From positions 62,001-126,000 of the forward strand of contig JACQFL010000036.1 of the NCBI GenBank assembly GCA_016200085.1: 64,000 bases of DNA, given 5' to 3'. Source of the stretch: Candidatus Rokuibacteriota bacterium. Lineage in GTDB: Bacteria; Methylomirabilota; Methylomirabilia; Rokubacteriales; CSP1-6. Below, piece after piece: positions 1 through 64,000 of this stretch (the first letter of the stretch is position 1; each line of letters starts with the position of its first letter). Below the pieces are notes generated by a model that saw only the letters and a list, made by a program, of their open reading frames with translations, made no database searches and was not told the DNA's origin. Position numbers and translations under genes: made by a program.

Positions 1-453
1 GTGCTCACCGTGTCCGACACGAAGACGCCCGAGACCGATACCAGCGGGGCCGTCATCCGCGAGCTCCTCGGCGCTGGCGGCCACCAGGTGGCCGGCTCCG
101 CCATCGTCCGCGACGAGCCCGCCGACGTGCAGCGCGTCGTGCGCGAGGCGTGCGCGCGGGACGTCGTGCAGGCGGTGATCATCACCGGCGGCACGGGCAT
201 CACCTCCCGCGACTCCACGTACGAGGCGGTGGACGCGCTGCTCGACAAGCGGCTGCCCGGCTTCGGCGAGCTCTTCCGCATGCTCTCCTACGAGGACGTC
301 GGCGCCGCCGCGATGCTCTCGCGCGCCCAGATGGGCATCCTGGCCCGCCGCATCGTGGTCTCGCTGCCGGGGTCCCCGAATGCCTGCCGGCTGGCGCTCG
401 AGAAGCTCCTGGTGCCCGAGCTCGGCCATCTCGTGCGTGAGGTGAGCCGGTGA
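1..453 (+). CDS. moaB: Molybdenum cofactor biosynthesis protein MoaB/Mog family (5' end probably cut)
   Basis: The product resembles the MoaB/MogA molybdopterin-binding fold, which adenylylates molybdopterin during Mo-cofactor synthesis in the cytoplasm. Visible signs are the N-terminal LTVSDTKTPETDTSG block, the substrate-binding GGTGITSRDSTYEAV loop at about residues 62-76, and the SLPGSPNAC segment near residue 124. The reading frame is open at base 1. Family members carry 10-20 more residues before the first conserved block, so the true start is probably outside the window. The stop overlaps the next GTG by the GTGA junction. A MoeB-like gene lies about 3 kb away on the other strand, so two molybdopterin-pathway-like genes are neighbours. 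Confidence 0.9.
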   Translation: MLTVSDTKTPETDTSGAVIRELLGAGGHQVAGSAIVRDEPADVQRVVREACARDVVQAVIITGGTGITSRDSTYEAVDALLDKRLPGFGELFRMLSYEDVGAAAMLSRAQMGILARRIVVSLPGSPNACRLALEKLLVPELGHLVREVSR

Positions 454-827
454 GCCGTGCGCCCGCCGCGCTCGCGACGGCCGCGCTCGTGCTGCTCCAG
501 CTGGGGAGCGGCACGCCGCTCTCGCGCTCGATCGAGTCCATCGAGCGCTCTGTGACGCGGCCGATCCCCCAGGCGCCGCCGCTCGTCGTGCCTGCGCCGG
601 CCCAGGTGTGGGTGCCGGACCGCTACCTGCCGGTTCCGAGCGGCCCGGGCACGGTGTTCGTGCCCGGGCACTGGGAGCGCCCGGCGCCGGCCGGCCAGTT
701 CCACGTTCCGGCGCTGACCGTCTGCTCGACGGCGGGCGGATGCGTCACCGTCCCGGCGCACACGGCGCCGGCGCTCGAGCTGCGTCCGTTGCCGGAGAGC
801 CGCGCGCTGCCCCAGCCGCGTCCCTGA
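450..827 (+). CDS. Small secreted protein of unknown function
   Basis: A 125-residue product with a short hydrophobic N-terminus typical of a signal peptide (about residues 5-20), then a proline-rich body. It contains a PGHWERP motif like the short W-x-PGHW repeats of bacterial cell-surface proteins, and two cysteines in a CSTAGGC segment. The GTG start overlaps the moaB stop (GTGA), so the pair is probably co-transcribed. I do not recognise a function; export is the only reasonable inference. Two strong hairpins follow the stop. Confidence 0.6.
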   Translation: MSRAPAALATAALVLLQLGSGTPLSRSIESIERSVTRPIPQAPPLVVPAPAQVWVPDRYLPVPSGPGTVFVPGHWERPAPAGQFHVPALTVCSTAGGCVTVPAHTAPALELRPLPESRALPQPRP

Positions 828-852
828 GCCATCAGACTCGTGCGACAGCGAG

Positions 853-879
853 GCGCGCCCCGGGTTTCCCGGGGCGCGC
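853..879 (+). terminator. 12-bp perfect hairpin after the small secreted protein gene
   Basis: GCGCGCCCCGGG and CCCGGGGCGCGC arms are perfectly complementary (12 bp) around a TTT loop, just after the stop at 827. There is no T-tract, so it may be a processing or pause hairpin rather than a classical intrinsic terminator. Confidence 0.5.
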
Positions 880-893
880 GGAGCGCTGGGGGT

Positions 894-916
894 GTGGGGG
901 CCATGTCGGCCCCCAC
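894..916 (+). terminator. 9-bp hairpin, second of a tandem pair
   Basis: GTGGGGGCC pairs with GGCCCCCAC around ATGTC. It is preceded by GGGGGTGT, which resembles the G-rich hairpins at 52159-52188 and 62615-62643. A TATACT box follows at 938-943, upstream of the HtrA gene. Confidence 0.45.
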
Positions 917-974
917 TCCGTAGATTGACGCGGGCGCTATACTCAGGGCGCACACGAACCAAGGAGGTTGCCGC

Positions 975-2051
975 ATGTCGCGCTCGCGCCGCCCGCTCCC
1001 GCTCGCGCTCGTCCTCGCCCTCGCGCTCTTCCTGACGGCCGTACCCGCGCTCCACGCCGCCGACGCCCCGGCCACCACGGCGCGGCGGGCGGCGGCGCCC
1101 GAGCTGGCGCGCTTCAACGACCTCCTCGCCGGTCTCGCCGAGAGCTTGCAGCCGGGGCTGGTGCACGTCCGGGTGCGCCGCGCGGCGAGCGAGGAGGGCG
1201 ACGGCGAGCGACGGGCCACGGGCTCCGGGTTCGTCATCGACGGCGCCGGCCTGATCGTCACCAACGCGCACGTCGTCGAGGGTGCGAGCGCCGTGCAGGT
1301 GCGGCTGCACGACGGCCGCCGCTTCAACGCGCGGGTGATCGGGCGCGACAACCGTGTCGACCTCGCGCTCCTCAAGGTCGACAACGCCGCGAACCTGGTC
1401 GTGCTGCCGCTCGGCGATTCCAACCGGCTGCGCGTCGGAGAGTTCGTGCTCGCGCTGGGCCACCCGTACGGGCTCGAGTACAGCGTGTCGTTCGGCATCG
1501 TGAGCCGCAAGGGCGCGCCGCTCACGGTGGCCGCGCCCCAGGTCGACTTCATCCAGACCGACGCGGTGATCAACCCCGGCAACTCGGGCGGACCGCTGGT
1601 CAACATGGCGGGCGAGGTCGTCGGGGTCAACAGCATGGCCCTGCGCAACGGCTCCATCGGCTTCGCCATCCCCATCAACCTCGTGCGCCTGCTCGTGCCG
1701 CAGCTCGAGGCCAAGGGCACGGTGGAGTGGGGCTGGCTCGGGGTCAGCATCACCGAGGTGTCGGACGACGACCTCGACCGCCTCAAGCTCACCGAGGCGC
1801 GGGGAGTCCTCGTGCGCTCGGTGCTGCCCGGCGAGCCCGCGGAGAAGGGCGGCGTGAAGGCCAACGACGTGATCGTGGCCATCGACGACGCCCGCCTCGA
1901 GGGACCGCGCGACCTGCAGCGCATCGTCGCCTCGACCCCCGTGGGCACGAAGGTCCGGGTCGTGGTGATGCGCGACGGCAAGCCGACGGAGGTCGAGGTC
2001 GAGATCGGACGCTACAAGGCCCCCGAGACCCCGCCCCGGATCGAGCGGTGA
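975..2051 (+). CDS. HtrA/DegP-family (S1C) serine protease with one PDZ domain
   Basis: Predicted envelope protease of 358 residues that degrades or chaperones misfolded exported proteins. A signal peptide covers about residues 1-29 (hydrophobic run ending LHAADA). The trypsin-like triad is intact: His in TNAHVVEG (about residue 98), Asp in NRVDLALLKV (about 131), Ser in NPGNSGGP (about 206). A single PDZ domain follows (about 250-350), so it is DegS/one-PDZ sized rather than the two-PDZ DegP. A strong AAGGAGG ribosome-binding site sits 7 bases before the ATG. It converges end to end with the minus-strand gene that begins at the next base. Confidence 0.95.
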   Translation: MSRSRRPLPLALVLALALFLTAVPALHAADAPATTARRAAAPELARFNDLLAGLAESLQPGLVHVRVRRAASEEGDGERRATGSGFVIDGAGLIVTNAHVVEGASAVQVRLHDGRRFNARVIGRDNRVDLALLKVDNAANLVVLPLGDSNRLRVGEFVLALGHPYGLEYSVSFGIVSRKGAPLTVAAPQVDFIQTDAVINPGNSGGPLVNMAGEVVGVNSMALRNGSIGFAIPINLVRLLVPQLEAKGTVEWGWLGVSITEVSDDDLDRLKLTEARGVLVRSVLPGEPAEKGGVKANDVIVAIDDARLEGPRDLQRIVASTPVGTKVRVVVMRDGKPTEVEVEIGRYKAPETPPRIER

Positions 2052-2444
2052 TCAGCGGGCCGCGAGCCCGTCCACCAGCCGCGTCACCCGCGCGACGATC
2101 GCGTTCCGGGCGGCCGCGAAGCCGTCGCTGACCGCGGGGACCTCGTCCCAGCGCTCCACCCTCACGCCCGGCGCCGCCGCCGAGAGGTCGCAGCCGAAGG
2201 ACACCACGCGCGTCGCCCGCGCGAGCTCGGCGGGCACGACGCCCCGCGGAGCGCGTCCCCGCACGTCGATCCCCTCGGTCGCGAGCCCCGCCACGACGGG
2301 CGGCGGGATCGCGGGATCGGGCGCGGTCCCCATGCACGTCGCGCGCAGGCCGAGCCCCCGGGCGGAGGCCAGGCGATCGAAGTGCGCCGCCGCGATCACG
2401 CTCTTGGCGGCCCCGTGCAAGCACACGAAGACCACGGATTCCAT
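2052..2444 (-). CDS. Low-molecular-weight phosphatase / arsenate-reductase-like protein
   Basis: A 130-residue product with the N-terminal P-loop of the LMW protein-tyrosine phosphatase/ArsC fold, here CLHGAAKS. In LMW-PTPs and thioredoxin-coupled ArsC the loop is C-X5-R-S; here the arginine is lysine, so catalysis may differ. A second conserved block, FGCDLS, lies near residue 84. It ends immediately against the HtrA stop. Transcription probably starts from the TTGACA-N17-TTACAT promoter at 2493-2521, whose -10 lies inside a palindrome. Phosphatase versus arsenate or redox function cannot be decided from sequence. Confidence 0.75.
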   Translation of the reverse strand: MESVVFVCLHGAAKSVIAAAHFDRLASARGLGLRATCMGTAPDPAIPPPVVAGLATEGIDVRGRAPRGVVPAELARATRVVSFGCDLSAAAPGVRVERWDEVPAVSDGFAAARNAIVARVTRLVDGLAAR

Positions 2445-2482
2445 GGCGCTGCCTCCCCGGCCCCCTGACGGAATGTTCAGTC

Positions 2483-2499
2483 GTCACATACGATGTAAC
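2483..2499. promoter_or_regulatory. Palindromic operator candidate overlapping the -10
   Basis: GTCACATACGATGTAAC is a 17-bp near-perfect palindrome (GTYACAT-N3-ATGTRAC). It overlaps the -10 of the promoter below, a typical place for a repressor of the TetR, ArsR or GntR types. No regulator gene is adjacent. Confidence 0.5.
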
Positions 2500-2521
2500 G
2501 GTTGTTTCACCCCCCTGTCAA
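2493..2521 (-). promoter_or_regulatory. Sigma-70-type promoter of the LMW-phosphatase-like gene
   Basis: On the minus strand a perfect TTGACA -35 (2516-2521) is followed after 17 bases by TTACAT (2493-2498). The gene starts at 2444. Confidence 0.55.
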
Positions 2522-2554
2522 CGGTCTCGCTCGCCCGGCCCGGGGGGCGGCGGG

Positions 2555-3055
2555 TCAGGCGCGGGCGCGCGGGCTGGCCAGGGCCGCCAGCACGGCGCGC
2601 GCCCAGGGCTCGTCGAGGTCCGGCGCCGGCGCGTACGTGACCGCCTGGGTGAGGCGCACGCCGCCTTCCCAGTCTGCGGGCGCGTCCTCGACGACCTCTT
2701 CGACCTCGAGCAGGAAGAAGCCGAGTCCGAGATCCCCCGCCCCCTCGACGGGCAGCGGTCCATCGAGGAGCCGGAGCTTGAGGTACGCGATCGTGTCGGG
2801 CTCGATCACGAGCAGGGTCGCGACCCGCCGCCGGGCGAGGTTCTCGGCGCTCCCGCTGGTCGCCTGGATCACGAGCCCGAGCGTGCGGGCATCGTAGGCG
2901 CGCACCTCGAGGTAGCTCAGCTGCATGGGGTGGGGCCGCCCCGCTGCGTCCACCGTGACCAGCGGCAGGACGATGCCGAGCCGCCGCGCGAGGTCCCGCT
3001 GACCGAGCCGCGCGATCAGCGCGGGCGAGAGCGCGGGGCCGCGGCTGCGGGTCAT
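2555..3055 (-). CDS. PPOX-like FMN-binding split-barrel protein
   Basis: A 166-residue protein resembling the pyridoxamine 5'-phosphate oxidase-like split barrel: LPLVTVDAAGRPHPMQLSYL (about 31-50), then VIQATSGSAENLARRRVATL, a typical flavin-nucleotide-binding core strand and helix. The ORF track starts at 3121, but the ATG at 3055 sits 4 bases after the upstream cupin stop and gives the normal family length. It is the third gene of a minus-strand run moeB-cupin-PPOX. The substrate is unknown; oxidoreductase or haem/flavin binding are both possible. Confidence 0.7.
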   Translation of the reverse strand: MTRSRGPALSPALIARLGQRDLARRLGIVLPLVTVDAAGRPHPMQLSYLEVRAYDARTLGLVIQATSGSAENLARRRVATLLVIEPDTIAYLKLRLLDGPLPVEGAGDLGLGFFLLEVEEVVEDAPADWEGGVRLTQAVTYAPAPDLDEPWARAVLAALASPRARA

Positions 3056-3059
3056 GGGC

Positions 3060-3719
3060 TCACGCCAGGTCGACGGGCTCGTCGACGTACACCCGGTAGC
3101 GTCGGGGCTTGACCGCGGCATGCGCCGGATCCACGTAGACGATCGAGCTCTGGCCGCGGATCTCGCGCGGCAGGATCGCCACCCGGATGAAGCTGGTCGG
3201 CGCGGTCTTGGAGGCGATCGCGTGGACGGGCTCGCGTCCGCTCTCGAACCAGGCGTCGCCCGGCCTCATGAGCCGCGCGGTCGCCTTCCCGACGCGCACC
3301 TCGAGCTCCCCGGCGAGGAGCCAGCGGATGCCGCCGCCCCGGTGACGGTGCGGCAACGCCTCGCCGCCCGGATCGAAATCCACCCGATCGCAGCGCATGA
3401 GATACCCGCGCCGGGGATCGAGATCGACGACGTGGGCGAGGAGCTGGCGCGACGTGACGCCGGGCGCAGCCGCCGGCTCGGCGAGATCCCGGAGCAGCTC
3501 GTAGCGCAGGAGGCGCCCGCCGGCGGCCCCGGCGGTCACGACGCACGGGGAGGCGCCGTGCCAGGCCGTGTCGGCGCCGAGGGCCCGATCGATGCCGGCG
3601 GCGATCGTCACCGCGCCCTCCACGGCGAAGAGCACGCGAGGGGCCGCGGCCAGGCGCAGCGCTGCGGCGGCCGCGCATCGATCCTCGCTCAGGCGAAGCG
3701 TGAAGGCGGGGGAGGCCAC
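3060..3719 (-). CDS. Cupin-domain protein
   Basis: A 219-residue protein. Its C-terminal half contains a cupin_2 barrel: PHRHRGGGIRWLLAGELEV (two His ligands, about residues 122-140) and LMRPGDAWFE. The N-terminal half may be a second, degenerate barrel (CVVTAGAAGGRLLRYEL). GTG start; it begins 49 bases after the moeB-like stop and ends 4 bases before the PPOX gene, so the three are probably co-transcribed. Metal binding is likely; the reaction is unknown. Confidence 0.75.
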   Translation of the reverse strand: MASPAFTLRLSEDRCAAAAALRLAAAPRVLFAVEGAVTIAAGIDRALGADTAWHGASPCVVTAGAAGGRLLRYELLRDLAEPAAAPGVTSRQLLAHVVDLDPRRGYLMRCDRVDFDPGGEALPHRHRGGGIRWLLAGELEVRVGKATARLMRPGDAWFESGREPVHAIASKTAPTSFIRVAILPREIRGQSSIVYVDPAHAAVKPRRYRVYVDEPVDLA

Positions 3720-3768
3720 GCGCTCGGTCGCTGCGACGCGGTCGACGGGGTGGAGGGCGCGCGTCGGC

Positions 3769-4995
3769 TCAGCCGCCGGCGCGCTGCGCGGGCGCGGCGG
3801 CGGTCGCCACCTGGCCGTCGCCGTTCGGGGTGACCTCGCACGGGGCGCCGCCCTGGTGGTGGATCGACAGGTCCGTGATCGTCGGCGACGTGCCGCAGAG
3901 CGGGCAGCTGGGGTCGCGCCGCAGCTTGACCTCGCGGAAGCGCATGCCGAGGGCGTCGTACGTGAGCAGCCGCCCGATGAGCGGATCTCCGAGACCGAGG
4001 ATCAGCTTGACCGTCTCCGTCGCCTGCACCAGCCCGATCACTCCTGGGAGCACGCCCAGGACGCCGGCCTCGCTTCAGCTGGGGACGAGGCCCGGCGGCG
4101 GCGGCGTCGGGTAGAGGCAGCGGTAGCACGGCCCCTGGTTCGGGGCGAAGACCGTCGCCATGCCCTCGAACTGGAAGATCGAGCCGTGCACGTTCGTCTT
4201 GCCCGCGAGGTAGCAGGCGTCGTTGACGAGGTAGCGCGTCTCGAAGTTGTCGGAGCCGTCCACGATGACGTCGTAGTCCTTGATGACCTCCATCACGTTG
4301 TCGACGGTGATGCGCGTGGGCAGCGCCACGACGTTCACGTCCGGGTTGAGCGCCTTGATCGTGCGCGTGCCGGACTCGACCTTGGGCTTGCCGACGTCGG
4401 CGGTGGTGTGCAGGACCTGGCGCTGGAGGTTCGTGATGTCGACGACGTCGCCGTCCATGAGCCCGAGCGTGCCCACGCCGGCGGCGGCCAGGTAGAGCGC
4501 CGTCGGCGAGCCGAGCCCGCCCGCGCCGATGAGGAGCACCCTGGAGCGGAGCAGCCGCCGCTGGCCCTTGTCGCCGACCTGCGCGAGCAGGAAGTGCCGG
4601 CTGTAGCGCTGGATCTGATCCGCGGTCATCGGCACGTCACGCACCACGGGCAGTCCCGACTGCACCCACTTCTGGTAGCCGCCCTGCAGGTTGATGACGT
4701 TGGCGTAGCCGAGCTCCTTGAGCGCCTTCGCCGCGAGCATCGAGCGCAGGCCGCTCTGGCAGTAGAGGACGACGGTCTGGCTCGGGTCGGTGACGGCGGT
4801 GCCGACGCGGAACTCGAGGAAGCCCCGGCTGATGTTCGTGGCCGCCTCGATGTGGCCGTCCCGGAACTCGTCCGGATCGCGCACGTCGATCACGGCCACG
4901 CTCTCGCCGGCGGCCAGCCGCTTTTGTAAGATTGCCGGGCCTTCTTCGGGCACGACCTGGCGGGCCTCGGCGAGCATGTCCTTGAGGGTCTTCAT
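3769..4995 (-). CDS. moeB: Rhodanese-MoeB/ThiF E1-like adenylyltransferase, probable selenoprotein (in-frame TGA read as Sec307)
   Basis: MoeB/ThiF enzymes adenylylate the C-terminal glycine of ubiquitin-like sulfur carriers (MoaD, ThiS, CysO). The ORF track splits this gene at a TGA (4075-4077), but homology continues in the same frame, giving 408 residues. An N-terminal rhodanese domain (about 25-118) carries a CQSGLRS loop with Cys79. The E1 domain has GAGGLGSP (157-164), [13 protein letters not shown] and DGSDNFETR, and a zinc site from CYRC (290-293) and CPLC (364-367). The TGA sits between VPS and [11 protein letters not shown], where the family has the conserved Cys (Cys187 of E. coli MoeB). 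A SECIS-like hairpin follows. The rhodanese is N-terminal; fusions of this family more often carry it C-terminally. A nonsense mutation is the alternative, but nothing else is degraded. Confidence 0.85.
4042..4061 (-). promoter_or_regulatory. Candidate bacterial SECIS hairpin downstream of the MoeB TGA
   Basis: On the minus strand TCCTGGG and CCCAGGA form a perfect 7-bp stem around the 6-base loop CGTGCT. The loop begins 21 bases after the TGA and has a G at its second position. Published bacterial SECIS rules ask for a small loop 16-37 bases after the UGA with a G among its first two bases, and this fits. Confidence 0.7.
4075..4077 (-). other. In-frame TGA codon, probable selenocysteine insertion site
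   Basis: The codon replaces the E1 cysteine of MoeB. Reading frame and family homology continue without a break for 101 residues. A single-base change TGC to TGA accounts for it. Confidence 0.75.
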
Positions 4996-5002
4996 ACGGC
5001 CG

Positions 5003-5030
5003 ATATTATCGCCATTCCCGATCGAATCAA
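5003..5030 (-). promoter_or_regulatory. Promoter of the moeB-like gene, near-leaderless
   Basis: TTGATT (5025-5030), 16-base spacer, TAATAT (5003-5008). Transcription would begin about 1-2 bases before the ATG at 4995. Confidence 0.55.
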
Positions 5031-5035
5031 GCGCC

Positions 5036-5065
5036 TTGGGGGGCGCTCGTGCCCGCTGGTATACT
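5036..5065 (+). promoter_or_regulatory. Promoter of rfbA, near-leaderless
   Basis: TTGGGG (5036-5041), 18-base spacer, TGG-TATACT (5060-5065). Predicted start of transcription is about 4 bases before the ATG at 5077, and no Shine-Dalgarno lies between. It is back to back with the moeB promoter. Confidence 0.5.
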
Positions 5066-5076
5066 CGCGGAGATTC

Positions 5077-5946
5077 ATGAAGGGGATCATCCTCGCCGGT
5101 GGCTCCGGGACGCGGCTGTACCCTCTGACGATGGGCGTGAGCAAGCAGCTCGTGCCGATCTACAACAAGCCGATGGTGTACTACCCGCTGTCGTCCCTGA
5201 TGCTCGCCGGTATCCGGGAGATCCTCGTCATCACCACGCCCGAGGACCAGAGCGGCTTCCGGCGCCTGCTCGGCACGGGGGAGCACCTGGGCCTGACGAT
5301 CGACTACGCGGTGCAGCCGAGCCCGGACGGCCTCGCCCAGGCCTTCATCATCGGCCGCGGCTTCGTCGGCGGCGGCGGGGTCGCCCTCGCCCTCGGCGAC
5401 AACGTCTTCTACGGTCATGGCTTTCCCGATTCGCTGCGTCGCGCGGTCTCCCGCGAGCGCGGGGCCACCGTGTTCGCGTACTGGGTGCGCGATCCCGAGC
5501 GCTACGGGGTCGTGGAGTTCGACGAGGCCGGCCGCGCGATCGGCCTCGAGGAGAAGCCGGTCAAGCCGCGCTCCTCGTACGCCGTGACCGGGCTCTACTT
5601 CTACGACAACCGTGTCCTCGACATCGCCGCCTCGCTCAGGCCGTCGGCGCGCGGCGAGCTCGAGATCACCGACGTCAACCTCGCCTACCTCGCCGCGGGC
5701 GACCTGCACGTCGAGAAGCTCGGGCGCGGCGTGGCGTGGCTGGACACCGGGACCCACGAGGCGCTGCTGCAGGCGGCCACGTTCATCCAGACCATCGAGG
5801 ACCGGCAGGGCCTGATGGTCGCGTGCGTCGAGGAGATCGCCTACACCATGGGCCACATCAGCGCCTCCGAGCTCTTGCGCATCGCCGAGCCGATGAAGGG
5901 GAACTCCTACGGCCAGTACCTGATGCACCTGGTGGGGAAGGAGTGA
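5077..5946 (+). CDS. rfbA: Glucose-1-phosphate thymidylyltransferase
   Basis: Makes dTDP-glucose from glucose-1-phosphate and dTTP, the first step of dTDP-deoxysugar synthesis for surface polysaccharides. The 289-residue length is normal. Diagnostic blocks are [11 protein letters not shown] (8-18), the sugar-nucleotide core [12 protein letters not shown] (about 105-116), [20 protein letters not shown] and [10 protein letters not shown]. First gene of an overlapping rfbA-rfbC-rfbB run; its TGA overlaps the next ATG by one base. Confidence 0.96.
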
Positions 5947-6482
5947 TGGACTGGAGCCCCGAGGCCAAGCGCGCCTTCTCGCTCCAGTCCTACGGCGCCT
6001 GGGCGCGCATCGACGGCGTGGAGCTCGTCGAGCTCGAGCGCCACGCCGACGACGGCGGGTCGATGACCGAGCTCGCGCGGCTGGCCGCCGGGCGGGTGGA
6101 GGGCCTCGCGGGCTTCGAGGCGCGCCAGGTGAACTACAGCGAGGTCGAGCCCGGCGCCATCAAGGCCTTCCACCTGCACGCCCGCCAGACCGACGTCTGG
6201 TACGTGCCGCCGTCCGACCGGATGCTGGTCGTGCTCGTCGACGTGCGCCTGGGCTCGAAGACCGAGGGGGCGCGCATGCGGCTGACCCTGGGCCAGGGCG
6301 CCTCGCGCCTGCTCCGCATCCCCCCCGGCGTGGCCCACGGCGTGCGCAACCTCGGGGGCGCGACCGGGCGCGTCATCTACTTCGTCGACGTGCAGTTCTC
6401 CCCCGATCCCGCGTCCTCGGACGAGGGGCGCCTGCCCTGGGACTACGCGGGCGCCGACGTGTGGGAGGTCACGCGCGGGTGA
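5946..6482 (+). CDS. rfbC: dTDP-4-dehydrorhamnose 3,5-epimerase-like protein
   Basis: A 178-residue RmlC-like cupin that would epimerise dTDP-4-keto-6-deoxyglucose. The active-site region reads AIKAFHLHARQTDVWYV (about residues 71-87) and a second barrel block is IPPGVAHGVRNL (about 121-132). The ATG at 5946 overlaps the rfbA stop (TGATG); the ORF-track start at 5049 is an upstream artefact. The N-terminal segment is somewhat longer and more divergent than in classical RmlC, so a relaxed substrate range is possible. Confidence 0.85.
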   Translation: MDWSPEAKRAFSLQSYGAWARIDGVELVELERHADDGGSMTELARLAAGRVEGLAGFEARQVNYSEVEPGAIKAFHLHARQTDVWYVPPSDRMLVVLVDVRLGSKTEGARMRLTLGQGASRLLRIPPGVAHGVRNLGGATGRVIYFVDVQFSPDPASSDEGRLPWDYAGADVWEVTRG

Positions 6483-7498
6483 GGCTCGTCGTCACCGGCG
6501 GCGCGGGCTTCATCGGGTCCAACTTCGTCCGCCACGTCCTCGCCACGCACCCGGACGACCGCGTCGTCAATCTGGACAGGCTGACCTACGCCGGCAACCC
6601 GGCGAACCTCGCCGACGTCGAGCGGGACGCGCGCTACAGCTTCGTGAAGGGCGACATCTGCGACGGCGCGCTCGTGCGCGACGTGATCCGGGACGCGGAC
6701 GCCGTGGTGAACTTCGCCGCCTGCAGCCACGTGGATCGCTCGCTGGTGGAGCCCGACGAGTTCCTCCGGACCGACATCTTCGGCGTCCACACGCTGCTGG
6801 AGGCGGTGCGCGAGCTCAAGGTGCCGCGCTTCGTGCAGATCAGCACGGACGAGGTGTACGGCAGCGTCGAGCGCGGGTCGTCGCGGGAGACCGATCCGCT
6901 GCGCCCGACCAATCCGTACTCGGCCTCCAAGGCCGGGGGCGACCACCTCGCGCTCGCGTACTGGAGCACGTACCGGGTCCCCTCGCTCATCACGCGGTCG
7001 TCCAACAACTTCGGACCGTACCAGTACCCGGAGAAGGTGATCCCGCTCTTCATCACCAACGCGCTGGAGGACCGGCCGCTGCCCCTCTACGGGGACGGCC
7101 GGAACGTGCGCGACTGGCTCTACGTGCTCGACAACTGCGCGGCCATCGACCTGGTGCTCCGCAAGGGGAAGGACGGCGAGGTCTACAACATCGGCGGCGG
7201 CCACGAGGTCGAGAACATCGTGCTCACCCGCGAGATCCTCCGCCTGACCCGCAAGCCCGAGACGCTGATCCAGCCCGTGAAGGACCGGCCCGGCCACGAC
7301 CGCCGCTATGCGGTGGACTCCCGGAAGGTGCACCAGCTCGGCTGGGCGCCGAAGCATCCGTTCGGCCGCGCGCTCGAGGCGACGGTGGACTGGTACCGCG
7401 AGCACGCCGCCTGGTGGACGCCGCTCAAGTCGGGGGAGCTGCGCACGTGGTACGAGCAGCAGTACGGCGCCCACAGCGGGCGAGGAGAAACGCCATGA
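6479..7498 (+). CDS. rfbB: dTDP-glucose 4,6-dehydratase
   Basis: A 339-residue short-chain dehydrogenase/reductase-fold enzyme that converts dTDP-glucose to dTDP-4-keto-6-deoxyglucose with bound NAD. Seen: GGAGFIGSNFVRH near the N-terminus, ISTDEVYGSV (about 122-131), the YSASK catalytic Tyr-x3-Lys (about 149-153), SSNNFGPYQYPEKVIPLF and the RPGHDRRYAVD C-terminal block. I chose the GTG at 6479 because it overlaps the rfbC stop (GTGA) and starts directly at RLVVTGGAGFIG. No rfbD reductase is present, so the end sugar is not fixed by this locus. Confidence 0.95.
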   Translation: MRLVVTGGAGFIGSNFVRHVLATHPDDRVVNLDRLTYAGNPANLADVERDARYSFVKGDICDGALVRDVIRDADAVVNFAACSHVDRSLVEPDEFLRTDIFGVHTLLEAVRELKVPRFVQISTDEVYGSVERGSSRETDPLRPTNPYSASKAGGDHLALAYWSTYRVPSLITRSSNNFGPYQYPEKVIPLFITNALEDRPLPLYGDGRNVRDWLYVLDNCAAIDLVLRKGKDGEVYNIGGGHEVENIVLTREILRLTRKPETLIQPVKDRPGHDRRYAVDSRKVHQLGWAPKHPFGRALEATVDWYREHAAWWTPLKSGELRTWYEQQYGAHSGRGETP

Positions 7499-8508
7499 AG
7501 GAACGCGTGGTGGGCGCCGCGGTCCTGGCCGTGCTCGCTCCCGTCGCGGCGCTCGCCGTGCCGGTCAGCCGTGAGCTCCGGCCACACCCGCGCACGACCG
7601 CCGCCGAGCCCTCGTACATCTCCCGCGTGGAGCCCGCGCTCCTCGGGCTCCGGGTCAAGGCGGACCGGGAGGCGCTCTCGAGCGTGCGGCTGGGCGCCGA
7701 GCGCTTCGCCACCGCCGTGACCTTCGACGGCCGCGGCTACGCGGTCACCGTGAGCTATGCCCTCCTCGACGCCGTGCAGGTCGAGGCGAAGACCCGGGAC
7801 GGCCGGACGGTGCGCGCGCGGGTCGCCGGCCTCGATCTGGAATCCGGGCTCGGCGTGGTGAAGCTGGAGGGGCCGGGGCCGTGGCCCGCGGCCAGGCTCG
7901 GGCAGTCGCGAGACGTCGTCGAGGGAACGCTCACCGGCACCGTGGGCCTCGACGAAGACAACGACCTCGTCTACGTCACCGGCGCCGTCCAGCGCATCCG
8001 CCGCTTCGCGGGCTTCTGGGAGTACATGCTGGATCGCGCGTTCATCGTCGCGCCGTCCACTGAGGCCTGGGGCGGCAGCGCCGTCGTGGACGCGGCCGGC
8101 AGCGTGGTGGGCATCGCCTCCCTGCGCGTCGGGGCGCCGCCGCACGTCAACGTCGTCATCCCCATCGACAGGCTGACGGCGGTGCAGGACGAGCTGATCG
8201 CTGCCGGGCGGGTGATGAGCCGCCCGCCGCGGCCATGGCTCGGGCTCTACACGCGGGACGGTGACGGCGCGCCGGTGGTGGACGGCTTCTCCCCCGCCGG
8301 ACCGGCGGCGCGGGCGGGCTTCCGTCCCGGCGACCAGATCGTGGGGGTCAACGGCGTCGTCGTGCGCTCGCAGGAAGAGTTCTACGAGCAGCTGTGGCGC
8401 AACCGCGCGGGCGACGTCATCCAGGTCGCGGTGCGCCGCAGCGACGGCGTGAAGGTCATCGCGGTCCCCTCGGTCGACCGCTACCGGACCCTGCGCCAGC
8501 CGCGGTGA
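7495..8508 (+). CDS. HtrA-like pseudoprotease with PDZ domain
   Basis: A 337-residue exported protein (signal peptide about 1-21). It has the S1C trypsin-like fold pattern and a C-terminal PDZ domain (about 250-325: GFSPAGPAARAGFRPGDQIVGVNG). The catalytic residues are gone: the His block is replaced by VTVSYALLDAVQV, and the GNSGG serine loop by EAWGGSAV; only the Asp-like DLESGLGVVKL remains. It is therefore probably a binding or scaffold protein. The ATG overlaps the rfbB stop (ATGA) with GAGGAGA before it, coupling it to the dTDP-sugar genes. The active HtrA at 975 gives an internal comparison. Confidence 0.8.
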   Translation: MKERVVGAAVLAVLAPVAALAVPVSRELRPHPRTTAAEPSYISRVEPALLGLRVKADREALSSVRLGAERFATAVTFDGRGYAVTVSYALLDAVQVEAKTRDGRTVRARVAGLDLESGLGVVKLEGPGPWPAARLGQSRDVVEGTLTGTVGLDEDNDLVYVTGAVQRIRRFAGFWEYMLDRAFIVAPSTEAWGGSAVVDAAGSVVGIASLRVGAPPHVNVVIPIDRLTAVQDELIAAGRVMSRPPRPWLGLYTRDGDGAPVVDGFSPAGPAARAGFRPGDQIVGVNGVVVRSQEEFYEQLWRNRAGDVIQVAVRRSDGVKVIAVPSVDRYRTLRQPR

Positions 8509-8527
8509 CGCGCCGGGGGCACGCGGC

Positions 8528-9934
8528 GTGAAAGGCGCGGCCGACACCTATCAGGGACGCGGCCTCATCGCCGATCCCATCCACCGCTACATCCTCTACA
8601 CCCGTCCCGGCGCCATCGCGGGCGAGGCCACCGAGCAGGACGTCATCGACACCGCGTGGGTGCAGCGCCTGCGCCGCATCCCGCAGCTGCAGTCCGCGCG
8701 CTGGGTCTTCCCGGCCGCGGAGCACAGCCGCTTCCAGCACTCGCTCGGCGCGATGCACCTGGCCGGCCGTCTCGCCCAGCAGCTCTACCCGTCGCTGCAC
8801 GCGATCTTCCCGGACGGGCCGTCGGCGCCCCTGCTCGAGGAGCTGCTGCGCATGACGGGGCTGCTCCACGACGTCGGCCACGGGCCGTTCGGCCACTTCT
8901 TCGACGACAACTTCCTGGTCGACTACGAGCTCACCCACGAGCTGCTCGGGCAGCGCATCATCCGCGAGGAGCTGGGCGACATCCTGACGTCGCTGCGGCG
9001 GAGCCCGTCGGGAGCGTTCCGCAACGGCGAGGCGATCGACCCGGAGTGGATCTGCTACCTGATGGGCAAGTCGTACACCCACCCGCTGGGCAGCCATCCG
9101 CGCTGGCTGCCGCACCTCAAGCCGCTGCTGTCCGGTGTCTTCACCGCCGACAACATGGACTACGTCCTGCGCGACTCCTACATGTGCGGGGTGGCGGTCG
9201 GGCCCATCGACATCGACCGCATCATCTATTACGCGTTCTTCAGCGAGAAGGGATTGACGCTCGACCGCGGCGGGCTGCAGGCGTTCATCATGTTCCTGAA
9301 CGCGCGCTTCTACATGTACACGAACGTCTACTACCACCGCACCACGCGCGGCATCGACCTGCACCTCAAGGAGATCTTCCGCGAGACCATGCGGATCGCC
9401 TTCCCGTACGACCTCCGCAAGGAGCTCCATCCGTATCTGCACCTGACCGAATGGACGCTGCTCGAGGAGGTCGGGCGCTGGCACGACGCCGACGAGCCGG
9501 AGCGGAAGGCCCTCGGCGCGGAGTGGCGTCAGATCCTGGACCGCCACCTCCGCTGGCGCATGTCCCACGAGGTGATCCTGCCGATGTTCGAGCAGCAGCG
9601 CGGCCAGAGCTACCTGACCAGCGAGGAGACGGAGCGCCGCGTGCGGGAGTTCCTGCCCCGGCCGCTGCGCGGCTTCCCGTTCAAGATCGACATGGCGCTC
9701 CAGGACCCGCGCCCGCTCAACCCGCTCGGGATGGGCGACCGGCAGATCTACGTCTACGACGCCAGCCGCGACGAGGTCACCGCGGAGCCGCTCAAGGAGC
9801 TGCTGAAGTTCCTGCCCGGCAAGGTCAACCAGTGCCGCATCTTCGCCATGAGCCACGAGCACGACGCCGCGCTGGCCCGCGCGCTGGAGCGGGCGCTGGG
9901 CGAGGAGCCCCACTCGATCGTCACCAACGTCTGA
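8528..9934 (+). CDS. HD-domain phosphohydrolase related to dGTPases
   Basis: A 468-residue cytosolic metal-dependent phosphohydrolase. The HD signature is complete: His in EHSRFQHSLGAMHLA (about 64-78), the HD pair in LLHDVGHGPFGHFFDD (about 118-133), and a later Asp in the FTADNMDYVLRDSYM helix. This arrangement is typical of SAMHD1/dGTPase-like HD proteins, which remove triphosphate from dNTPs. GTG start 19 bases after the preceding stop. The exact substrate is not visible. Confidence 0.85.
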   Translation: MKGAADTYQGRGLIADPIHRYILYTRPGAIAGEATEQDVIDTAWVQRLRRIPQLQSARWVFPAAEHSRFQHSLGAMHLAGRLAQQLYPSLHAIFPDGPSAPLLEELLRMTGLLHDVGHGPFGHFFDDNFLVDYELTHELLGQRIIREELGDILTSLRRSPSGAFRNGEAIDPEWICYLMGKSYTHPLGSHPRWLPHLKPLLSGVFTADNMDYVLRDSYMCGVAVGPIDIDRIIYYAFFSEKGLTLDRGGLQAFIMFLNARFYMYTNVYYHRTTRGIDLHLKEIFRETMRIAFPYDLRKELHPYLHLTEWTLLEEVGRWHDADEPERKALGAEWRQILDRHLRWRMSHEVILPMFEQQRGQSYLTSEETERRVREFLPRPLRGFPFKIDMALQDPRPLNPLGMGDRQIYVYDASRDEVTAEPLKELLKFLPGKVNQCRIFAMSHEHDAALARALERALGEEPHSIVTNV

Positions 9935-10155
9935 CGCTCTTGACCAAGGGCGATCGACTGGCGGGCGGCCTCCCGCCGTCCGCGTGGGGCGTTGAGCCGA
10001 CGGGTCGTGCGTCAGCGCGTCTCTCGCCCGTACGCGGTCGCTTCACGCCTGTGCTGAACGGTCGCCTCGAGGACGGAGGCCGCGCCCACCGTCGAGGGGC
10101 GTGGTGTGCGTGGCGCGGGAGCGGGAAACCGGTGCCGGCTCGCTGTACGCCGCGC

Positions 10156-10161
10156 TATGCT
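10156..10161 (+). promoter_or_regulatory. -10 box (TATGCT) of the nucleotidyltransferase module
   Basis: TATGCT lies 6 bases before the ATG at 10168, predicting a leaderless transcript. No good -35 is seen. The rest of 9935-10167 holds only a GGCGGG/CCCGCC hairpin and no gene. Confidence 0.3.
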
Positions 10162-10167
10162 ACGGAC

Positions 10168-10353
10168 ATGGAACGCGAGGAGCGATCTCTCCGACCCGAC
10201 CCTCTGATCGAAGCATACAAGCGGGGCCTGGATCGCACGCTCATCCGGCAGAGCCTGCGCCTCTCGGTCGAGGAGCGGCTGGAGGCCTTGATCGAGCTCC
10301 AGCGGTTCGCCGACGAGTTGCGTCGGGCCGGCCGTCAGCTTCACGCCCGATGA
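10168..10353 (+). CDS. Small helical protein paired with a nucleotidyltransferase
   Basis: A 61-residue charged, probably all-helical protein. Its LSVEERLEALIELQRFADELRRA segment is typical of small partners upstream of MNT-type nucleotidyltransferase genes. The stop overlaps the next ATG (ATGA), so translation is coupled. By analogy with AbiEi/AbiEii-like and HEPN/MNT modules it may be the partner or antitoxin, but that is inference from layout only. Confidence 0.65.
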   Translation: MEREERSLRPDPLIEAYKRGLDRTLIRQSLRLSVEERLEALIELQRFADELRRAGRQLHAR

Positions 10354-10847
10354 CGGACTTCAAATCGGTCCTGCGCGTGCTGGCCACGTCGGACGTCGAG
10401 TTCATCCTCGTCGGTGGTGTCGCGGCGGTGGTCCACGGCTCGTCGCGTCTGACGCGCGACGTCGACGTCGTCTATCGCCGGTCGGCCGAGAATATCGAGC
10501 GGCTCGCCCTCGCATTGACGCCGTACCACCCGTACCTGCGAGGCGCGCCTCCGGGTCTTCCGTTCCAGTGGGACGCGCGGACCATCGAGCGCGGCCTCAA
10601 CTTCACGCTGACAACGGACATCGGCGACCTGGACCTTCTCGGCGAGATCATCGGCGGCGGGACCTGGGAGGCGCTCGTCGTGGACACCGAGGCGATCGAG
10701 GTGTTCGGTGTCCGGCTCCGGTGCATCGGTCTGAAGAGGCTCATCGGGGTCAAGCGCGCGGCCGGTCGCCCTCGTGATCTGGAGGCCATCGCGGAGCTGG
10801 AGGCGATCGTGGAGGAACGCGCTCGCGCCAGCGGGTCGTCGTCCTGA
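10350..10847 (+). CDS. Nucleotidyltransferase-fold protein (MNT/AbiEii-like)
   Basis: A 165-residue protein with the minimal nucleotidyltransferase signature GGVAAVVHGSSRLTRDVDVVY (the GG ... D-x-D metal-binding block, about residues 17-37) and a second acidic strand GDLDLLGEI. These domains transfer NMP to proteins or tRNAs in toxin-antitoxin and abortive-infection systems, though many are housekeeping. The ATG at 10350 overlaps the small upstream gene. It stands between chromosomal genes with no mobile element. Confidence 0.7.
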   Translation: MTDFKSVLRVLATSDVEFILVGGVAAVVHGSSRLTRDVDVVYRRSAENIERLALALTPYHPYLRGAPPGLPFQWDARTIERGLNFTLTTDIGDLDLLGEIIGGGTWEALVVDTEAIEVFGVRLRCIGLKRLIGVKRAAGRPRDLEAIAELEAIVEERARASGSSS

Positions 10848-10925
10848 TCTGCGCCCGGCACGAGAGGGATCGGCACCTTCGACATGAGCGCCCAGCACCA
10901 CGGGACCCGGCTCTGAGGAAACCAT

Positions 10926-12098
10926 ATGGAGAAGTTCCGCGGCGTCGACTACTACGAAATCGAAGGCCTGCTGTCCGAGGACGAGCGGATGGTGCGCGAC
11001 GCCGTCCGCGACTGGGTGGAGGCGGAGTTCCTGCCCGTGGTCATCGAGCACCACCGCGCGGGCACCTTCCCGCTCGACCTGATGCCCAAGCTCGGTGAGA
11101 TGGGCATCTTCGGCGCCACCCTGCAGGGCTACGGCTGCGCCGGGCTCAACAACGTCGCCTACGGGTTGATCATGCAGGAGCTCGAGCGCGGGGACTCGGG
11201 CCTGCGGTCGGCGGCCTCGGTGCAGAGCGGGCTCGTGATGTACCCGATCCACGCGTACGGCTCCGAGGCGCAGAAGGAGCAGTGGCTGCCCGCCATGGCC
11301 CGGGGCGAGAAGATCGGCTGCTTCGGCCTCACCGAGCCCGACCACGGCTCCGATCCCGGCGGCATGAAGACGCGGGCCGTCCGCACGACCGACGGCTACG
11401 TCCTCAACGGCACCAAGCTCTGGATCACCAACGGCTCCGTCGCCGACGTCGCGGTGGTGTGGGCCAAGGAGGCCGACGGCGAGATCTACGGCTACCTCGT
11501 CGAGCGTGGCACGCCCGGCTTCTCCACGCTCGACATCCACGGCAAGTTCTCCATGCGCGCCTCCATCACCTCGGAGCTCGCCTTCCAGGACTGCCAGATC
11601 CCGCTGGAGAACAAGCTGCCGCACACGAAAGGCCTGCGGGGCCCGCTCGGATGCCTCGACCAGGCGCGGTACGGGATCGCGTGGGGCGCGATCGGGGCGG
11701 CCATGACCGTGTACGACTGGGCGCTCCAGTACGCGCAGCAGCGCGTGCAGTTCGGCAAGCCGATCGGGTCGTTCCAGCTCGTGCAGCAGAAGCTCGTGGG
11801 GATGATCACCGAGATCACCAAGGCCCAGCTGCTCTGCCTGCAGCTCGGACGGTTGAAGGACGAGGGCAAGGCGCGGCCGCAGCAGGTCTCCATGGCCAAG
11901 ATGAACAACGTGCAGATGGCGCTGGACGCCGCCCGCCTCGCGCGCGACATCCTCGGCGCGGCCGGGATCGTCGACGAGCATCCCATCATCCGCCACCTGA
12001 TGAACCTCGAGACCGTCAACACCTACGAGGGCACGCACGACATCCACACGCTGATCATCGGCCGCGACATCACCGGGCTCGACGCCTTCGGGATGTGA
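10926..12098 (+). CDS. Acyl-CoA dehydrogenase, glutaryl-CoA dehydrogenase type
   Basis: A 390-residue flavoenzyme. The C-terminal motif TYEGTHDIHTLIIGRDITG holds the catalytic Glu exactly as in glutaryl-CoA dehydrogenases, which oxidise and decarboxylate glutaryl-CoA to crotonyl-CoA. Other acyl-CoA dehydrogenase hallmarks are FGLTEPDHGSDPGGMKTRA (about 135-153) and WITNGSVADVAVVWAK. A GAGGAAA ribosome-binding site precedes the ATG. Lysine/tryptophan or aromatic degradation is the known pathway. L-2-hydroxyglutarate oxidase is encoded about 13 kb away, but no direct operon link is present. Confidence 0.9.
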   Translation: MEKFRGVDYYEIEGLLSEDERMVRDAVRDWVEAEFLPVVIEHHRAGTFPLDLMPKLGEMGIFGATLQGYGCAGLNNVAYGLIMQELERGDSGLRSAASVQSGLVMYPIHAYGSEAQKEQWLPAMARGEKIGCFGLTEPDHGSDPGGMKTRAVRTTDGYVLNGTKLWITNGSVADVAVVWAKEADGEIYGYLVERGTPGFSTLDIHGKFSMRASITSELAFQDCQIPLENKLPHTKGLRGPLGCLDQARYGIAWGAIGAAMTVYDWALQYAQQRVQFGKPIGSFQLVQQKLVGMITEITKAQLLCLQLGRLKDEGKARPQQVSMAKMNNVQMALDAARLARDILGAAGIVDEHPIIRHLMNLETVNTYEGTHDIHTLIIGRDITGLDAFGM

Positions 12099-12116
12099 CG
12101 CCGCCCCCCGCCGCCG

Positions 12117-13169
12117 GTGCTCGAGCTTCGTGACGCGGGCGCGCGCGTGGGGGGCGCGTGGGCCATCCGGGGCTTCCGCCTCCGCGTCGAGCCCGGCGAG
12201 CTGCTCGTGCTCCTTGGCCCCCCCGGCGCCGGCAAGACCACGGCGCTCCGCGCGCTCGCGGGCCTGCTCGCGCCCGAGGAGGGCGAGGCCCGGCTCGACG
12301 GCGCGCCCATCGCGGCCCTCGCCCCCTCCAAGCGCGGCATCGCGGTCGTGTTCCAGGGCCTCGCGCTCTGGCCGCACCTCACCGCCTTCGAGCACCTGGC
12401 CCTTGGCCTGCGCGCCCGCGGCGAGGCGTCCGGCGACGTGAGCTGGCGCGTGGCGGAGACGCTGGAGGCGTTCGGCCTCGAGGCGCTGGCCGGACGCCGC
12501 CCGGGGCACCTCGACGCGGACCAGCGGCTGCGCCTGGCCCTGGCCCGCGCGCTGGTGGTCCGGCCGCGCGTGCTCCTGCTCGACGAGCCGCTCGCGGGCC
12601 TCGCCGGCGAGCTGCGCGCGGTGCTGCGCGCCGAGCTCAAGCGGCTGTACCGCGAGCGCGGCATCCCGTTCGTGCACGCCACGCGCGACGCCGAGGATGC
12701 CATGGCGCTGGCCAGCCGCCTCGCCCTCGTCGAGGGCGGCCGCGTGGTGCAGGTGGGCGCGCCCCTCGAGGTCTACCGGCGCCCGCGCACGCGTGGCGCC
12801 GCCGAGATCACGGGCGCGCTGAACGCGCTGCACGGCGTGATGGGCTCCGGCCCGGGCGGCCGGCAGGTGCGGCTGCGCGACGGGCTGCGCCTGCTCGTCG
12901 GGCCCACCGACGCCCGCGACGGCTGGGAGGTGACGTGCGTGGTCCGTCCGGAGAGCGTGCAGCTCGGTGCGATGGAGGCGCGCGGCGTCAACCGGTTCCT
13001 GGCGACGGTCGCCGACGTCGCCTGGGCGCCCGGCCGCTGGACGTGCCACGTGCTCCTGCCCGGCGAGGTCGTGCTGCGCGTCGACCTGCCGCCCACCGCC
13101 GCCCCGCCCAAGCCCGGCGAGCAGGTGAGCGTGCTCCTGCCCGCCGAGGATGTCATCGTCCTCGAGTGA
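12117..13169 (+). CDS. Orphan ABC ATPase of the MalK/PotA type with degenerate motifs
   Basis: A 350-residue ABC ATP-binding subunit with a C-terminal TOBE-like extension (about 240-350). Walker A is GPPGAGKTT and Walker B is VLLLDEPLAGL, both intact. The signature motif, normally LSGGQ, reads HLDADQRLRL, and the switch histidine is replaced (HATRDAEDAM where relatives have HVTHDQEEAM). No permease or binding protein is adjacent. It may be a transporter subunit with weak hydrolysis, or a former transporter gene. GTG start 18 bases after the dehydrogenase gene. Confidence 0.8.
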   Translation: MLELRDAGARVGGAWAIRGFRLRVEPGELLVLLGPPGAGKTTALRALAGLLAPEEGEARLDGAPIAALAPSKRGIAVVFQGLALWPHLTAFEHLALGLRARGEASGDVSWRVAETLEAFGLEALAGRRPGHLDADQRLRLALARALVVRPRVLLLDEPLAGLAGELRAVLRAELKRLYRERGIPFVHATRDAEDAMALASRLALVEGGRVVQVGAPLEVYRRPRTRGAAEITGALNALHGVMGSGPGGRQVRLRDGLRLLVGPTDARDGWEVTCVVRPESVQLGAMEARGVNRFLATVADVAWAPGRWTCHVLLPGEVVLRVDLPPTAAPPKPGEQVSVLLPAEDVIVLE

Positions 13170-13184
13170 GGCCGGGGTCTTCCT

Positions 13185-13586
13185 CTATGCTGTCCCGCGC
13201 ACGTACAGCTCCACTTCGTGACCGTCGGGATCGCGCACGCTGAACGAGGTCGCCGTCTCCCCGAACGGGACGAGGCCCGCGGCCTCGACGGCGGCGCGCG
13301 CGGTGGCCAGGTCGTCGAGGGAGGCGCCGACGTCGAAGGCGATGTGGTAGAGGCCCGGCACGCCCTTGGCCTGGGGTCCCGGGCCCTCCGCGCGCGCCAG
13401 CTCGCAGGAGACGTCGTGGTGGTGGACGCCGGCCGAGAAGAAGACGATGCGCCCGTTCTTGCCCGTCCCCGTCTCCGCGAGCCCGAGGAGATCGCGATAG
13501 AACCCGCGCGCAGCGTCGAGATCGCGCACGAAGAGCGAGACGTGACCGAGCTCGCGGACCGCGATCCGCGGCGTCTGTGTCTGCAT
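13185..13586 (-). CDS. VOC-family (glyoxalase/extradiol dioxygenase-like) protein
   Basis: A 133-residue vicinal oxygen chelate protein. The paired beta-alpha-beta modules show metal ligands: His in ELGHVSLFV (about 12), His in GLYHIAFDV (about 77) and Glu in DGHEVELYV (about 125). I start at the ATG at 13586; the longer ORF-track start would overlap the divergent MFS gene. A TACACT box at 13596-13601 predicts a leader of only a few bases. Substrate unknown. Confidence 0.85.
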   Translation of the reverse strand: MQTQTPRIAVRELGHVSLFVRDLDAARGFYRDLLGLAETGTGKNGRIVFFSAGVHHHDVSCELARAEGPGPQAKGVPGLYHIAFDVGASLDDLATARAAVEAAGLVPFGETATSFSVRDPDGHEVELYVRGTA

Positions 13587-13614
13587 GGGGCGGGTAGTGT
13601 ACCATTGGCAGGTC

Positions 13615-14838
13615 ATGGCTGATTCTCCGCCGGCGACCCTGGGGGTGGCCGCCGCGCCCGCTGTCCTCGCCCGCGCCGCGAACCGCGTCAGGCCCCACGC
13701 CAGGCTCCTCGTGCTCCTGTCGCTCGGCCATCTCGTGATCGACGCCAACCAGGGCGCGCTGGCGGCGCTGCTGCCGTCGCTCAGGGGCGCACACGGGCTG
13801 AGCTACGCCCAGGCCGGCACGATCGTGCTCATGGGCACCCTCGCCTCGTCGGTGATCCAGCCGGCGTTTGGCTGGCTCGCCGACCGGAGCGCGCGCCGCT
13901 GGCTGCTCCCGCTCGCCGTCGTGCTCTCCGGGCTCGGGGTGGGCCTGCTCGGCGTGGCCACGGGCTACGCGTCCCTGCTCGCCCTCGTGCTCGTGATGGG
14001 CCTGGGCGTCGCCGCGTACCACCCCGAGGGCTACAAGACGGCCACGGGCGTGGCGGGCGATCGCAAGGCCACCGGCCTGGCGTGGTTCGCGCTGGGGGGC
14101 AACGTCGGCATCGCGCTGGGCCCGCCGCTGATCACCACCCTCGTCGCCGGCCTCGGCCTCGCCGGCAGCCTGGCGATGCTGGTCCCCTCCCTCGCGGCGG
14201 CGGCGATGCTGCTGGCCGTGCGGCCGCGGCTCGATCGAGCGGAGGCGCCGGCGGTGTCGACGGCGCGCCTCGCGCGCGGCGCCGACATGCCGCGGGCGAT
14301 GGCGCTGCTCATCCTCGTCGTCACGCTCCGCTCGTGGACGACGCTGGGGTTCACGACCTTCGTGCCCTTCTACTACGTCGACCACCTCAAGGCCGACCCC
14401 CGCGTCGTCGGCACGCTGCTCTTCGTGTTCCTGGGCGCGGGCGCCCTGGGCACCGTCGCGGCCGGGCCGCTCGCGGATCGCTGGGGGCCGCGCCGCTTCA
14501 TGACGTGGGTGTTCCTCGCGGCGCTGCCCTTCGGGATCCTGTTCCTCGAGACGCGCGGTCTCCTCGCGCTCGTGATGCTCGCGCTGTTCGGCGCGATGCT
14601 GACCTCGAGCTTCTCGGTGTCGGTGGTGCTGGGTCAGGCGTACCTGCCCCGGCACGCCGGGATGGCGTCGGGCCTCATCGTCGGCTTCGCCATCGGCACC
14701 GGGGGGCTCGCGGTGACGCTGCTCGGCTGGATCGCGGACCACCACGGCCTGCCGCTGGCCCTCTGGATCAGCGCGCTGCTGCCAGCCGCCGGGTTCGCGG
14801 CGGCGCGGTGGCTGCCCGCGCCGGGCGCGGTATCGTGA
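13615..14838 (+). CDS. MFS transporter
   Basis: A 407-residue inner-membrane protein with about 12 hydrophobic segments. The loop between segments 2 and 3 reads GWLADRSARRWLLP, a major-facilitator signature, and it recurs as GPLADRWGPRRFM in the second half. The pattern is closest to fosmidomycin-resistance/drug-efflux MFS proteins, but the substrate cannot be read. The ATG at 13615 is preferred to the track start at 13585, which would overlap the divergent gene. The stop overlaps the next GTG (GTGA). Confidence 0.85.
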   Translation: MADSPPATLGVAAAPAVLARAANRVRPHARLLVLLSLGHLVIDANQGALAALLPSLRGAHGLSYAQAGTIVLMGTLASSVIQPAFGWLADRSARRWLLPLAVVLSGLGVGLLGVATGYASLLALVLVMGLGVAAYHPEGYKTATGVAGDRKATGLAWFALGGNVGIALGPPLITTLVAGLGLAGSLAMLVPSLAAAAMLLAVRPRLDRAEAPAVSTARLARGADMPRAMALLILVVTLRSWTTLGFTTFVPFYYVDHLKADPRVVGTLLFVFLGAGALGTVAAGPLADRWGPRRFMTWVFLAALPFGILFLETRGLLALVMLALFGAMLTSSFSVSVVLGQAYLPRHAGMASGLIVGFAIGTGGLAVTLLGWIADHHGLPLALWISALLPAAGFAAARWLPAPGAVS

Positions 14839-15674
14839 ACGAGGGGCTGCCGTTCCAGGACGGCGAGCAGGTGCTGCTGATCGACCAGCGGGGCAAGCGC
14901 CACCTCATCTTCCTGCGGAAGACGGAGACGTTCCACTCCGACCGGGGCTGGATCCCGCACGACACCATCATCGGCCAGCCGGAGGGCAGCTGGGTGCGCA
15001 GCTCGATGGGGCTGCGCTACCTGGCCTTCCGTCCCACGCTGGCCGAGTACGTGCTGGAGATGCCGCGCGGCGCCCAGGTCATCTACCCCAAGGACCTGGC
15101 GATGATCCTCTTCTGGGCCGACGTCTATCCCGGTGGCCGCGTGCTCGAGGCGGGCATGGGCTCGGCGGCCCTCACGCTCGCCCTGCTGCGCGCCGTGGGC
15201 AGCGAGGGTCGCGTCATCACCTTCGAGCAGCGCGAAGACTTCGCGCGCCGGGCCATCGCGAACATCCACATGCGGCTCGGCGAGGTCACGAACCTGACCG
15301 TGCGGCTGGCGCCCGTCGAGCAGGGGATCGCGGACGAGGGCCCGGTCGACCGGGTGCTGCTCGACCTTCCGGAACCGTGGACCCTCACCCGCGCGGTGGC
15401 CGGCGTGCTGCGTCCGGGCGGCATCCTCCTCTCGTACGTGCCCACCATCATCCAGTCCCACCAGCTGTCCCAGACGCTCAACGCCGAGCGCGAGTGGGCG
15501 CTGGTCGAGACGTTCGAGACCCTGATGCGCCCGTGGAACATCGAGGGCCAATCGGTGCGGCCGTTCCATCGCATGGTGGCCCACACCGGCTTCATCACCG
15601 TCGCCCGGCGCGTCGTGCCCGAGGCCGGGGCGCCGCCGCCGCCCCGCCCGCGGGACGCCGACCGCGTCCAGTAA
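14835..15674 (+). CDS. trmI: tRNA (adenine-N1)-methyltransferase TrmI
   Basis: A 279-residue AdoMet-dependent enzyme that methylates N1 of A58 in the tRNA T-loop. Shown by the small N-terminal beta domain (RGKRHLIFLRKTETFHSDRG), the SAM loop VLEAGMGSAALTLALLRAVG (about 97-116), the acidic strand ITFEQREDF and the family motif LDLPEPW (about 176-182). GTG start coupled to the MFS gene by GTGA; the much longer track ORF is an upstream artefact. Confidence 0.93.
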   Translation: MNEGLPFQDGEQVLLIDQRGKRHLIFLRKTETFHSDRGWIPHDTIIGQPEGSWVRSSMGLRYLAFRPTLAEYVLEMPRGAQVIYPKDLAMILFWADVYPGGRVLEAGMGSAALTLALLRAVGSEGRVITFEQREDFARRAIANIHMRLGEVTNLTVRLAPVEQGIADEGPVDRVLLDLPEPWTLTRAVAGVLRPGGILLSYVPTIIQSHQLSQTLNAEREWALVETFETLMRPWNIEGQSVRPFHRMVAHTGFITVARRVVPEAGAPPPPRPRDADRVQ

Positions 15675-15698
15675 CCCTTTCGCCGAGCAGGAGACCGG

Positions 15699-17591
15699 AT
15701 GATCACGTTCATGCGCCGCTATCCCCGGACCATCCAGGGGAGTCTTCTCGTCGTCATCGCGGGGTTCGTCGCCTCGCTGTTCATCTTCGGCGCCCAGAGC
15801 AAGGGCGCCGATCCGCGCGACTGGGTCGCCCGCGTCAACGACGAGACCATCACGCCCGACCAGTTCCAGCGCCGCTACGCGCAGTCGATGGCGATGATGG
15901 GCCAGATCTACGGCCAGCGCTTCACGCCCGAGCTGGCCGAGCGCCTGGGATTGCCCCAGCAGGTGGTCGAGGACCTCGTCAACGAGACCCTGGTGGTGCA
16001 GCGCGCCCGCGCCGAGGGCCTCGAGGTTGGCGACGAGGAGCTCAACGCCCGCATCCACCGCATCCCGGCCTTCCAGGAGAACGGCCGCTTCTCGCTCAAG
16101 CGCTACCAGGACGTCCTCGCCGTCAACCAGCTCACCCCGAGCATGTTCGAGGCGGACGTCCGCCGTCAGATGACGCGCGAGCGCGTGGAGCAGGTCGTGC
16201 GCGGCGGGATCAAGGCCTCCGACGCCGAGGTGGAGCAGGTCTACGTGGCGCGCAACGAGGAGGTGCGCGCGACGTGGGCGCTGGTGGATGCGGGACCGAT
16301 CGCCGCCGCCACCCCGGCCAGCGACGGCGAGCTGGAGGCGTACCTCAAGGAGCGAGCCGCCGACTTCCGCCTGCCCGAGCGGCGCCGCGCGCAGTACGTC
16401 GCCATCAATCCCAAGGACGTGACGCCCAGGATCACCGAGGCCGACGTCGAGCGGTATTACACCGCGAACGCGGCCGAGTTCGAATCCCCGCCCCAGGTCC
16501 ACGCCGCCCACGTGCTGGTCGCCGTGCCGCAGACGGGCGGGAGCGCCGCCGAGGACCAGGCGAAGGCGACGGTCGCCGAGGTCATCCGCCGCGCGAAGGC
16601 GGGCGAGGACTTCGCGGCGCTCGCCAAGGCCGTCTCCCAGGATCCCGGCTCGGCGGCCAAGGGCGGCGACCTGGGCTTCATCAAGAAGGGCGAGGTGATG
16701 CCCGACTTCGAGCGCGCGGTCTTCGCCCTCAAGAAGGGCGAGATCTCGCCCGAGCCCGTGCGGACCCCGTACGGCTTTCACGCGATCAAGGTGCTCGAGG
16801 TGCGTGAAGGCGGCAAGAAGCCGCTCAGGGAGGCCGCCGCGCAGATCCGCCAGAAGCTCGAGGGCGAAGGGGCCGATCGCGCCGCCCGGGCGCGCGCCGA
16901 CGAGGTGAGGCCCAAGCTCCAGGCGGCGGCCGACTTCATGGCCGAGGCCAGGCAGCTCGGCCTGGTGCCCGTGGAGACCACGCTCTCGCGCCAGGCCCCT
17001 ATCCCCGGCCTCGGCCGTCCCGACACGCTGCAGGAGGCCGCCTTCGGCCTCGCGGTGGGCGGGATCTCGACCCCGCTGCGCACTCCGGCGGGCTACGTGA
17101 TCTTGAAGAACGCCGAGAACCTGCCCGCGACGGTGCCGCCGCTGACCGAGATCCGCGACCGGGTGGCCACCGCCGTCAAGCGACAGAAGGCCGAGACGGT
17201 CGCGCTCGAGCGCGCCAGGCAGCTGGCCGCCGACGCGCGCCGCGGCGATTTCGCCGAGGCCGCGCGCCAGGCCGGCGCGACCACGGGCGAGACGGCGCCG
17301 TTCTCGCGCAGCAAGCCGGCCGAGCGGCTGGCGGGCGATGCCATGCTGGCCGCGCTGCAGACCCCCGTCCACCGCGTGACCGATCCGGTCAAGACCGGCC
17401 AGGGCTACTACGTGCTCAAGGTGCTGGAGCGCGTGGCCCCGGACATGGCCCGCTTCGCGGGCGAGCGCGACAAGCTCGCCCAGGAGGTCGTCGCGCAGAA
17501 GCAGGGCCAGGCGTGGACGGCCTGGATCGACGGCGCCCGCCGCACCGCGAGGATCGAGATCGCCCAGCGCTACCTGCCTCGCGCGGGGTAG
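15699..17591 (+). CDS. ppiD: Membrane-anchored parvulin-type peptidyl-prolyl isomerase (PpiD/SurA-like)
   Basis: A 630-residue periplasmic chaperone anchored by one N-terminal segment (about 12-32, SLLVVIAGFVASLFIFGA). A SurA_N-like helical region follows (about 40-220), then one parvulin domain (about 265-370) with HAAHVLVAV, GGDLGFIKKGEVMPDFE and TPYGFHAIKVLE. The C-terminal part repeats a divergent rotamase-like pattern. The length matches PpiD. A CAGGAGA ribosome-binding site precedes the ATG. It helps newly secreted outer-membrane proteins fold in species with a periplasm. Confidence 0.9.
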   Translation: MITFMRRYPRTIQGSLLVVIAGFVASLFIFGAQSKGADPRDWVARVNDETITPDQFQRRYAQSMAMMGQIYGQRFTPELAERLGLPQQVVEDLVNETLVVQRARAEGLEVGDEELNARIHRIPAFQENGRFSLKRYQDVLAVNQLTPSMFEADVRRQMTRERVEQVVRGGIKASDAEVEQVYVARNEEVRATWALVDAGPIAAATPASDGELEAYLKERAADFRLPERRRAQYVAINPKDVTPRITEADVERYYTANAAEFESPPQVHAAHVLVAVPQTGGSAAEDQAKATVAEVIRRAKAGEDFAALAKAVSQDPGSAAKGGDLGFIKKGEVMPDFERAVFALKKGEISPEPVRTPYGFHAIKVLEVREGGKKPLREAAAQIRQKLEGEGADRAARARADEVRPKLQAAADFMAEARQLGLVPVETTLSRQAPIPGLGRPDTLQEAAFGLAVGGISTPLRTPAGYVILKNAENLPATVPPLTEIRDRVATAVKRQKAETVALERARQLAADARRGDFAEAARQAGATTGETAPFSRSKPAERLAGDAMLAALQTPVHRVTDPVKTGQGYYVLKVLERVAPDMARFAGERDKLAQEVVAQKQGQAWTAWIDGARRTARIEIAQRYLPRAG

Positions 17592-17620
17592 TCCTGCGGG
17601 CGTGCTAAGGTAAAGGACCG

Positions 17621-18103
17621 ATGTCCGTCAAGCGCACCCCCATGACCCGCGCCGGCTTCGAGACGCTGCGCGACGAGCTCGAGCACCTCAAGCGCGTGGA
17701 GCGACACGCCATCACCAGGGCCATCGCCGAGGCGCGCGCCCACGGCGACCTCAGCGAGAACGCCGAGTACCACGCCGCGCGCGAGAAGCAGAGCTTCATC
17801 GAGGGGCGCATCGCCGATCTCGAGGGCAAGGTCCATGGCGCCGAGGTCATCGATCCGCCGTCCTCCGGCGAGCGCATCACCTTCGCCTCGACGGTGCGGC
17901 TCGAGGACGAGGCCGGCAAGGAGGTCCGCTACTGGATCGTGGGCTCCGACGAGGCGCAGCCGGCCCGGGGCAAGATCTCGATCATGTCACCGCTGGCGCG
18001 CACCCTCATCGGCAAGAAGGTGGGCGACAACGTGACGGCGCAGCTGCCGGGGGGCAAGAAGACGTTCGACATCCTCCAGGCCAATTTTCCCTGGACGGAC
18101 TGA
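17621..18103 (+). CDS. greA: Transcription elongation factor GreA
   Basis: A 160-residue cleavage-stimulating factor that rescues backtracked RNA polymerase. The N-terminal coiled coil contains the [20 protein letters not shown] block with the acidic tip residues (about 33-52). The C-terminal FKBP-like domain ends with [23 protein letters not shown]. Start chosen at the ATG with AAAGGA upstream. 29 bases separate it from ppiD. Confidence 0.97.
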
Positions 18104-18106
18104 CCG

Positions 18107-19006
18107 ATGCCCTTCGCGCGGACCGACGACGGCGTGAACCTGTTCTACGAGGCGGCGGGCCAGGGCCTGCCCCTCGTGTTCGTCCACGAGTTCGCGGGGG
18201 ACCACCGCAGCTGGCTGCCCCAGATCAACTTCTTCTCCCGCCGCTACCGGACCATCGCGTTCAACGCGCGCGGCTATCCGCCCTCGGACGTGCCCGACGG
18301 CGTGCAGCGCTACTCGCAGGACCGCGCCACCGACGACGTCCGCGCCGTCCTCGACGCCCTCGGGATCGCGAAGGCGCACGTCTGCGGGCTCTCCATGGGG
18401 GGCTACGCCACCCTGCACTTCGGCCTGCGCCATCCCGGGCGGGCGCTCTCGCTGACCGTGGCCGGCGCCGGCTACGGTAGCGTCCTGGCCGAGCGCGAGA
18501 AGTTCCGGGCCGACGTCGCCCAGACCATGCGACAGTTCGAGGCGGACGGCATGGCGCAGGTCGCGGAGATGTACGCACGCGGTCCGACGCGCGTGCAGTT
18601 CCGCGACAAGGACCCCACGGGCTGGGCGGCCTTCCGCGACATGCTCGCGGGCGGCTCGGCGCGCGGGCACGCGCTCACCATGGGCGGCGTGCAGGCGGCC
18701 CGCCCGTCCATCTTCGAGCTCGAGGACGGGCTCGTGAAGCTCGAGGTGCCGACGCTCATCATGACGGGCGACGAGGACGAGCCGTGCCTCGAGCCCGCGC
18801 TCTTCATGAAGCGCACGATCCCGACCGCGGCGCTCGTGGTGCTGCCGAAGTCGGGGCACACCATCAACCTCGAGGAGCCGGAGGCCTTCAACCGCGCGCT
18901 CCTCGACTTCCTCACCGCGGTGGCCGCGGGCCGCTGGACGCGCCGCAACGAGGCGTCGCAGACGGGCTCCGCCATCCTGCCGGCGCCGACGAAAGGGACG
19001 CGATGA
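18107..19006 (+). CDS. Alpha/beta hydrolase
   Basis: A 299-residue hydrolase of the 3-oxoadipate-enol-lactonase/haloperoxidase-like group. Triad: Ser in CGLSMGGYA (about 97), Asp in TGDEDEP (about 224), His in SGHTIN (about 252); the oxyanion strand is VFVHEFAGDHRSW. It starts 4 bases after greA and ends coupled by ATGA to the CoA-transferase gene, suggesting a role in acyl or ester turnover. Substrate unknown. Confidence 0.85.
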   Translation: MPFARTDDGVNLFYEAAGQGLPLVFVHEFAGDHRSWLPQINFFSRRYRTIAFNARGYPPSDVPDGVQRYSQDRATDDVRAVLDALGIAKAHVCGLSMGGYATLHFGLRHPGRALSLTVAGAGYGSVLAEREKFRADVAQTMRQFEADGMAQVAEMYARGPTRVQFRDKDPTGWAAFRDMLAGGSARGHALTMGGVQAARPSIFELEDGLVKLEVPTLIMTGDEDEPCLEPALFMKRTIPTAALVVLPKSGHTINLEEPEAFNRALLDFLTAVAAGRWTRRNEASQTGSAILPAPTKGTR

Positions 19007-20169
19007 CGCTACCGCTGGCCGACTACGTGGTGATCGATCTCACCCGCGCGCGCTCCGGTCCGACGGCGGTGCGCCAGCTCGCCGACATGGGCGCCCGGGT
19101 CGTCAAGGTCGAGACGCGTCACGACGCCGACGCCGACTTCGCGCGGCACGGCTTCGACTTCCAGAACGTCCAGCGCAACAAGCGGTCCCTGACCCTCGAC
19201 CTCAAGAAGCCCGAGGGCGTCGCCATCCTCACGAAGCTGGTCGCACGGGCCGACGTCCTCATCGAGAACTACCGGCCGGACGTCAAGAAGCGCCTGGGCA
19301 TCGACTACGAGGCCTTGAGCGCGATCAACCCGCGGCTGGTCTACGCCAGCATCTCCGGCTTCGGCCAGAGCGGGCCCTACCGTGACCGTCCCGGCTACGA
19401 CCAGATCGCGCAGGGCATGGGCGGCCTGATGTCCGTCACCGGCCTGCCCGGTCAAGGCCCCGTGCGCGTGGGCATTCCCATCGCCGACCTGACCGCAGGG
19501 ATCTTCCTCGCCCAGGGCATCCTCGTCGCGCTGCTCGAGCGGGCGAAGTCGGGCCGCGGCCAGTGGGTGCACACCTCGCTCCTCGAGGCGATGGTCACGA
19601 TGCTGGACTTCCAGGCCACGCGGTGGCTGATGGGCGGCGAGATCCCGCCGCAGGCGGGCAACGACCACCCGACGGGGATCCCGACGGGCGTGTTCAAGAC
19701 GAAGGACGGCCACATCAACATCGCCGCGTCCGGCCAGCAGATGTACCGCCGGCTCTGCAGCGCGCTCGGCGTCGAGCACCTCATCGAGGATCCGCGGTTC
19801 GTCACCATCGCCGAGCGCTCGAAGAATCGCCTCGAGCTCAACCGCGAGCTGGAGAAGGCGACGCTGACGCGCCCGAGCGCCGAGTGGGTGGACAGGCTCA
19901 ACGCCGCGGGGGTGCCGTCGGGCCCGATCCTCAACGTCAAGGAAGTGTTCGAGAACGAGCAGGTGCGCCACCTGGGCCTCGCCGTGCCCGTGAAGCACCC
20001 GGCGCTGGGGGAGATCCAGCTGCAGCGGGTCGCCGTGACGCTCTCGCGCACGCCGGGCGCCGTGCGAACGTCCGCGCCCGATGCGGGGGAGCACACCGAC
20101 GAGATCCTCGCCGAGCTCGGCTACGGCGGCGCGGCGATCGAGCGACTCCGCACGGACGAAGTCGTGTAG
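19003..20169 (+). CDS. CaiB/BaiF family class III CoA-transferase
   Basis: A 388-residue enzyme that moves CoA between carboxylic acids through an enzyme-bound Asp. The Asp lies in IADLTAGIFLAQGIL (about 162-176). Other family marks are VIDLTRARSGP, GARVVKVE, NKRSLTLDLKKPEG and ISGFGQSGPY. The ATG overlaps the hydrolase stop (ATGA). The acyl substrate cannot be read; a paralogue is encoded at 48618-49790. Confidence 0.92.
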   Translation: MTLPLADYVVIDLTRARSGPTAVRQLADMGARVVKVETRHDADADFARHGFDFQNVQRNKRSLTLDLKKPEGVAILTKLVARADVLIENYRPDVKKRLGIDYEALSAINPRLVYASISGFGQSGPYRDRPGYDQIAQGMGGLMSVTGLPGQGPVRVGIPIADLTAGIFLAQGILVALLERAKSGRGQWVHTSLLEAMVTMLDFQATRWLMGGEIPPQAGNDHPTGIPTGVFKTKDGHINIAASGQQMYRRLCSALGVEHLIEDPRFVTIAERSKNRLELNRELEKATLTRPSAEWVDRLNAAGVPSGPILNVKEVFENEQVRHLGLAVPVKHPALGEIQLQRVAVTLSRTPGAVRTSAPDAGEHTDEILAELGYGGAAIERLRTDEVV

Positions 20170-20269
20170 CCGAAGACGGGGCCTCGACGGGCCCCCGCGC
20201 GTCGCCCGATCGTGTCGACGATGCACTTTTCCCTCTGCGGCCGCTGGCGGGGCGGGCGATGATGGCACG

Positions 20270-22834
20270 ATGAGCGCCGCCTGGCTCGCGCTGTTCTTCT
20301 TCGTCTCCGGCTTCTGCTCCCTCGTCTACGAGGTGGTCTGGCTGCGGCTGGCCATGGCGGCCTTCGGCGTCAACACGCCGCTGGTCGCGATCGTGCTGTC
20401 CGTCTTCATGGCGGGCCTCGCGATCGGCAGCTGGGGCGGTGGCCGGCTGGTGGTGGCCGCCGACCCGGGGCGCGCGCTCCGGCTGTACGCCGCGGCCGAG
20501 CTCGTCATCGGGCTCTCGGGCATCGCGGTGCCGTACGCGCTCGGCTGGGGCCGCGGCGTGCTGGCGCGGGCGGCGGAGACGGCCGCGTGGGGCTCGGGGA
20601 GCTACTACGCGGCCTCCGGAGCGTTCGTGGCGCTCGCGCTCCTGCCGTCCTGCGCGTGCATGGGCGCGACCTTCCCGCTGGCGATGGCGGCCCTGCGCGG
20701 CGCCTCCCGGGTCGAGGGCGCGTTCAGCTATCTCTATCTGACCAACGTCCTCGGCGCGACCACGGGCACGCTCCTGTCCGCCGTGGTCCTGATCGAGCTC
20801 TACGGCTTTCGCGGCACGCTCGCCATCGCCGCCGCGCTGAACGCGGGGCTCACGGCGGCCGCCTTCGCCCTGAGCCGGAGGCTCGGCGCCGCCGCGTCGG
20901 AGCGCGCCCTGGCGCCGCCGGCGTCCGTGATCGGGGGGGGCGGAGCGGCGGCGCTCCTGCTGCTCTTCACGACCGGCCTCACGAGCCTGGCCGCCGAGGT
21001 CGTGTGGGTGCGACAGTTCACGCCCTATCTCGGCACCGCGGTCTACGCCTTCGCCCTGACCCTGGCCCTGTACCTCGGGGCCACCTTTGCCGGCTCGCGC
21101 GCGTATCGCGCGCGCCTGGCTTCGTCGGCGCCCGTCGCGTGGGCGGTGCTCGGGGTGCTGGCCCTGCTGCCGCTGGCCGTCGCCGATCCGCGGCCCGGCA
21201 TCGAGGCGGGGTTCCTCTGGGGCGCGCTGCGGTTGGCCGTCGGCATCGTGCCCTTCTGCGCCGTGCTGGGCTACGTCACGCCGATGCTCGTCGATCGCTG
21301 GGCCGTCGGCGATCCGGGCCGCGCCGGGGCGGCCTACGCCGTCAACGTGGTCGGCGGCATCCTCGGCCCGCTGCTCGCGGCGTTCGTCCTCCTGCCCCTC
21401 GTCGGCGAGCGCGCCACCCTGGCGGTGCTGGCGCTGCCGCTGTTCCTCGCCGGGTGGTGGAGCGCGCGCGGGAGCCGGCGCGCGCGCCTGGCGCTGGCGT
21501 CCGCGGCGCTCCTCGCCGTGGTCCTGATCGCGGGCACGCGTGACTACTTCCACGCCTTTCCCCGCCGCGAGGTGCGCCGCGACTACACGGCGACGGTGCT
21601 CGCCACCGGCGAGGGCGCCGATCGCGGGCTGCTCGTCAACGGCATCGGGATGACGCGATTGCTGCCGGTATTGAAGGTGATGGCGCACCTGCCGCTGGCG
21701 TCGCTCGGGCGGCCGCCCGAGAGCGCGCTGGCCATCTGCTTCGGCATGGGGACCACGTTCCGCTCGCTGCTCAGCTGGAACGTCGACGTCACCGCCGTCG
21801 AGCTCGTGCCCAGCGTCCCGCGGCTGTTCGGCTATTACCATGCCGACGCTCCGGCGCTGCTGCGCTCCCCGCGGGCGCACGTCGTCATCGACGACGGGCG
21901 CCGCTTCCTCGAGCGCTCGCGCGCCCGCTACGACGTCATCACCGTCGATCCGCCGCCGCCCGTGGACGGCGCGGGCGCCAGCCTGCTCTACAGCCGCGAG
22001 TTCTACGAGGTGCTGAAGCCCCGCCTCAAGCCCGGCGGCATCCTGCATCAGTGGCTTCCGAACCAGGAGTCCTACTACGCCATCGAGAGCTACCCCACCA
22101 CGCAGGCCGCCATCGCGCGAACCATCAGGGAGGCGTTTCCCCACCTGCGCGTCTTCGTCGCCCGGGACGGCCTGGGCATCCATTTCCTCGCGAGCCAGGA
22201 GGCCGTCCCCCGGCGCACCGCCGCCGAGCTCGCGGCTCGGCTGCCCGCGGCCGCCGCGTCGGACCTCGTCGAGTGGGGCCCGGACCGCTCCGCCGAGGCG
22301 CAGCTCGCGGACGTGCTACGCCGGGAGACCACGGCTGACGCGTTCGTGCGCCTCGTGGCGGAGGCGCCGCAGCTCGTCGACGACCACCCGATCAACGAGT
22401 ACTTCCTCCTGCGCCGGACCTTCCGTCCCGACTTCCACGTCCACGACGAGGACTTCCGCCGCGAGGACCCGCCGGCGCTCCGGGCCGCGCTGTCGTCGCG
22501 CGGCTGGGGGTCGACCGCCCAGGGGCTGACGCTCGCGCCGGGCGGCTCCGGGGAGATGATCTATCGCTTCGACACCCGCCGCGGGGTGAAGGCGGCGCGG
22601 CTGTTGCTCTGGCTCCGCCCGCCGGCCGGGGTACGGACGTGGGTCGAGGTGGCGACCGACAAGGAATCGTGGATCACCGTGGGGCACGATGCGGAATACG
22701 GCGGCACGTCGATCGACGTCACCGGGATCGTGGCGAGGCAGCCGCAGTTCTTCGTGCGGCTCCGGGCGGTCTATCCGACGGGAGAGCGCCCGGCGCTCGT
22801 CGTGGAGCGCTTCAAGGTCGAGTACGCGGAGTAG
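20270..22834 (+). CDS. Membrane-fused spermidine-synthase-like methyltransferase-fold protein
   Basis: An 854-residue protein. The N-terminal half (about 1-420) is an MFS-like membrane region with about 12 hydrophobic segments. A spermidine-synthase Rossmann domain (about 430-680) follows, with CFGMGTTFRSLL, the acidic strand VTAVELVPSV and VITVDPPPPV. A C-terminal region of about 100 residues (IYRFDTRRGVKAARLLLWLRP onward) looks like a beta-sandwich and has no aminopropyltransferase counterpart. Such fusions are widespread, but their substrates are mostly unknown. ATG at 20270; the longer track ORF runs into the preceding gene. Confidence 0.8.
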   Translation: MSAAWLALFFFVSGFCSLVYEVVWLRLAMAAFGVNTPLVAIVLSVFMAGLAIGSWGGGRLVVAADPGRALRLYAAAELVIGLSGIAVPYALGWGRGVLARAAETAAWGSGSYYAASGAFVALALLPSCACMGATFPLAMAALRGASRVEGAFSYLYLTNVLGATTGTLLSAVVLIELYGFRGTLAIAAALNAGLTAAAFALSRRLGAAASERALAPPASVIGGGGAAALLLLFTTGLTSLAAEVVWVRQFTPYLGTAVYAFALTLALYLGATFAGSRAYRARLASSAPVAWAVLGVLALLPLAVADPRPGIEAGFLWGALRLAVGIVPFCAVLGYVTPMLVDRWAVGDPGRAGAAYAVNVVGGILGPLLAAFVLLPLVGERATLAVLALPLFLAGWWSARGSRRARLALASAALLAVVLIAGTRDYFHAFPRREVRRDYTATVLATGEGADRGLLVNGIGMTRLLPVLKVMAHLPLASLGRPPESALAICFGMGTTFRSLLSWNVDVTAVELVPSVPRLFGYYHADAPALLRSPRAHVVIDDGRRFLERSRARYDVITVDPPPPVDGAGASLLYSREFYEVLKPRLKPGGILHQWLPNQESYYAIESYPTTQAAIARTIREAFPHLRVFVARDGLGIHFLASQEAVPRRTAAELAARLPAAAASDLVEWGPDRSAEAQLADVLRRETTADAFVRLVAEAPQLVDDHPINEYFLLRRTFRPDFHVHDEDFRREDPPALRAALSSRGWGSTAQGLTLAPGGSGEMIYRFDTRRGVKAARLLLWLRPPAGVRTWVEVATDKESWITVGHDAEYGGTSIDVTGIVARQPQFFVRLRAVYPTGERPALVVERFKVEYAE

Positions 22835-22844
22835 GCGCGCGTCC

Positions 22845-23975
22845 TCAGCGGAGCGCGTCACGCAGCTCGCGGGTGAGCACCTCCACGGTCCCGCGCGTGC
22901 CGCCGGCGAGCTTGAGCTTCCACTCGCCCTCGGTCTCGAAGCGCCGGTCGCGCAGCCGCTCCGCCCACGGCTTGATGGCGTCCCGGATGGCGTGCAGGTC
23001 GAAGGCGTCGCGCCGCAGCTCCTTGGCGCGCGCCATGACGTCGGGCGACACCCGGATGAAGGCGCGGAGGGCGGAGCCGGTCTTGATCGAGTACTTGCGG
23101 CCGGCCCACGCCTGCGGGAACGTCACCGAGATGGCCTTGACGTAGTTCAGGAAGAAGCGCTTGGCGCCCTGCCGGAGCTCGCCGATCCGCGCGCTGCCCC
23201 CCACCTTCTCCACCGTCTCGAAGAGGTCGACCATCTCCTCGGCGAGCGGGGCCTGGCTGACACGGCCCCGGCCGGTGCCCAGCATCTTGATCTCGCCGTG
23301 CAGCGGCGAGGTGTCGTCGTCGTTGAGCGAGCGGATGACGTCGTGGGCCAGGGCCTGGTTGGGATCGGGATACAGCTTGCGCCCCGACAGGCTGATGATG
23401 TGCGACGGGTTGAGGCGCGTGTGCTTGGCGTTGATGGTGACGAACAGCTCCACGATCTGCCGCGCGTCGAGCGTGTCGAAGAGGACGGCGGGCACCTCGA
23501 TGTTGACGCTCTCGCCGGCCTGGCTGAGCGCGTGCAGCGCGAGCAGCCGGTGCTGGCCGTCGAGCACCCGCAGCACCCCGTGCTCTTCCGGGATCTGCAG
23601 CAGGCCGAGGTCGTGATGGCCGGCGACCGGCGTGAAGGTGAAGCGCTTCTCGGAGGTGATGATCACCGCGCCCGGGATGGCGGGCAGGCTCCCCGCGTCC
23701 TTGCACTCGCGGTAGTAGGTGGCCAGCTCGTCGATCTTGCGGCGGATGACGGGGCGCTGGTACGCGGTCTCGCTCTCGCTGATCCTCCTCTCGAGCGAAT
23801 CCCAGTTCACCCGGGACCGGGAGCCGCTCCGGGTCTTCGGCCGCTCCGCATCCGGCCCACCCGAGTAGCCGAGGACCTCGAACTTGACCAGCCGGTCGAT
23901 GTCCTTGGCGCTCAACCCGGCCTGGTAGAACTCCACCCCGAACTGTTTGACGCGCCGCGCAGGGACAGTGATCAT
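22845..23975 (-). CDS. DGQHR-domain protein (DndB-like)
   Basis: A 376-residue protein with the defining motif RVLDGQHRLLAL (about residues 139-150), plus FVTINAKHTRLNPSHIISL. DGQHR proteins include DndB, which controls DNA phosphorothioation, and ParB/sulfiredoxin-like relatives. No dnd or other modification genes are nearby, so it is an orphan. ATG at 23975 has a strong promoter directly in front. It converges with the plus-strand gene ending at 22834. Confidence 0.8.
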   Translation of the reverse strand: MITVPARRVKQFGVEFYQAGLSAKDIDRLVKFEVLGYSGGPDAERPKTRSGSRSRVNWDSLERRISESETAYQRPVIRRKIDELATYYRECKDAGSLPAIPGAVIITSEKRFTFTPVAGHHDLGLLQIPEEHGVLRVLDGQHRLLALHALSQAGESVNIEVPAVLFDTLDARQIVELFVTINAKHTRLNPSHIISLSGRKLYPDPNQALAHDVIRSLNDDDTSPLHGEIKMLGTGRGRVSQAPLAEEMVDLFETVEKVGGSARIGELRQGAKRFFLNYVKAISVTFPQAWAGRKYSIKTGSALRAFIRVSPDVMARAKELRRDAFDLHAIRDAIKPWAERLRDRRFETEGEWKLKLAGGTRGTVEVLTRELRDALR

Positions 23976-23984
23976 GGTGCCCGC

Positions 23985-24014
23985 ACTGTACTTGATGGGA
24001 CAAACCCCTGTCAA
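23985..24014 (-). promoter_or_regulatory. Promoter of the DGQHR gene, near-leaderless
   Basis: Perfect TTGACA (24009-24014), 18-base spacer, TACAGT (23985-23990). Transcription would begin about 3 bases before the ATG at 23975. The -35 is followed by GGGG, as in the 2516 promoter, and a GACA-N6-TGTC dyad starts within it. Confidence 0.6.
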
Positions 24015-24067
24015 AAGGGGGGTTTTCTGCGTTCGACACCACCTGAAGTTCTCCGCGGTTCCCGTCC

Positions 24068-24919
24068 GTGACCGCCGGCGCTCTGCTGCTCGTGCTCGTC
24101 GCGGCCTGCCTGCACTCCGGGTGGAACGCGCTGACCAAGCGGGCGAGCGACGGCCTCGTCTTCCTCTGGTCATCGGTGGCGGTGGCCACGCTCGTGCTCG
24201 GCGTGCCGGCGGCGACGTGGCTGCGCGCCGGCGTGCCGGCCGCCGCCGTGCCGTTCCTCCTCGCCACCGTGGCGCTGCACGGCGCCTACTTCTACACGCT
24301 GGGGCGCTCCTACCGCTCCGGCGAGTTCTCCCTCGTCTACCCGGTCGCGCGGGGCCTCGGCGTCGGGCTCGTCCCGCTCCTCGCCCTCCCCCTGTTCGGC
24401 GAGCGGCTGTCGCCGCTCGGCACGCTGGGCGTCGGGCTCGTGGTCGCGGGCATCGTCGTGCTGCAGTGGCCGGTCCCGGGCGCGGCGCGCCGGCACCGGC
24501 TGTCGGCCGGCGTGGGCTGGGCGATCGCGACGGGGTTCACCATCGCGGGGTACTCGCTCACCGACAAGGCCGGCGTCGCGCGCTTGCACCCCGTGCCGTA
24601 CGTCACGCTGCTCGGCGCCGGCTCGGCGCTCGTGCTGCTGCCCGCGGTGCTCCGCCGGCGCGTGGCGCTCGCCGCGGAGTGGAGGGGCAACTGGCGTCGC
24701 ATCCTCGCCGCGGCCTCGATGAACCTGACCGCGTACCTCCTGGTGCTGTTCGCGTTCCGGCTCTCCAAGGTGGGCTACGTCGTCGCGGCCCGCGAGCTGT
24801 CGATCGTGATCTCGACCGCCATCGGCGCGGTGGGTTTTCGCGAAGGGCGCGTGGCCGCCCGCCTCGCGGCGGCGGCGGTCATCCTCGCCGGCGTCACCTG
24901 CGTCGCGCTCGCGCGCTAG
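24068..24919 (+). CDS. EamA/DMT-family membrane transporter
   Basis: A 283-residue inner-membrane protein with about ten hydrophobic segments in two EamA-type halves. Family marks are LHSGWNALTKRA after the first segment and YTLGRSYRSGEFSLVYPVARG, the usual small-metabolite exporter pattern. GTG start. It is followed by a long palindrome (24956-25111) and the convergent lhgO gene. Substrate unknown. Confidence 0.8.
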   Translation: MTAGALLLVLVAACLHSGWNALTKRASDGLVFLWSSVAVATLVLGVPAATWLRAGVPAAAVPFLLATVALHGAYFYTLGRSYRSGEFSLVYPVARGLGVGLVPLLALPLFGERLSPLGTLGVGLVVAGIVVLQWPVPGAARRHRLSAGVGWAIATGFTIAGYSLTDKAGVARLHPVPYVTLLGAGSALVLLPAVLRRRVALAAEWRGNWRRILAAASMNLTAYLLVLFAFRLSKVGYVVAARELSIVISTAIGAVGFREGRVAARLAAAAVILAGVTCVALAR

Positions 24920-24955
24920 TAGACGTCCGCGACGCGGTGTCGACGATCGAGCGGC

Positions 24956-25111
24956 GGTCGGCCGGCGGGTGCGCGCGGCAGGGGTCACCGGGACCACGCC
25001 GCACGCGCGCGCCGGCCCGTGGTGGCTGGGCTCCATCCGGGCCGAGGGCGTCCGTTGTCGGTTGGGGTACGGGTCCGGTTGACCCCTGCCGCACGCACCC
25101 GCCGGCCGACC
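24956..25111. repeat. 156-bp palindromic element 1, 32-nt terminal arms
   Basis: Left arm 24956-24987 and right arm 25080-25111 are inverted copies with one mismatch in 32 bases; pairing continues imperfectly inward. It fills the gap between two convergent genes. No ORF is credible here. Confidence 0.8.
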
Positions 25112-25186
25112 GGGCGTTGCGAGTTCTCGCCACGACGTCACCGACGGCAGATTCGCGCGGCGGGGATGGCGGCGCGGGGCGGCGGG

Positions 25187-26398
25187 TTACTTCAGGGCGA
25201 AGGTGTCGATGGCGAGGGCGGCGATGTGGCGGCCGATGGCGAGGGAGGCGGTCGCGCCGGGCGAGGGGGCGTTGAGGACGTGGATCGCGTGGGCGTCTCT
25301 GACGATGTGGAAGTCGTCGACGAGGGCCCCGTCCGGCGCCACGGCCTGGGCGCGGATGCCCGCGCCGCCTCGCTGCACGTCCTCGCGCCGGAGCTCGGGC
25401 ACCAGGCGCTGCAGGGCCCCGACGAACATCCCCTGGTTGAGCGAGCGCAGCATCTCGTAGGCGCCGGTGCGCCAGTACTTGCGCGCCATCGCCCGGAAGC
25501 CCGGGTAGCGGAGCGTCTCCGCGAGCTCGGCCAGACGCACGCGCCCGAAGGTGTAGCCCTCGCGCGCGAAGGCGAGCACGGCGTTCGGCCCCGCCTCCAC
25601 GTCGCCGTGGACCGTCCGCGTGAAGTGGACGCCGAGGAACGGGAACTCGGGGTCCGGGACGGGATAGATGAGGCCCCGCACGAGATGGCGCCGCTCGGCG
25701 CGCAGGAAGTAGTACTCCCCGCGGAAGGGGATGATCTTGACGTCGGGCTCGGCGCCCGCCATGCGCGCGACGTGATCGGAGTAGAGGCCGGCGCAGTTCA
25801 CGAGGTTGCGTGCGGTGACGACGCCGGCCGGCGTCTCCAGCGCGTAGGCGTCGCCGGGCGGCCGGATCGCGGTGACGCGGGACGACAGCCTGATGGCGAC
25901 CCCGTGCGCCTCGAGATCGCGGGCCATGGCGGCCGCGACCTCCTTGTAGTCCACGATCGCCGTGTTCGGCGAGTGGATCCCGCCGATGGCCGAGGCGTGC
26001 GGCTCGAGCTCGCGCAGGCGGGCGACGTTGATCATCGCCAGGCCGGGCACGCCGTTGGCCATCCCGCGCTCGTAGAGGGTCTGCAGGCGCGGCAGCTCGT
26101 CGTCGCGCGTGGCCACGATGACCTTGCCGCAGCGCTCGACGGTGATCCCGTGCTCGGCGCAGAACTCGCTCATGAGCCGCGCGCCCTCCACGCACAGGCG
26201 CGCCTTGTAGGAGCCGGGCTTGTAATAGATGCCGGAGTGGATCACGCCGCTGTTGTGGCCGGTCTGGTGCGCGGCGAGATGGTCCTCCTTCTCGAGGAGG
26301 GCCACGCGCGCGCCGGGCGCCTTCTCGAGGAGCGCGCGGGCGGTGGCGAGGGCCACGATGCCGGCGCCGACGATCGCCACGTCGTAATGGTCGGGCAC
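25187..26398 (-). CDS. lhgO: L-2-hydroxyglutarate oxidase/dehydrogenase
   Basis: A 403-residue FAD-dependent DAO-fold enzyme that oxidises L-2-hydroxyglutarate to 2-oxoglutarate. Seen: the Rossmann loop [21 protein letters not shown] (6-26), the family block [20 protein letters not shown] (about 44-63), [14 protein letters not shown] and the C-terminal [17 protein letters not shown] start. A TATACT box on the minus strand (26407-26412) predicts an almost leaderless mRNA. It is divergent from the MaoC-CitE pair. Confidence 0.93.
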
Positions 26399-26457
26399 GG
26401 GGACGTAGTATAACGTGTCTGCCGCGCCACGCCGGCGCGGACTCCAGGGAGGTCGCC

Positions 26458-26907
26458 ATGGCGGGGAAGTACTTCGAGGAGCTCGAGATCGGCCGCGCGT
26501 TCCGCCACCAGCCCGGGCGCACCGTCACCGAGGCGGACAACATCTGGTTCTCCTGCCTGACCATGAATCCCCAGCCGCTGCACGTGGACTTTCACGCGGC
26601 CGCGAAGGCGGAGTTCGGCAAGCCGCTGGTCAACAGCATCCTCACCCTCGGCATCGCCGTCGGCCTGTCCGTGGGCGAGACGACGCTCGGCACCACGGTG
26701 GGCAACCTCGGCTTCGAGAAGATCGAGTTCCCCCGGCCCGTGTTCCACGGCGACACGATCTACGCGGAGACCGAGGTCGTCGACCGGCGCGAGTCGAAAT
26801 CCCGCCCGCAGTGGGGCATCGTGACCTTCGAGCACCGGGCGATGAACCAGCACGGCGAGGTCGTGATGCGCGCGCGGCGGCAGGCCATGATGCGGAAGCG
26901 GCCGTGA
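26458..26907 (+). CDS. MaoC-family dehydratase, mesaconyl-CoA-hydratase-like
   Basis: A 149-residue hot-dog hydratase. The motif [18 protein letters not shown] (about 33-50) is the substrate-binding block of the mesaconyl-CoA hydratase-like MaoC group. A GGGAGG ribosome-binding site precedes the ATG, and a TATAAC box lies at 26409-26414. The stop overlaps the CitE-like gene (GTGA). A MaoC hydratase with a CitE/beta-methylmalyl-CoA lyase is the known pair for C5 dicarboxyl-CoA interconversion. Confidence 0.88.
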
Positions 26908-27794
26908 CGGCGCCGCGCCCGCGGCGCTCGCTGCACTTCGTGCCCGGCGGCCAGGAGCGCATGATCGCCAAGGCGCTCACGCTGCCCGCGGACGGGCTCA
27001 TCCTCGACCTGGAGGACGCGGTGCCCCCCGACCGCAAGGCGGCGACGCGGCCGATCGTGCTGGGATGGCTGCGGGGGCTCGACTTCGGCGGCCGCGAGCG
27101 CTGGGTGCGGATGAACCCGATCTGGGGGCCGCTCGGCCGCGCCGACGTCGAGCAGACCATCGCGGGACGGCCCCACGGCTACGTCGTGCCCAAGCCGCGG
27201 CACGCCGGCGACGTCCGCGAGCTGGCGCAGCTGCTCGACGCGCTCGAGGAACGGCACGGCATCCCACCCGGCGCGACCCGGCTCTGCCTCATCGCGACGG
27301 AGACCCCGGAAGGGCTGCTCAACATCCGCGAGATCGCGGCGGCGAGCCCGCGGATCGCCACGGTCTCGTGGGGCGTGGAGGACCTCGGCGCCGCGATGGC
27401 GCTCGGGCGCGTCCGCGACGCCGCGGGCCGCTACCTCGACATCCCCCGCTACGCCCGCGTGATGTGCGCCGTGGCGGCGTCCGCCGCCGGGGTGGAGGCG
27501 ATGGATACGGTCTACACCGACATCGCCGATCTCGACGGCCTGCGGCGCGAGTGCGAGGAGGCGGTCGCCATGGGCTTGACGGGCAAGATCTCGATCCATC
27601 CCAACCAGGTCCCCGTGATCAACGCGGCGTTCACGCCGTCGCGCGAGAGCGTGGACGAGGCGCGCGAGCTCGTGGCCGCGTTCGAGGAGCACGCGCGGCG
27701 CGGCGCGTACGCGTTCACGTTCAAGGGCCAGATGGTCGACGCGCCGCACCTCGCCCGCGCGCGGCGGATCCTCGCGCGCGCGGGTCTTTCCTAG
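26904..27794 (+). CDS. HpcH/HpaI aldolase / citrate-lyase beta-subunit-like (CitE) lyase
   Basis: A 296-residue TIM-barrel lyase splitting 3-hydroxyacyl-CoA or malyl-CoA-type thioesters with Mg2+. Landmarks: [32 protein letters not shown] (Mg-binding Glu/Asp, about 29-45), [11 protein letters not shown] and [15 protein letters not shown]. The GTG start is translationally coupled to the MaoC gene, which is why I reject the longer track ORF. A malyl-CoA or methylmalyl-CoA lyase role is inferred. Confidence 0.9.
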
Positions 27795-27824
27795 AGCGGT
27801 TGCGCGCGTGAACGACGGTGGGCG

Positions 27825-27979
27825 TCACGGCGGGTCCTGCCCGGGGGTGAGGCTCGGCTTCGTCCTCGCCCTTTGGTTCGATGGGCCATGGGCGGTCGAA
27901 GACAGTACGCCGGCATCCAAGAGGTTACCGGGGGCTGCGGGCGAAGCCGAACCTCGTCCCCGGTCACCCGCTGCCGTGA
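27825..27979. repeat. 155-bp palindromic element 2, imperfect terminal arms
   Basis: Arms 27842-27865 and 27939-27962 are inverted copies with 20 of 24 bases paired. Outer TCACGGC/GCCGTGA extends the element to 155 bp. It occupies most of the 232-base gap before the alcohol dehydrogenase gene. No gene is seen. Confidence 0.65.
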
Positions 27980-28026
27980 GGTCGTGCCTCGCCATTCGGC
28001 GCCCGCCGCTTCGCTCGGACTAGCCA

Positions 28027-29040
28027 GTGCGCGCGATGGTGCTTCATGGACCGGGGCCGATCGAGGGCGGACCGCTTCGGGTCGAGGACGTCGATCCCCC
28101 GGTGCCCGGCGTGGGCGAGATCCGGGTGCGCGTATCGGCGTGCGGGATCTGTCGGACCGATCTTCATGTCGTCGAGGGGGAGCTTCCGGCGCGGCGGGCG
28201 CCCCTCATTCCCGGGCATCAGGTGGTGGGACGGGTTGACGCGCTTGGCTCGGGCGCGAGCCGATTCGCCCTGGGGGAGCGGGTGGGGATCGCGTGGGTCA
28301 GGTGGACGTGCGGGGCGTGCGGGTTCTGTCGGACGGGGCGGGAGAACTTGTGCGAGCGGGCGGAGTTCACGGGGTGGACGGCGGATGGGGGGTACGCCGA
28401 GCAGGCCGTGGTCCCGGAGGCGTTCGCGTACGCCATTCCCGCGGCGTTCGGTGATGCCGGGGCGGCGCCGCTGCTGTGCGCCGGGATCATCGGCTACCGG
28501 GCGCTTCGCCTGGCGGCGGTGCCGTCCGGCGGCGGGCTCGCCCTCTATGGCTTCGGGTCGTCCGCCCATATCACGCTGCAGGTCGCGCGGGCGCGCGGCG
28601 TGGAGGTCTACGTGTGCACCCGCGAGCCGCGCCACCGCGCGCTGGCGCGCGCGCTCGGCGCGACGTGGGTGGGCGCCGCCGCGGAGCCGCTCCCGGTGGC
28701 GGTCGAAGGCGCGATCATCTTCGCCCCGGCGGGCGAGCTCGTGCCCGCGGCGCTCCGCAGTCTCGCGCCGGGGGGCACGCTCGCGCTGGCGGGCATCCAC
28801 ATGAGCGACGTCCCGTCGCTGGCCTACGCGGATCTGTACCGCGAGCGCGTGATCCGCAGCGTCGCCAACAACACGCGCGACGACGGCGAGGGACTGCTGC
28901 GGGAAGCCGCGCGCATCCCGCTCACCCCCGAGGTCACCACGTTTCCCCTCGCCGACGCCAATCGCGCGCTGGGGGAGCTCAAGCGCGGCGGCTTCGCGGG
29001 CGCGGGCGTGCTCTTGACCGACGCCGCTCGCGGCGTATGA
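28027..29040 (+). CDS. Zinc-dependent alcohol dehydrogenase (MDR family)
   Basis: A 337-residue medium-chain dehydrogenase. Catalytic-zinc ligands appear in SACGICRTDLH (Cys near 39) and IPGHQVVG (His near 62). The structural zinc site CGACGFCRTGRENLC (about 95-109) is complete with four cysteines. The cofactor loop is GFGSSAHITLQVAR, degenerate compared with GxGxxG. The overall pattern is that of AdhA/AdhP-like primary alcohol dehydrogenases. GTG start at 28027, 19 bases before the aminotransferase-fold gene. Confidence 0.88.
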   Translation: MRAMVLHGPGPIEGGPLRVEDVDPPVPGVGEIRVRVSACGICRTDLHVVEGELPARRAPLIPGHQVVGRVDALGSGASRFALGERVGIAWVRWTCGACGFCRTGRENLCERAEFTGWTADGGYAEQAVVPEAFAYAIPAAFGDAGAAPLLCAGIIGYRALRLAAVPSGGGLALYGFGSSAHITLQVARARGVEVYVCTREPRHRALARALGATWVGAAAEPLPVAVEGAIIFAPAGELVPAALRSLAPGGTLALAGIHMSDVPSLAYADLYRERVIRSVANNTRDDGEGLLREAARIPLTPEVTTFPLADANRALGELKRGGFAGAGVLLTDAARGV

Positions 29041-29059
29041 TCACCGCGCGGAGGACGAC

Positions 29060-30346
29060 ATGAGCGATGCGAAGGATCTCCTGGCGCGGGCCGCCGCGGT
29101 GTTCCCCGGATGCGTGCTCGGCAGTCACCGCAGCGGGCCGGGCCTGGAGTTCGTGGTCCGCGAGGGGCGCGGCGCCTATCTCTGGGACACCGCCGGCCGA
29201 CGCTACATCGATTACCTGCTCGGCTCCGGTCCGATGGTCCTGGGCCACGCGCATCCCGCCGTCGTCGAGGCGGTGCAGAAGTACCTCGGCCGCGGGACGA
29301 CGTACATGCTGCTGAACGAGCCGATCGTCGAGCTGGCGGAAGAGATCGTGCGCGCGGTGCCCTGCGCCGAGCAGGTGCGCTTCACCTCGAGCGGCTCCGA
29401 GGCGACGTTCTTCATGCTGCGCGCCGCGCGGGCGGCGCGGGGGCGCGAGAAGGTGATGAAGTTCGAGGGCGGCTTCCACGGCACGCACGACTACGCCGTC
29501 ATGAGCGTGGCGCCGCGCTCGCCGAAGGCCTTTCCCGCCGCCATGCCCGACTCCTCGGGCATCCCTCACGCCATCGACGAGACGGTCCTCATCGCTCCCT
29601 ACAACGACCTCGCAACCACGGAAGCCCTCATCGCCGCCCACCACCAGGAGCTCGCCGCGGTCATCGTCGAGCCCTACCAACGCGTGATCCCGCCGGCGCC
29701 GGGATTCCTGTCGGGGCTGCGCGCGGTGACGCGGCGCTACGGGGTGCTGCTCGCCTTCGACGAGATCGTGACGGGCTTCCGCCTCGCCTACGGGGGCGCC
29801 CAGGAGTACTACGGCGTGGTGCCCGATCTCGCCGCCCTCGGCAAGATCGTCGCGGGCGGCTTCCCGCTCGGTGCCGTGTGCGGCCCGGCCGCGATCATGC
29901 GGCACTTCGATCCCGCCCTCGAGGGCACGGGCGACTACGTGTGGCAGGCGGGCACGCTGAACGGCAACCCCATCGCGGCCGTGGCCGGCCTGGCGACGCT
30001 CGCCGAGCTGCGCAAGCCGGGCGCCTATCAGCGGCTGCACGCGCTCGGGTCGCGGCTGCGCGACGGCCTGGCCGCGGCGGCGCGCCGCCAGGGGCTGGCG
30101 GCCCGGGTGAGCGGCGAGCCGCCGGTGTTCGACATCATCTTCACCGATCGCGACGTCGTCGACTATCGCGCGACGCTCACCGCCGACCGCGCGCGCATCC
30201 GCGCGTTCAACGAGGAGTGCGTGCGCCGCGGGGTGGTGAAGGCGGTCAACAAGATCTACGTCTCGCTCGCGCACACGGACCGCGACGTGGAGGAGACCCT
30301 CGGCATCTTCGACGAGGCGCTGCGCGCCGCCGCCGCGCGCGGCTGA
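29060..30346 (+). CDS. Class III PLP enzyme, glutamate-1-semialdehyde aminomutase-like
   Basis: A 428-residue fold-type I PLP enzyme. The PLP lysine lies in AALGKIVAGGFPLGAVCG (about 256-273) and FDEIVTGFRLAYGG provides the cofactor Asp. TSSGSEATFFMLRAARA and FEGGFHGTHDY are typical of HemL-like aminomutases and related omega-aminotransferases. It is not placed with haem genes, so a GSA-type aminotransferase acting on another substrate is as likely as true HemL. GGAGGACGAC before the ATG supports the start. Confidence 0.88.
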   Translation: MSDAKDLLARAAAVFPGCVLGSHRSGPGLEFVVREGRGAYLWDTAGRRYIDYLLGSGPMVLGHAHPAVVEAVQKYLGRGTTYMLLNEPIVELAEEIVRAVPCAEQVRFTSSGSEATFFMLRAARAARGREKVMKFEGGFHGTHDYAVMSVAPRSPKAFPAAMPDSSGIPHAIDETVLIAPYNDLATTEALIAAHHQELAAVIVEPYQRVIPPAPGFLSGLRAVTRRYGVLLAFDEIVTGFRLAYGGAQEYYGVVPDLAALGKIVAGGFPLGAVCGPAAIMRHFDPALEGTGDYVWQAGTLNGNPIAAVAGLATLAELRKPGAYQRLHALGSRLRDGLAAAARRQGLAARVSGEPPVFDIIFTDRDVVDYRATLTADRARIRAFNEECVRRGVVKAVNKIYVSLAHTDRDVEETLGIFDEALRAAAARG

Positions 30347-30366
30347 CGCCCTGCGCCGTGCGGGGC

Positions 30367-30394
30367 TTGACCAGGGGCGACATCGGAGTAGACT
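30367..30394 (+). promoter_or_regulatory. Promoter of the candidate structured RNA
   Basis: TTGACC (30367-30372), 16-base spacer, TAGACT (30389-30394), about 20 bases after the preceding stop. Predicted transcription start near 30401. Confidence 0.4.
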
Positions 30395-30400
30395 TGGCCT

Positions 30401-30637
30401 GAGGCGGTCGGAAGGCGCCCCGACCCCTCGCGGCAGCACTCCGCTGCAGGAGGTGCGGTAGATGGAGAATGCTCCACCGGATCTGAGAGCCGCGCCGTCG
30501 GGAGCGTGCTAGCCGCTCCGGATCGGCGCCAAGACGGACGTAGATAAGGCTCCGACTCTTGCCGGGGCGTGCAGCGTGATGACGCTGCGACATGTGGCGG
30601 CGGGCGGGCGTGATGCTCCCCGCCGCCCGACTTTTTT
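30401..30637 (+). ncRNA. Candidate structured non-coding RNA of about 237 nt
   Basis: This gap has no credible ORF, but it has a promoter, a chain of hairpins and a T6 terminator. Stems include GGTCGG/CCGACC flanked by GAGG/CCTC, GCAGC/GCTGC, TGGAG/CTCCA, a two-tier GCGCCG-GGAGCG/CGCTCC-CGGCGC stem near 30492-30530, GCTCCG/CGGGGC and GCAGCG/CGCTGC. It does not show the conserved cores I know for RNase P, tmRNA, SRP RNA, or TPP and cobalamin riboswitches. GC-rich DNA forms chance hairpins, so confidence is moderate. It could also be a leader of the C39-like peptidase gene. Confidence 0.4.
30601..30637 (+). terminator. Intrinsic terminator
   Basis: CGGGCGG (30601-30607) pairs with CCGCCCG (30623-30629) and is followed closely by TTTTTT (30632-30637). 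T-runs of this length are rare in this window. Confidence 0.7.
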
Positions 30638-30676
30638 CAGGCGCACAACCGCCCGTGTGCCGCGCGGTGATCGACG

Positions 30677-31693
30677 GTGATCACGGAGCTGTTCGGGATG
30701 GCGTCGGGGCTGGCCGAGGGGGTCGTGGCCGCCGCGGTGCCGCCTGCCTGCCGCCGGCCTCTCGATCGCCCGTCGTCGATCGCCGCTGACGGCGCCGACG
30801 TCGTCGTCGAGTCCCCCGTCTGGCGGCCGCGCGCCGGCGGCCGTCATCTCGTGCCCTCCCTGAGCGTGCTCGCGCCGGCGTCGCATCGCCTCCGTCTCGA
30901 GGTGTCCGTGCGTGACGGCACGGCGTGGTCCCCGTGGATCGCCACGGCCAGCTTCGGCGGCGGCGCCTTCGCGCCGATGGGCGATGCCTGTGCGGCGCTG
31001 CGCTGCGACGTCGACGTCTTCACCGCCGCGACCCCCGTGGAGGCGGTGCGTGTCCGCGTGCGGCTGTCCCGCGCCGAGGCGCCGGCGATCCTCGACGCAC
31101 CGTGGCTCCTCGCCCTCTCCGCATGCGACCTCGAGGGTGGGGTGGTGGAGAGCGAGGCCGGTCCGCCCGCGAGACTGCCCGTCCCCGCGCTGAGCCAGAT
31201 GACGGCCGCGCCGGAGATCGCCCGGCGAATCTGCTCGCCCACGAGCGTGGCCATGACGCTGGCGTACTGGGGGCCTCGCGTCGAGCCCGAGGCGCTGGCC
31301 GCGGAGATGAAGCACGAGGCGCTCGACATGTACGGGATCTGGCCGGCGGCCGTCGCCGCCGCCGGGCGCCGCGGAGTGCTCGGCTACCTGCTCCGCTTCC
31401 CGGACTGGGCCGCGGCGGCCTGGTGCCTGGAGCGTGGCGTGCCGGTCATCGCGTCGATCGCCTACACGGCGGGGGAGCTGGCCGGCGCCCCGGTGGAGGA
31501 GACGACCGGCCACCTCGTGGTCCTCACGGGCTGCGAGGGCCGCGACGTGCTCGTCAACGATCCCGCGGCCGCCACGGCGGCCGACGTCCCGCGGCGCTAC
31601 CGTCGCGACGAGTTCGTGCGCGTCTGGCTGGAGCGCACCGGCGTCGGCTACGTCCTGTTCAGCCCGACCGGCACTCCGGCTGCCCCATCCTGA
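30677..31693 (+). CDS. C39-like papain-fold cysteine peptidase
   Basis: A 338-residue protein. A poorly recognised beta-rich N-terminal half (about 1-165) is followed by a peptidase_C39-like domain: catalytic Cys in RRICSPTSVAMTLAYWG (about residue 181), His in TGHLVVLTG (about 278) and Asp in VNDPAAAT (about 294). Unlike C39 peptidases of bacteriocin exporters it is not fused to an ABC transporter and no exporter is near. No clear signal peptide. GTG start at 30677 is uncertain; an ATG seven codons later is possible. Confidence 0.75.
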   Translation: MITELFGMASGLAEGVVAAAVPPACRRPLDRPSSIAADGADVVVESPVWRPRAGGRHLVPSLSVLAPASHRLRLEVSVRDGTAWSPWIATASFGGGAFAPMGDACAALRCDVDVFTAATPVEAVRVRVRLSRAEAPAILDAPWLLALSACDLEGGVVESEAGPPARLPVPALSQMTAAPEIARRICSPTSVAMTLAYWGPRVEPEALAAEMKHEALDMYGIWPAAVAAAGRRGVLGYLLRFPDWAAAAWCLERGVPVIASIAYTAGELAGAPVEETTGHLVVLTGCEGRDVLVNDPAAATAADVPRRYRRDEFVRVWLERTGVGYVLFSPTGTPAAPS

Positions 31694-31792
31694 CCGTCGC
31701 TCGAGCGCCGGGGAGGATGGCGGCCAGGCCCGCGGCCGCTCCGGGCCGGCGGACCAGACGGGATGGCCCCGGACGGTGTCCAGGGAAGGGTT

Positions 31793-31798
31793 TACAAT
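31793..31798 (+). promoter_or_regulatory. -10 box (TACAAT) of the lipoprotein gene
   Basis: TACAAT ends 9 bases before the ATG at 31808, predicting a leader of about 3 bases. No clear -35. Confidence 0.35.
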
Positions 31799-31807
31799 GA
31801 CCCTCCA

Positions 31808-32092
31808 ATGAGACGCATCGTCTTCGTGCTCCTGGCGCTGCCGGCCCTCTCGGCCTGTGGGGCCGTCGCGGCCGAAAAGCAGTGGATGAAGATCGACCAG
31901 TCCTACACGACCCTGGACTACCGTCGCGACCTCAAGGCGTGCACCAGCGGGGGTGGCTGGTTCCGCGAGGGTACCCTCGACGAGGCGTGCATGAAGGCGC
32001 GTGGCTGGGTCGACGTGGCCGTCCAGGAGGTCAAGCCGCCGGAACCGACGCCGTACCGGTCGGGTGTGCCGAGCGCGCCCAAGGGACGGTAG
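31808..32092 (+). CDS. Small lipoprotein of unknown function
   Basis: A 94-residue product. The N-terminus MRRIVFVLLALPALSACGA is a lipoprotein signal with lipobox LSAC (Cys about residue 17). The mature part has two more cysteines, a conserved-looking WMKIDQSYTTLDYRRDLKAC stretch and a proline-rich tail. The ATG at 31808 is chosen because it begins the signal sequence. Followed after 9 bases by the potassium-channel gene. No family recognised. Confidence 0.7.
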   Translation: MRRIVFVLLALPALSACGAVAAEKQWMKIDQSYTTLDYRRDLKACTSGGGWFREGTLDEACMKARGWVDVAVQEVKPPEPTPYRSGVPSAPKGR

Positions 32093-32101
32093 CATCGCCA
32101 C

Positions 32102-33100
32102 GTGAACCTGCGCCGGCTGCTCCACATCATCGTGCTCCTGGCCGGCGTCATCACCGCCGGCACCGCGGGCTACGTCGCCATCGAGGGCTGGCCCGTGTTC
32201 GACGCGCTGTACATGACGGTGACGACCGTGTCGTCCGTGAGCTACGGCGAGATCCACCCTCTCTCGACGACCGGGCGCGTGTTCACGCTCGGCCTGATCG
32301 TCGTCGGCCTCGGCACGGTGCTCTACGGGCTCAGCGCGATCACGGCGTTCTGGGTCGAGGGCGACCTGTCACACATGTGGGAGAGGCGAAAGATGGCGCG
32401 ACGGATCGCGGACCTCCACGGCCACATCATCGTGTGCGGGGGCGGCGACACCGGCCGCCACATCCTCCGCGAGCTGCTGGAGACCCGCACGGCGTTCGTC
32501 TGCGTCGAGCGGGACCCGGGGCAAGAGCCCGCGCTCCAGAAGCTCGGCGAGGACGTGACCTACATCATCGGCGACGCCACCGACGCCGACGTGCTGCGCG
32601 CGGCGGGCATCGGGCGGGCCCGGGGCCTCATCAGCTCGATGCCCTCCGACAAGGACAACCTCTTCGCCATCCTCACCGCCCGCGAGCTCAACCCCGGCCT
32701 CCGCATCGTCTCGCGCGTGCTCGCCGACGACACCCGCAGTCGCCTGCTGCGCGCGGGCGCGGACGCCGTGGTCTTCAACAAGAACATCGGCGCGCTGCGG
32801 CTGGCCTCGGAGCTGCTTCGCCCGCACGTCGTCGGGGTGCTCGACGCGATGCTGCGCGAGACCACCGCGGTCCGGGTGGAAGAGATCCTGGTGGGCGCCG
32901 GCGCGGCGGGTCTGGCGCTCGGGGGCCTCAAGCTGCAGGAGCGGACCGGCGTCGTGGTCTTCGCGTTCCGCGAGCGCGACACCGGGCGCTATGGCTTCAA
33001 TCCCGCGCCGGACCGCGTGCTCCACGAGGGCGACGTGCTCATCGCCTGCGCCGATCCCGACCAGCTGACGGCCGCCCGCGCAGTGGCCCGGGACGGCTGA
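32102..33100 (+). CDS. Two-TM potassium-channel-like protein with RCK/TrkA domain
   Basis: A 332-residue protein: TM1 (about 7-27), pore helix and filter (about 33-52), TM2 (about 60-80), then an RCK/TrkA-N Rossmann domain (about 106-225, HIIVCGGGDTGRHILREL) and a TrkA-C-like domain (about 250-325). This is the MthK/KtrA-like ligand-gated K+ channel layout. The filter reads TTVSSVSYGE, so the usual T-V-G-Y-G has become S-V-S-Y-G; ion selectivity may be altered. GTG start. Confidence 0.85.
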   Translation: MNLRRLLHIIVLLAGVITAGTAGYVAIEGWPVFDALYMTVTTVSSVSYGEIHPLSTTGRVFTLGLIVVGLGTVLYGLSAITAFWVEGDLSHMWERRKMARRIADLHGHIIVCGGGDTGRHILRELLETRTAFVCVERDPGQEPALQKLGEDVTYIIGDATDADVLRAAGIGRARGLISSMPSDKDNLFAILTARELNPGLRIVSRVLADDTRSRLLRAGADAVVFNKNIGALRLASELLRPHVVGVLDAMLRETTAVRVEEILVGAGAAGLALGGLKLQERTGVVVFAFRERDTGRYGFNPAPDRVLHEGDVLIACADPDQLTAARAVARDG

Positions 33101-33141
33101 CCGCGCGCGGCCCCCCAGGAGGGCCGCCGCTCCCCCGGCCT

Positions 33142-33372
33142 CTACCGTGCCGGCGTCGCGGTCCCGCGCTCGAATTCCATGAGGCGACCGTGCAGGGTCG
33201 CGGTGGCCGCCTGGTACCGTCGCAGCACTTCCGCGCGGCGGCCGTCGAAGCGGGTCCGCTCGAGCGCGACGCCGATCACCAGCCCCATCACCACCAGGTA
33301 GAGTCCGAGCAGGCCGGCGCCGAGCGCGATCCGCCACGCGCGCCGCGGCCGCGCCGTCCGCGTGGCGATCAT
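33142..33372 (-). CDS. Single-span small membrane protein
   Basis: A 76-residue protein with one transmembrane segment (about 15-37, LGAGLLGLYLVVMGLVIGVAL) and a basic N-terminus, followed by a charged helix. The ATG overlaps the stop of the upstream gene (ATGA). Last gene of a four-ORF minus-strand operon with a sigma-54-type promoter. No family recognised. Confidence 0.65.
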   Translation of the reverse strand: MIATRTARPRRAWRIALGAGLLGLYLVVMGLVIGVALERTRFDGRRAEVLRRYQAATATLHGRLMEFERGTATPAR

Positions 33373-33917
33373 CGCGGGCGCCCCTCCACTCGCGCCAGGG
33401 CGGCATCGTCCCGGCCCCGGTTGAATGCCGCCACGCGCGCGACCTCGTCGGGGCGCCGCGCGATCTGCCGCGCGATCTTGACGCACTGGAGGACCACGGA
33501 GCCGTCGCCGAGCCGGTCGAACGCCCGGCACGCCCGGAGCACGCCGTCGAGCGATCCGGCCTGCCGCGCCCGGAACATCGCGGTGAGGTACGTCTGACGA
33601 GCCTGTGGCTCCGCCGCGCGCGACGACTTCGATGCCGCACCCACCCGCAGCGTGGCGTCGCCGACCGCGAGCAGCCCCTCCCAGCCGCCGCTCTGCAGCG
33701 CGGCGCCGTACGCCGACGAGACGGCGCGCACGGCGGTCGTGATGTCTCCCGCCGCGATCGCCTCGTCGGCGGCGCGCACGTGCTCCACCCACGACAGGCG
33801 CGCCGGCGCCGCGATCGCCGCGGCTTCGGCCAGCGCGAGGAGCGCCAGCGCGATGGCGACGGCCAGGACGAGGGTGATCAGCCAGCCGTCGATGTGTCGG
33901 ACCAAGGTCTGTTTCAT
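33369..33917 (-). CDS. Membrane-anchored helical-repeat protein
   Basis: A 182-residue protein. One N-terminal transmembrane segment (about 13-38, LITLVLAVAIALALLALAEAAAIAA) anchors a probably periplasmic all-helical domain with TPR-like spacing (ADEAIAAGDITTAVRAVSSAYGAA ...). Start at the ATG 33917 with GGGAGGG upstream; the track start at 33983 ignores it. Coupled to the 76-residue gene by ATGA. Function unknown. Confidence 0.65.
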   Translation of the reverse strand: MKQTLVRHIDGWLITLVLAVAIALALLALAEAAAIAAPARLSWVEHVRAADEAIAAGDITTAVRAVSSAYGAALQSGGWEGLLAVGDATLRVGAASKSSRAAEPQARQTYLTAMFRARQAGSLDGVLRACRAFDRLGDGSVVLQCVKIARQIARRPDEVARVAAFNRGRDDAALARVEGRPR

Positions 33918-33921
33918 TGGC

Positions 33922-34035
33922 TCAGCCCTCCCGCCCCGTGAGTAGGCAGGGGCGGTGCCAAATGTGCCGGCCAGCAAGATCAACGACTTGCGTGCGGCGC
34001 TCCATCCATCGGGCCTGGTGGTGGTGGTGGATCAT
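33922..34035 (-). CDS. Possible 37-residue His-rich microprotein
   Basis: This ORF exactly fills the space between two better-supported genes: its ATG overlaps the upstream stop (ATGA) and its stop lies 4 bases before the next ATG. The peptide starts MIHHHHQARW and contains another HIWHRP. The histidine run comes from a GGTGGTGGTGG tract that also occurs in non-coding DNA at 34242-34257, so it may be a DNA motif rather than a gene. Confidence 0.3.
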   Translation of the reverse strand: MIHHHHQARWMERRTQVVDLAGRHIWHRPCLLTGREG

Positions 34036-34142
34036 CCGAGCGCTTCCGCGAGGCCGAGCACGAGCACCATGAGCCCGAGCATCGCGACGGCCGCGATGAC
34101 GACGACGTCGCACCGGCTGACGATCTCCGTGTACAGCTTCAT
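34032..34142 (-). CDS. 36-residue transmembrane microprotein
   Basis: A short ORF, part of a 60-codon track entry. The product is MKLYTEIVSRCD followed by one hydrophobic span (VVVIAAVAMLGLMVLVLGLAEAL). A perfect AGGAGG (34152-34157) lies about 9 bases before the ATG, and a sigma-54-type promoter lies 30 bases upstream. First gene of the operon. Function unknown. Confidence 0.6.
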   Translation of the reverse strand: MKLYTEIVSRCDVVVIAAVAMLGLMVLVLGLAEALG

Positions 34143-34171
34143 GGCTGCGATCCTCCTGCCCGACTCGTCAA

Positions 34172-34187
34172 GGCAGCGACGGTGCCA
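34172..34187 (-). promoter_or_regulatory. Sigma-54 (-24/-12) promoter of the small membrane-protein operon
   Basis: On the minus strand TGGCACC-GTCG-CTGCC matches TGGCACG-N4-TTGCW with the obligatory GG-N10-GC spacing. Transcription is expected near 34161, giving a leader of about 19 bases that contains AGGAGG. The gene for a sigma-54 AAA+ protein starts 105 bases away in the other direction. Confidence 0.7.
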
Positions 34188-34225
34188 GACGACGATCGTC
34201 ACGAAAACGATCACTTGAGGCTCGA

Positions 34226-34256
34226 GCGCTCTGGTGGATGCGCCTGGTGGTGGTGG
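34226..34256. promoter_or_regulatory. Candidate enhancer sites for the sigma-54 regulator
   Basis: On the minus strand CCACCAGAGCGC (34226-34237) and CCACCAGGCGC (34240-34250) repeat one motif, with extra CCACCA copies beside it. They lie 40-70 bases upstream of the -24 element. A matching CCACCAGGAGCGC lies at 41053-41065, upstream of the second sigma-54 promoter. Confidence 0.45.
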
Positions 34257-34291
34257 ATTCCTGAGCGGTGGCGGCAGTAAGATACGCGCGG

Positions 34292-38338
<4,047 letters not shown>

Positions 38339-38347
<9 letters not shown>

Positions 38348-38476
38348 GCGCGCGTCCGCCCGGCGCGCTTCCACGCTCACGAGGTCGACGCCGTGCTCGC
38401 GGGCCAGTCGGAGGATCTCCAGCCGCAGCGCTTCCGCGGCGTGCGGATCGAGCGGCAGGGCGAGCTCGATCCGCAC
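38339..38476 (-). CDS. Microprotein of about 45-51 residues
   Basis: The real coding part is the C-terminal half of a longer track ORF. From the GTG at 38476 it reads MRIELALPLDPHAAEALRLE and ends ARRADARSA, an amphipathic acidic helix pattern. A CTG at 38494 overlapping the upstream stop (CTGA) would add six residues and fit the coupled arrangement of this operon. It converges with the big regulator gene, overlapping it by 9 bases. No family recognised. Confidence 0.45.
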
Positions 38477-38490
38477 GTCCTCGCGGTCGC

Positions 38491-38655
38491 TCAGGGGTGC
38501 CGCTCCTTGTAGCGTTGCACGACCGCGCCCTTGAACTGCCGGGCGACCCTGGCCACCGCCGCCCTGAATTCCTTGATGTCCTTCGCCTTCCGCTTGCCCT
38601 TGAGGGTGATGGTGATCTTGTAGACCTCTTTGGGGTGCCGGGGGATCAGTGGCAT
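38491..38655 (-). CDS. 54-residue basic microprotein
   Basis: An ORF too short for the track: it starts MPLIPRHPKEVYKITITLKG and ends VVQRYKERHP, lysine/arginine-rich, with a beta strand then a helix (KDIKEFRAAVARVARQFKG). AAAGGAG stands 9 bases before the ATG. It follows the ATP-grasp gene by 19 bases on the same strand. It could be a substrate or partner of the ATP-grasp enzyme, or a small nucleic-acid-binding protein; nothing in the sequence decides. Confidence 0.6.
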   Translation of the reverse strand: MPLIPRHPKEVYKITITLKGKRKAKDIKEFRAAVARVARQFKGAVVQRYKERHP

Positions 38656-38674
38656 CGATGGCTCCTTTCATGGT

Positions 38675-39748
38675 TCAGCCTCGCGCGTCGATGATGCCCT
38701 CGAACAGCTCCTCGGCGGGGAAGACGCCCGGCAGCGTGTCGAGGTCGCGCAGACTGTAGCAGTCCTCGACGACGTCGTAGGGCTCCCCGATGTCCGGCGC
38801 CTCGCCGAGGGCCAGCCGGACGTAGGTGGTCGCGGTGTTGTGCTTGCCCGCGAGGTCCACGAGCGCGGTGCCGGAGGCGAAGCGCCCGGCGTTGATCTCG
38901 GTCACGCACGGCGTGCCGTCGGCCCGCGCCTTGAGATCGAGGTTGAAAGCGCCCGTCGCCGTGCGGTCGACGGCCGCCACCGACGCCCGGCACACCCGCG
39001 CGACCTCGGGCTCGTGCACGGTCTTCGAGAGTGCGGACACCGACGACATGCCGCTCGGGCTGTTGCCGGCGCCGAAGTACGAGAGCCGCTCGCACGTCTT
39101 CAGCAGCACGAGGCGGCCGGCGCGCCAGATCCCCTGGGCGAAGAAGTCGCGGCCGGGCAGGAGCTCCGAGAGCGTGAACGACGCCGGCCGGACCCCGCGC
39201 ATGTCCCGCCAGTACTCGATCCACGCGCGGGCCTGCGCCGCGCTGGCCACGGGCAGGGCGCCGCGCGAGCCGTGGCCTGTGCGGATCCGGCACCACACCC
39301 CCGCGTGGCGGCCGAGCTTCGCGAACGTCGCGTCCAGCGTGGCGAGCGACGTCACCGGATAGGTCTCGGCGACGGGCACGCCGGCCCGCGCGAGGGCGCG
39401 GGCGAGCGCGAGCTTGTCCTGGCAGAGCACCACCGCGTCGTGGCGGGGGAGGAAGAGCCGGCCGCGCAGGCGACGCCTCCGCGCGGAGAGGAGGCGGACC
39501 TCGGCGTCGGTGGTGGGGATCACGCAGTCGACGCGCTCGCGCGCGGCGAGGCGCGCGAGGGCGCCCACGAAGCGCGGGTCGTCGACGTCGTGGACGAGGA
39601 AGTTGCGCTCCGCTTCCGACTTCTTGAGCGCGAAGCGGTCGTGGTGACAGCCGAGCAGGCGCAGCTCACGATCGCCCGCCCGCAGGCTGCGCAGCAGGCT
39701 GTTGCCCGCGCCGCCGCCGGCGCCGGTGACGAGGACGGAGGCGCGCAC
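38675..39748 (-). CDS. ATP-grasp enzyme, CarB/PylC-like
   Basis: A 357-residue protein. An N-terminal Rossmann-like pre-ATP-grasp domain (SVLVTGAGGGAGNSLLRSLRA, about 4-24) precedes an ATP-grasp fold: VVLCQDKLALARALARAGVP (about 108-127), the nucleotide-binding RIRTGHGSRGALPV loop (about 152-165), and the metal-binding end FNLDLKARADGTPCVTEINAGRF (about 265-287). Such enzymes join a carboxylate to an amine using ATP; substrates are unknown. GTG start 5 bases after the metallopeptidase stop. The 733-residue track ORF is an upstream extension through the peptidase gene. Confidence 0.8.
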   Translation of the reverse strand: MRASVLVTGAGGGAGNSLLRSLRAGDRELRLLGCHHDRFALKKSEAERNFLVHDVDDPRFVGALARLAARERVDCVIPTTDAEVRLLSARRRRLRGRLFLPRHDAVVLCQDKLALARALARAGVPVAETYPVTSLATLDATFAKLGRHAGVWCRIRTGHGSRGALPVASAAQARAWIEYWRDMRGVRPASFTLSELLPGRDFFAQGIWRAGRLVLLKTCERLSYFGAGNSPSGMSSVSALSKTVHEPEVARVCRASVAAVDRTATGAFNLDLKARADGTPCVTEINAGRFASGTALVDLAGKHNTATTYVRLALGEAPDIGEPYDVVEDCYSLRDLDTLPGVFPAEELFEGIIDARG

Positions 39749-39753
39749 GCGGC

Positions 39754-40971
39754 TCAGCGGGGGACCTTGATCCCGCGGTTGCGAAAGGCCCAGCGCAGGA
39801 GGCCGCGGTGGCTGCCGTAGCGGTCGGCGGCGACGAGGGCGGCCACCGCCGAGGCGTACGACACCACCGTGCCGCCGAGGGCGTGCCAGGCGGCCGCGAG
39901 CAGCCGCGCGAACTCGTCGCGCGCGTCGAGCAGCGACTCGCGCGCGGCCGCGCCCGGCCGCCCGGGCAGCCGGCGCTCGATCTCGGCGAGCACCCGCCGT
40001 GGGCCTCGCGCCAGGGCCGCCCGGCGATCGGGCACCAGTCCCCGATCCATCAGCCGGCCGGCGTAGAGGCCGCAGAGCACGTCGTAGGCGGCGCCGGAGA
40101 AGGCCAGGGAGTAGGTGTGCTTGTCGCCCCGCCGGCGGGCGCGGCGCAGCCCCGACAGCCGGCGGCCGTTGAAGAGCACGCGCGCGGGACGGCCCGCGGG
40201 CAGGCTCCGCTCGGCCAGGCGGGACAGCGTGTTGTCGGAGAACAGGCGGCCCCGGGTGGCGGCGAAGATCCGGTTGACCTCGCCGTCGAAGTTGAGCGAG
40301 GCGACGGCGGCCACGAGGTCCGCGCACGCTTCCTCGTGGGCCCGGTGCTCGAGGGTCTTGCGCCGCTCGGGCAGGTTCCCGATCACGCCCTTGAGCAGGA
40401 CGTGGCCCATCTCGTGCGCGATGGCGTCGAAGTTCTCGGCGAAGGGATCGGCGCGATCGGGCGGCTCGTGGCCCGCGTCGAAGCGCGGAAAGCCGTACTC
40501 GACGTAGCCGGGCCCCGACCAGGAGTTGTCGGACTCCACGTGCGGAATGACCTCGAGACAGACCGGTTCCCGCACGCCATAGACCCAGGAGAGACGGTGT
40601 CCGAAGTGGTGCTCCCAGATCGCGTGCACCGACTTCAGCACCGCGAAGACGTTCGCCGAGTCGACGCCGGCGGCGCTGGGCGCGAGGCGGTCGTAGTGGC
40701 CGTTCGCGTCGGGACGGGGCGCGCCCGCCGTCCGCCCCCGGTAAGGCGGGCGCGCCCGGAAGCGGACGGCGTCGGCGTCTTCGACGCGGTAGGTCTTCTT
40801 GCCGATCGCGTCCACGACGCGAAGCTCCGCATCCGCGGGGCCGCGCCTGATCCGTCGGGGGAGCGTGTCGACCCACACGACCTCGCGGGCGCCGCGCTGG
40901 ACGTGCCGCTCCTGCAGCCAGATGACGAAGCGCGTTCCGCGTCGCGGAAGAACGTTCGCCGTCCTTGGCAT
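39754..40971 (-). CDS. Zinc metallopeptidase-like protein (HExxH gluzincin)
   Basis: A 405-residue protein with the zinc motif AHEMGHVLLKG (His-Glu-x-x-His, about residues 185-195) and a downstream glutamate in EEACADLVAA (about 213-222), the thermolysin-like gluzincin pattern. No signal peptide is evident. It is the first gene of the operon peptidase, ATP-grasp, 54-residue, 45-residue genes. A TTGACA-N17-TAGATT promoter and a GAGGGAG site support the ATG at 40971. Target unknown. Confidence 0.8.
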   Translation of the reverse strand: MPRTANVLPRRGTRFVIWLQERHVQRGAREVVWVDTLPRRIRRGPADAELRVVDAIGKKTYRVEDADAVRFRARPPYRGRTAGAPRPDANGHYDRLAPSAAGVDSANVFAVLKSVHAIWEHHFGHRLSWVYGVREPVCLEVIPHVESDNSWSGPGYVEYGFPRFDAGHEPPDRADPFAENFDAIAHEMGHVLLKGVIGNLPERRKTLEHRAHEEACADLVAAVASLNFDGEVNRIFAATRGRLFSDNTLSRLAERSLPAGRPARVLFNGRRLSGLRRARRRGDKHTYSLAFSGAAYDVLCGLYAGRLMDRGLVPDRRAALARGPRRVLAEIERRLPGRPGAAARESLLDARDEFARLLAAAWHALGGTVVSYASAVAALVAADRYGSHRGLLRWAFRNRGIKVPR

Positions 40972-41007
40972 GTCGTGGCGCTCCCTCGCCGCTGCGACCT
41001 GCGCCGG

Positions 41008-41036
41008 AATCTAGGCGTCGCGCTCGGGGTTGTCAA
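41008..41036 (-). promoter_or_regulatory. Sigma-70 promoter of the metallopeptidase operon
   Basis: Perfect TTGACA (41031-41036), 17-base spacer, TAGATT (41008-41013). Transcription would begin near 41001, about 30 bases before the ATG. Confidence 0.65.
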
Positions 41037-41052
41037 GGAGCACGGGGCGTCA

Positions 41053-41065
41053 CCACCAGGAGCGC
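41053..41065 (+). promoter_or_regulatory. CCACCAGGAGCGC motif shared with the other sigma-54 locus
   Basis: CCACCAGGAGCGC ends 9 bases before the -24 element at 41075. Related CCACCAG(A)GCGC copies flank the sigma-54 promoter at 34172-34187. Confidence 0.4.
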
Positions 41066-41074
41066 GAGGCGTCC

Positions 41075-41090
41075 TGGTACGCCGCTTGCC
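41075..41090 (+). promoter_or_regulatory. Sigma-54 (-24/-12) promoter upstream of paralogue 2
   Basis: TGGTACG-CCGC-TTGCC matches TGGCACG-N4-TTGCW at all but two positions and has the exact GG-N10-GC spacing. Expected start near 41101. A long GC-rich hairpin (GGCGCCGGC...GCCGGCGCC) lies between it and the coding start. Confidence 0.7.
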
Positions 41091-41167
41091 TTCTTGGTGG
41101 CGCGGCGCCGGCGGCCGGTGGAACGCCGGCCGGCGCCGGAGCGGGAGGACGGAATATCAGCACGTTA

Positions 41168-44100
41168 GTGACCGGGCCGCAACGGATCGATGGTGGTGGT
41201 GGTGGAGGCGCCGTGGCGGTGCTCGCCGATCGCCGTCGCGCGCGGAGCACCTCGCAAGCCCTCGACCTCCTGGTCGGCGAGAGCCGTGCCATCGTGGCGG
41301 TCAAGGAGAAGATCGCGCGGCTGTTCCCGCACCACGCCGTGCCGCGTCGTCCGCCGCCGGTGCTCATCACCGGCGAGACCGGAACCGGCAAGGGCCTGCT
41401 CGCGCGGGTGATCCACGCCGTGGGGGCGCGCGCCGAGGGGCCGTTCGTCGACGTCAACTGCGCCGCCATCCCCGAGACCCTCCTCGAGGCCGAGCTGTTC
41501 GGCTTCGAGCGCGGGGCGTTCACCGACGCGCGCCAGGGCAAGCCCGGGCTCTTCCAGGCCGCGCACCGTGGCGCCATCTTCCTCGACGAGATCGGCCTGC
41601 TGCCGGAAGCGCTGCAGTCCAAGCTGCTGACCGTGCTCGAGGAGCGCACGGTGCGCCGGCTCGGCGCGACGCGCAGCGAGCCCGTCGACGTGATGGTTCT
41701 GAGCGCGACCAACGAGGACCTCGCCGCCGCGGTGCGGGCGCGCCGCTTTCGCGCCGACCTCTACCATCGCCTGGCCGTCCTCGCCATCGAGCTGCCGGCG
41801 CTGCGCGAGCGCGACGGCGACGTCCTGCTCCTCGCCGACCGCTTTCTCGCCGGGGTGTGCGCCGACTACGGTCTGTCGCCGAAGTCGCTCGGTCCCGCCG
41901 CGCGCGCCGCGCTCGCGGTCCACGCCTGGCCCGGCAACGTGCGGGAGCTGGCCAACGTCATCGAGCGCGCGGCGCTGCTCGCCCAGGACGCCGTCATCGA
42001 CGTCGCCGCGCTGGGGCTCGGCGCCCCGGGCGCGCCGGCCGCCGAGCCGCCACGCCCGGCCGGCGAGCGCACCCTGCGCGAGGCCGTCGGCGACGTCGAG
42101 CGCGAGCGGCTGCTCGCCGCGCTGGAGGACACGGGCTGGAACGTCTCGCGCGCGGCCGTGCGGCTCGGGCTGTCCCGCAACTCCATCCGGTACCGGCTGG
42201 ACAAGTACGGCCTCGCCCGCGGCACGCCGCCGGGGGCACGGCCGCGTGCGGGCGCGGCCAGGCCGCCGGTGGCGCCGCGCGGGGTCGCCGACGAGCCCCG
42301 GGCGCCGCGCGTGCTGCGCTGGCAGCGGCGGCGGCTCGCGCTCCTGCGCGCGGTGGCGGCGGACTCGCCGGCCGCGCGCGGAGCGCTTCCCGTCGAGGTC
42401 CTCGTCGAGAAGGTGCAGAGCTTCGGCGGGCGCGTCCTCGAGCTCGGCCGCTCGGGGCTCATCGGCGTCTTCGGGCTCGACCCGATCGAGGAGGCGCCGC
42501 GGAGCGCGGCGCTGGCGGCGACGGCCATCGTCAAGGCCGCCGAGCACCACCACCGCGCCACCGGGGCGGGGACCGGGGTCCGCGTGGGCCTGCACGCCGA
42601 CCAGCTCCTCGTCGGTCACCTCGACGGCGTGCCGTCGCTCGACAGCGAGTCGCGGCGGGCGGCCATCGAGATCCTCGAGCGCGTGGTGGCGGTGGCGCCC
42701 CCCGACGTCATCGCGCTGAGCTCGGGCGCGGCGGCCCTCGTCGAGCGGCGCTTCGACGTGGTGCCCCTGGCGTCAGGCGAGAACGGCGTCGGCCCGGTCT
42801 ACCGCCTCGCGGGCCGCGAGCGGGCCGGCCTCGACGTCGAGGGGCGGATGACACCGTTCGCGGGACGGCGGCACGAGGCGGCGCTCCTCGACGCCGTCCT
42901 GGCCACGGCGACGACGGGCCGCGGGCAGATCGTGGGGATCGTCGGCGAGGCCGGCATCGGCAAGTCGCGCCTCCTCCACGAGTTCCGGCAGAGCCTCGCC
43001 GGCCGCGGCGTGACGTATCTCGCGGGCCAGTGCGTGTCCTATGGCGCGGCCACGCCGTACCTGCCGGCGCTGGAGATGCTGCGCGACGCCTGCCGGCTGA
43101 CCGAGGCCGACACCCCCGAGTCGACCGCGGAGAAGCTGCGCTGGCACCTCACGGAGATCGGGATGGACGCTCCCGAGGCGGCGCCGTACCTGCTGCGCCT
43201 GCTCGGGGTGCGCGAGGGCACCGAGCGGCTCGCGCCGCTCACGCCCGAAGCGGTGACGACGCGGACGTTCGACGTGCTGAGGGAGATGGCGCTCGCGGGA
43301 AGCCGGCGCCGGCCGCTCGTGCTCGCCGTGGAGAACCTCCACTGGATCGACGCATCGACCGAAGCGTACTTCGGCGCCCTGGCCGACAGCCTCGCCGGCG
43401 CCCCCATCCTCCTGGTGTGCACGTTCCGTCCCGGCCGCCGCCCGGCGTGGATGGACCGCTCGTACGCCACCCAGGTCGCGCTCGCCCCGCTGTCACGCGA
43501 GGACAGTCTCGCCGTCGTGCGGTCCCTGCCCCAGGCGAGCGCGATCCCGCCGGCGCTCGCCGACGTGATCGTCGACAAGGCCGACGGCAACCCGTTCTTC
43601 CTGGAGGAGCTCGGTCGCGTGGTCGCGCAGCGTCCCGGGGCGGAGGAGTCGATCGAGATTCCCGGCACGCTCCAGGACGTGCTCCTGGCGCGCATGGATC
43701 GGCTGGCTCCCGAGACGCGCCGGCTGCTCCAGGTCAGCGCGGTGGTCGGGCGCGAGGGGCCCGTCCGCCTGCTCGAAGCGGTGTGGGACGGCGAGGGCGT
43801 GGCCGCGCCCCTCGGCGAGCTGAAGCGGCTCGAGTTCCTCGACGAGCGGCTCCGGGGCGAGGAGACGAGCTTCGTCTTCCGCCACGTGTTGACCCACGAG
43901 GTGGCGTACGAGAGCCTGCTGCCCGCCGAGCGCGCCCAGCTGCACGCGGCCGTGGGCCGGGTGCTCGAGGAGACGCACGCGGGACGGCTGGACGAGGCGT
44001 CGGGAACGCTCGCGCACCACTTCTCGCGCGCGGGCGACGCGGCCCGCGCGGTCGAGTACCTCCGCCGGTTCGCCGACGGCGCCGCGCGCAGCTACGCCCA

Positions 44101-45184
44101 TGCCGAGGCGGTCACCTCCTTGCGCGCGGCACGGGCCCACGCCGAGCGCCTGCCGGCCGGCCGCGACGCCGTGCTCGCCGACCTCGTGCTGCGGGAGGGC
44201 CGCTCGCTGCATTTCCTGGGACGGTTCGCCGAGAACCGCGAGCTGCTGGCGCAGCACGCCGCGCTCGTGGCGCGGCTCGCCTCGCCCGCGGCGAACGGCC
44301 ACTATCACCTCCTGGCCGGCCTGACGGCGAGCCACCTGGGCGACCCGGAAGCCGCGGCGGAGAGCGCCTCGCTCGCGATCGCGGCCGCGGGCGCGTGCGG
44401 CGATACCCGGACCCTGGGACGCGCGCACGTCCTCGTCGGCGTGGGCACGCTGTGGTCGGGACGGCTGCGCGAGGGCCTCGAGCACTGCCGCGCAGCGACG
44501 GCGGTCCTGGACGCGGCCCAGGACCCGAGCTGGCTCGGCCAGGCGCACTACGTGACCGGCCTCTTGCATTTCATGCGCGGCGAGTTCCCGGAGGCCCTGG
44601 CCGCCGAGGCGGAGGCCGACGCCATCGGCGCCGCCGCGGGCGACCGCCGCCTCCGCACCCACGCCGCCTGGACGACGGGCCTCGTGGAGGTCTACGGCGG
44701 GCGCCCGGCCGAGGGGATTGCGTGCTGTCAGCGTGCCGTCGAGGCCGCGCCGGACTCCTTCAGCGCCGCCGCCGCGGAGAGCTTCCTCGGCTGCGCCCTC
44801 AAGGAGGCCGGGCGCTTCGACGAGGCGATCGAGCGGCTCGAGGCGGCGGCCCGTCGCCTGGAGCGGTTCCGCTTCCGCCAGCAGCAAGGACTGGCCACGG
44901 CCTGGCTCTCCGAAGCGCTGCTCGGCGCCGGCGACGCCGCCCGCGCGGCGAGCGCCGCCGCCCGTGCGGTGGAGATCACGGACGAGGCGCGCTACGCGGC
45001 AGGCGCCGCCGTCGCCCGCCGCGCCGTCGGCCGCGCCGCGCTGGCCCGCGGCGACGCCCCAACGGCGGTGACCGCGCTGCAGGACGCGCTCGCCCGCTTC
45101 CAGTCAATGGAGATGGCGTACGAAGCCGCTCGCACCGAACACGCCCTCACCGAGGCCCTCGTCGCGACGCTGAATCATTCGTGA
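41168..45184 (+). CDS. Sigma-54 AAA+ activator fused to HTH, pseudo-cyclase, STAND ATPase and TPR (paralogue 2)
   Basis: A protein of about 1,338 residues with the same order of domains as the one at 34292: AAA+ with GETGTGKG (69-76) and GAFTDA (116-121), Fis-type HTH (about 322-350, WNVSRAAVRLGLSRNSIRYRLD), degenerate cyclase-like domain (LGRSGLIGVFG), second P-loop GEAGIGKS (593-600) with VENLHWIDAS, and TPR-like helices. The two are clearly paralogous throughout. Start uncertain: the GTG at 41168 is the first after the sigma-54 promoter; GTGs at 41213 and 41219 remove a six-glycine stretch coded by GGTGGTGGTGGTGGA. Two hairpins follow the stop. Confidence 0.82.
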   Translation: MTGPQRIDGGGGGGAVAVLADRRRARSTSQALDLLVGESRAIVAVKEKIARLFPHHAVPRRPPPVLITGETGTGKGLLARVIHAVGARAEGPFVDVNCAAIPETLLEAELFGFERGAFTDARQGKPGLFQAAHRGAIFLDEIGLLPEALQSKLLTVLEERTVRRLGATRSEPVDVMVLSATNEDLAAAVRARRFRADLYHRLAVLAIELPALRERDGDVLLLADRFLAGVCADYGLSPKSLGPAARAALAVHAWPGNVRELANVIERAALLAQDAVIDVAALGLGAPGAPAAEPPRPAGERTLREAVGDVERERLLAALEDTGWNVSRAAVRLGLSRNSIRYRLDKYGLARGTPPGARPRAGAARPPVAPRGVADEPRAPRVLRWQRRRLALLRAVAADSPAARGALPVEVLVEKVQSFGGRVLELGRSGLIGVFGLDPIEEAPRSAALAATAIVKAAEHHHRATGAGTGVRVGLHADQLLVGHLDGVPSLDSESRRAAIEILERVVAVAPPDVIALSSGAAALVERRFDVVPLASGENGVGPVYRLAGRERAGLDVEGRMTPFAGRRHEAALLDAVLATATTGRGQIVGIVGEAGIGKSRLLHEFRQSLAGRGVTYLAGQCVSYGAATPYLPALEMLRDACRLTEADTPESTAEKLRWHLTEIGMDAPEAAPYLLRLLGVREGTERLAPLTPEAVTTRTFDVLREMALAGSRRRPLVLAVENLHWIDASTEAYFGALADSLAGAPILLVCTFRPGRRPAWMDRSYATQVALAPLSREDSLAVVRSLPQASAIPPALADVIVDKADGNPFFLEELGRVVAQRPGAEESIEIPGTLQDVLLARMDRLAPETRRLLQVSAVVGREGPVRLLEAVWDGEGVAAPLGELKRLEFLDERLRGEETSFVFRHVLTHEVAYESLLPAERAQLHAAVGRVLEETHAGRLDEASGTLAHHFSRAGDAARAVEYLRRFADGAARSYAHAEAVTSLRAARAHAERLPAGRDAVLADLVLREGRSLHFLGRFAENRELLAQHAALVARLASPAANGHYHLLAGLTASHLGDPEAAAESASLAIAAAGACGDTRTLGRAHVLVGVGTLWSGRLREGLEHCRAATAVLDAAQDPSWLGQAHYVTGLLHFMRGEFPEALAAEAEADAIGAAAGDRRLRTHAAWTTGLVEVYGGRPAEGIACCQRAVEAAPDSFSAAAAESFLGCALKEAGRFDEAIERLEAAARRLERFRFRQQQGLATAWLSEALLGAGDAARAASAAARAVEITDEARYAAGAAVARRAVGRAALARGDAPTAVTALQDALARFQSMEMAYEAARTEHALTEALVATLNHS

Positions 45185-45189
45185 TTCGA

Positions 45190-45208
45190 GCGCCGGCTTC
45201 GCCGGCGC
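45190..45208 (+). terminator. Hairpin after paralogue 2
   Basis: GCGCCGGC and GCCGGCGC form an 8-bp stem around TTC, five bases after the stop, followed by AATCCTGTTGTTT. Confidence 0.6.
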
Positions 45209-45237
45209 AATCCTGTTGTTTCCTGGGGGCGGCTCGG

Positions 45238-45258
45238 AGGGGGCCGTCGAGGCCCCCT
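45238..45258. terminator. Hairpin between convergent genes
   Basis: AGGGGGCC/GGCCCCCT around GTCGA, 6 bases before the Rieske gene stop; it can serve either strand. Confidence 0.5.
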
Positions 45259-45264
45259 TCGAAA

Positions 45265-46338
45265 TTAACTCCGCCAGCGGAGGGTGACGGGCTCGGGGAT
45301 CGGGTGCTTCATCGGCCCGCCGGTGCGGCGCGCCTCGAGGAGCGCGGCCTTGAGCTCGAAGTACCACTTCGCTGGTCGATCGGCGTCGTCGATCAGCGTC
45401 ATGTGCGGGGCGTGGCGGAGACCGACGGCCTGCCGGACGATGACGTCGCGGTCCTGCCCGAGGAAGACCTTCGCGAAGGCGCGGAAGATCGAGACGAAGA
45501 ACGGCACGGACCGGAACACGTTCCAGGCCGCGCAGAAGTCGATCCGGCTCTCGCCGGTCCTCACGGGCGTCACCACCGCGCGGCTCGAGAACCAGTACGC
45601 CCCGCAGCGGATCGTCTCGATGCGCGTGCTCGGCAGCGTGAACTCGATGGTGGTGACCACGGGCTGCCGATAGACTTTCAGGAGCTTGTACGGCGCGCTG
45701 TTCGCCGACGGCGCGTGACCCTGGATGCGGAAGCCCTCCTCGATCGGCTCGATGACCCGGGCCTTCTCGTGGATGCTGTCGCGCCGGCGCCAGAACCACG
45801 ACGCGTGCACGAACGGCCCGTGGGCGGGATCGATCAGGCCGATGACCCCGTGATCGACGCCGCAGGGAATGTCCACGCTGAGGTGCGTGATCCGATAGCG
45901 CCGGCCGAACACCGGCAGCCGGGGGACGGGCGGCCGGGCCTCGTCGCCGGCCTCCGGCTCCGGCACGTGGACCCAGACGGACCCGTCGGCCTCCGCCGCC
46001 GGGAGCGCACGGGCGAAGAGGCGGTCGACCCTCAGGCGCGCGCCGGCGGCCAGCGACGGGATGGTGCGGCATTGCCCGCTGACCGGCTCGAAGCGCCAGC
46101 CGTGATAGCAGCACTCGACCTCGCGCCCGTCGAACGTCCCCGCGGACAGGGGCATGCCGCGATGCGGGCACGCGTCTTCGAGCGCCCACGGCTGCCCCTC
46201 GGTGGTGCGTCCGAGGACGAGCGGCAAGCCGAGCAGCGTGGTGGTGCGCACCGCGCGCCCGCGGATCGCCGCGCTCGGCAGCGCGGGGTACCAGAAGCCA
46301 CGCAGCATCTCGTCGCCGTCAGGGTCAGGCCGGCTCAC
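45265..46338 (-). CDS. Rieske [2Fe-2S] ring-hydroxylating/demethylating oxygenase
   Basis: A 357-residue oxygenase subunit. The Rieske cluster motif is complete: CPHRGMPLS (about 57-65) and CYHGWRFEP (about 77-85). The C-terminal catalytic domain has the mononuclear-iron pattern around DIPCGVDHGVIGLIDPAHGPFVH. The size and motif spacing resemble VanA-type demethylases or steroid/aromatic oxygenases. No reductase or ferredoxin gene is adjacent. GTG start overlapping the DinB stop (GTGA). Confidence 0.88.
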   Translation of the reverse strand: MSRPDPDGDEMLRGFWYPALPSAAIRGRAVRTTTLLGLPLVLGRTTEGQPWALEDACPHRGMPLSAGTFDGREVECCYHGWRFEPVSGQCRTIPSLAAGARLRVDRLFARALPAAEADGSVWVHVPEPEAGDEARPPVPRLPVFGRRYRITHLSVDIPCGVDHGVIGLIDPAHGPFVHASWFWRRRDSIHEKARVIEPIEEGFRIQGHAPSANSAPYKLLKVYRQPVVTTIEFTLPSTRIETIRCGAYWFSSRAVVTPVRTGESRIDFCAAWNVFRSVPFFVSIFRAFAKVFLGQDRDVIVRQAVGLRHAPHMTLIDDADRPAKWYFELKAALLEARRTGGPMKHPIPEPVTLRWRS

Positions 46339-46850
46339 GCCTTGCCTTCGAGCGCCCGCCGGATCTGGTCGAGGTGGTTGTCGTCGTGCCAGGCCACCTG
46401 CGTCACGAAGTCGTCGATGGTCATGCGGCCGCGCACCGAGTGGATGCCCCCCCGCGCGAAGTCTCGGGGCCCGAGCGTCGCGAGGTCGTCGAGCGACTCG
46501 CGGCGGCGCCGGCGGAACGTCACCAGCGCCGCGGCCGTATCCTGTCTGAGGTACTGGCGATCTTCGGCCCAGCGGGCGACGATCGACGCGACCTGATCGG
46601 GCTGGGCGCCGAGGAACGTCGGCTCGTCGACGGCCATGATGAGCCGCACGCGCGCCATCACGAATTCCTCGTTGTCGCGCACGTGGCAGACGACTTCCTT
46701 GGCCGCCCAGGCCGCGGCCTCCGGCCGCCGCGACAGCGCGGCGTCGTCGTGACCGCGGATCGCGGCCTCGTAATCGTCGGGCGTCTGCGCCATGCGGGCC
46801 AGGCGCCGGGCGAGCGGCTGGCGGGCGACCTCCTCCAGCGAGGGCATCAC
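46335..46850 (-). CDS. DinB-family protein, tandem copy 1
   Basis: A 171-residue four-helix DinB/YfiT-like protein with metal-site histidines in VVCHVRDNEE (about 60) and WHDDNHLDQ (about 155 and 159). Many relatives are thiol-dependent S-transferases or of unknown function. It closely resembles the DinB domain encoded just upstream but has an insertion (QVASIVARWAEDRQYL). ATG overlaps the upstream stop. Confidence 0.85.
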   Translation of the reverse strand: MMPSLEEVARQPLARRLARMAQTPDDYEAAIRGHDDAALSRRPEAAAWAAKEVVCHVRDNEEFVMARVRLIMAVDEPTFLGAQPDQVASIVARWAEDRQYLRQDTAAALVTFRRRRRESLDDLATLGPRDFARGGIHSVRGRMTIDDFVTQVAWHDDNHLDQIRRALEGKA

Positions 46851-47839
46851 GCCGTGCCGTCGAGCGCCCGCTTGAGCTGATCGAGGTGGTTGTCGTCGTG
46901 CCAGGCCATGAGCCCGACGAAGTCGTCGATGGTCATCCGGCCGCGCACGGGGTGGATGCCGCCGCGGCGGAGATCCCCGGGCGCGAGCTTCTTCAGATAA
47001 TCGAGGGACTCCTGGCGTCGCGTGCGGAAGGCGGCCAGCGCCGCGGCGGCGTCGTTCCGCAGATACTGCCGCTCCTCGGCCCAGCGGTCGGGATGCGCGC
47101 CGAGGAACTTCGGGTCGTCCATGGCCATGATGCTCTCGAAGCGGACCATGAAGAACTCCTCGGTGTCGCGCAGGTGGCAGACGACCTCCTTGGCCGCCCA
47201 GTTCTTGGGGTCCGGCCGGCGGGAGAGCGCGGCCTCGCTCTGCCCCGCGAGGGCGGCGGCGAGATCGTCGGCGGTGCGCTCCATGCGGGCGAGGCGCTGG
47301 GCGAGCGGCTGGCGGGCAACGTCCTCCATCGTGGCCATCGTCGTGGTCCTTTCCGGGACGAGCTGGTGGAACAGGCTCGACTCGCGCTGGTAGAAGCCCT
47401 GGGTATGGTACGAGTCTTTCAGCCGCAGCAGCGTGTAGTCGACGTGGTGGCCGACTTCGTGGAGCAGCGTGCGCAGATAGGTCCGGAAGGCCACGACCCT
47501 CTTCTGCTTCGCCGTCCGCATCCAGAGCTGGATCTTCGGAGCCTGCCCACGCTCCGCCGTGTAGAGCCCGTGCAGCTCGCCCCAGCGGGCGTGGGGCCGC
47601 GCCGCCAGCACCTCCACCCGCACGCGCGGCAGGCCGAGCTTGTACACGATCCCCGCGATGAGCCGCTCCGTCGCGGCCTGGGTCCGCGCGCGCTCCTCGG
47701 AGCCGAGCGCCGTCCCGAGGGCGTCCACGAGGACATGGAGCTCGCCCGGGCGATCGAGCCGGACCTCGGTGACGCTGTCGCTCTGCCGGTAGATCACCTG
47801 CTGCGCGCGGCTCAGGCGCGCGTAATACGAGAAGGGCAC
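46847..47839 (-). CDS. Zincin-like metallopeptidase domain fused to a DinB domain (tandem copy 2)
   Basis: A 330-residue open frame. Residues 1-165 form a zincin-like domain with TLLHEVGHHVDYTLL (about 116-130, HExxH plus a further His) and the RESSLFHQLVP ending that often closes such proteins. Without a stop it continues through ERTTTMATMEDVARQPL into a complete DinB domain (about 167-330) with WHDDNHLDQ. An internal ATG at 47338 with GGAAAGGA upstream could give a separate DinB protein. GTG start overlaps the TAG of the enoyl-CoA hydratase gene. Confidence 0.75.
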   Translation of the reverse strand: MPFSYYARLSRAQQVIYRQSDSVTEVRLDRPGELHVLVDALGTALGSEERARTQAATERLIAGIVYKLGLPRVRVEVLAARPHARWGELHGLYTAERGQAPKIQLWMRTAKQKRVVAFRTYLRTLLHEVGHHVDYTLLRLKDSYHTQGFYQRESSLFHQLVPERTTTMATMEDVARQPLAQRLARMERTADDLAAALAGQSEAALSRRPDPKNWAAKEVVCHLRDTEEFFMVRFESIMAMDDPKFLGAHPDRWAEERQYLRNDAAAALAAFRTRRQESLDYLKKLAPGDLRRGGIHPVRGRMTIDDFVGLMAWHDDNHLDQLKRALDGTA

Positions 47840-48621
47840 TACCGGCCCGTCCACTTCGGCGGGCGTTTTTCCAGAAACGCGCGCGCGCCTTCCACGCGGT
47901 CCTCGGTGGTGCGAAGCAGGGTGGCGAGATCGTTCTCGAGCCGGATGCCGTCGGCGAGCGGCAGCCCGCGCCCCTTGACCACCGCCTCCTTGGCGTAGCG
48001 GAGCGCGACCGGCGCCTTGCCAGCGAGGGTCCGTGCGAAGGCCAGGGCCGTCGGGAGCACCTCGGCGGCGGGCACCACGCGCTCGACGAGGCCGATGGCG
48101 AGCGCCTCCGCCGCGGGCAGCCGCACGCCGCTGAGGATCATCTCGAGCGCCTTGCCCCGTCCGACGAGGCGCGGGAGCCGCTGGGTGCCGCCGCCGCCGG
48201 GAATGATGGCCAGGTCGATCTCGGTCAGGCCCAGCCGGGCGTCGTCGCCCGCGAACCGGATGTCGCAGGCCAGGGCCAGCTCGAGCCCGCCGCCGAAGGC
48301 GTAGCCGCGGATGGCCGCGATGATGGGCTGCGGGCAGCGGTCCATCACCTGGCGGAAGTCGAGGCGCTTGCGGTGCTCGCGGAAGCCGACCGCGCCCGTC
48401 GGGGCGACGAACTCGCGGATGTCGGCGCCGGCCGAGAACGCGCGCTCGCCGGCGCCGGTGACGACCACGACGCGGACGTCGTCGTCGGTGACCAGCGCGG
48501 TGAAGCACGAGGTCAGCTCGCGGCGCATGACGTCGTTCATCGCGTTGTGGACGTCGGGGCGGTTCAGGGTGACGGTGGCCACGCCGTCGGTGACCTCGTA
48601 GCGGATCGCCTCCCAGCTCAC
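47839..48621 (-). CDS. Enoyl-CoA hydratase/isomerase family protein
   Basis: A 260-residue crotonase. The oxyanion and catalytic blocks are complete: SAGADIREF (about 66-74), FGGGLELALACDIRFA (first catalytic Glu, about 110) and GLTEIDLAIIPGGGGTQRLPRLVG (second Glu). It hydrates 2-enoyl-CoA. GTG start overlaps the CoA-transferase stop (GTGA). Fourth gene of the minus-strand operon that runs from 52136. Confidence 0.93.
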   Translation of the reverse strand: MSWEAIRYEVTDGVATVTLNRPDVHNAMNDVMRRELTSCFTALVTDDDVRVVVVTGAGERAFSAGADIREFVAPTGAVGFREHRKRLDFRQVMDRCPQPIIAAIRGYAFGGGLELALACDIRFAGDDARLGLTEIDLAIIPGGGGTQRLPRLVGRGKALEMILSGVRLPAAEALAIGLVERVVPAAEVLPTALAFARTLAGKAPVALRYAKEAVVKGRGLPLADGIRLENDLATLLRTTEDRVEGARAFLEKRPPKWTGR

Positions 48622-49790
48622 GCCGCCGGCCCTCCGAGCACGCCGCGCTCGCGCAGCCCGGCGATGGCCGCCCGGTCGTACCCGAGCTCGCGCAGGATCT
48701 GCTCGCCGTGCTCGCCGAGCAATGGCGGCCGCCCGGGATCGGTGACGGGCGTGGCGGAGAAGCGCCAGGGCTGGCCCATCAGGCGCAGGTGGCCGAGCTC
48801 GGGATGCTCGTAGTCGTGCAGCATGTCCAGGTGCCGCACGGCGGGGTCTTCCATGAACTCCGCCAGCGGCTGCACCGGGCCCGCCGGGATGTCGTGGGCG
48901 GCGAGCACCTCCAGCCAGGCCTGACGCGGCCGGCTGCGGAACGCCTGCTCGAAGATCGGCAGCAGCGCCTCGCGGTTGTCGAGCCGCTTGAGCCACGACG
49001 CGAACCGCGGGTCGTCGGCGAGGTGCTCGAGCCCCAGCGCGCGGCAGAGCTTCACCCAGAACGACTGGTTGCCGCAGGCGAGGAAGAACCACAGCCCGTC
49101 CTGGCACTCGTAGAGCCGGTACGTCGGGTTGTCGCGGAACACCGAGGTCTTGCCCGGGTAGTCGACGATGCTGCCCGACTGCAGCGCCATCACGCCCTGG
49201 AGCAGGGACGTTTCCACGCGCTGGCCGAGCCCGGTGCGCTCGCGCGCGAAGAGGGCGGCGAGGACGGCCTGCGCCGCCAGCGCCGCGGTGAAGTAATCGG
49301 TGACCGCGACGCGGAGGTACTGCGGCGGCCCGCCGAAGCCCTGCAGGGTCATGACCCCGGCCATGGCCTGGAGCAGCGGGTCGAAGCCCGGCCGCTCGAT
49401 GTAGGGGCCGGTGGAGCCGAAGGCGGTGACCGAGCAGTAGATGAGGCGCGGGTTCGCCGCGCGCAGCCGCTCGTAGCCGACGCCGAGGCGGTCGGCCACG
49501 CCCGGCCGCATGTTCTCCATGACGACGTCGCCCTGCGCGGCGAGGCGCTCGACCACCGCGCGGCCCTCGGCGGTCTTGAGGTCGAGGGCGATCGAGCGCT
49601 TGCCGCGGTTCCAGCCGTGGAAGCCGGGCAGCTCGCGGAACGAGTCGCCCGCGAGCGACTCGACCTTGACGATCGTCGCGCCCAGGTCGGCCAGCATCAT
49701 GGCGGCGTAGGAGCCGGCGATGTAGCTGGTGAGGTCGACGATGCGGATGCCGTCGAGGGGGGTGATCGGGCGCGTGCTCGCCAGGGCCAT
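48618..49790 (-). CDS. CaiB/BaiF family class III CoA-transferase (paralogue)
   Basis: A 390-residue CoA-transferase. The catalytic Asp is in VAVTDYFTAALAAQAVLAAL (about 171). Further marks are IRIVDLTSYIAGSYAAMMLADLGA, NRGKRSIALDLKTAEG and VTAFGSTGPYIERPGFD. It probably activates the carboxylic acid handled by the neighbouring dehydrogenases. ATG at 49790, just after the acyl-CoA dehydrogenase stop; the 723-residue track ORF is an artefact. Confidence 0.92.
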   Translation of the reverse strand: MALASTRPITPLDGIRIVDLTSYIAGSYAAMMLADLGATIVKVESLAGDSFRELPGFHGWNRGKRSIALDLKTAEGRAVVERLAAQGDVVMENMRPGVADRLGVGYERLRAANPRLIYCSVTAFGSTGPYIERPGFDPLLQAMAGVMTLQGFGGPPQYLRVAVTDYFTAALAAQAVLAALFARERTGLGQRVETSLLQGVMALQSGSIVDYPGKTSVFRDNPTYRLYECQDGLWFFLACGNQSFWVKLCRALGLEHLADDPRFASWLKRLDNREALLPIFEQAFRSRPRQAWLEVLAAHDIPAGPVQPLAEFMEDPAVRHLDMLHDYEHPELGHLRLMGQPWRFSATPVTDPGRPPLLGEHGEQILRELGYDRAAIAGLRERGVLGGPAA

Positions 49791-49798
49791 CTCCGCGG

Positions 49799-50917
49799 TC
49801 AGGCCGTCACCCGGCGGGCGATCAGCTCGCGGTGCCAGTCCGCGTCGCCGTACATCACCTCGAGCGCCTTGGCCCGCTTGAAGTACAGGTGCAGGTCGTA
49901 CTCCCAGGTGAAGCCGATGCCGCCGTGGACCTGGATGGCCTCGCCGCAGACCCGGCGCGCCGCGTCGCCCACGTAGGCCTTGGCAATGGAGGCCGCCATC
50001 TCGGCGTCCGCCGCCTCCGCGTCGAGCGCCCACGCCGCGTAGTACGTCGCGGCGTGGCTGTTCTCCACCTCGAGCAGCATCTCGGCGCACTTGTGACGGA
50101 TGGCCTGGAAGGAGCCGATGGGCTGGCCGAACTGCTCGCGCACCTTCGCGTAGGCGACGGCCATGTCCAGGCACCGTCGCGCCGCGCCCAGCATCTCCGC
50201 GGCGGCGCCGACCGCGCCGATGCGCAGCAGGCCCTCGACGAGGGGCAGCGCCTGGCCGGGCGCGCCCAGCACCGCGTCGTCCGGGACGGTCACCCCGTCG
50301 AGCGTCACGTTCGTCCAGCGCATCGACAGGTCCATCCCGGTGACCGGCGACAGCGTGAGACCGGGCGTCGAGGGCTCGACGAGGAAGAGCGAGAGGCCCT
50401 CGGACGAGCGCGCGGGCACGGCCAGGACGTCGGCCACGTGGGCCCAGGGCACGAACGGCTTGGTGCCCGTCAGCGACCAGCCCGCCGCCGTCCGCTCGGC
50501 CTTCGTCGCGACCGCCGCTGGGGTCCAGTCCATCGCGCCGTCGAGCAGGGCGACGGTGCCGCGCGCGGCGCCGGCGGCGATGGCGGCCAGCCAGCGTCGC
50601 TTCTGGGCCTCGCTGCCGAGCTCGACGATCGCGGTGGCGGCGAGCACCGTCGAGAAGTACGGGCCGGGGTACGCGGCGCGGCCCATCTCCTCGAGGAGGA
50701 GGGCGGTCTCCACCATGCCGAGATCGGCGCCCCCGAAGGCTTCCGGCAGCGCGAGGCCGAGCCAGCCGAGCTGGGCCATGTCCTTCCACATCGCCTCGCT
50801 CTCGCCGCGCGGGTCGTCCCAGAGCGCGCGGGCCAGCGCGGGCTTGCAGCGCTCGTCGAGGAAGGCGCGCGCCGAATTGCGCAGCAGCTGCTGGTCCGAG
50901 GTGAATGAGAAGTCCAC
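49799..50917 (-). CDS. Acyl-CoA dehydrogenase, probable subunit of a heteromeric enzyme
   Basis: A 372-residue protein with the acyl-CoA dehydrogenase fold: LPEAFGGADLGMVE, VREQFGQPIGSFQAIRHKCAEML and the C-terminal IQVHGGIGFTWEYDLHLYFKRA. This C-terminal form lacks the usual YEGT catalytic block, as in one chain of the alpha2-beta2 enzymes known for steroid side-chain oxidation (FadE28/FadE29 type). It lies 10 bases from a second dehydrogenase of the complementary type. Confidence 0.9.
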   Translation of the reverse strand: MDFSFTSDQQLLRNSARAFLDERCKPALARALWDDPRGESEAMWKDMAQLGWLGLALPEAFGGADLGMVETALLLEEMGRAAYPGPYFSTVLAATAIVELGSEAQKRRWLAAIAAGAARGTVALLDGAMDWTPAAVATKAERTAAGWSLTGTKPFVPWAHVADVLAVPARSSEGLSLFLVEPSTPGLTLSPVTGMDLSMRWTNVTLDGVTVPDDAVLGAPGQALPLVEGLLRIGAVGAAAEMLGAARRCLDMAVAYAKVREQFGQPIGSFQAIRHKCAEMLLEVENSHAATYYAAWALDAEAADAEMAASIAKAYVGDAARRVCGEAIQVHGGIGFTWEYDLHLYFKRAKALEVMYGDADWHRELIARRVTA

Positions 50918-50927
50918 GCCGCCCTCC

Positions 50928-52136
50928 TCAGACCTTGGCGCGGTCGGCGCGGGCTTCCTTGGGCAGCCCGAGCACGCGCTCGCCGATCACGTTCTTCTGC
51001 ACCTCGGAGGACCCCGCGTAGATCGTGCCCGCGCGCGACCAGAGGAACGCCTGGGCCCACGTGCCGGGCTCGCCCGACGAGGTCTCGACCTCCGAGAACT
51101 CGTCGGGGCCGGCCACGGTGACCTGGCCCCAGGGGCCGAGGATCTCCTGGGCGATCTCGTGGTAGCGCTTCTCGAACTCGCTGTAGGACAGCTTGGTGAT
51201 CGACGAGGCGGCGCCCGGCGACTCGCCCTTGGTGAGCGCCGAGAGCACGCGCAGCGCGGCGTAGCGCTGGACCTCGAGCTCGGTCCAGATCCGCCCGATC
51301 TTCATGCGCACCACGGGATCCTCGACGAGGGGCCGCCCCTGCCGGCGCAGCTCCTTGGTGGCGCGCACGAGCTGGTAGAAGGCCGAGGCATACCGGGTGA
51401 CGCGGGCCAGCGAGTTGCCGCCGCGCTCGTAGGAGAGCGTGGTCTGCGCGATCTCCCAGCCCTGGCCGAGCCGGCCGATGAGATCGGCCTTCTCGGCGCG
51501 CGCGCCGGTCATGAACACCTCGGAGAACTGCGAGGACCCCGTGATCTGCCGGAGCGGCCGCACCTCGACCCCGGGCTGCCGCATGCTCAGGAGGAAGCAC
51601 GAGATGCCCTTGTGCTTGGCCACCTTCGAGTCGGTGCGGGCGAGCAGGAGACCCCAGTCGGCGATGACCCCGCCGCTGGTCCAGATCTTCTGGCCGTTGA
51701 CGACGAAGTGGTCGCCCGCGTCCTCGGCCCGCGTCTTGAGGCTCGCCAGGTCGCTGCCGGCGTTCGGCTCGGAGTAGAGCTGGCACCAGAGCTCGTCGGC
51801 CATCAGGATCTTTCTGAGATAGCGCTGCTTCTGCGCCTCGGCGCCGTGCACGATGATGGTCGGGCCCACGATGCCGATCCCGAGGCCGTTGATGGTGGGC
51901 GGCGCGCCGGCGTGTGCCATCTCGTCGGCGACGATGGCCTGCTGCATCGGCGTCGCGCTCTGGCCGCCGTACTCCTTGGGCCAGCCCATGCCGACGTAGC
52001 CCGCGTCGTACATCCGGCGGTGCCAGGCCCGCCGCTCGTCGAGCGTCCGGGGCTCGTGCGCGGGCGTGTTGGCCGCGAACCAGCGGCGAGTCTGGTCGCG
52101 GAACGCGAGATCCTCGGGCGAGTAGTTCAGATCCAT
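50928..52136 (-). CDS. Acyl-CoA dehydrogenase, partner subunit
   Basis: A 402-residue dehydrogenase. Typical blocks: YGGQSATPMQQAIVADEM, CQLYSEPNAGSDLASLKTRA (about 129-148), NGQKIWTSGG and TIYAGSSEVQKNVIGERVLGLP near the C-terminus, where the YEG glutamate position is Ala. The two adjacent genes therefore probably form one heteromeric acyl-CoA dehydrogenase for a bulky acyl-CoA. ATG at 52136; the longer track ORF reads into the tandem repeats (DRWGVSGG twice). A hairpin with a G8 run lies 22 bases before the start. Confidence 0.9.
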   Translation of the reverse strand: MDLNYSPEDLAFRDQTRRWFAANTPAHEPRTLDERRAWHRRMYDAGYVGMGWPKEYGGQSATPMQQAIVADEMAHAGAPPTINGLGIGIVGPTIIVHGAEAQKQRYLRKILMADELWCQLYSEPNAGSDLASLKTRAEDAGDHFVVNGQKIWTSGGVIADWGLLLARTDSKVAKHKGISCFLLSMRQPGVEVRPLRQITGSSQFSEVFMTGARAEKADLIGRLGQGWEIAQTTLSYERGGNSLARVTRYASAFYQLVRATKELRRQGRPLVEDPVVRMKIGRIWTELEVQRYAALRVLSALTKGESPGAASSITKLSYSEFEKRYHEIAQEILGPWGQVTVAGPDEFSEVETSSGEPGTWAQAFLWSRAGTIYAGSSEVQKNVIGERVLGLPKEARADRAKV

Positions 52137-52158
52137 CGTGGCCTGGCCTCCATTTGAC

Positions 52159-52188
52159 GTCGGGGGGGGACCGCCGCTCCCCCCCGAC
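52159..52188. terminator. G-rich hairpin in the leader of the acyl-CoA operon
   Basis: GTCGGGGGGGGA and TCCCCCCCGAC pair (11 bp, one bulge) around CCGCCGC. It lies 22 bases upstream of the first gene of the operon, so it could act as an attenuator or block read-through. It resembles the hairpin at 62615-62643. Confidence 0.5.
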
Positions 52189-52413
52189 ACCCCCCAACGG
52201 TCACCGTCTGCGGTGATTGACGACTCGTTTCGGACCGCGGTCAACCGCTGGCGGTCGAGCGCCGCTCCCCCCGACACCCCCCAACGGTCACACGCGGCGG
52301 CGAGACAGCACGCGCTCCGAACACGCGGGAGCGCCCGCTCGCCGCTCGCCCCGATGCTCTCCAACGGTCACCGCATGCGTGGTTGGCGACTCGTTTCGCG
52401 GTGCGGTCAACCG
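52172..52413. repeat. Three tandem copies of an ~80-88-bp repeat
   Basis: Copies begin at 52172, 52260 and 52340 with CGCCGCTC(C/G)CCCC. All contain CCAACGGTCAC, and copies 1 and 3 continue to GACTCGTTTCG and GCGGTCAACCG. Copy 2 diverges after about 38 bases. Copy 1 contains the exact dyad TCACCG-TCTG-CGGTGA. This is the whole content of the 327-base gap 52137-52463; no gene is seen. Confidence 0.75.
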
Positions 52414-52463
52414 TCGGCAATGTATCAGCCCGACCCGGGGGCGGGCAACCGCGGCGGGCGACG

Positions 52464-53294
52464 TCAGCGCGGTGCGGGATCCGGCGGGGGCAGGCGGTAG
52501 ATCGCGGTGTGCAGCACGTGGGCGACCGGGCGCCGGCCGGCGACGATCAGGAGGTCGAGCTCGACGAAGTTGCGGCCCTTCTTCTCGAAGAGCGAGCGGA
52601 CACGCCCGCGCGTCGCCAGGGTGTCGCCGACGCGGGCGCCCCCGAGGTGGCGCACGACGCTGCCGACGTGGATCCAGGGCGCGACCTGCACGTTGCGGCT
52701 GAGCGCGCGGTTGCACTGCTCGAGCAGGAAGCCCGGGTGGGCCCAGGCCGCGGGCCCGCGATAGAGCGCGTGGTCGTCGCTCACGCGCGCCGTGTACTCC
52801 ACCGCGCGCGCCTCGTCGTAGAGGTTCTCGGAGGTGCCGAGGACGTCCAGGCCCTCGAAGACGGCGCGGGTCGCCACCGGCCGCTCGGCGGGCAGCCGGG
52901 CCGCGCGATAGAGCGCCGGGTTGACCGGCGTGGGCGAGCCGGCCGGCACGGTGGCGGTGAGCGTCGCGCACTCGTCGCCGAGCGGCGTGGTGGCGGTCAC
53001 CGTCGCCGTCACGCCGGTCGGCTCGCGGGCGGTGACGGCGCCGGCCAGCGTGACCTCGTCATCCTCGATCACGGGCTTGAGGAAGCGGACGGACGCGGTG
53101 CCGCGCGCGAGCCACGCGGCGCCGAACGCGTCGACGAGCGGGCGCGTGAGATAGGCGTAGACCGTGATGCCGGGGACGAGCCCGCCGCGAAACCCGTACG
53201 CGCGGGCGGTGGCGTCGTCGTGGATGACGTTCTCGCCCCCGCGCTCCCAGGTGTTGCGGGCCTTCAGGTGACGGTCGATGAGACGCTCGAGCAT
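52464..53294 (-). CDS. MaoC-like double hot-dog dehydratase
   Basis: A 276-residue protein of two hot-dog repeats: an N-terminal one with FRGGLVPGITVYAYLTRPLVDAFG (about 35-58) and a C-terminal one with GARVGDTLATRGRVRSLFEKKGRNFVELDLL (about 215-245). The H/D catalytic motif of MaoC hydratases is not clear, so thioesterase or binding roles are possible. ATG at 53294. It shares a bidirectional -10 with lemA. Confidence 0.75.
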   Translation of the reverse strand: MLERLIDRHLKARNTWERGGENVIHDDATARAYGFRGGLVPGITVYAYLTRPLVDAFGAAWLARGTASVRFLKPVIEDDEVTLAGAVTAREPTGVTATVTATTPLGDECATLTATVPAGSPTPVNPALYRAARLPAERPVATRAVFEGLDVLGTSENLYDEARAVEYTARVSDDHALYRGPAAWAHPGFLLEQCNRALSRNVQVAPWIHVGSVVRHLGGARVGDTLATRGRVRSLFEKKGRNFVELDLLIVAGRRPVAHVLHTAIYRLPPPDPAPR

Positions 53295-53306
53295 GACGCG
53301 AAGTCT

Positions 53307-53314
53307 ACTATACT
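53307..53314. promoter_or_regulatory. Overlapping divergent -10 boxes (ACTATACT)
   Basis: On the plus strand TATACT (53309-53314) lies 9 bases before the lemA ATG. On the minus strand TATAGT (53307-53312) lies 12 bases before the hot-dog gene ATG. One 8-bp stretch can serve both, each giving a very short leader. Confidence 0.4.
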
Positions 53315-53323
53315 GTCCTCGAC

Positions 53324-53917
53324 ATGCGCGCCGCCCTGATCGTGCTCGTCGTGCTCGCGGTCATCGTGGTGGGGATCGTGGCCTGGGCGATCGGCGTCAA
53401 CAACGAGCTCGTCCGCCTCGACCAGGACGTCAACGGCAAGTGGGCGCAGGTGCAGAACCAGTTCCAGCGCCGCGCCGACCTCGTGCCCAACCTCGTGGAG
53501 ACGGTCAAGGGTTTCGCCACGCAGGAGCGCACCGTGCTCGAGGAGGTCACGCGGGCGCGCGCCAGCGCGAGCAGCATCCAGCTCACCCCCGAGGCGCTGA
53601 ACGACCCCAAGGCCCTGGAGCGGTTCCAGACCGCGCAGTCCCAGCTCTCCGGCGCGCTCAGCCGGCTGCTCGTCACCGTCGAGCGGTACCCTGAGCTGAA
53701 GTCGAACCAGAACTTCCTGGCCCTGCAGTCGCAGCTCGAGGGCACCGAGAACCGGATCGCGGTCGAGCGCAAGCGCTTCAACGAGGCGGTGCAGGCCTAC
53801 AACACCCGGCTCCGGCTGTTTCCCGCGAGCGTGATCGCCGGGATGTTCGGCTTCCGCCCCAAAGCGTTCTTCGAGGCGGCGCCCGACGCGGCGACCGTCC
53901 CGAAGGTCAAGTTCTAG
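53324..53917 (+). CDS. lemA: LemA family membrane protein
   Basis: A 197-residue protein: one N-terminal transmembrane segment (about 3-24), then the LemA helical domain with VQNQFQRRADLVPNLVETVKG (about 43-63), ARASASSIQLTPE and ELKSNQNFLALQSQLEGTENRI. LemA genes very often precede TPM-domain genes, as here, and are thought to act at the envelope. Function in bacteria is not settled. Confidence 0.92.
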   Translation: MRAALIVLVVLAVIVVGIVAWAIGVNNELVRLDQDVNGKWAQVQNQFQRRADLVPNLVETVKGFATQERTVLEEVTRARASASSIQLTPEALNDPKALERFQTAQSQLSGALSRLLVTVERYPELKSNQNFLALQSQLEGTENRIAVERKRFNEAVQAYNTRLRLFPASVIAGMFGFRPKAFFEAAPDAATVPKVKF

Positions 53918-53918
53918 C

Positions 53919-54662
53919 CTGCTCCTCACGGTCATCCTCGTCTGGGCCCTCGTGGTGCCGCCGGCGCCGACCGGCGCCGTCAACGACTACGCCGGTCTGC
54001 TGACGGCGGCCGAGCGCGCCCGGCTGGAGGCGGTGCTCCAGGAGCGCAACCGGGCCACGGGCGCGCAGGTGGCCATCGCCATCTTCCCGTCGCTCGAGGG
54101 CGAGAGCCTGGAAGACTTCTCCAACCGCCTGGCCCGGCAGTGGCGCGTCGGCCAGCAGGGCCTCGACAACGGGGTCGTCCTCACCGTGTTCGTGGCCGAC
54201 CGCAAGGCGCGCCTCGAGGTCGGCTACGGCGCCGAGGGCAGCGTCACCGACGCCGTGACGAGCGACATCCTCCGCAACGTCCTGGCGCCCCGCTTCCGCG
54301 AAGGCCAGTACGCGCGCGGCCTGCAGGATGCCGTGGCGGCGGTCTTCCAGCACATCGAGGCCACGCCGCCCGACAAGCGCGCGCGGCCGCGCGCCTCCCG
54401 GGGCCCGAACGTCCCCGTGGTCGGGTTCTTCGTGCTCCTCGGCGTCATCGTGCTGATCCTCTTCCGCGACGCGCGCAGCAACGTGTCCACGGCGCGCCGC
54501 AACGTCTACACGGCCCGTGGGGGCGGCTGGTACACGCCCATCATCGTGCCCCCGGTCGGCGGCGGCTGGGGCGGCGGCGGCAGCTCGGGCGGGGACCCCG
54601 GGGGCGGCTTCTCGGGAGGCGGCGGCGACTTCGGCGGCGGCGGCGCGAGCGGGAGCTGGTGA
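53919..54662 (+). CDS. TPM-domain (YgcG-type) membrane protein
   Basis: The TPM domain (about 25-160 from the proposed start: VNDYAGLLTAAER, DNGVVLTVFVADRKARLEVGYGAEG) is followed by a transmembrane segment and a glycine-rich tail ending GGGASGSW, exactly as in YgcG proteins. The track start (GTG 53952) cuts off a signal peptide, LLLTVILVWALVVP. In frame there is no ATG, GTG or TTG upstream before the lemA stop, so translation may begin at the CTG at 53919, 1 base after that stop. Confidence 0.8.
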   Translation: MLLTVILVWALVVPPAPTGAVNDYAGLLTAAERARLEAVLQERNRATGAQVAIAIFPSLEGESLEDFSNRLARQWRVGQQGLDNGVVLTVFVADRKARLEVGYGAEGSVTDAVTSDILRNVLAPRFREGQYARGLQDAVAAVFQHIEATPPDKRARPRASRGPNVPVVGFFVLLGVIVLILFRDARSNVSTARRNVYTARGGGWYTPIIVPPVGGGWGGGGSSGGDPGGGFSGGGGDFGGGGASGSW

Positions 54663-55120
54663 TGCACGGCCATCCGCGCTGGATCCGCCGCGTGTTCTCC
54701 GACGAGGACCTGCACGCCATCGCGGCAGCCATCGCGCGCGCCGAGCGCGGGACGGCCGCGGAGATCCGCGTCCACGTCGAGCGCCGGGCGCCGACGCGCG
54801 GCGATGCCCTCGCGCGCGCCCGCGCGGTGTTCGCCCACCTCCAGATGCACGACAGCGAGCACCGGAACGGCGTGCTCATCTACCTCGCGCTCGAGGATCG
54901 CCGGCTGGCCATCGTCGGCGACGCCGGGATCCACCAGCGGGTCGGCGACGAGTACTGGACCCGGATCAGGGACGTGATGGTCACGCACATGAAGAGCGAG
55001 CGTGCGCGGGACGCCGTGATCGAGGCGGTGGGCGACGTCGGCCGGGTGCTGGCCGACCACTTCCCGCGCGCGACCGGCGACGGCGGCGCGTCGGGCGACC
55101 ACGTCAGCGTCGGGCGGTGA
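54662..55120 (+). CDS. Second TPM-domain protein
   Basis: A 152-residue TPM-domain protein without signal peptide or anchor: FSDEDLHAIAAAIARAERGTAAEIRVHVERR, HRNGVLIYLALEDRRLAIVGDAGIHQRVG. ATG overlaps the preceding stop by one base (TGATG). LemA-TPM-TPM is a recurrent gene order. The fold is also annotated as an acid phosphatase-like domain, but activity is not shown by sequence. Confidence 0.88.
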   Translation: MHGHPRWIRRVFSDEDLHAIAAAIARAERGTAAEIRVHVERRAPTRGDALARARAVFAHLQMHDSEHRNGVLIYLALEDRRLAIVGDAGIHQRVGDEYWTRIRDVMVTHMKSERARDAVIEAVGDVGRVLADHFPRATGDGGASGDHVSVGR

Positions 55121-55145
55121 TACGCTGGGTCCTGGAGGGAATGCC

Positions 55146-55463
55146 ATGCGATCGTTCATCGCCCTCGGCGCCGCGGCGCTCGCCATCGCGCCCGTCCTCG
55201 CCAGCCCGTTTGCCCGTGCCCAGACGCCCGGGCCGGTACCCTCGACGGAGCTCAAGCAGGAGATGAAGCGCGCCCGAGCCGTGGCACCGCCGCCGCCGTC
55301 GCCCGAGATCGCGGCACGCGACGCCGACCGTGCCGCGACCGAGATGCGCAACGAGCAGGTCCTGAGGGACGTGGCTCGCTCGAGCCCGAACCGGCCCGAC
55401 CTCGGCTACGACGTCAAGAGCGGCATCCAGAGCCAGAACCTGAACCGCGCGCTCGCGCGGTAG
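55146..55463 (+). CDS. Small exported protein of unknown function
   Basis: A 105-residue product with a clear signal peptide (about 1-25, ending FARAQT), a proline-rich segment (VAPPPPSPE) and a charged C-terminal region with SGIQSQNLNRALAR. GGAGGG precedes the ATG. It follows the TPM genes and may belong to their operon. No family recognised. Confidence 0.65.
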   Translation: MRSFIALGAAALAIAPVLASPFARAQTPGPVPSTELKQEMKRARAVAPPPPSPEIAARDADRAATEMRNEQVLRDVARSSPNRPDLGYDVKSGIQSQNLNRALAR

Positions 55464-55515
55464 CGCGCGGCCCCCGGACGCGGCCGGGCGGGGCCGTGCT
55501 ACAGTCGGGCCCGTC

Positions 55516-56616
55516 ATGATCAGCCGCGACGACGTCTCCACGCCCGCGCTGCTGCTCGACCTCGACCGCTTCGAGAGGAACCTCGCCCGCATGGCGGCGC
55601 ACGTCCGCGCCGCCGGCAAGCAGATCCGCCCGCACGCGAAGACCCATCGCTGTCCCGAGATCGCGCGGCGCCAGATCGCGGCCGGCGCGCTCGGCGTGGC
55701 GTGCGCGAAGCTGGGCGAGGCGGAGGTGATGGCCGGGGCGGGCGTGCGCGGGCTCCTGATCACCACCGAGGTGGTGCCGCCGGGCTCGGTGCGCCGCCTC
55801 ATGACGCTGATCGCGGGGGCACCGGATACCATGGTGGTGGTCGACAACGCGGAGAACGTCCGCGCGCTCGCCGCCGCCGCCGCCGAGCACGGCGTCGTGG
55901 TCAACGCGCTGGTGGACGTGCACGTCGGCGCGCGCCGCACCGGGGTCGAGCCGGGCGCCGCCGCGCTGGCGCTGGCGCGGCTGGTCGCGGGCGCGCGCGC
56001 GCTCAGGCTGGGCGGGCTGCAGGGCTACGCGGGGCAGTGCGCCCACGTGATGGGCTGGAAGGAGCGCCGCGCCGCCTCGCTGGCGGCGATGACCCCGCTC
56101 ATGGAGACGCGCGCGCTGCTCGAGCGCGAGGGGCTGCCCGTGGAGATCGTCGCTGGCGGCTCGACGGGCACGTACGACATCGACGTCGAGCTCGGCGGCC
56201 TCACCGAGCTGCAGGCGGGATCCTACTGCGTGATGGACGTCGACTACCGGCGGATCGGCGGGCGCGGCGGTGAGATGCTGACGGACTTCGAGATGGCGCT
56301 CACCGTGGTGGCCACGGTGGTCAGCGTGGCGCCCGACCGCGCGATGGTGGACGCCGGGCTCAAGGCGTTCTCCACCGACAAGCCGTTTCCCCCCGAGGCG
56401 GTCGAGCGCCCGGGGATCGAGTACGGCTTCGCGGGCGACGAGCACGGCCGGCTGACGCCGCGCGATCCCGACCGGGCGCCGCGGCTCGGCGAGCGCATCG
56501 AGTTCTTCCCGCCCCACTGCGACCCCACCTTCAACCTCTACGACCGCGTCCACGTCGTGCGCGGCTCCCGCGTCGAAGCCGTCTGGGACATCGCCGCCCG
56601 CGGCCGCTCCGACTGA
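55516..56616 (+). CDS. DSD1/D-threonine aldolase-like PLP enzyme
   Basis: A 366-residue fold-type III PLP protein. The PLP lysine is in IRPHAKTHRCPEIA (about 38-51). GYAGQCAHVMGW is in the barrel. The C-terminal metal site PHCDPTFNLYD (about 337-347) is that of D-serine dehydratase (DSD1) and D-threonine aldolase, which need a metal ion. The exact D-amino acid cannot be told from sequence. Followed by a long palindrome. Confidence 0.9.
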   Translation: MISRDDVSTPALLLDLDRFERNLARMAAHVRAAGKQIRPHAKTHRCPEIARRQIAAGALGVACAKLGEAEVMAGAGVRGLLITTEVVPPGSVRRLMTLIAGAPDTMVVVDNAENVRALAAAAAEHGVVVNALVDVHVGARRTGVEPGAAALALARLVAGARALRLGGLQGYAGQCAHVMGWKERRAASLAAMTPLMETRALLEREGLPVEIVAGGSTGTYDIDVELGGLTELQAGSYCVMDVDYRRIGGRGGEMLTDFEMALTVVATVVSVAPDRAMVDAGLKAFSTDKPFPPEAVERPGIEYGFAGDEHGRLTPRDPDRAPRLGERIEFFPPHCDPTFNLYDRVHVVRGSRVEAVWDIAARGRSD

Positions 56617-56635
56617 CGCGCGCGCGTGGCGTTCC

Positions 56636-56793
56636 GGCGTGGCCTGGCCCGGGGGGTGGGGGAGAAGCTCGGCAAGCCGTTGGGTACGGGGAGCATCGAC
56701 GCGCGTGGGGCGCGGCGCGCGGACACGCGGTCACGAGATCACAGTCAGTCGGCTTGCGGAGCCTCTCCCCCACCCCCCGGGCCAGGCCACGCC
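56636..56793. repeat. 158-bp palindromic element 3, 35-nt arms (one mismatch)
   Basis: GGCGTGGCCTGGCCCGGGGG... (56636-56670) is repeated inverted at 56759-56793 with one mismatch in 35, and pairing continues inward over GGCAAGCCG/CGGCTTGCG. It lies between two convergent genes (stops at 56616 and 56855). No gene is seen in 56617-56854. Confidence 0.85.
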
Positions 56794-56854
56794 GCCGCGC
56801 GCCCCGTGGACGGTCGGTCAGTTCCTGCGCGCAGCATTCTTTGTCGAACCGACA

Positions 56855-57319
56855 CTAGGACGTCGGTTCTGGGGACGCGGGGCGGTAGGCGATGAGGTAG
56901 CGGTGCTCGCCGTCGAGGATCGTGGTGCCGTGCTGGTTCGTCAGGGTCACCCGGAGCGTCATGAGGCCGGCGGAGCGCTTGCGCTCGAGCGCCGTCACCT
57001 CGTGCTCGGGGCGCACGGTGTCGCCGATGAAGGCGGGGGCGAGGAAACGGGTGCGCTGCTCGACGAAGGCCACGATCGACTCCTCGATGACCGGTGCCAG
57101 CGTGGAAGCGCCGACGGCGGTCATGGACGTGAGCAGGAGGCCGTGGGCGAGGCGCTTGCCGAAGCGCGTGCGCTTGCTGTACTCGTCGTCGTAGTGGATG
57201 GGATGGGCGTCGCCGGTCATGCCCGCGAAGAAGAGGAAGTGGGCGTCGGTGAGGGTCTTCGACGGGCTCCGGAAGCGATCGCCGACCGTGAAGTCCTCGA
57301 AGAAGCGCTGGCCGCTCAC
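56855..57319 (-). CDS. MaoC-family dehydratase
   Basis: A 154-residue hot-dog protein with the R-hydratase motif GMTGDAHPIHYDDEYSKRTRFGKRLAHG (about 34-61), including the catalytic Asp and His. GTG at 57319 overlaps the Dus stop (GTGA); the track start at 57418 is upstream of this. Substrate unknown. Confidence 0.85.
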   Translation of the reverse strand: MSGQRFFEDFTVGDRFRSPSKTLTDAHFLFFAGMTGDAHPIHYDDEYSKRTRFGKRLAHGLLLTSMTAVGASTLAPVIEESIVAFVEQRTRFLAPAFIGDTVRPEHEVTALERKRSAGLMTLRVTLTNQHGTTILDGEHRYLIAYRPASPEPTS

Positions 57320-58212
57320 CAGAGGCCCCAGAACACCGCCTTCACCTCGGAGGCATTCCGCGCCTGGAAGAGCCGCGGCCGCGCCAGGGCGGCGCCGGGC
57401 AAGCCCGTCGAGTACCACGCGAGGTGCTTCTTGAGCTGAACGAGGGCGATGCGCTCGGGCAGGTGGCCCTGGATGAGGTCGCAGTGCCGGCGGACGATCG
57501 CCGCGCGCGCCTCGCGCTCCGGCGCGTCGGTCGCGAAGATCCAGGGCCGGCCGAGGGCCGCGCGCCCGATCATCACCGCGGCGCAGCCGGTCGCTGTTCG
57601 CATGGCTGCCGCGTCAGCGTGACTACCGACATCGCCGTTGCCGATGACGGGAATCGCGACCGCGTCCACCACGCTCGCGATCACCTCCCACGGCGCGCGG
57701 CCCGTGTACTGCTGCGAGCGCGTGCGCGGGTGGACGGTGATCGCGCTCACGCCCTCGTCCTCGGCGAGTCGGGCGATGGCGACGGCGTTCAGCGTGCGCT
57801 CGTCCCAGCCACCGCGGATCTTGATGGTGAGGGGGACGCCGACCGCCTTGCGCATCGCGCGCAGCGCCCTGGCCGCCCCGAGCGGGTCGCGCATCAGCGC
57901 GGCGCCGTGGCCCTTGGCGACGATCTTTGGCACCGGGCACCCCATGTTGAGATCCACGCCGTCGGCGCCCTCGGCCTCGAGGATCCGCGCGGCCTCCGCG
58001 AGGACCTCCGGCTCGGAGCCGAGGAGCTGCATCGCGAGGGGGCGCTCCGCGGGCAGGTGCCGCAGCATGGCGCGCGTGCCCGCGTTGCCCTGCACGAGGG
58101 CGCGCGCGTCGACCTCCTCGCTGGTGAGGAGCCCGGCGCCGCACTCGCGGGCGACGAGGCGGAAGGGGAGATTGCTGACGCCGGCCATCGGCGCCAGCCG
58201 GAGGTCTAGCAT
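57316..58212 (-). CDS. tRNA-dihydrouridine synthase
   Basis: A 298-residue FMN enzyme that reduces uridines in tRNA. Diagnostic: LAPMAGVSNLPFRLVARECGA (6-26), VDLNMGCPVPKIV with the catalytic Cys (about 92), TIKIRGGWDE, TVHPRTRSQQYTG and PVIGNGDVGSHADA. Subfamily (DusA, B or C) is not certain; the length suits DusB/DusC. ATG at 58212, 10 bases after the cyclase-family gene. Confidence 0.93.
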   Translation of the reverse strand: MLDLRLAPMAGVSNLPFRLVARECGAGLLTSEEVDARALVQGNAGTRAMLRHLPAERPLAMQLLGSEPEVLAEAARILEAEGADGVDLNMGCPVPKIVAKGHGAALMRDPLGAARALRAMRKAVGVPLTIKIRGGWDERTLNAVAIARLAEDEGVSAITVHPRTRSQQYTGRAPWEVIASVVDAVAIPVIGNGDVGSHADAAAMRTATGCAAVMIGRAALGRPWIFATDAPEREARAAIVRRHCDLIQGHLPERIALVQLKKHLAWYSTGLPGAALARPRLFQARNASEVKAVFWGLW

Positions 58213-58221
58213 GCCTCGATG

Positions 58222-58890
58222 TTACTCCACGAACGCGACGGCGCGGACGGGCGAGCCGTCGGCGCCCTCGATCCGGAGAGGCAGCGCGAGGAAGCGGCAG
58301 CGCGAGGCGCCGATGGCGTCGAGGTTCGTGAGGTACTCGATCACCGTGATCCCGGCGGGAAAGAAGAGGAAGTGCGTCGTGCACTCCTCGCGCGGCACCC
58401 GCGTGGCGGGCGAGAAGATGCCGGTGCGCACCGAGTAATCGGGCGGGTAGTCGTAGCCGACGGCCTTCACGCCGCGCGCGATGAGCCAGTGGCAGGCGCT
58501 CGGGCCCGTCCACGGGGCATCCCGCCAGAAGCGCTCGTCGGCCACGGGCACCTTCTTCGGCCAGTCCGTCCGGAGCAGCGCGATGTCACCGCGGCGAAGG
58601 TGGAGCGCGTGCTTCTCGAGCTCGTCGGCGGTGACCTCGGCGTTGGCGCCGAGGTGGCTGAGGTCCACCACGGCGGCCTCCCCGATCCACTGGTCGACCG
58701 GCATGTCGGTGATGGACCGGTCGCCGGGCAGGAAATGGCGGGGCGCGTCCACATGGGTGTAGGCATGGCAGCTGATCGTCATCACCGAGGATTCGAAGTT
58801 CCGGCCCTCGGCGTGCGACGAGCGGATGTCGCGGGTGGCCGGCCACCGGAAGTGCGGCCGGATGGGGAACGAGAGATCGACGATGCGCAC
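58222..58890 (-). CDS. Cyclase-family metal hydrolase (kynurenine formamidase-like)
   Basis: A 222-residue protein with the family motif HAYTHVDAPRHF (H-x3-H-x-D-x-P-x-H, about residues 43-54), the metal-binding site of KynB-type formamidases and related cyclases. Further marks are DQWIGEAAVVDLSHL and RTGIFSPATRVP. GTG at 58890 lies 4 bases after the methyltransferase stop. It hydrolyses an amide or lactone; the substrate is not known. Confidence 0.85.
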   Translation of the reverse strand: MRIVDLSFPIRPHFRWPATRDIRSSHAEGRNFESSVMTISCHAYTHVDAPRHFLPGDRSITDMPVDQWIGEAAVVDLSHLGANAEVTADELEKHALHLRRGDIALLRTDWPKKVPVADERFWRDAPWTGPSACHWLIARGVKAVGYDYPPDYSVRTGIFSPATRVPREECTTHFLFFPAGITVIEYLTNLDAIGASRCRFLALPLRIEGADGSPVRAVAFVE

Positions 58891-58894
58891 GCGA

Positions 58895-59659
58895 TCAGCC
58901 GCGATCGGCCACCAGCACGGCGACCGGGTAGCCGAAGCGGATCTCGCCTCCCTCGGGGCGGGCCCCCACCCCGAGGGCATCGTCGGCCACCGAGGCGGCG
59001 AAGAGCGTCCGGATCTTCTCGTCGTCGCCGGGGTTCGGGAACGACCGCTTGAGCAGGCCTTCGACCTCGCCCTCCAGGCGATAGGTCTTCACGCGCGGCT
59101 CGGGCAGGCCGGCGGCGTGGAAGAGCCCGCGCAGCTCCTCCTGCGCCATCGCCCGTACGTGGGAAGGGTCGCGCAGCACCTCCATCGCGTTGAACGCGTC
59201 CGCCTTGTCCGGCGCGGGCGCGCTGTCGACGACGACCACGCGCCCGCCCTGCGCGCAGACCCGCCGCATCTCGGTGAGCGCGGCCGCGGGATCGAGGAAG
59301 TGATGAAACGCGAAGCGCGACACGACGATCGTGAAGGCGCCCTCGGGATAGGGCAGCGGGATGGCCTCGCCCTGCTGCCAGGTCATGTTGGTGAGCCCCT
59401 GCTCGCGCTGCACCGTCCGGGCGCGCTCGAGCATGGCGGGCGTGAGGTCCAGGCCGGTCGTGTGCTTGACCACGCGCGCGAACGCGCAGGTGACGAGCCC
59501 CGGGCCACAGGCGACGTCGAGGACGGTGTCCTCGGGGCCCGCGTCGCTGGCCTCCACGACCAGGCGCAGGGCCTCCTCGTCGCGGATGCCGGGCGCCGTG
59601 GAGAAGGGCACGGCCTGGCGGGTGAACTGGTCGAGGATCGCGTCGCGATGGGTCGCCAT
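58895..59659 (-). CDS. SAM-dependent methyltransferase (class I, UbiE-like)
   Basis: A 254-residue protein. The AdoMet site appears as VLDVACGPGLVTCAFARVVKHTTGLDLTP (about 42-70), then EGAFTIVVSRFAFHHFLDP and VVVVDSAPAPD, the usual motifs I-III. ATG 1 base after the amidohydrolase stop. Probably modifies a small molecule in the same pathway as the neighbouring hydrolases; substrate unknown. Confidence 0.85.
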   Translation of the reverse strand: MATHRDAILDQFTRQAVPFSTAPGIRDEEALRLVVEASDAGPEDTVLDVACGPGLVTCAFARVVKHTTGLDLTPAMLERARTVQREQGLTNMTWQQGEAIPLPYPEGAFTIVVSRFAFHHFLDPAAALTEMRRVCAQGGRVVVVDSAPAPDKADAFNAMEVLRDPSHVRAMAQEELRGLFHAAGLPEPRVKTYRLEGEVEGLLKRSFPNPGDDEKIRTLFAASVADDALGVGARPEGGEIRFGYPVAVLVADRG

Positions 59660-59660
59660 G

Positions 59661-60896
59661 TCAGAGGGTCCTCTTGAAGAGCCGGCCGCCCTTCATGATG
59701 AGCTTGAGATTGTCGAGCGGCTGGAACACGCGCAGGTTCTTCAAGGGATTGCCCGCGACCACGATCAGGTCGGCGTACTTGCCCGGCTCCACGCTGCCGA
59801 TCTTGTCGGACATCCGGAAGAGCTCGGCGTTGACCTTCGTGGCCGAGAGCAGCACCTCCATCGGCTTCATGACCTCGCCCTTGAGCTCGAACTCCACGGC
59901 GCGCTGGACCATCATGTCGCCGAGCAGGTCGGAGCCCGAGCCGATCTTGCAGCCGGCGCGGTAGGCGTACTCGAGGCCGCGCAGGCTCTGCTGGCGCGCC
60001 AGGTCGATCTTCTGGACCTGGTGATCGCCGATCCCGTAGCGCTTGCCCTCGCGATAGATGGCCTCGTACGTCACCATCGTCGGCACCAGGAACGCGTCCG
60101 CCTCCTTGATGGCCCGGGCGGCCGGCTCGCGGATCAGGTTGCCGTGCTCGATGGAGCGCACGCCGGCGGCGATGGCGTTGCGCACCGCGGTGTCGGAGTA
60201 GGCGTGAGAGAGCACGTACTTGCCGACGGCCTGGGCCTCCTCCACCGCCGCGCGCATCTCGGCGACGGTGAACTGGGTGGTGTCGAGCTCGTCGGACGGC
60301 GACATGGCGCCGCCCGAGGCCATGATCTTGATCTGGTCCACGTCGCGCCGCAGCTGCTCGCGCACGGCTCGGCGGACCTCGGCCTCGCCGTCGGCGATGG
60401 AGCCGATCATCCCCACGCAGCAGTCGAGGGGCGCGATCCACTCCGCCCGCCGGCGCTTGTCGCCGTGGCCGCCCGTCTGCGAGATGTAGTGGCCGGAGAC
60501 GAGCAGGCGCGGTCCGGGGACGTGCCCTTCCTCGAGGACCATGCGGAAGCCGTAGTCGGCGCCGCCGGCGTCGCGCACGGTGGTGAAGCCCTGCATCAGG
60601 CACTCCTCGGCCCGCTGCATGGCGCGCGCGGCGATGTAGGACGGCGGGTAGAACCGGTGCTGGTCGGTGATGTTCTCGGTGACCGCGCAGATGTGCACGT
60701 GGGCGTCGGTGAGCCCGGGCATCAGGGTCGCGCCCTTGAGGTCGAGGGTGGTCACCGGCCCCGACAGGGCGCCGACCTTGCCGTGGGCGACGACCTCCTT
60801 GATCCGCTCGTCCTCGACCACGACGGCCGCGCCCTCCTTCGGCTCGGCGCCCGTGCCGTCGATGAGGAAGGCGTTGGTGAAGACGGTGATGCTCAT
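59661..60896 (-). CDS. Metal-dependent amidohydrolase
   Basis: A 411-residue amidohydrolase: small beta-sandwich start, LMPGLTDAHVHI with the HxH metal ligands (about 61-72), a possible Lys ligand in DQIKIMASGG, later His in SHAYSD and EHGNLI, and Asp in IGSGSDLLG. The imidazolonepropionase/prolidase-like subgroup fits best. The ATG overlaps the stop of the transporter binding-protein gene (ATGA), so its substrate is probably imported by that transporter. Confidence 0.9.
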   Translation of the reverse strand: MSITVFTNAFLIDGTGAEPKEGAAVVVEDERIKEVVAHGKVGALSGPVTTLDLKGATLMPGLTDAHVHICAVTENITDQHRFYPPSYIAARAMQRAEECLMQGFTTVRDAGGADYGFRMVLEEGHVPGPRLLVSGHYISQTGGHGDKRRRAEWIAPLDCCVGMIGSIADGEAEVRRAVREQLRRDVDQIKIMASGGAMSPSDELDTTQFTVAEMRAAVEEAQAVGKYVLSHAYSDTAVRNAIAAGVRSIEHGNLIREPAARAIKEADAFLVPTMVTYEAIYREGKRYGIGDHQVQKIDLARQQSLRGLEYAYRAGCKIGSGSDLLGDMMVQRAVEFELKGEVMKPMEVLLSATKVNAELFRMSDKIGSVEPGKYADLIVVAGNPLKNLRVFQPLDNLKLIMKGGRLFKRTL

Positions 60897-62425
60897 CGGG
60901 CCACGACCCTGGCCTCGTACATCCAGACCTTCTCGTCCGCGCGCGGCGACCACTCGACCTGGCTGGCCACGCCGTAGAGATCGTGCTGCTGCCAGAGGAA
61001 CACCCAGGGGGCCTCGTCGTGCACCATCTTCTGCAGCTCGGCGTAGGCCGCGGCGCGCGCCTTGGCGTCGACCAGGGTGGTGGCCCGCGCGAGCTTGTCC
61101 TCGAGGGCCTTGTTGTTGCCGTAGGACGAGTACGTCTGATCGCCGCGGAAGAGCGGGTCCATGGTGCCCTGACCGTAGAGCGCCGGCCCCCAGCCCAGGA
61201 AGAACAGGTCGCCGGTGTTGCGGTTCTTGATCTTGTCGAGGTGAGTCCCCCACTCGTTCACCACGACGTTGACCTTGATGCCCAGGCGCTGGAGCTGGGC
61301 CGCGATGGCCTGGGAGACGTCCTTGTCGAGCGGGTAGCGGCCGGACGGCGTGTCGAGGGTGAGGGCCAGCTTGGTCGGGTCGACGCCCGCCTCCTTGAAG
61401 AGAGCCTGGGCGCGCGCGGGGTCGTGCTTGTAGCACTCGACCGGCGCGAAGTCGACGTTCGTCGGCGCCATGGGCCCGCACATCCTGGTGGCGCGGCCCT
61501 TGAGGACCTGGGCGATGAGCTCGTCGACGTTGACGGCGTGGTTCATCGCCCGGCGCACGCGGACGTCCTGCATGGGCCCCGGCTTGAGGTTCACCAGCGC
61601 GAGATAGTTGATGCGCGACGAGACCGTCGAGCGCACCTTCGCCCGTCCGCTCTTGTCGATGGCCTCCACCGCCTGCGGCGGCACGTCCTTCATGATGTCG
61701 ATCTCGCCGGAGAGCAGCGCCGCCATGCGGGCGCTGAACTCGGGGATGAAGCGGAACGTCACCCGGCTGGCGTCGGCGGGGCCCTGCCAGTAGTCGGGGT
61801 TGCGCTCCAGCACGAGGCGCTCGTCACGCTTCCACTCGACGAACTTGAACGGACCCGTCCCCACGGGATTCTGCTGGAGCTTCTCGACGCCGCCCGGCTC
61901 CCGCAGGGCCTTGGCGGGCAGGACGAGGAAGTTCGTGAGCGAGGCGTGGTCGAGGAGGCTCGGGTACGGCTTCTCCGTCACGAAGCGCACGGTGGCATCG
62001 TCGACGACCTGCACGGCGGTGACGGGCTTCCAGTAGGACGCGCTCCAGTAGTGGCTCTTCGTCGCCGGGTTGGCCATGTACTCGTACGTCGCCTTGACCG
62101 ACTCCGCCGTGAACGGCTCGCCGTTGTGGAACTTGACGCCACGGCGCAGGGTGAACTCCCAGGTGGTGTCGTTGATCACCTTCCAGCCGGTGGCCAGCAT
62201 CGGCTTGGGCTTGAGGGTCTTCGCGTCGCGGTCGAGCAGGCGATCGTACATGTGCTCGAGCATGTTGTTCGTCGTCCAGTCCACGATCGTCACGCCGATC
62301 AGGGTGCGCGGCTCGGCGCCGAGGCCGACCACGACCTCCTTGGTCCGCGCCCGGTCCTGCGCGGGGGCCGGGACGACGCCGGCGGCGATCAGGAGGATCA
62401 GCGCGAGGGACAATGATCGGCGCAT
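60893..62425 (-). CDS. Peptide/nickel-type ABC transporter substrate-binding protein
   Basis: A 510-residue family-5 (DppA/OppA-like) binding protein. Signal peptide about 1-22 (ends PAPAQD). Family blocks: TLRRGVKFHNGEPFTAESVKATYEYM (about 79-104), VGTGPFKFVEWKRDERLVLERNPDYW and a C-terminal WVFLWQQHDLYGVAS. AAAGGAGCC before the ATG at 62425 supports the start. It delivers an oligopeptide or similar ligand to the permeases encoded just upstream. Confidence 0.92.
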   Translation of the reverse strand: MRRSLSLALILLIAAGVVPAPAQDRARTKEVVVGLGAEPRTLIGVTIVDWTTNNMLEHMYDRLLDRDAKTLKPKPMLATGWKVINDTTWEFTLRRGVKFHNGEPFTAESVKATYEYMANPATKSHYWSASYWKPVTAVQVVDDATVRFVTEKPYPSLLDHASLTNFLVLPAKALREPGGVEKLQQNPVGTGPFKFVEWKRDERLVLERNPDYWQGPADASRVTFRFIPEFSARMAALLSGEIDIMKDVPPQAVEAIDKSGRAKVRSTVSSRINYLALVNLKPGPMQDVRVRRAMNHAVNVDELIAQVLKGRATRMCGPMAPTNVDFAPVECYKHDPARAQALFKEAGVDPTKLALTLDTPSGRYPLDKDVSQAIAAQLQRLGIKVNVVVNEWGTHLDKIKNRNTGDLFFLGWGPALYGQGTMDPLFRGDQTYSSYGNNKALEDKLARATTLVDAKARAAAYAELQKMVHDEAPWVFLWQQHDLYGVASQVEWSPRADEKVWMYEARVVAR

Positions 62426-62569
62426 GGCGGCTCCTTTGCTCGAAGCGGTCGATGACGGTGGAACGCGCGTCCCCGGAGGATACACGACCTCCCCGACCAC
62501 CGGGAAGAGCGCCTCCGTCGCCAGCGCGCCCGTGAGCCGGGAACACCGCCCCGGCTTGGCCGGCGGAGC

Positions 62570-62643
62570 GTCCGGAACGCGGGTCGAAGGAACCGCGGAC
62601 GCGGTGGGGGGCATTCGGGGGGAGCGGCGTTCGCTCCCCCCGA
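62570..62643 (-). repeat. Diverged fourth copy of the 52172 repeat, inverted orientation
   Basis: Read on the minus strand, CGCCGCTCCCCCCGA is followed by CCCCCC, then ACCG..GCGGT and CGTTCCGGAC, in the same order as 52172-52240 (CGCCGCTCCCC..., CCCCCC, ACCG..GCGGT, CGTTTCGGAC). Identity is partial. Confidence 0.45.
62615..62643. terminator. 12-bp G-rich hairpin between permease and binding-protein genes
   Basis: TCGGGGGGAGCG and CGCTCCCCCCGA are perfectly complementary around GCGTT, starting 8 bases after the permease stop on the minus strand. It may reduce read-through from permeases into the binding-protein gene. Confidence 0.6.
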
Positions 62644-62650
62644 TCTTCAA

Positions 62651-63457
62651 TCAGACGCGCAGCTTGGGATCGAGGGAGTCGCGGAGCCAGTCGCCGAGCA
62701 GGTTCACGCCCAGCGCCGTGAGCGCGAGCGCGGCGCCCGGGAAGGCGGCGAGCCACCAGGCGACGTACAGGTAGTCGCGGCTCTCGGCGAGCATGTTGCC
62801 CCACGCCGGCGTGGGCGGCTGCACGCCGAAGCCCAGGAAGCTGATGGCGGCCTCGGCCACGATGAACTGCGAGAACTGCAGGCTGGCCACCACGATGATG
62901 GACGGCGCGACGTTGGGCAGGACGTGGCGGAACAGCAGGCGGGCGCGTCCCGCCCCGAGCGCCGCGGCCGCCTGGACGTAGTCGCGCTCCTTCACGGTGA
63001 GGACCTCGCCGCGCACCACGCGAGCATACACGACCCATCCGGCGGCCGAAAGGCTGAGGATGATGTTGCGCAGGCCGAGGCCGACGATGACGTTGATCGT
63101 CATCGCGAGCAGGATGAACGGGAACGACAGCTGCACGTCGGCGATGCGCATCAGCGCCGTCGACGGCCAGCCTTCCACGAAGCCGGCGACGAGGCCGAGG
63201 AGCCCGCCGGCCACCGCGGTGACCGCCACCGTGCAGGTCCCGATGAAGAGCGCCAGGCGCGCCCCGTAGATCACGCGCGCGAGCAGGTCGCGGCCGAGCT
63301 GGTCGGTGCCGAGCGGATGCGCGGCCGAGCCGGGCGGCTTCAGCATGGAGCCGAAGTCGCTCGTCACGGGATCCGCGGGCACGAGCCAGGGCGCGCCGAG
63401 AGCGGCCACGACGACGGCGAGCAGCACGCCCAGGCCGAGCCAGGCCTTGAACGTCAC
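62651..63457 (-). CDS. Peptide ABC transporter permease (DppC/OppC-like)
   Basis: A 268-residue inner-membrane permease with about six hydrophobic segments. Family marks: HPLGTDQLGRDLLARVIYGARLAL (about 48-71) and the EAA loop VVRGEVLTVKERDYVQAAAALGAGRARLLFRHVLPN (about 148-183). GTG start overlaps the stop of the preceding permease gene (GTGA). Forms the transmembrane pore with it; ATPase genes are not in the window. Confidence 0.93.
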   Translation of the reverse strand: MTFKAWLGLGVLLAVVVAALGAPWLVPADPVTSDFGSMLKPPGSAAHPLGTDQLGRDLLARVIYGARLALFIGTCTVAVTAVAGGLLGLVAGFVEGWPSTALMRIADVQLSFPFILLAMTINVIVGLGLRNIILSLSAAGWVVYARVVRGEVLTVKERDYVQAAAALGAGRARLLFRHVLPNVAPSIIVVASLQFSQFIVAEAAISFLGFGVQPPTPAWGNMLAESRDYLYVAWWLAAFPGAALALTALGVNLLGDWLRDSLDPKLRV

Positions 63458-64000
63458 GCGCGGAGCCTGACCCGGGGGTCGAGCCAGCCGTAGAGGAGGT
63501 CGACGGCGAGGTTGATGAGCGTGTAGGTCGTGGAGATCACGAAGACGGCGGCGAGGACGACGGGAAAGTCGCGGTTGAGCAGCGCCTGTACGGTCAGCCG
63601 GCCGAGCCCGGGCCAGGCGAAGACCGTCTCGGTGATCACGGCGCCGCCCAGGAGCTGGCCGATCTCGAGCCCGGCCAGGGTCACGATGGGCACCGCGGAG
63701 TTGCGCAGCGTGTGCTTGGCGATCACGCGGGTCTCGGCGAGGCCCTTGGCGCGCGCGGTGAGGACGTAGTCCTCGCCGAGCGACTCCAGCACCGCCGAGC
63801 GCGTCAGGCGCGCCACGCGGGCGGCGAAGAAGGCGGCGAGCACGATGGAGGGCATGACGAGGTGCGCGAGCCCGCCGCGGCCGCCCGTGGGCAGCCAGCG
63901 GAGCTGCACCGAGAAGAGGTAGATCAGCATGAGGCCGAGCCAGAAGCCGGGCACGGCCTGGCCGAGGACCGTGGCCACCGTGGCGGCGTGATCGACGGCC
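63454..64000 (-). CDS. Peptide ABC transporter permease (DppB/OppB-like), 5' part outside window
   Basis: The frame is open to the last base, so only the C-terminal ~182 residues are visible; the M at 63978 in the track is internal. Seen: VLGQAVPGFWLGLMLIYLFS, the EAA loop LGEDYVLTARAKGLAETRVIAKHTLRN and TVFAWPGLGRLTVQALLNRDFPVV, all typical of DppB-type permeases. It lies upstream of the DppC-like gene with a GTGA overlap. Only about half of the normal 310-330 residues are present. Confidence 0.92.
   Translation of the reverse strand, partial: AVDHAATVATVLGQAVPGFWLGLMLIYLFSVQLRWLPTGGRGGLAHLVMPSIVLAAFFAARVARLTRSAVLESLGEDYVLTARAKGLAETRVIAKHTLRNSAVPIVTLAGLEIGQLLGGAVITETVFAWPGLGRLTVQALLNRDFPVVLAAVFVISTTYTLINLAVDLLYGWLDPRVRLRA

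Follow-up and report, generated by a model that had tools for sequence, protein, structure and literature searches.

A predicted sigma-54 promoter of the Rokubacteria and its divergent candidate activator, an enhancer-binding protein with a STAND-type C-terminal part

The window, by which we mean the whole analysed stretch of 64,000 nucleotides, belongs to the genome of a member of the Rokubacteria, a soil bacterium. Three small genes on its minus strand, which would code for a membrane peptide (gene 1), a membrane-anchored protein (gene 2) and a second small membrane protein (gene 3), lie divergent from the gene of a large protein with the domains of a sigma-54 activator. The space between the two groups holds a predicted sigma-54 promoter (P1), an IHF-like site and a putative operator, and the same set of elements, ending in a second predicted promoter (P2), stands again in front of gene 2 (Table 1).

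Table 1. Genes and predicted control elements of the locus, in positions of the window.
Feature	Position	Strand	Remarks
Predicted sigma-54 promoter P1, TGGCACCGTCGCTGCC (-24/-12)	34187..34172	minus	from sequence and positional conservation in relatives
Predicted P1 transcription start	G34161	minus	from sigma-54 geometry, 12 bases 3' of the -12 GC
Ribosome-binding site AGGAGG, gene 1 leader	34157-34152	minus	perfect match
P1 IHF-like site, CAAGTGATCGTTT	34205..34217	minus	7/9 of YAANNNNTTGATW; alone not significant, position conserved in relatives
P1 putative operator/enhancer (UAS), ATCCACCACCACCAGG	34243..34258	minus	centre at about -88, counted from the predicted start; covaries with the recognition helix
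Gene 1, 36-aa single-pass membrane peptide, MKLYTEIVSRCDVVVIAAVAMLGLMVLVLGLAEALG	34032..34142	minus	perfect Shine-Dalgarno sequence; GC at third positions 34/36
P2 putative operator/UAS, ATCCACCACCACCACCAGG	34014..34032	minus	abuts the gene 1 stop codon
P2 IHF-like site, CAAGTCGTTGATC	33978..33990	minus	8/9; 0/200 shuffles as good
Predicted sigma-54 promoter P2, TGGCACCGCCCCTGCC	33960..33945	minus	same build as P1; 43 bp before the gene 2 ATG (33917)
Gene 2, 182-aa protein	33369..33917	minus	all-helical, TPR-like domain behind an N-terminal TM helix; target family conserved in relatives
Gene 3, 76-aa membrane protein	33142..33372	minus	start overlaps the gene 2 stop (ATGA)
TAAGAT, -10-like element of the activator gene	34278..34283	plus	8 nt before the ATG (near-leaderless); conserved in relatives; by inspection
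Activator gene, 1351 aa	34292..38347	plus	domains by Pfam/profile matches and model
Activator HTH_8	35150..35257	plus	recognition helix ISRNTIRYR, Tyr class
C39-type peptidase gene	30677-31693	plus	beside sigma-54 target genes in 12 relatives' loci
RCK potassium channel gene	32102-33100	plus	beside sigma-54 target genes in 5 relatives' loci

P1 reads TGGCAC-N5-CTGCC, with the GG and GC doublets at the -24/-12 spacing, and it departs from TGGCACNNNNNTTGCW in two places; its -12 box is CTGC rather than TTGC, which counts against the promoter reading. Much of this arrangement had been described from the letters of the DNA before (hereafter the sequence-only reading), and the particulars are borne out: the -24/-12 spacing of the element at 34187..34172 is as claimed, the leader of about 19 bases with a perfect AGGAGG before an open reading frame of 36 codons is present (19 nt from the predicted start to the ATG at 34142), and the activator, said to lie about 105 bases away, has its ATG at 34292, a distance of 105 bp when counted from P1's -24 end. 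The genome also carries an RpoN gene (PF04552, E 1.2e-61), on whose presence that reading had hinged. No RNA structure beyond that of shuffled controls was found in the P1 and P2 leaders.

P2 had been overlooked, and the region holds two predicted sigma-54 promoters, not one. An element ATCCACCACCACC(ACC)AGG lies upstream of both of them at a similar distance, and between operator and promoter, approximately 30 bp upstream of the -24 T, most loci of the activator family, P1 and P2 included, have an element resembling the IHF consensus YAAN4TTGATW; the individual matches are mostly weak, and the evidence lies in their constant position. Genes for both IHF subunits were identified in the genome, the beta gene above the NCBIfam cut-off and the alpha gene 2 bits below it. 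Since gene 2 has its own predicted sigma-54 promoter and its own operator, the idea of one operon behind one promoter does not hold; the broader proposal of the sequence-only reading, that promoter, target genes and cognate activator lie together, does.

The targets are small membrane-protein genes, as had been proposed, with the correction that the conserved target is not the 36-aa peptide: in relatives the gene behind the promoter is a homologue of gene 2 or a paralogue of it that lacks the TM helix, and in many of them this TM-less paralogue is the next gene of the operon. The gene 2 family has no Pfam entry. Its AlphaFold2 model (pLDDT 93) shows a TM helix followed by six helices, and nearest to it are TPR and designed helical-repeat proteins, with no match in the PDB below E 0.001; TPR_4 gives a single weak match (E 0.015) among 25 members of the family. 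In one relative (G044) the target is fused to a TM domain with homology to gene 3 (40% across 60 aa; E of the pair 7e-13), and because of this fusion the small membrane partners are considered to belong to the system.

The standing of gene 1 is the point on which another explanation survives best. The 36-aa ORF could be the remnant of a tandem duplication that took in the operator, the promoter and the first part of gene 2, and not a working gene. The P1 and P2 modules are indeed built alike with similar spacing, the first gene in relatives is usually a gene-2 homologue, and the peptide weakly resembles the TM segments of such homologues (shuffle Z up to 4.3); however, BLASTP gives no alignment between them, and for this reason we do not accept the peptide as a proven paralogue of the gene 2 TM segment. 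The perfect Shine-Dalgarno sequence and the strong third-position GC also speak for a working gene, stand-alone TM partners do occur in the system, with gene 3 as an example, and short single-TM ORFs stand directly behind the sigma-54 promoter at two other loci (L027, 52 aa; L042, 43 aa), without clear similarity to the 36-aa peptide. On balance the peptide is probably translated, and the duplication remnant keeps an appreciable, if lesser, share of our confidence.

Sigma-54 activators usually sense their signals through an N-terminal domain. In the 1351-aa protein no such regulatory domain (usual for bacterial enhancer-binding proteins, bEBPs, although not obligatory) was found, and the AAA+ domain begins at residue 9 and extends to residue 179 (PF00158, Sigma54_activat, E 1.6e-59; Walker A GETGTGK). 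The GAFTDA loop occurs in every family member in which the loop is readable, and a Fis-type HTH follows at residues 287-322 (HTH_8, E 8e-11). The next segment (about 355-520) is a class III cyclase domain, with profile matches to adenylate cyclases only (best E 4.7e-5) and weak matches to PF00211 in 6 of 14 family members; on inspection against the known cyclase motifs, its consensus reads LLRAxL and SPTGxVAAFG where the motifs with the aspartates would stand, and the domain is taken as a pseudo-enzyme since the two metal-binding aspartates are absent. Residues 539-722 form an AAA_16/STAND NTPase (AAA_16, E 4e-25), from which TPRs (TPR_12) continue to the C terminus, and there is no PTS regulation domain (PRD) among the Pfam matches. 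The model of residues 331-1351 (pLDDT 85, pTM 0.60) has the STAND-TPR protein 6mfv as its top PDB match (E 1.5e-15); Avs3, Apaf-1 and CED-4 are among the next. Judging from these matches and the model, the activator is probably a bEBP with a C-terminal STAND-type sensor. Proteins that match its C-terminal part alone are widespread, and the full fusion Sigma54_activat-HTH-STAND-TPR was found, among the genomes searched, in this class only. A scan of named genomes with the C-terminal part gave 80 loci and no near relative; at a single one of these loci (L087, Rokuibacteriota AR44) is the sigma-54 part placed immediately upstream and in line.

The loci of the family share one alignable element just upstream of the activator, roughly YTG[TC]TCAA-N3-TNN-ACCA, and this putative operator takes three forms, TTG-ACCA (TTGACCA), TTT-ACCA (TTTACCA) and TCC-ACCACC (TCCACCACC), which go, in the same order, with activator helices of the types ISRNTxRAR, -RSR and -RYR, that is, with residue A, S or Y. 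Predictions for 7 paralogues were written before the helices of 20 further paralogues were read, and they held in 7/7 (taken alone, p = 0.048). Counted over every readable case, Tyr is paired with CCACC-type operators in 11/11 and the other residues with the other operators in 19/19 (Fisher 2e-8, relatedness ignored). A tree built without the HTH places one large Ala clade among the Tyr proteins and a separate Ser clade; the helix therefore changed independently only a few times, and the covariation is partly phylogenetic, because operator and helix are inherited together. A simple GGT repeat was discarded as a description of the operator, since non-repetitive variants take the same position and track the recognition helix. 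The P1 UAS is thus supported as the predicted target of the adjacent activator, with an operator variant that tracks one helix residue across relatives. In three paralogues with ITRN/VTRN-type helices (L067, L069, L081), the operators are palindromic (CTGGTGG-ATTTT-ACCACCAG and variants); their sigma-54 sites lie at 108-117 bp, before genes of seemingly secreted proteins.

The promoter might also be driven mainly by another bEBP, with the neighbour being incidental or a repressor. A second STAND-fused activator, encoded 7 kb away on the plus strand of the window (41213-45184), is 50% identical and has the same Tyr-class helix, so that both proteins should read CCACCACCACC, and the genome has several further bEBPs besides. 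Against this, the divergent layout is kept across genera and the operator variant follows the helix of the adjacent protein, and we consider a different main activator improbable.

The genome-wide counts given here come from pattern searches. The combined operator and promoter pattern, CACCACC-N40-70-TGGYAYN6TGC, has three matches in the genome of 3.57 Mb (P1, P2 and C17:109593-109663) vs one in the reversed control. The third lies approximately 100 bp before the sole other gene-2 homologue of the genome (38% identity), on contig C17, to which none of the 13 activator-family matches in the genome belongs. Behind this target (L197:6082-6680 = G000:C17:109075-109663) comes an operon for branched-chain amino-acid ABC transport, with a Peripla_BP_6 protein and permeases. 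In relatives, TTGACCA plus promoter gives 23 matches (22 distinct promoters) vs 5 in the reversed control, and 14 of the 22 distinct promoters have a gene-2 homologue behind them, some with no activator within 1.5 kb. The CACCACC pattern likewise precedes further gene-2 homologues with no activator within 1.5 kb in five genomes (G037, G038, G044, G046, G047); across 57 genomes, however, it is about as frequent as the reversed control, and its matches are therefore counted only where they are tied to target genes.

As a motif, P1 is ordinary: the window has 12 matches with two mismatches vs 14.4 expected, and with a matrix built from relatives P1 takes fifth place in the window, where random sequence would give about 1.9 such scores per 64 kb. 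Motif significance was dropped as evidence for this reason. Its position is another matter. Among the 29 Rokubacteriales loci of the activator family that have enough upstream sequence, 20 show a strong sigma-54 site that stands on the divergent strand, at a distance of 100-126 bp to the activator, and 9 have no strong site at that position; the other strong sites within 1 kb of these loci amount to 2 on the same strand (one being P2 of the window) and 4 on the opposite strand. Full-length relatives of the activator are present in most genomes of its family, and the wider neighbourhood is kept (the C39-type peptidase gene in 12 fetched loci, the potassium channel in 5), which implies that the loci are orthologous places. 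A chance match, meaning a random GC-rich hexamer pair beside small genes read from an ordinary housekeeping promoter, is very improbable, for although scores and two-mismatch sites are as common as in random or shuffled sequence, chance would explain neither the position fixed in 20/29 loci, nor the conserved operator, nor a genome-wide pattern tied to one gene family, and a scan of low power found no sigma-70-like promoter between 33000 and 34500. P1 thus stands above chance by position and context, not by motif, because of these 20 loci, the fixed positions of operator and IHF-like element, and the three genome-wide matches, of which two precede members of the gene-2 family. From this evidence we strongly infer that P1 is a sigma-54 promoter, as predicted; the observation of the sequence-only reading is confirmed, and its interpretation is supported and extended.

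Taken as a whole, the locus is very probably best explained by a genuine RpoN-dependent promoter at 34187..34172 whose enhancer-binding protein is the divergent 1351-aa protein. The following sequence of events can be proposed. The activator would be made from its near-leaderless housekeeping promoter (TAAGAT), and its Tyr-class Fis HTH would bind ATCCACCACCACCAGG, approximately 88 bp before the predicted start; IHF would bend the DNA at about -50, and the AAA+ ring, with its GAFTDA loop, would open the closed complex of RpoN-polymerase at P1, at P2 and at the third promoter, on the other contig (C17). The products would be the 36-aa membrane peptide, the membrane-anchored TPR-like protein with its small membrane partner, and the TM-less paralogue. 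The C-terminal STAND NTPase-TPR part most likely gates the activity: it would keep the protein inactive, and binding of a ligand or partner to the TPRs would lift this state and favour ring assembly. The operator adjoins the conserved TAAGAT, and autoregulation of the activator would therefore be allowed. The predicted promoter, the operator, its match with the activator and the targets are supported by sequence comparison, and the bending by IHF, the gating by the STAND-TPR part and the autoregulation are what we infer from it.

The regulatory layout is of a known kind. In the DVU2106-orp1/orp2 system of Desulfovibrio vulgaris, the EBP site lies at about -88 to -131 and overlaps the activator's own sigma-70 promoter, an IHF site lies at about -43 to -79, there are sigma-54 promoters, and a GAFTDA loop is functional in an active bEBP (PMC4641369, PMC3897727). 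Both are one-component bEBPs with GAFTDA and with EBP, IHF and sigma-54 sites at much the same distances; DVU2106, however, has not been described with a STAND-TPR tail, and its targets are orp and cell-division proteins. PspF and pspA likewise combine a bEBP that lacks an N-terminal regulatory domain with a target product at the membrane, but the control of PspF lies with a distinct anti-activator, PspA (PMC4987338), whereas the present protein carries a large fused C-terminal part. LevR-type bEBPs also have their regulatory part at the C terminus, unlike most bEBPs, and use PTS regulation domains for it (PMC4987338), of which the Pfam matches of the present activator include none. The predicted fold of the C-terminal part is shared with the STAND NTPase with a TPR sensor 6mfv, and also with Avs3, Apaf-1 and CED-4; the present protein differs from these in that the same chain holds a sigma-54 AAA+ domain and a Fis HTH. 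Finally, the cyclase-AAA-TPR part matches the TOMM kinase/cyclase fusion (TIGR03903) over residues 392-1299, far below the cut-off (269.5 vs 705.75 bits), with the kinase domain absent and the cyclase degenerate.

The architecture of the regulator is not found described: a limited search of open-access papers found no account of a STAND-fused bEBP and no paper that names Rokubacteria and sigma-54 together. A bEBP with a STAND NTPase-TPR tail would unite in one chain two AAA-type machines, of which one opens promoters and the other assembles in response to a signal. The paralogues and the operator variants that match them form a natural experiment on DNA reading by Fis-type helices and a means of regulon prediction in the phylum, and among the targets is a family of proteins that Pfam does not list. 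We also put forward, tentatively and as possible rather than probable, a class of bEBPs under a C-terminal, apoptosome-like STAND switch, in which TPR sensing and NTP-driven STAND assembly would nucleate the AAA+ ring, the operator code would lie largely in one helix residue (A, S or Y), each paralogue would serve its own envelope genes, and feedback from the membrane TPR-like targets to the activator could occur, much as PspA acts on PspF.

The second STAND-fused activator has control elements of its own. The best-scoring sigma-54 site of the window (TGGTACGCCGCTTGCC, 41075-41090, plus strand) points into its gene, and a CCACCACCACCACC element lies near its start (41188-41205); sigma-54 autoregulation is possible for this protein.

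Other genes behind similar sites were noticed in relatives. In three genomes (G014, G018, G019; loci L226, L229, L230), CACCACC and a sigma-54 site precede a gene that, read by eye, is lpxC-like (lipid A synthesis), so that sigma-54 control of this essential envelope gene is possible there. CDP-alcohol phosphatidyltransferase-like genes, also read by eye, lie directly behind sigma-54 sites at L043 / L063 and L223, the one at L043 being divergent from a Ser-class STAND-fused activator, and genes of sterol-desaturase-like proteins, identified by reading and not by a family search, were seen behind similar sites. These three kinds of protein point to the envelope, and sigma-54 has been proposed to control the bacterial exterior in general (PMC3162934).
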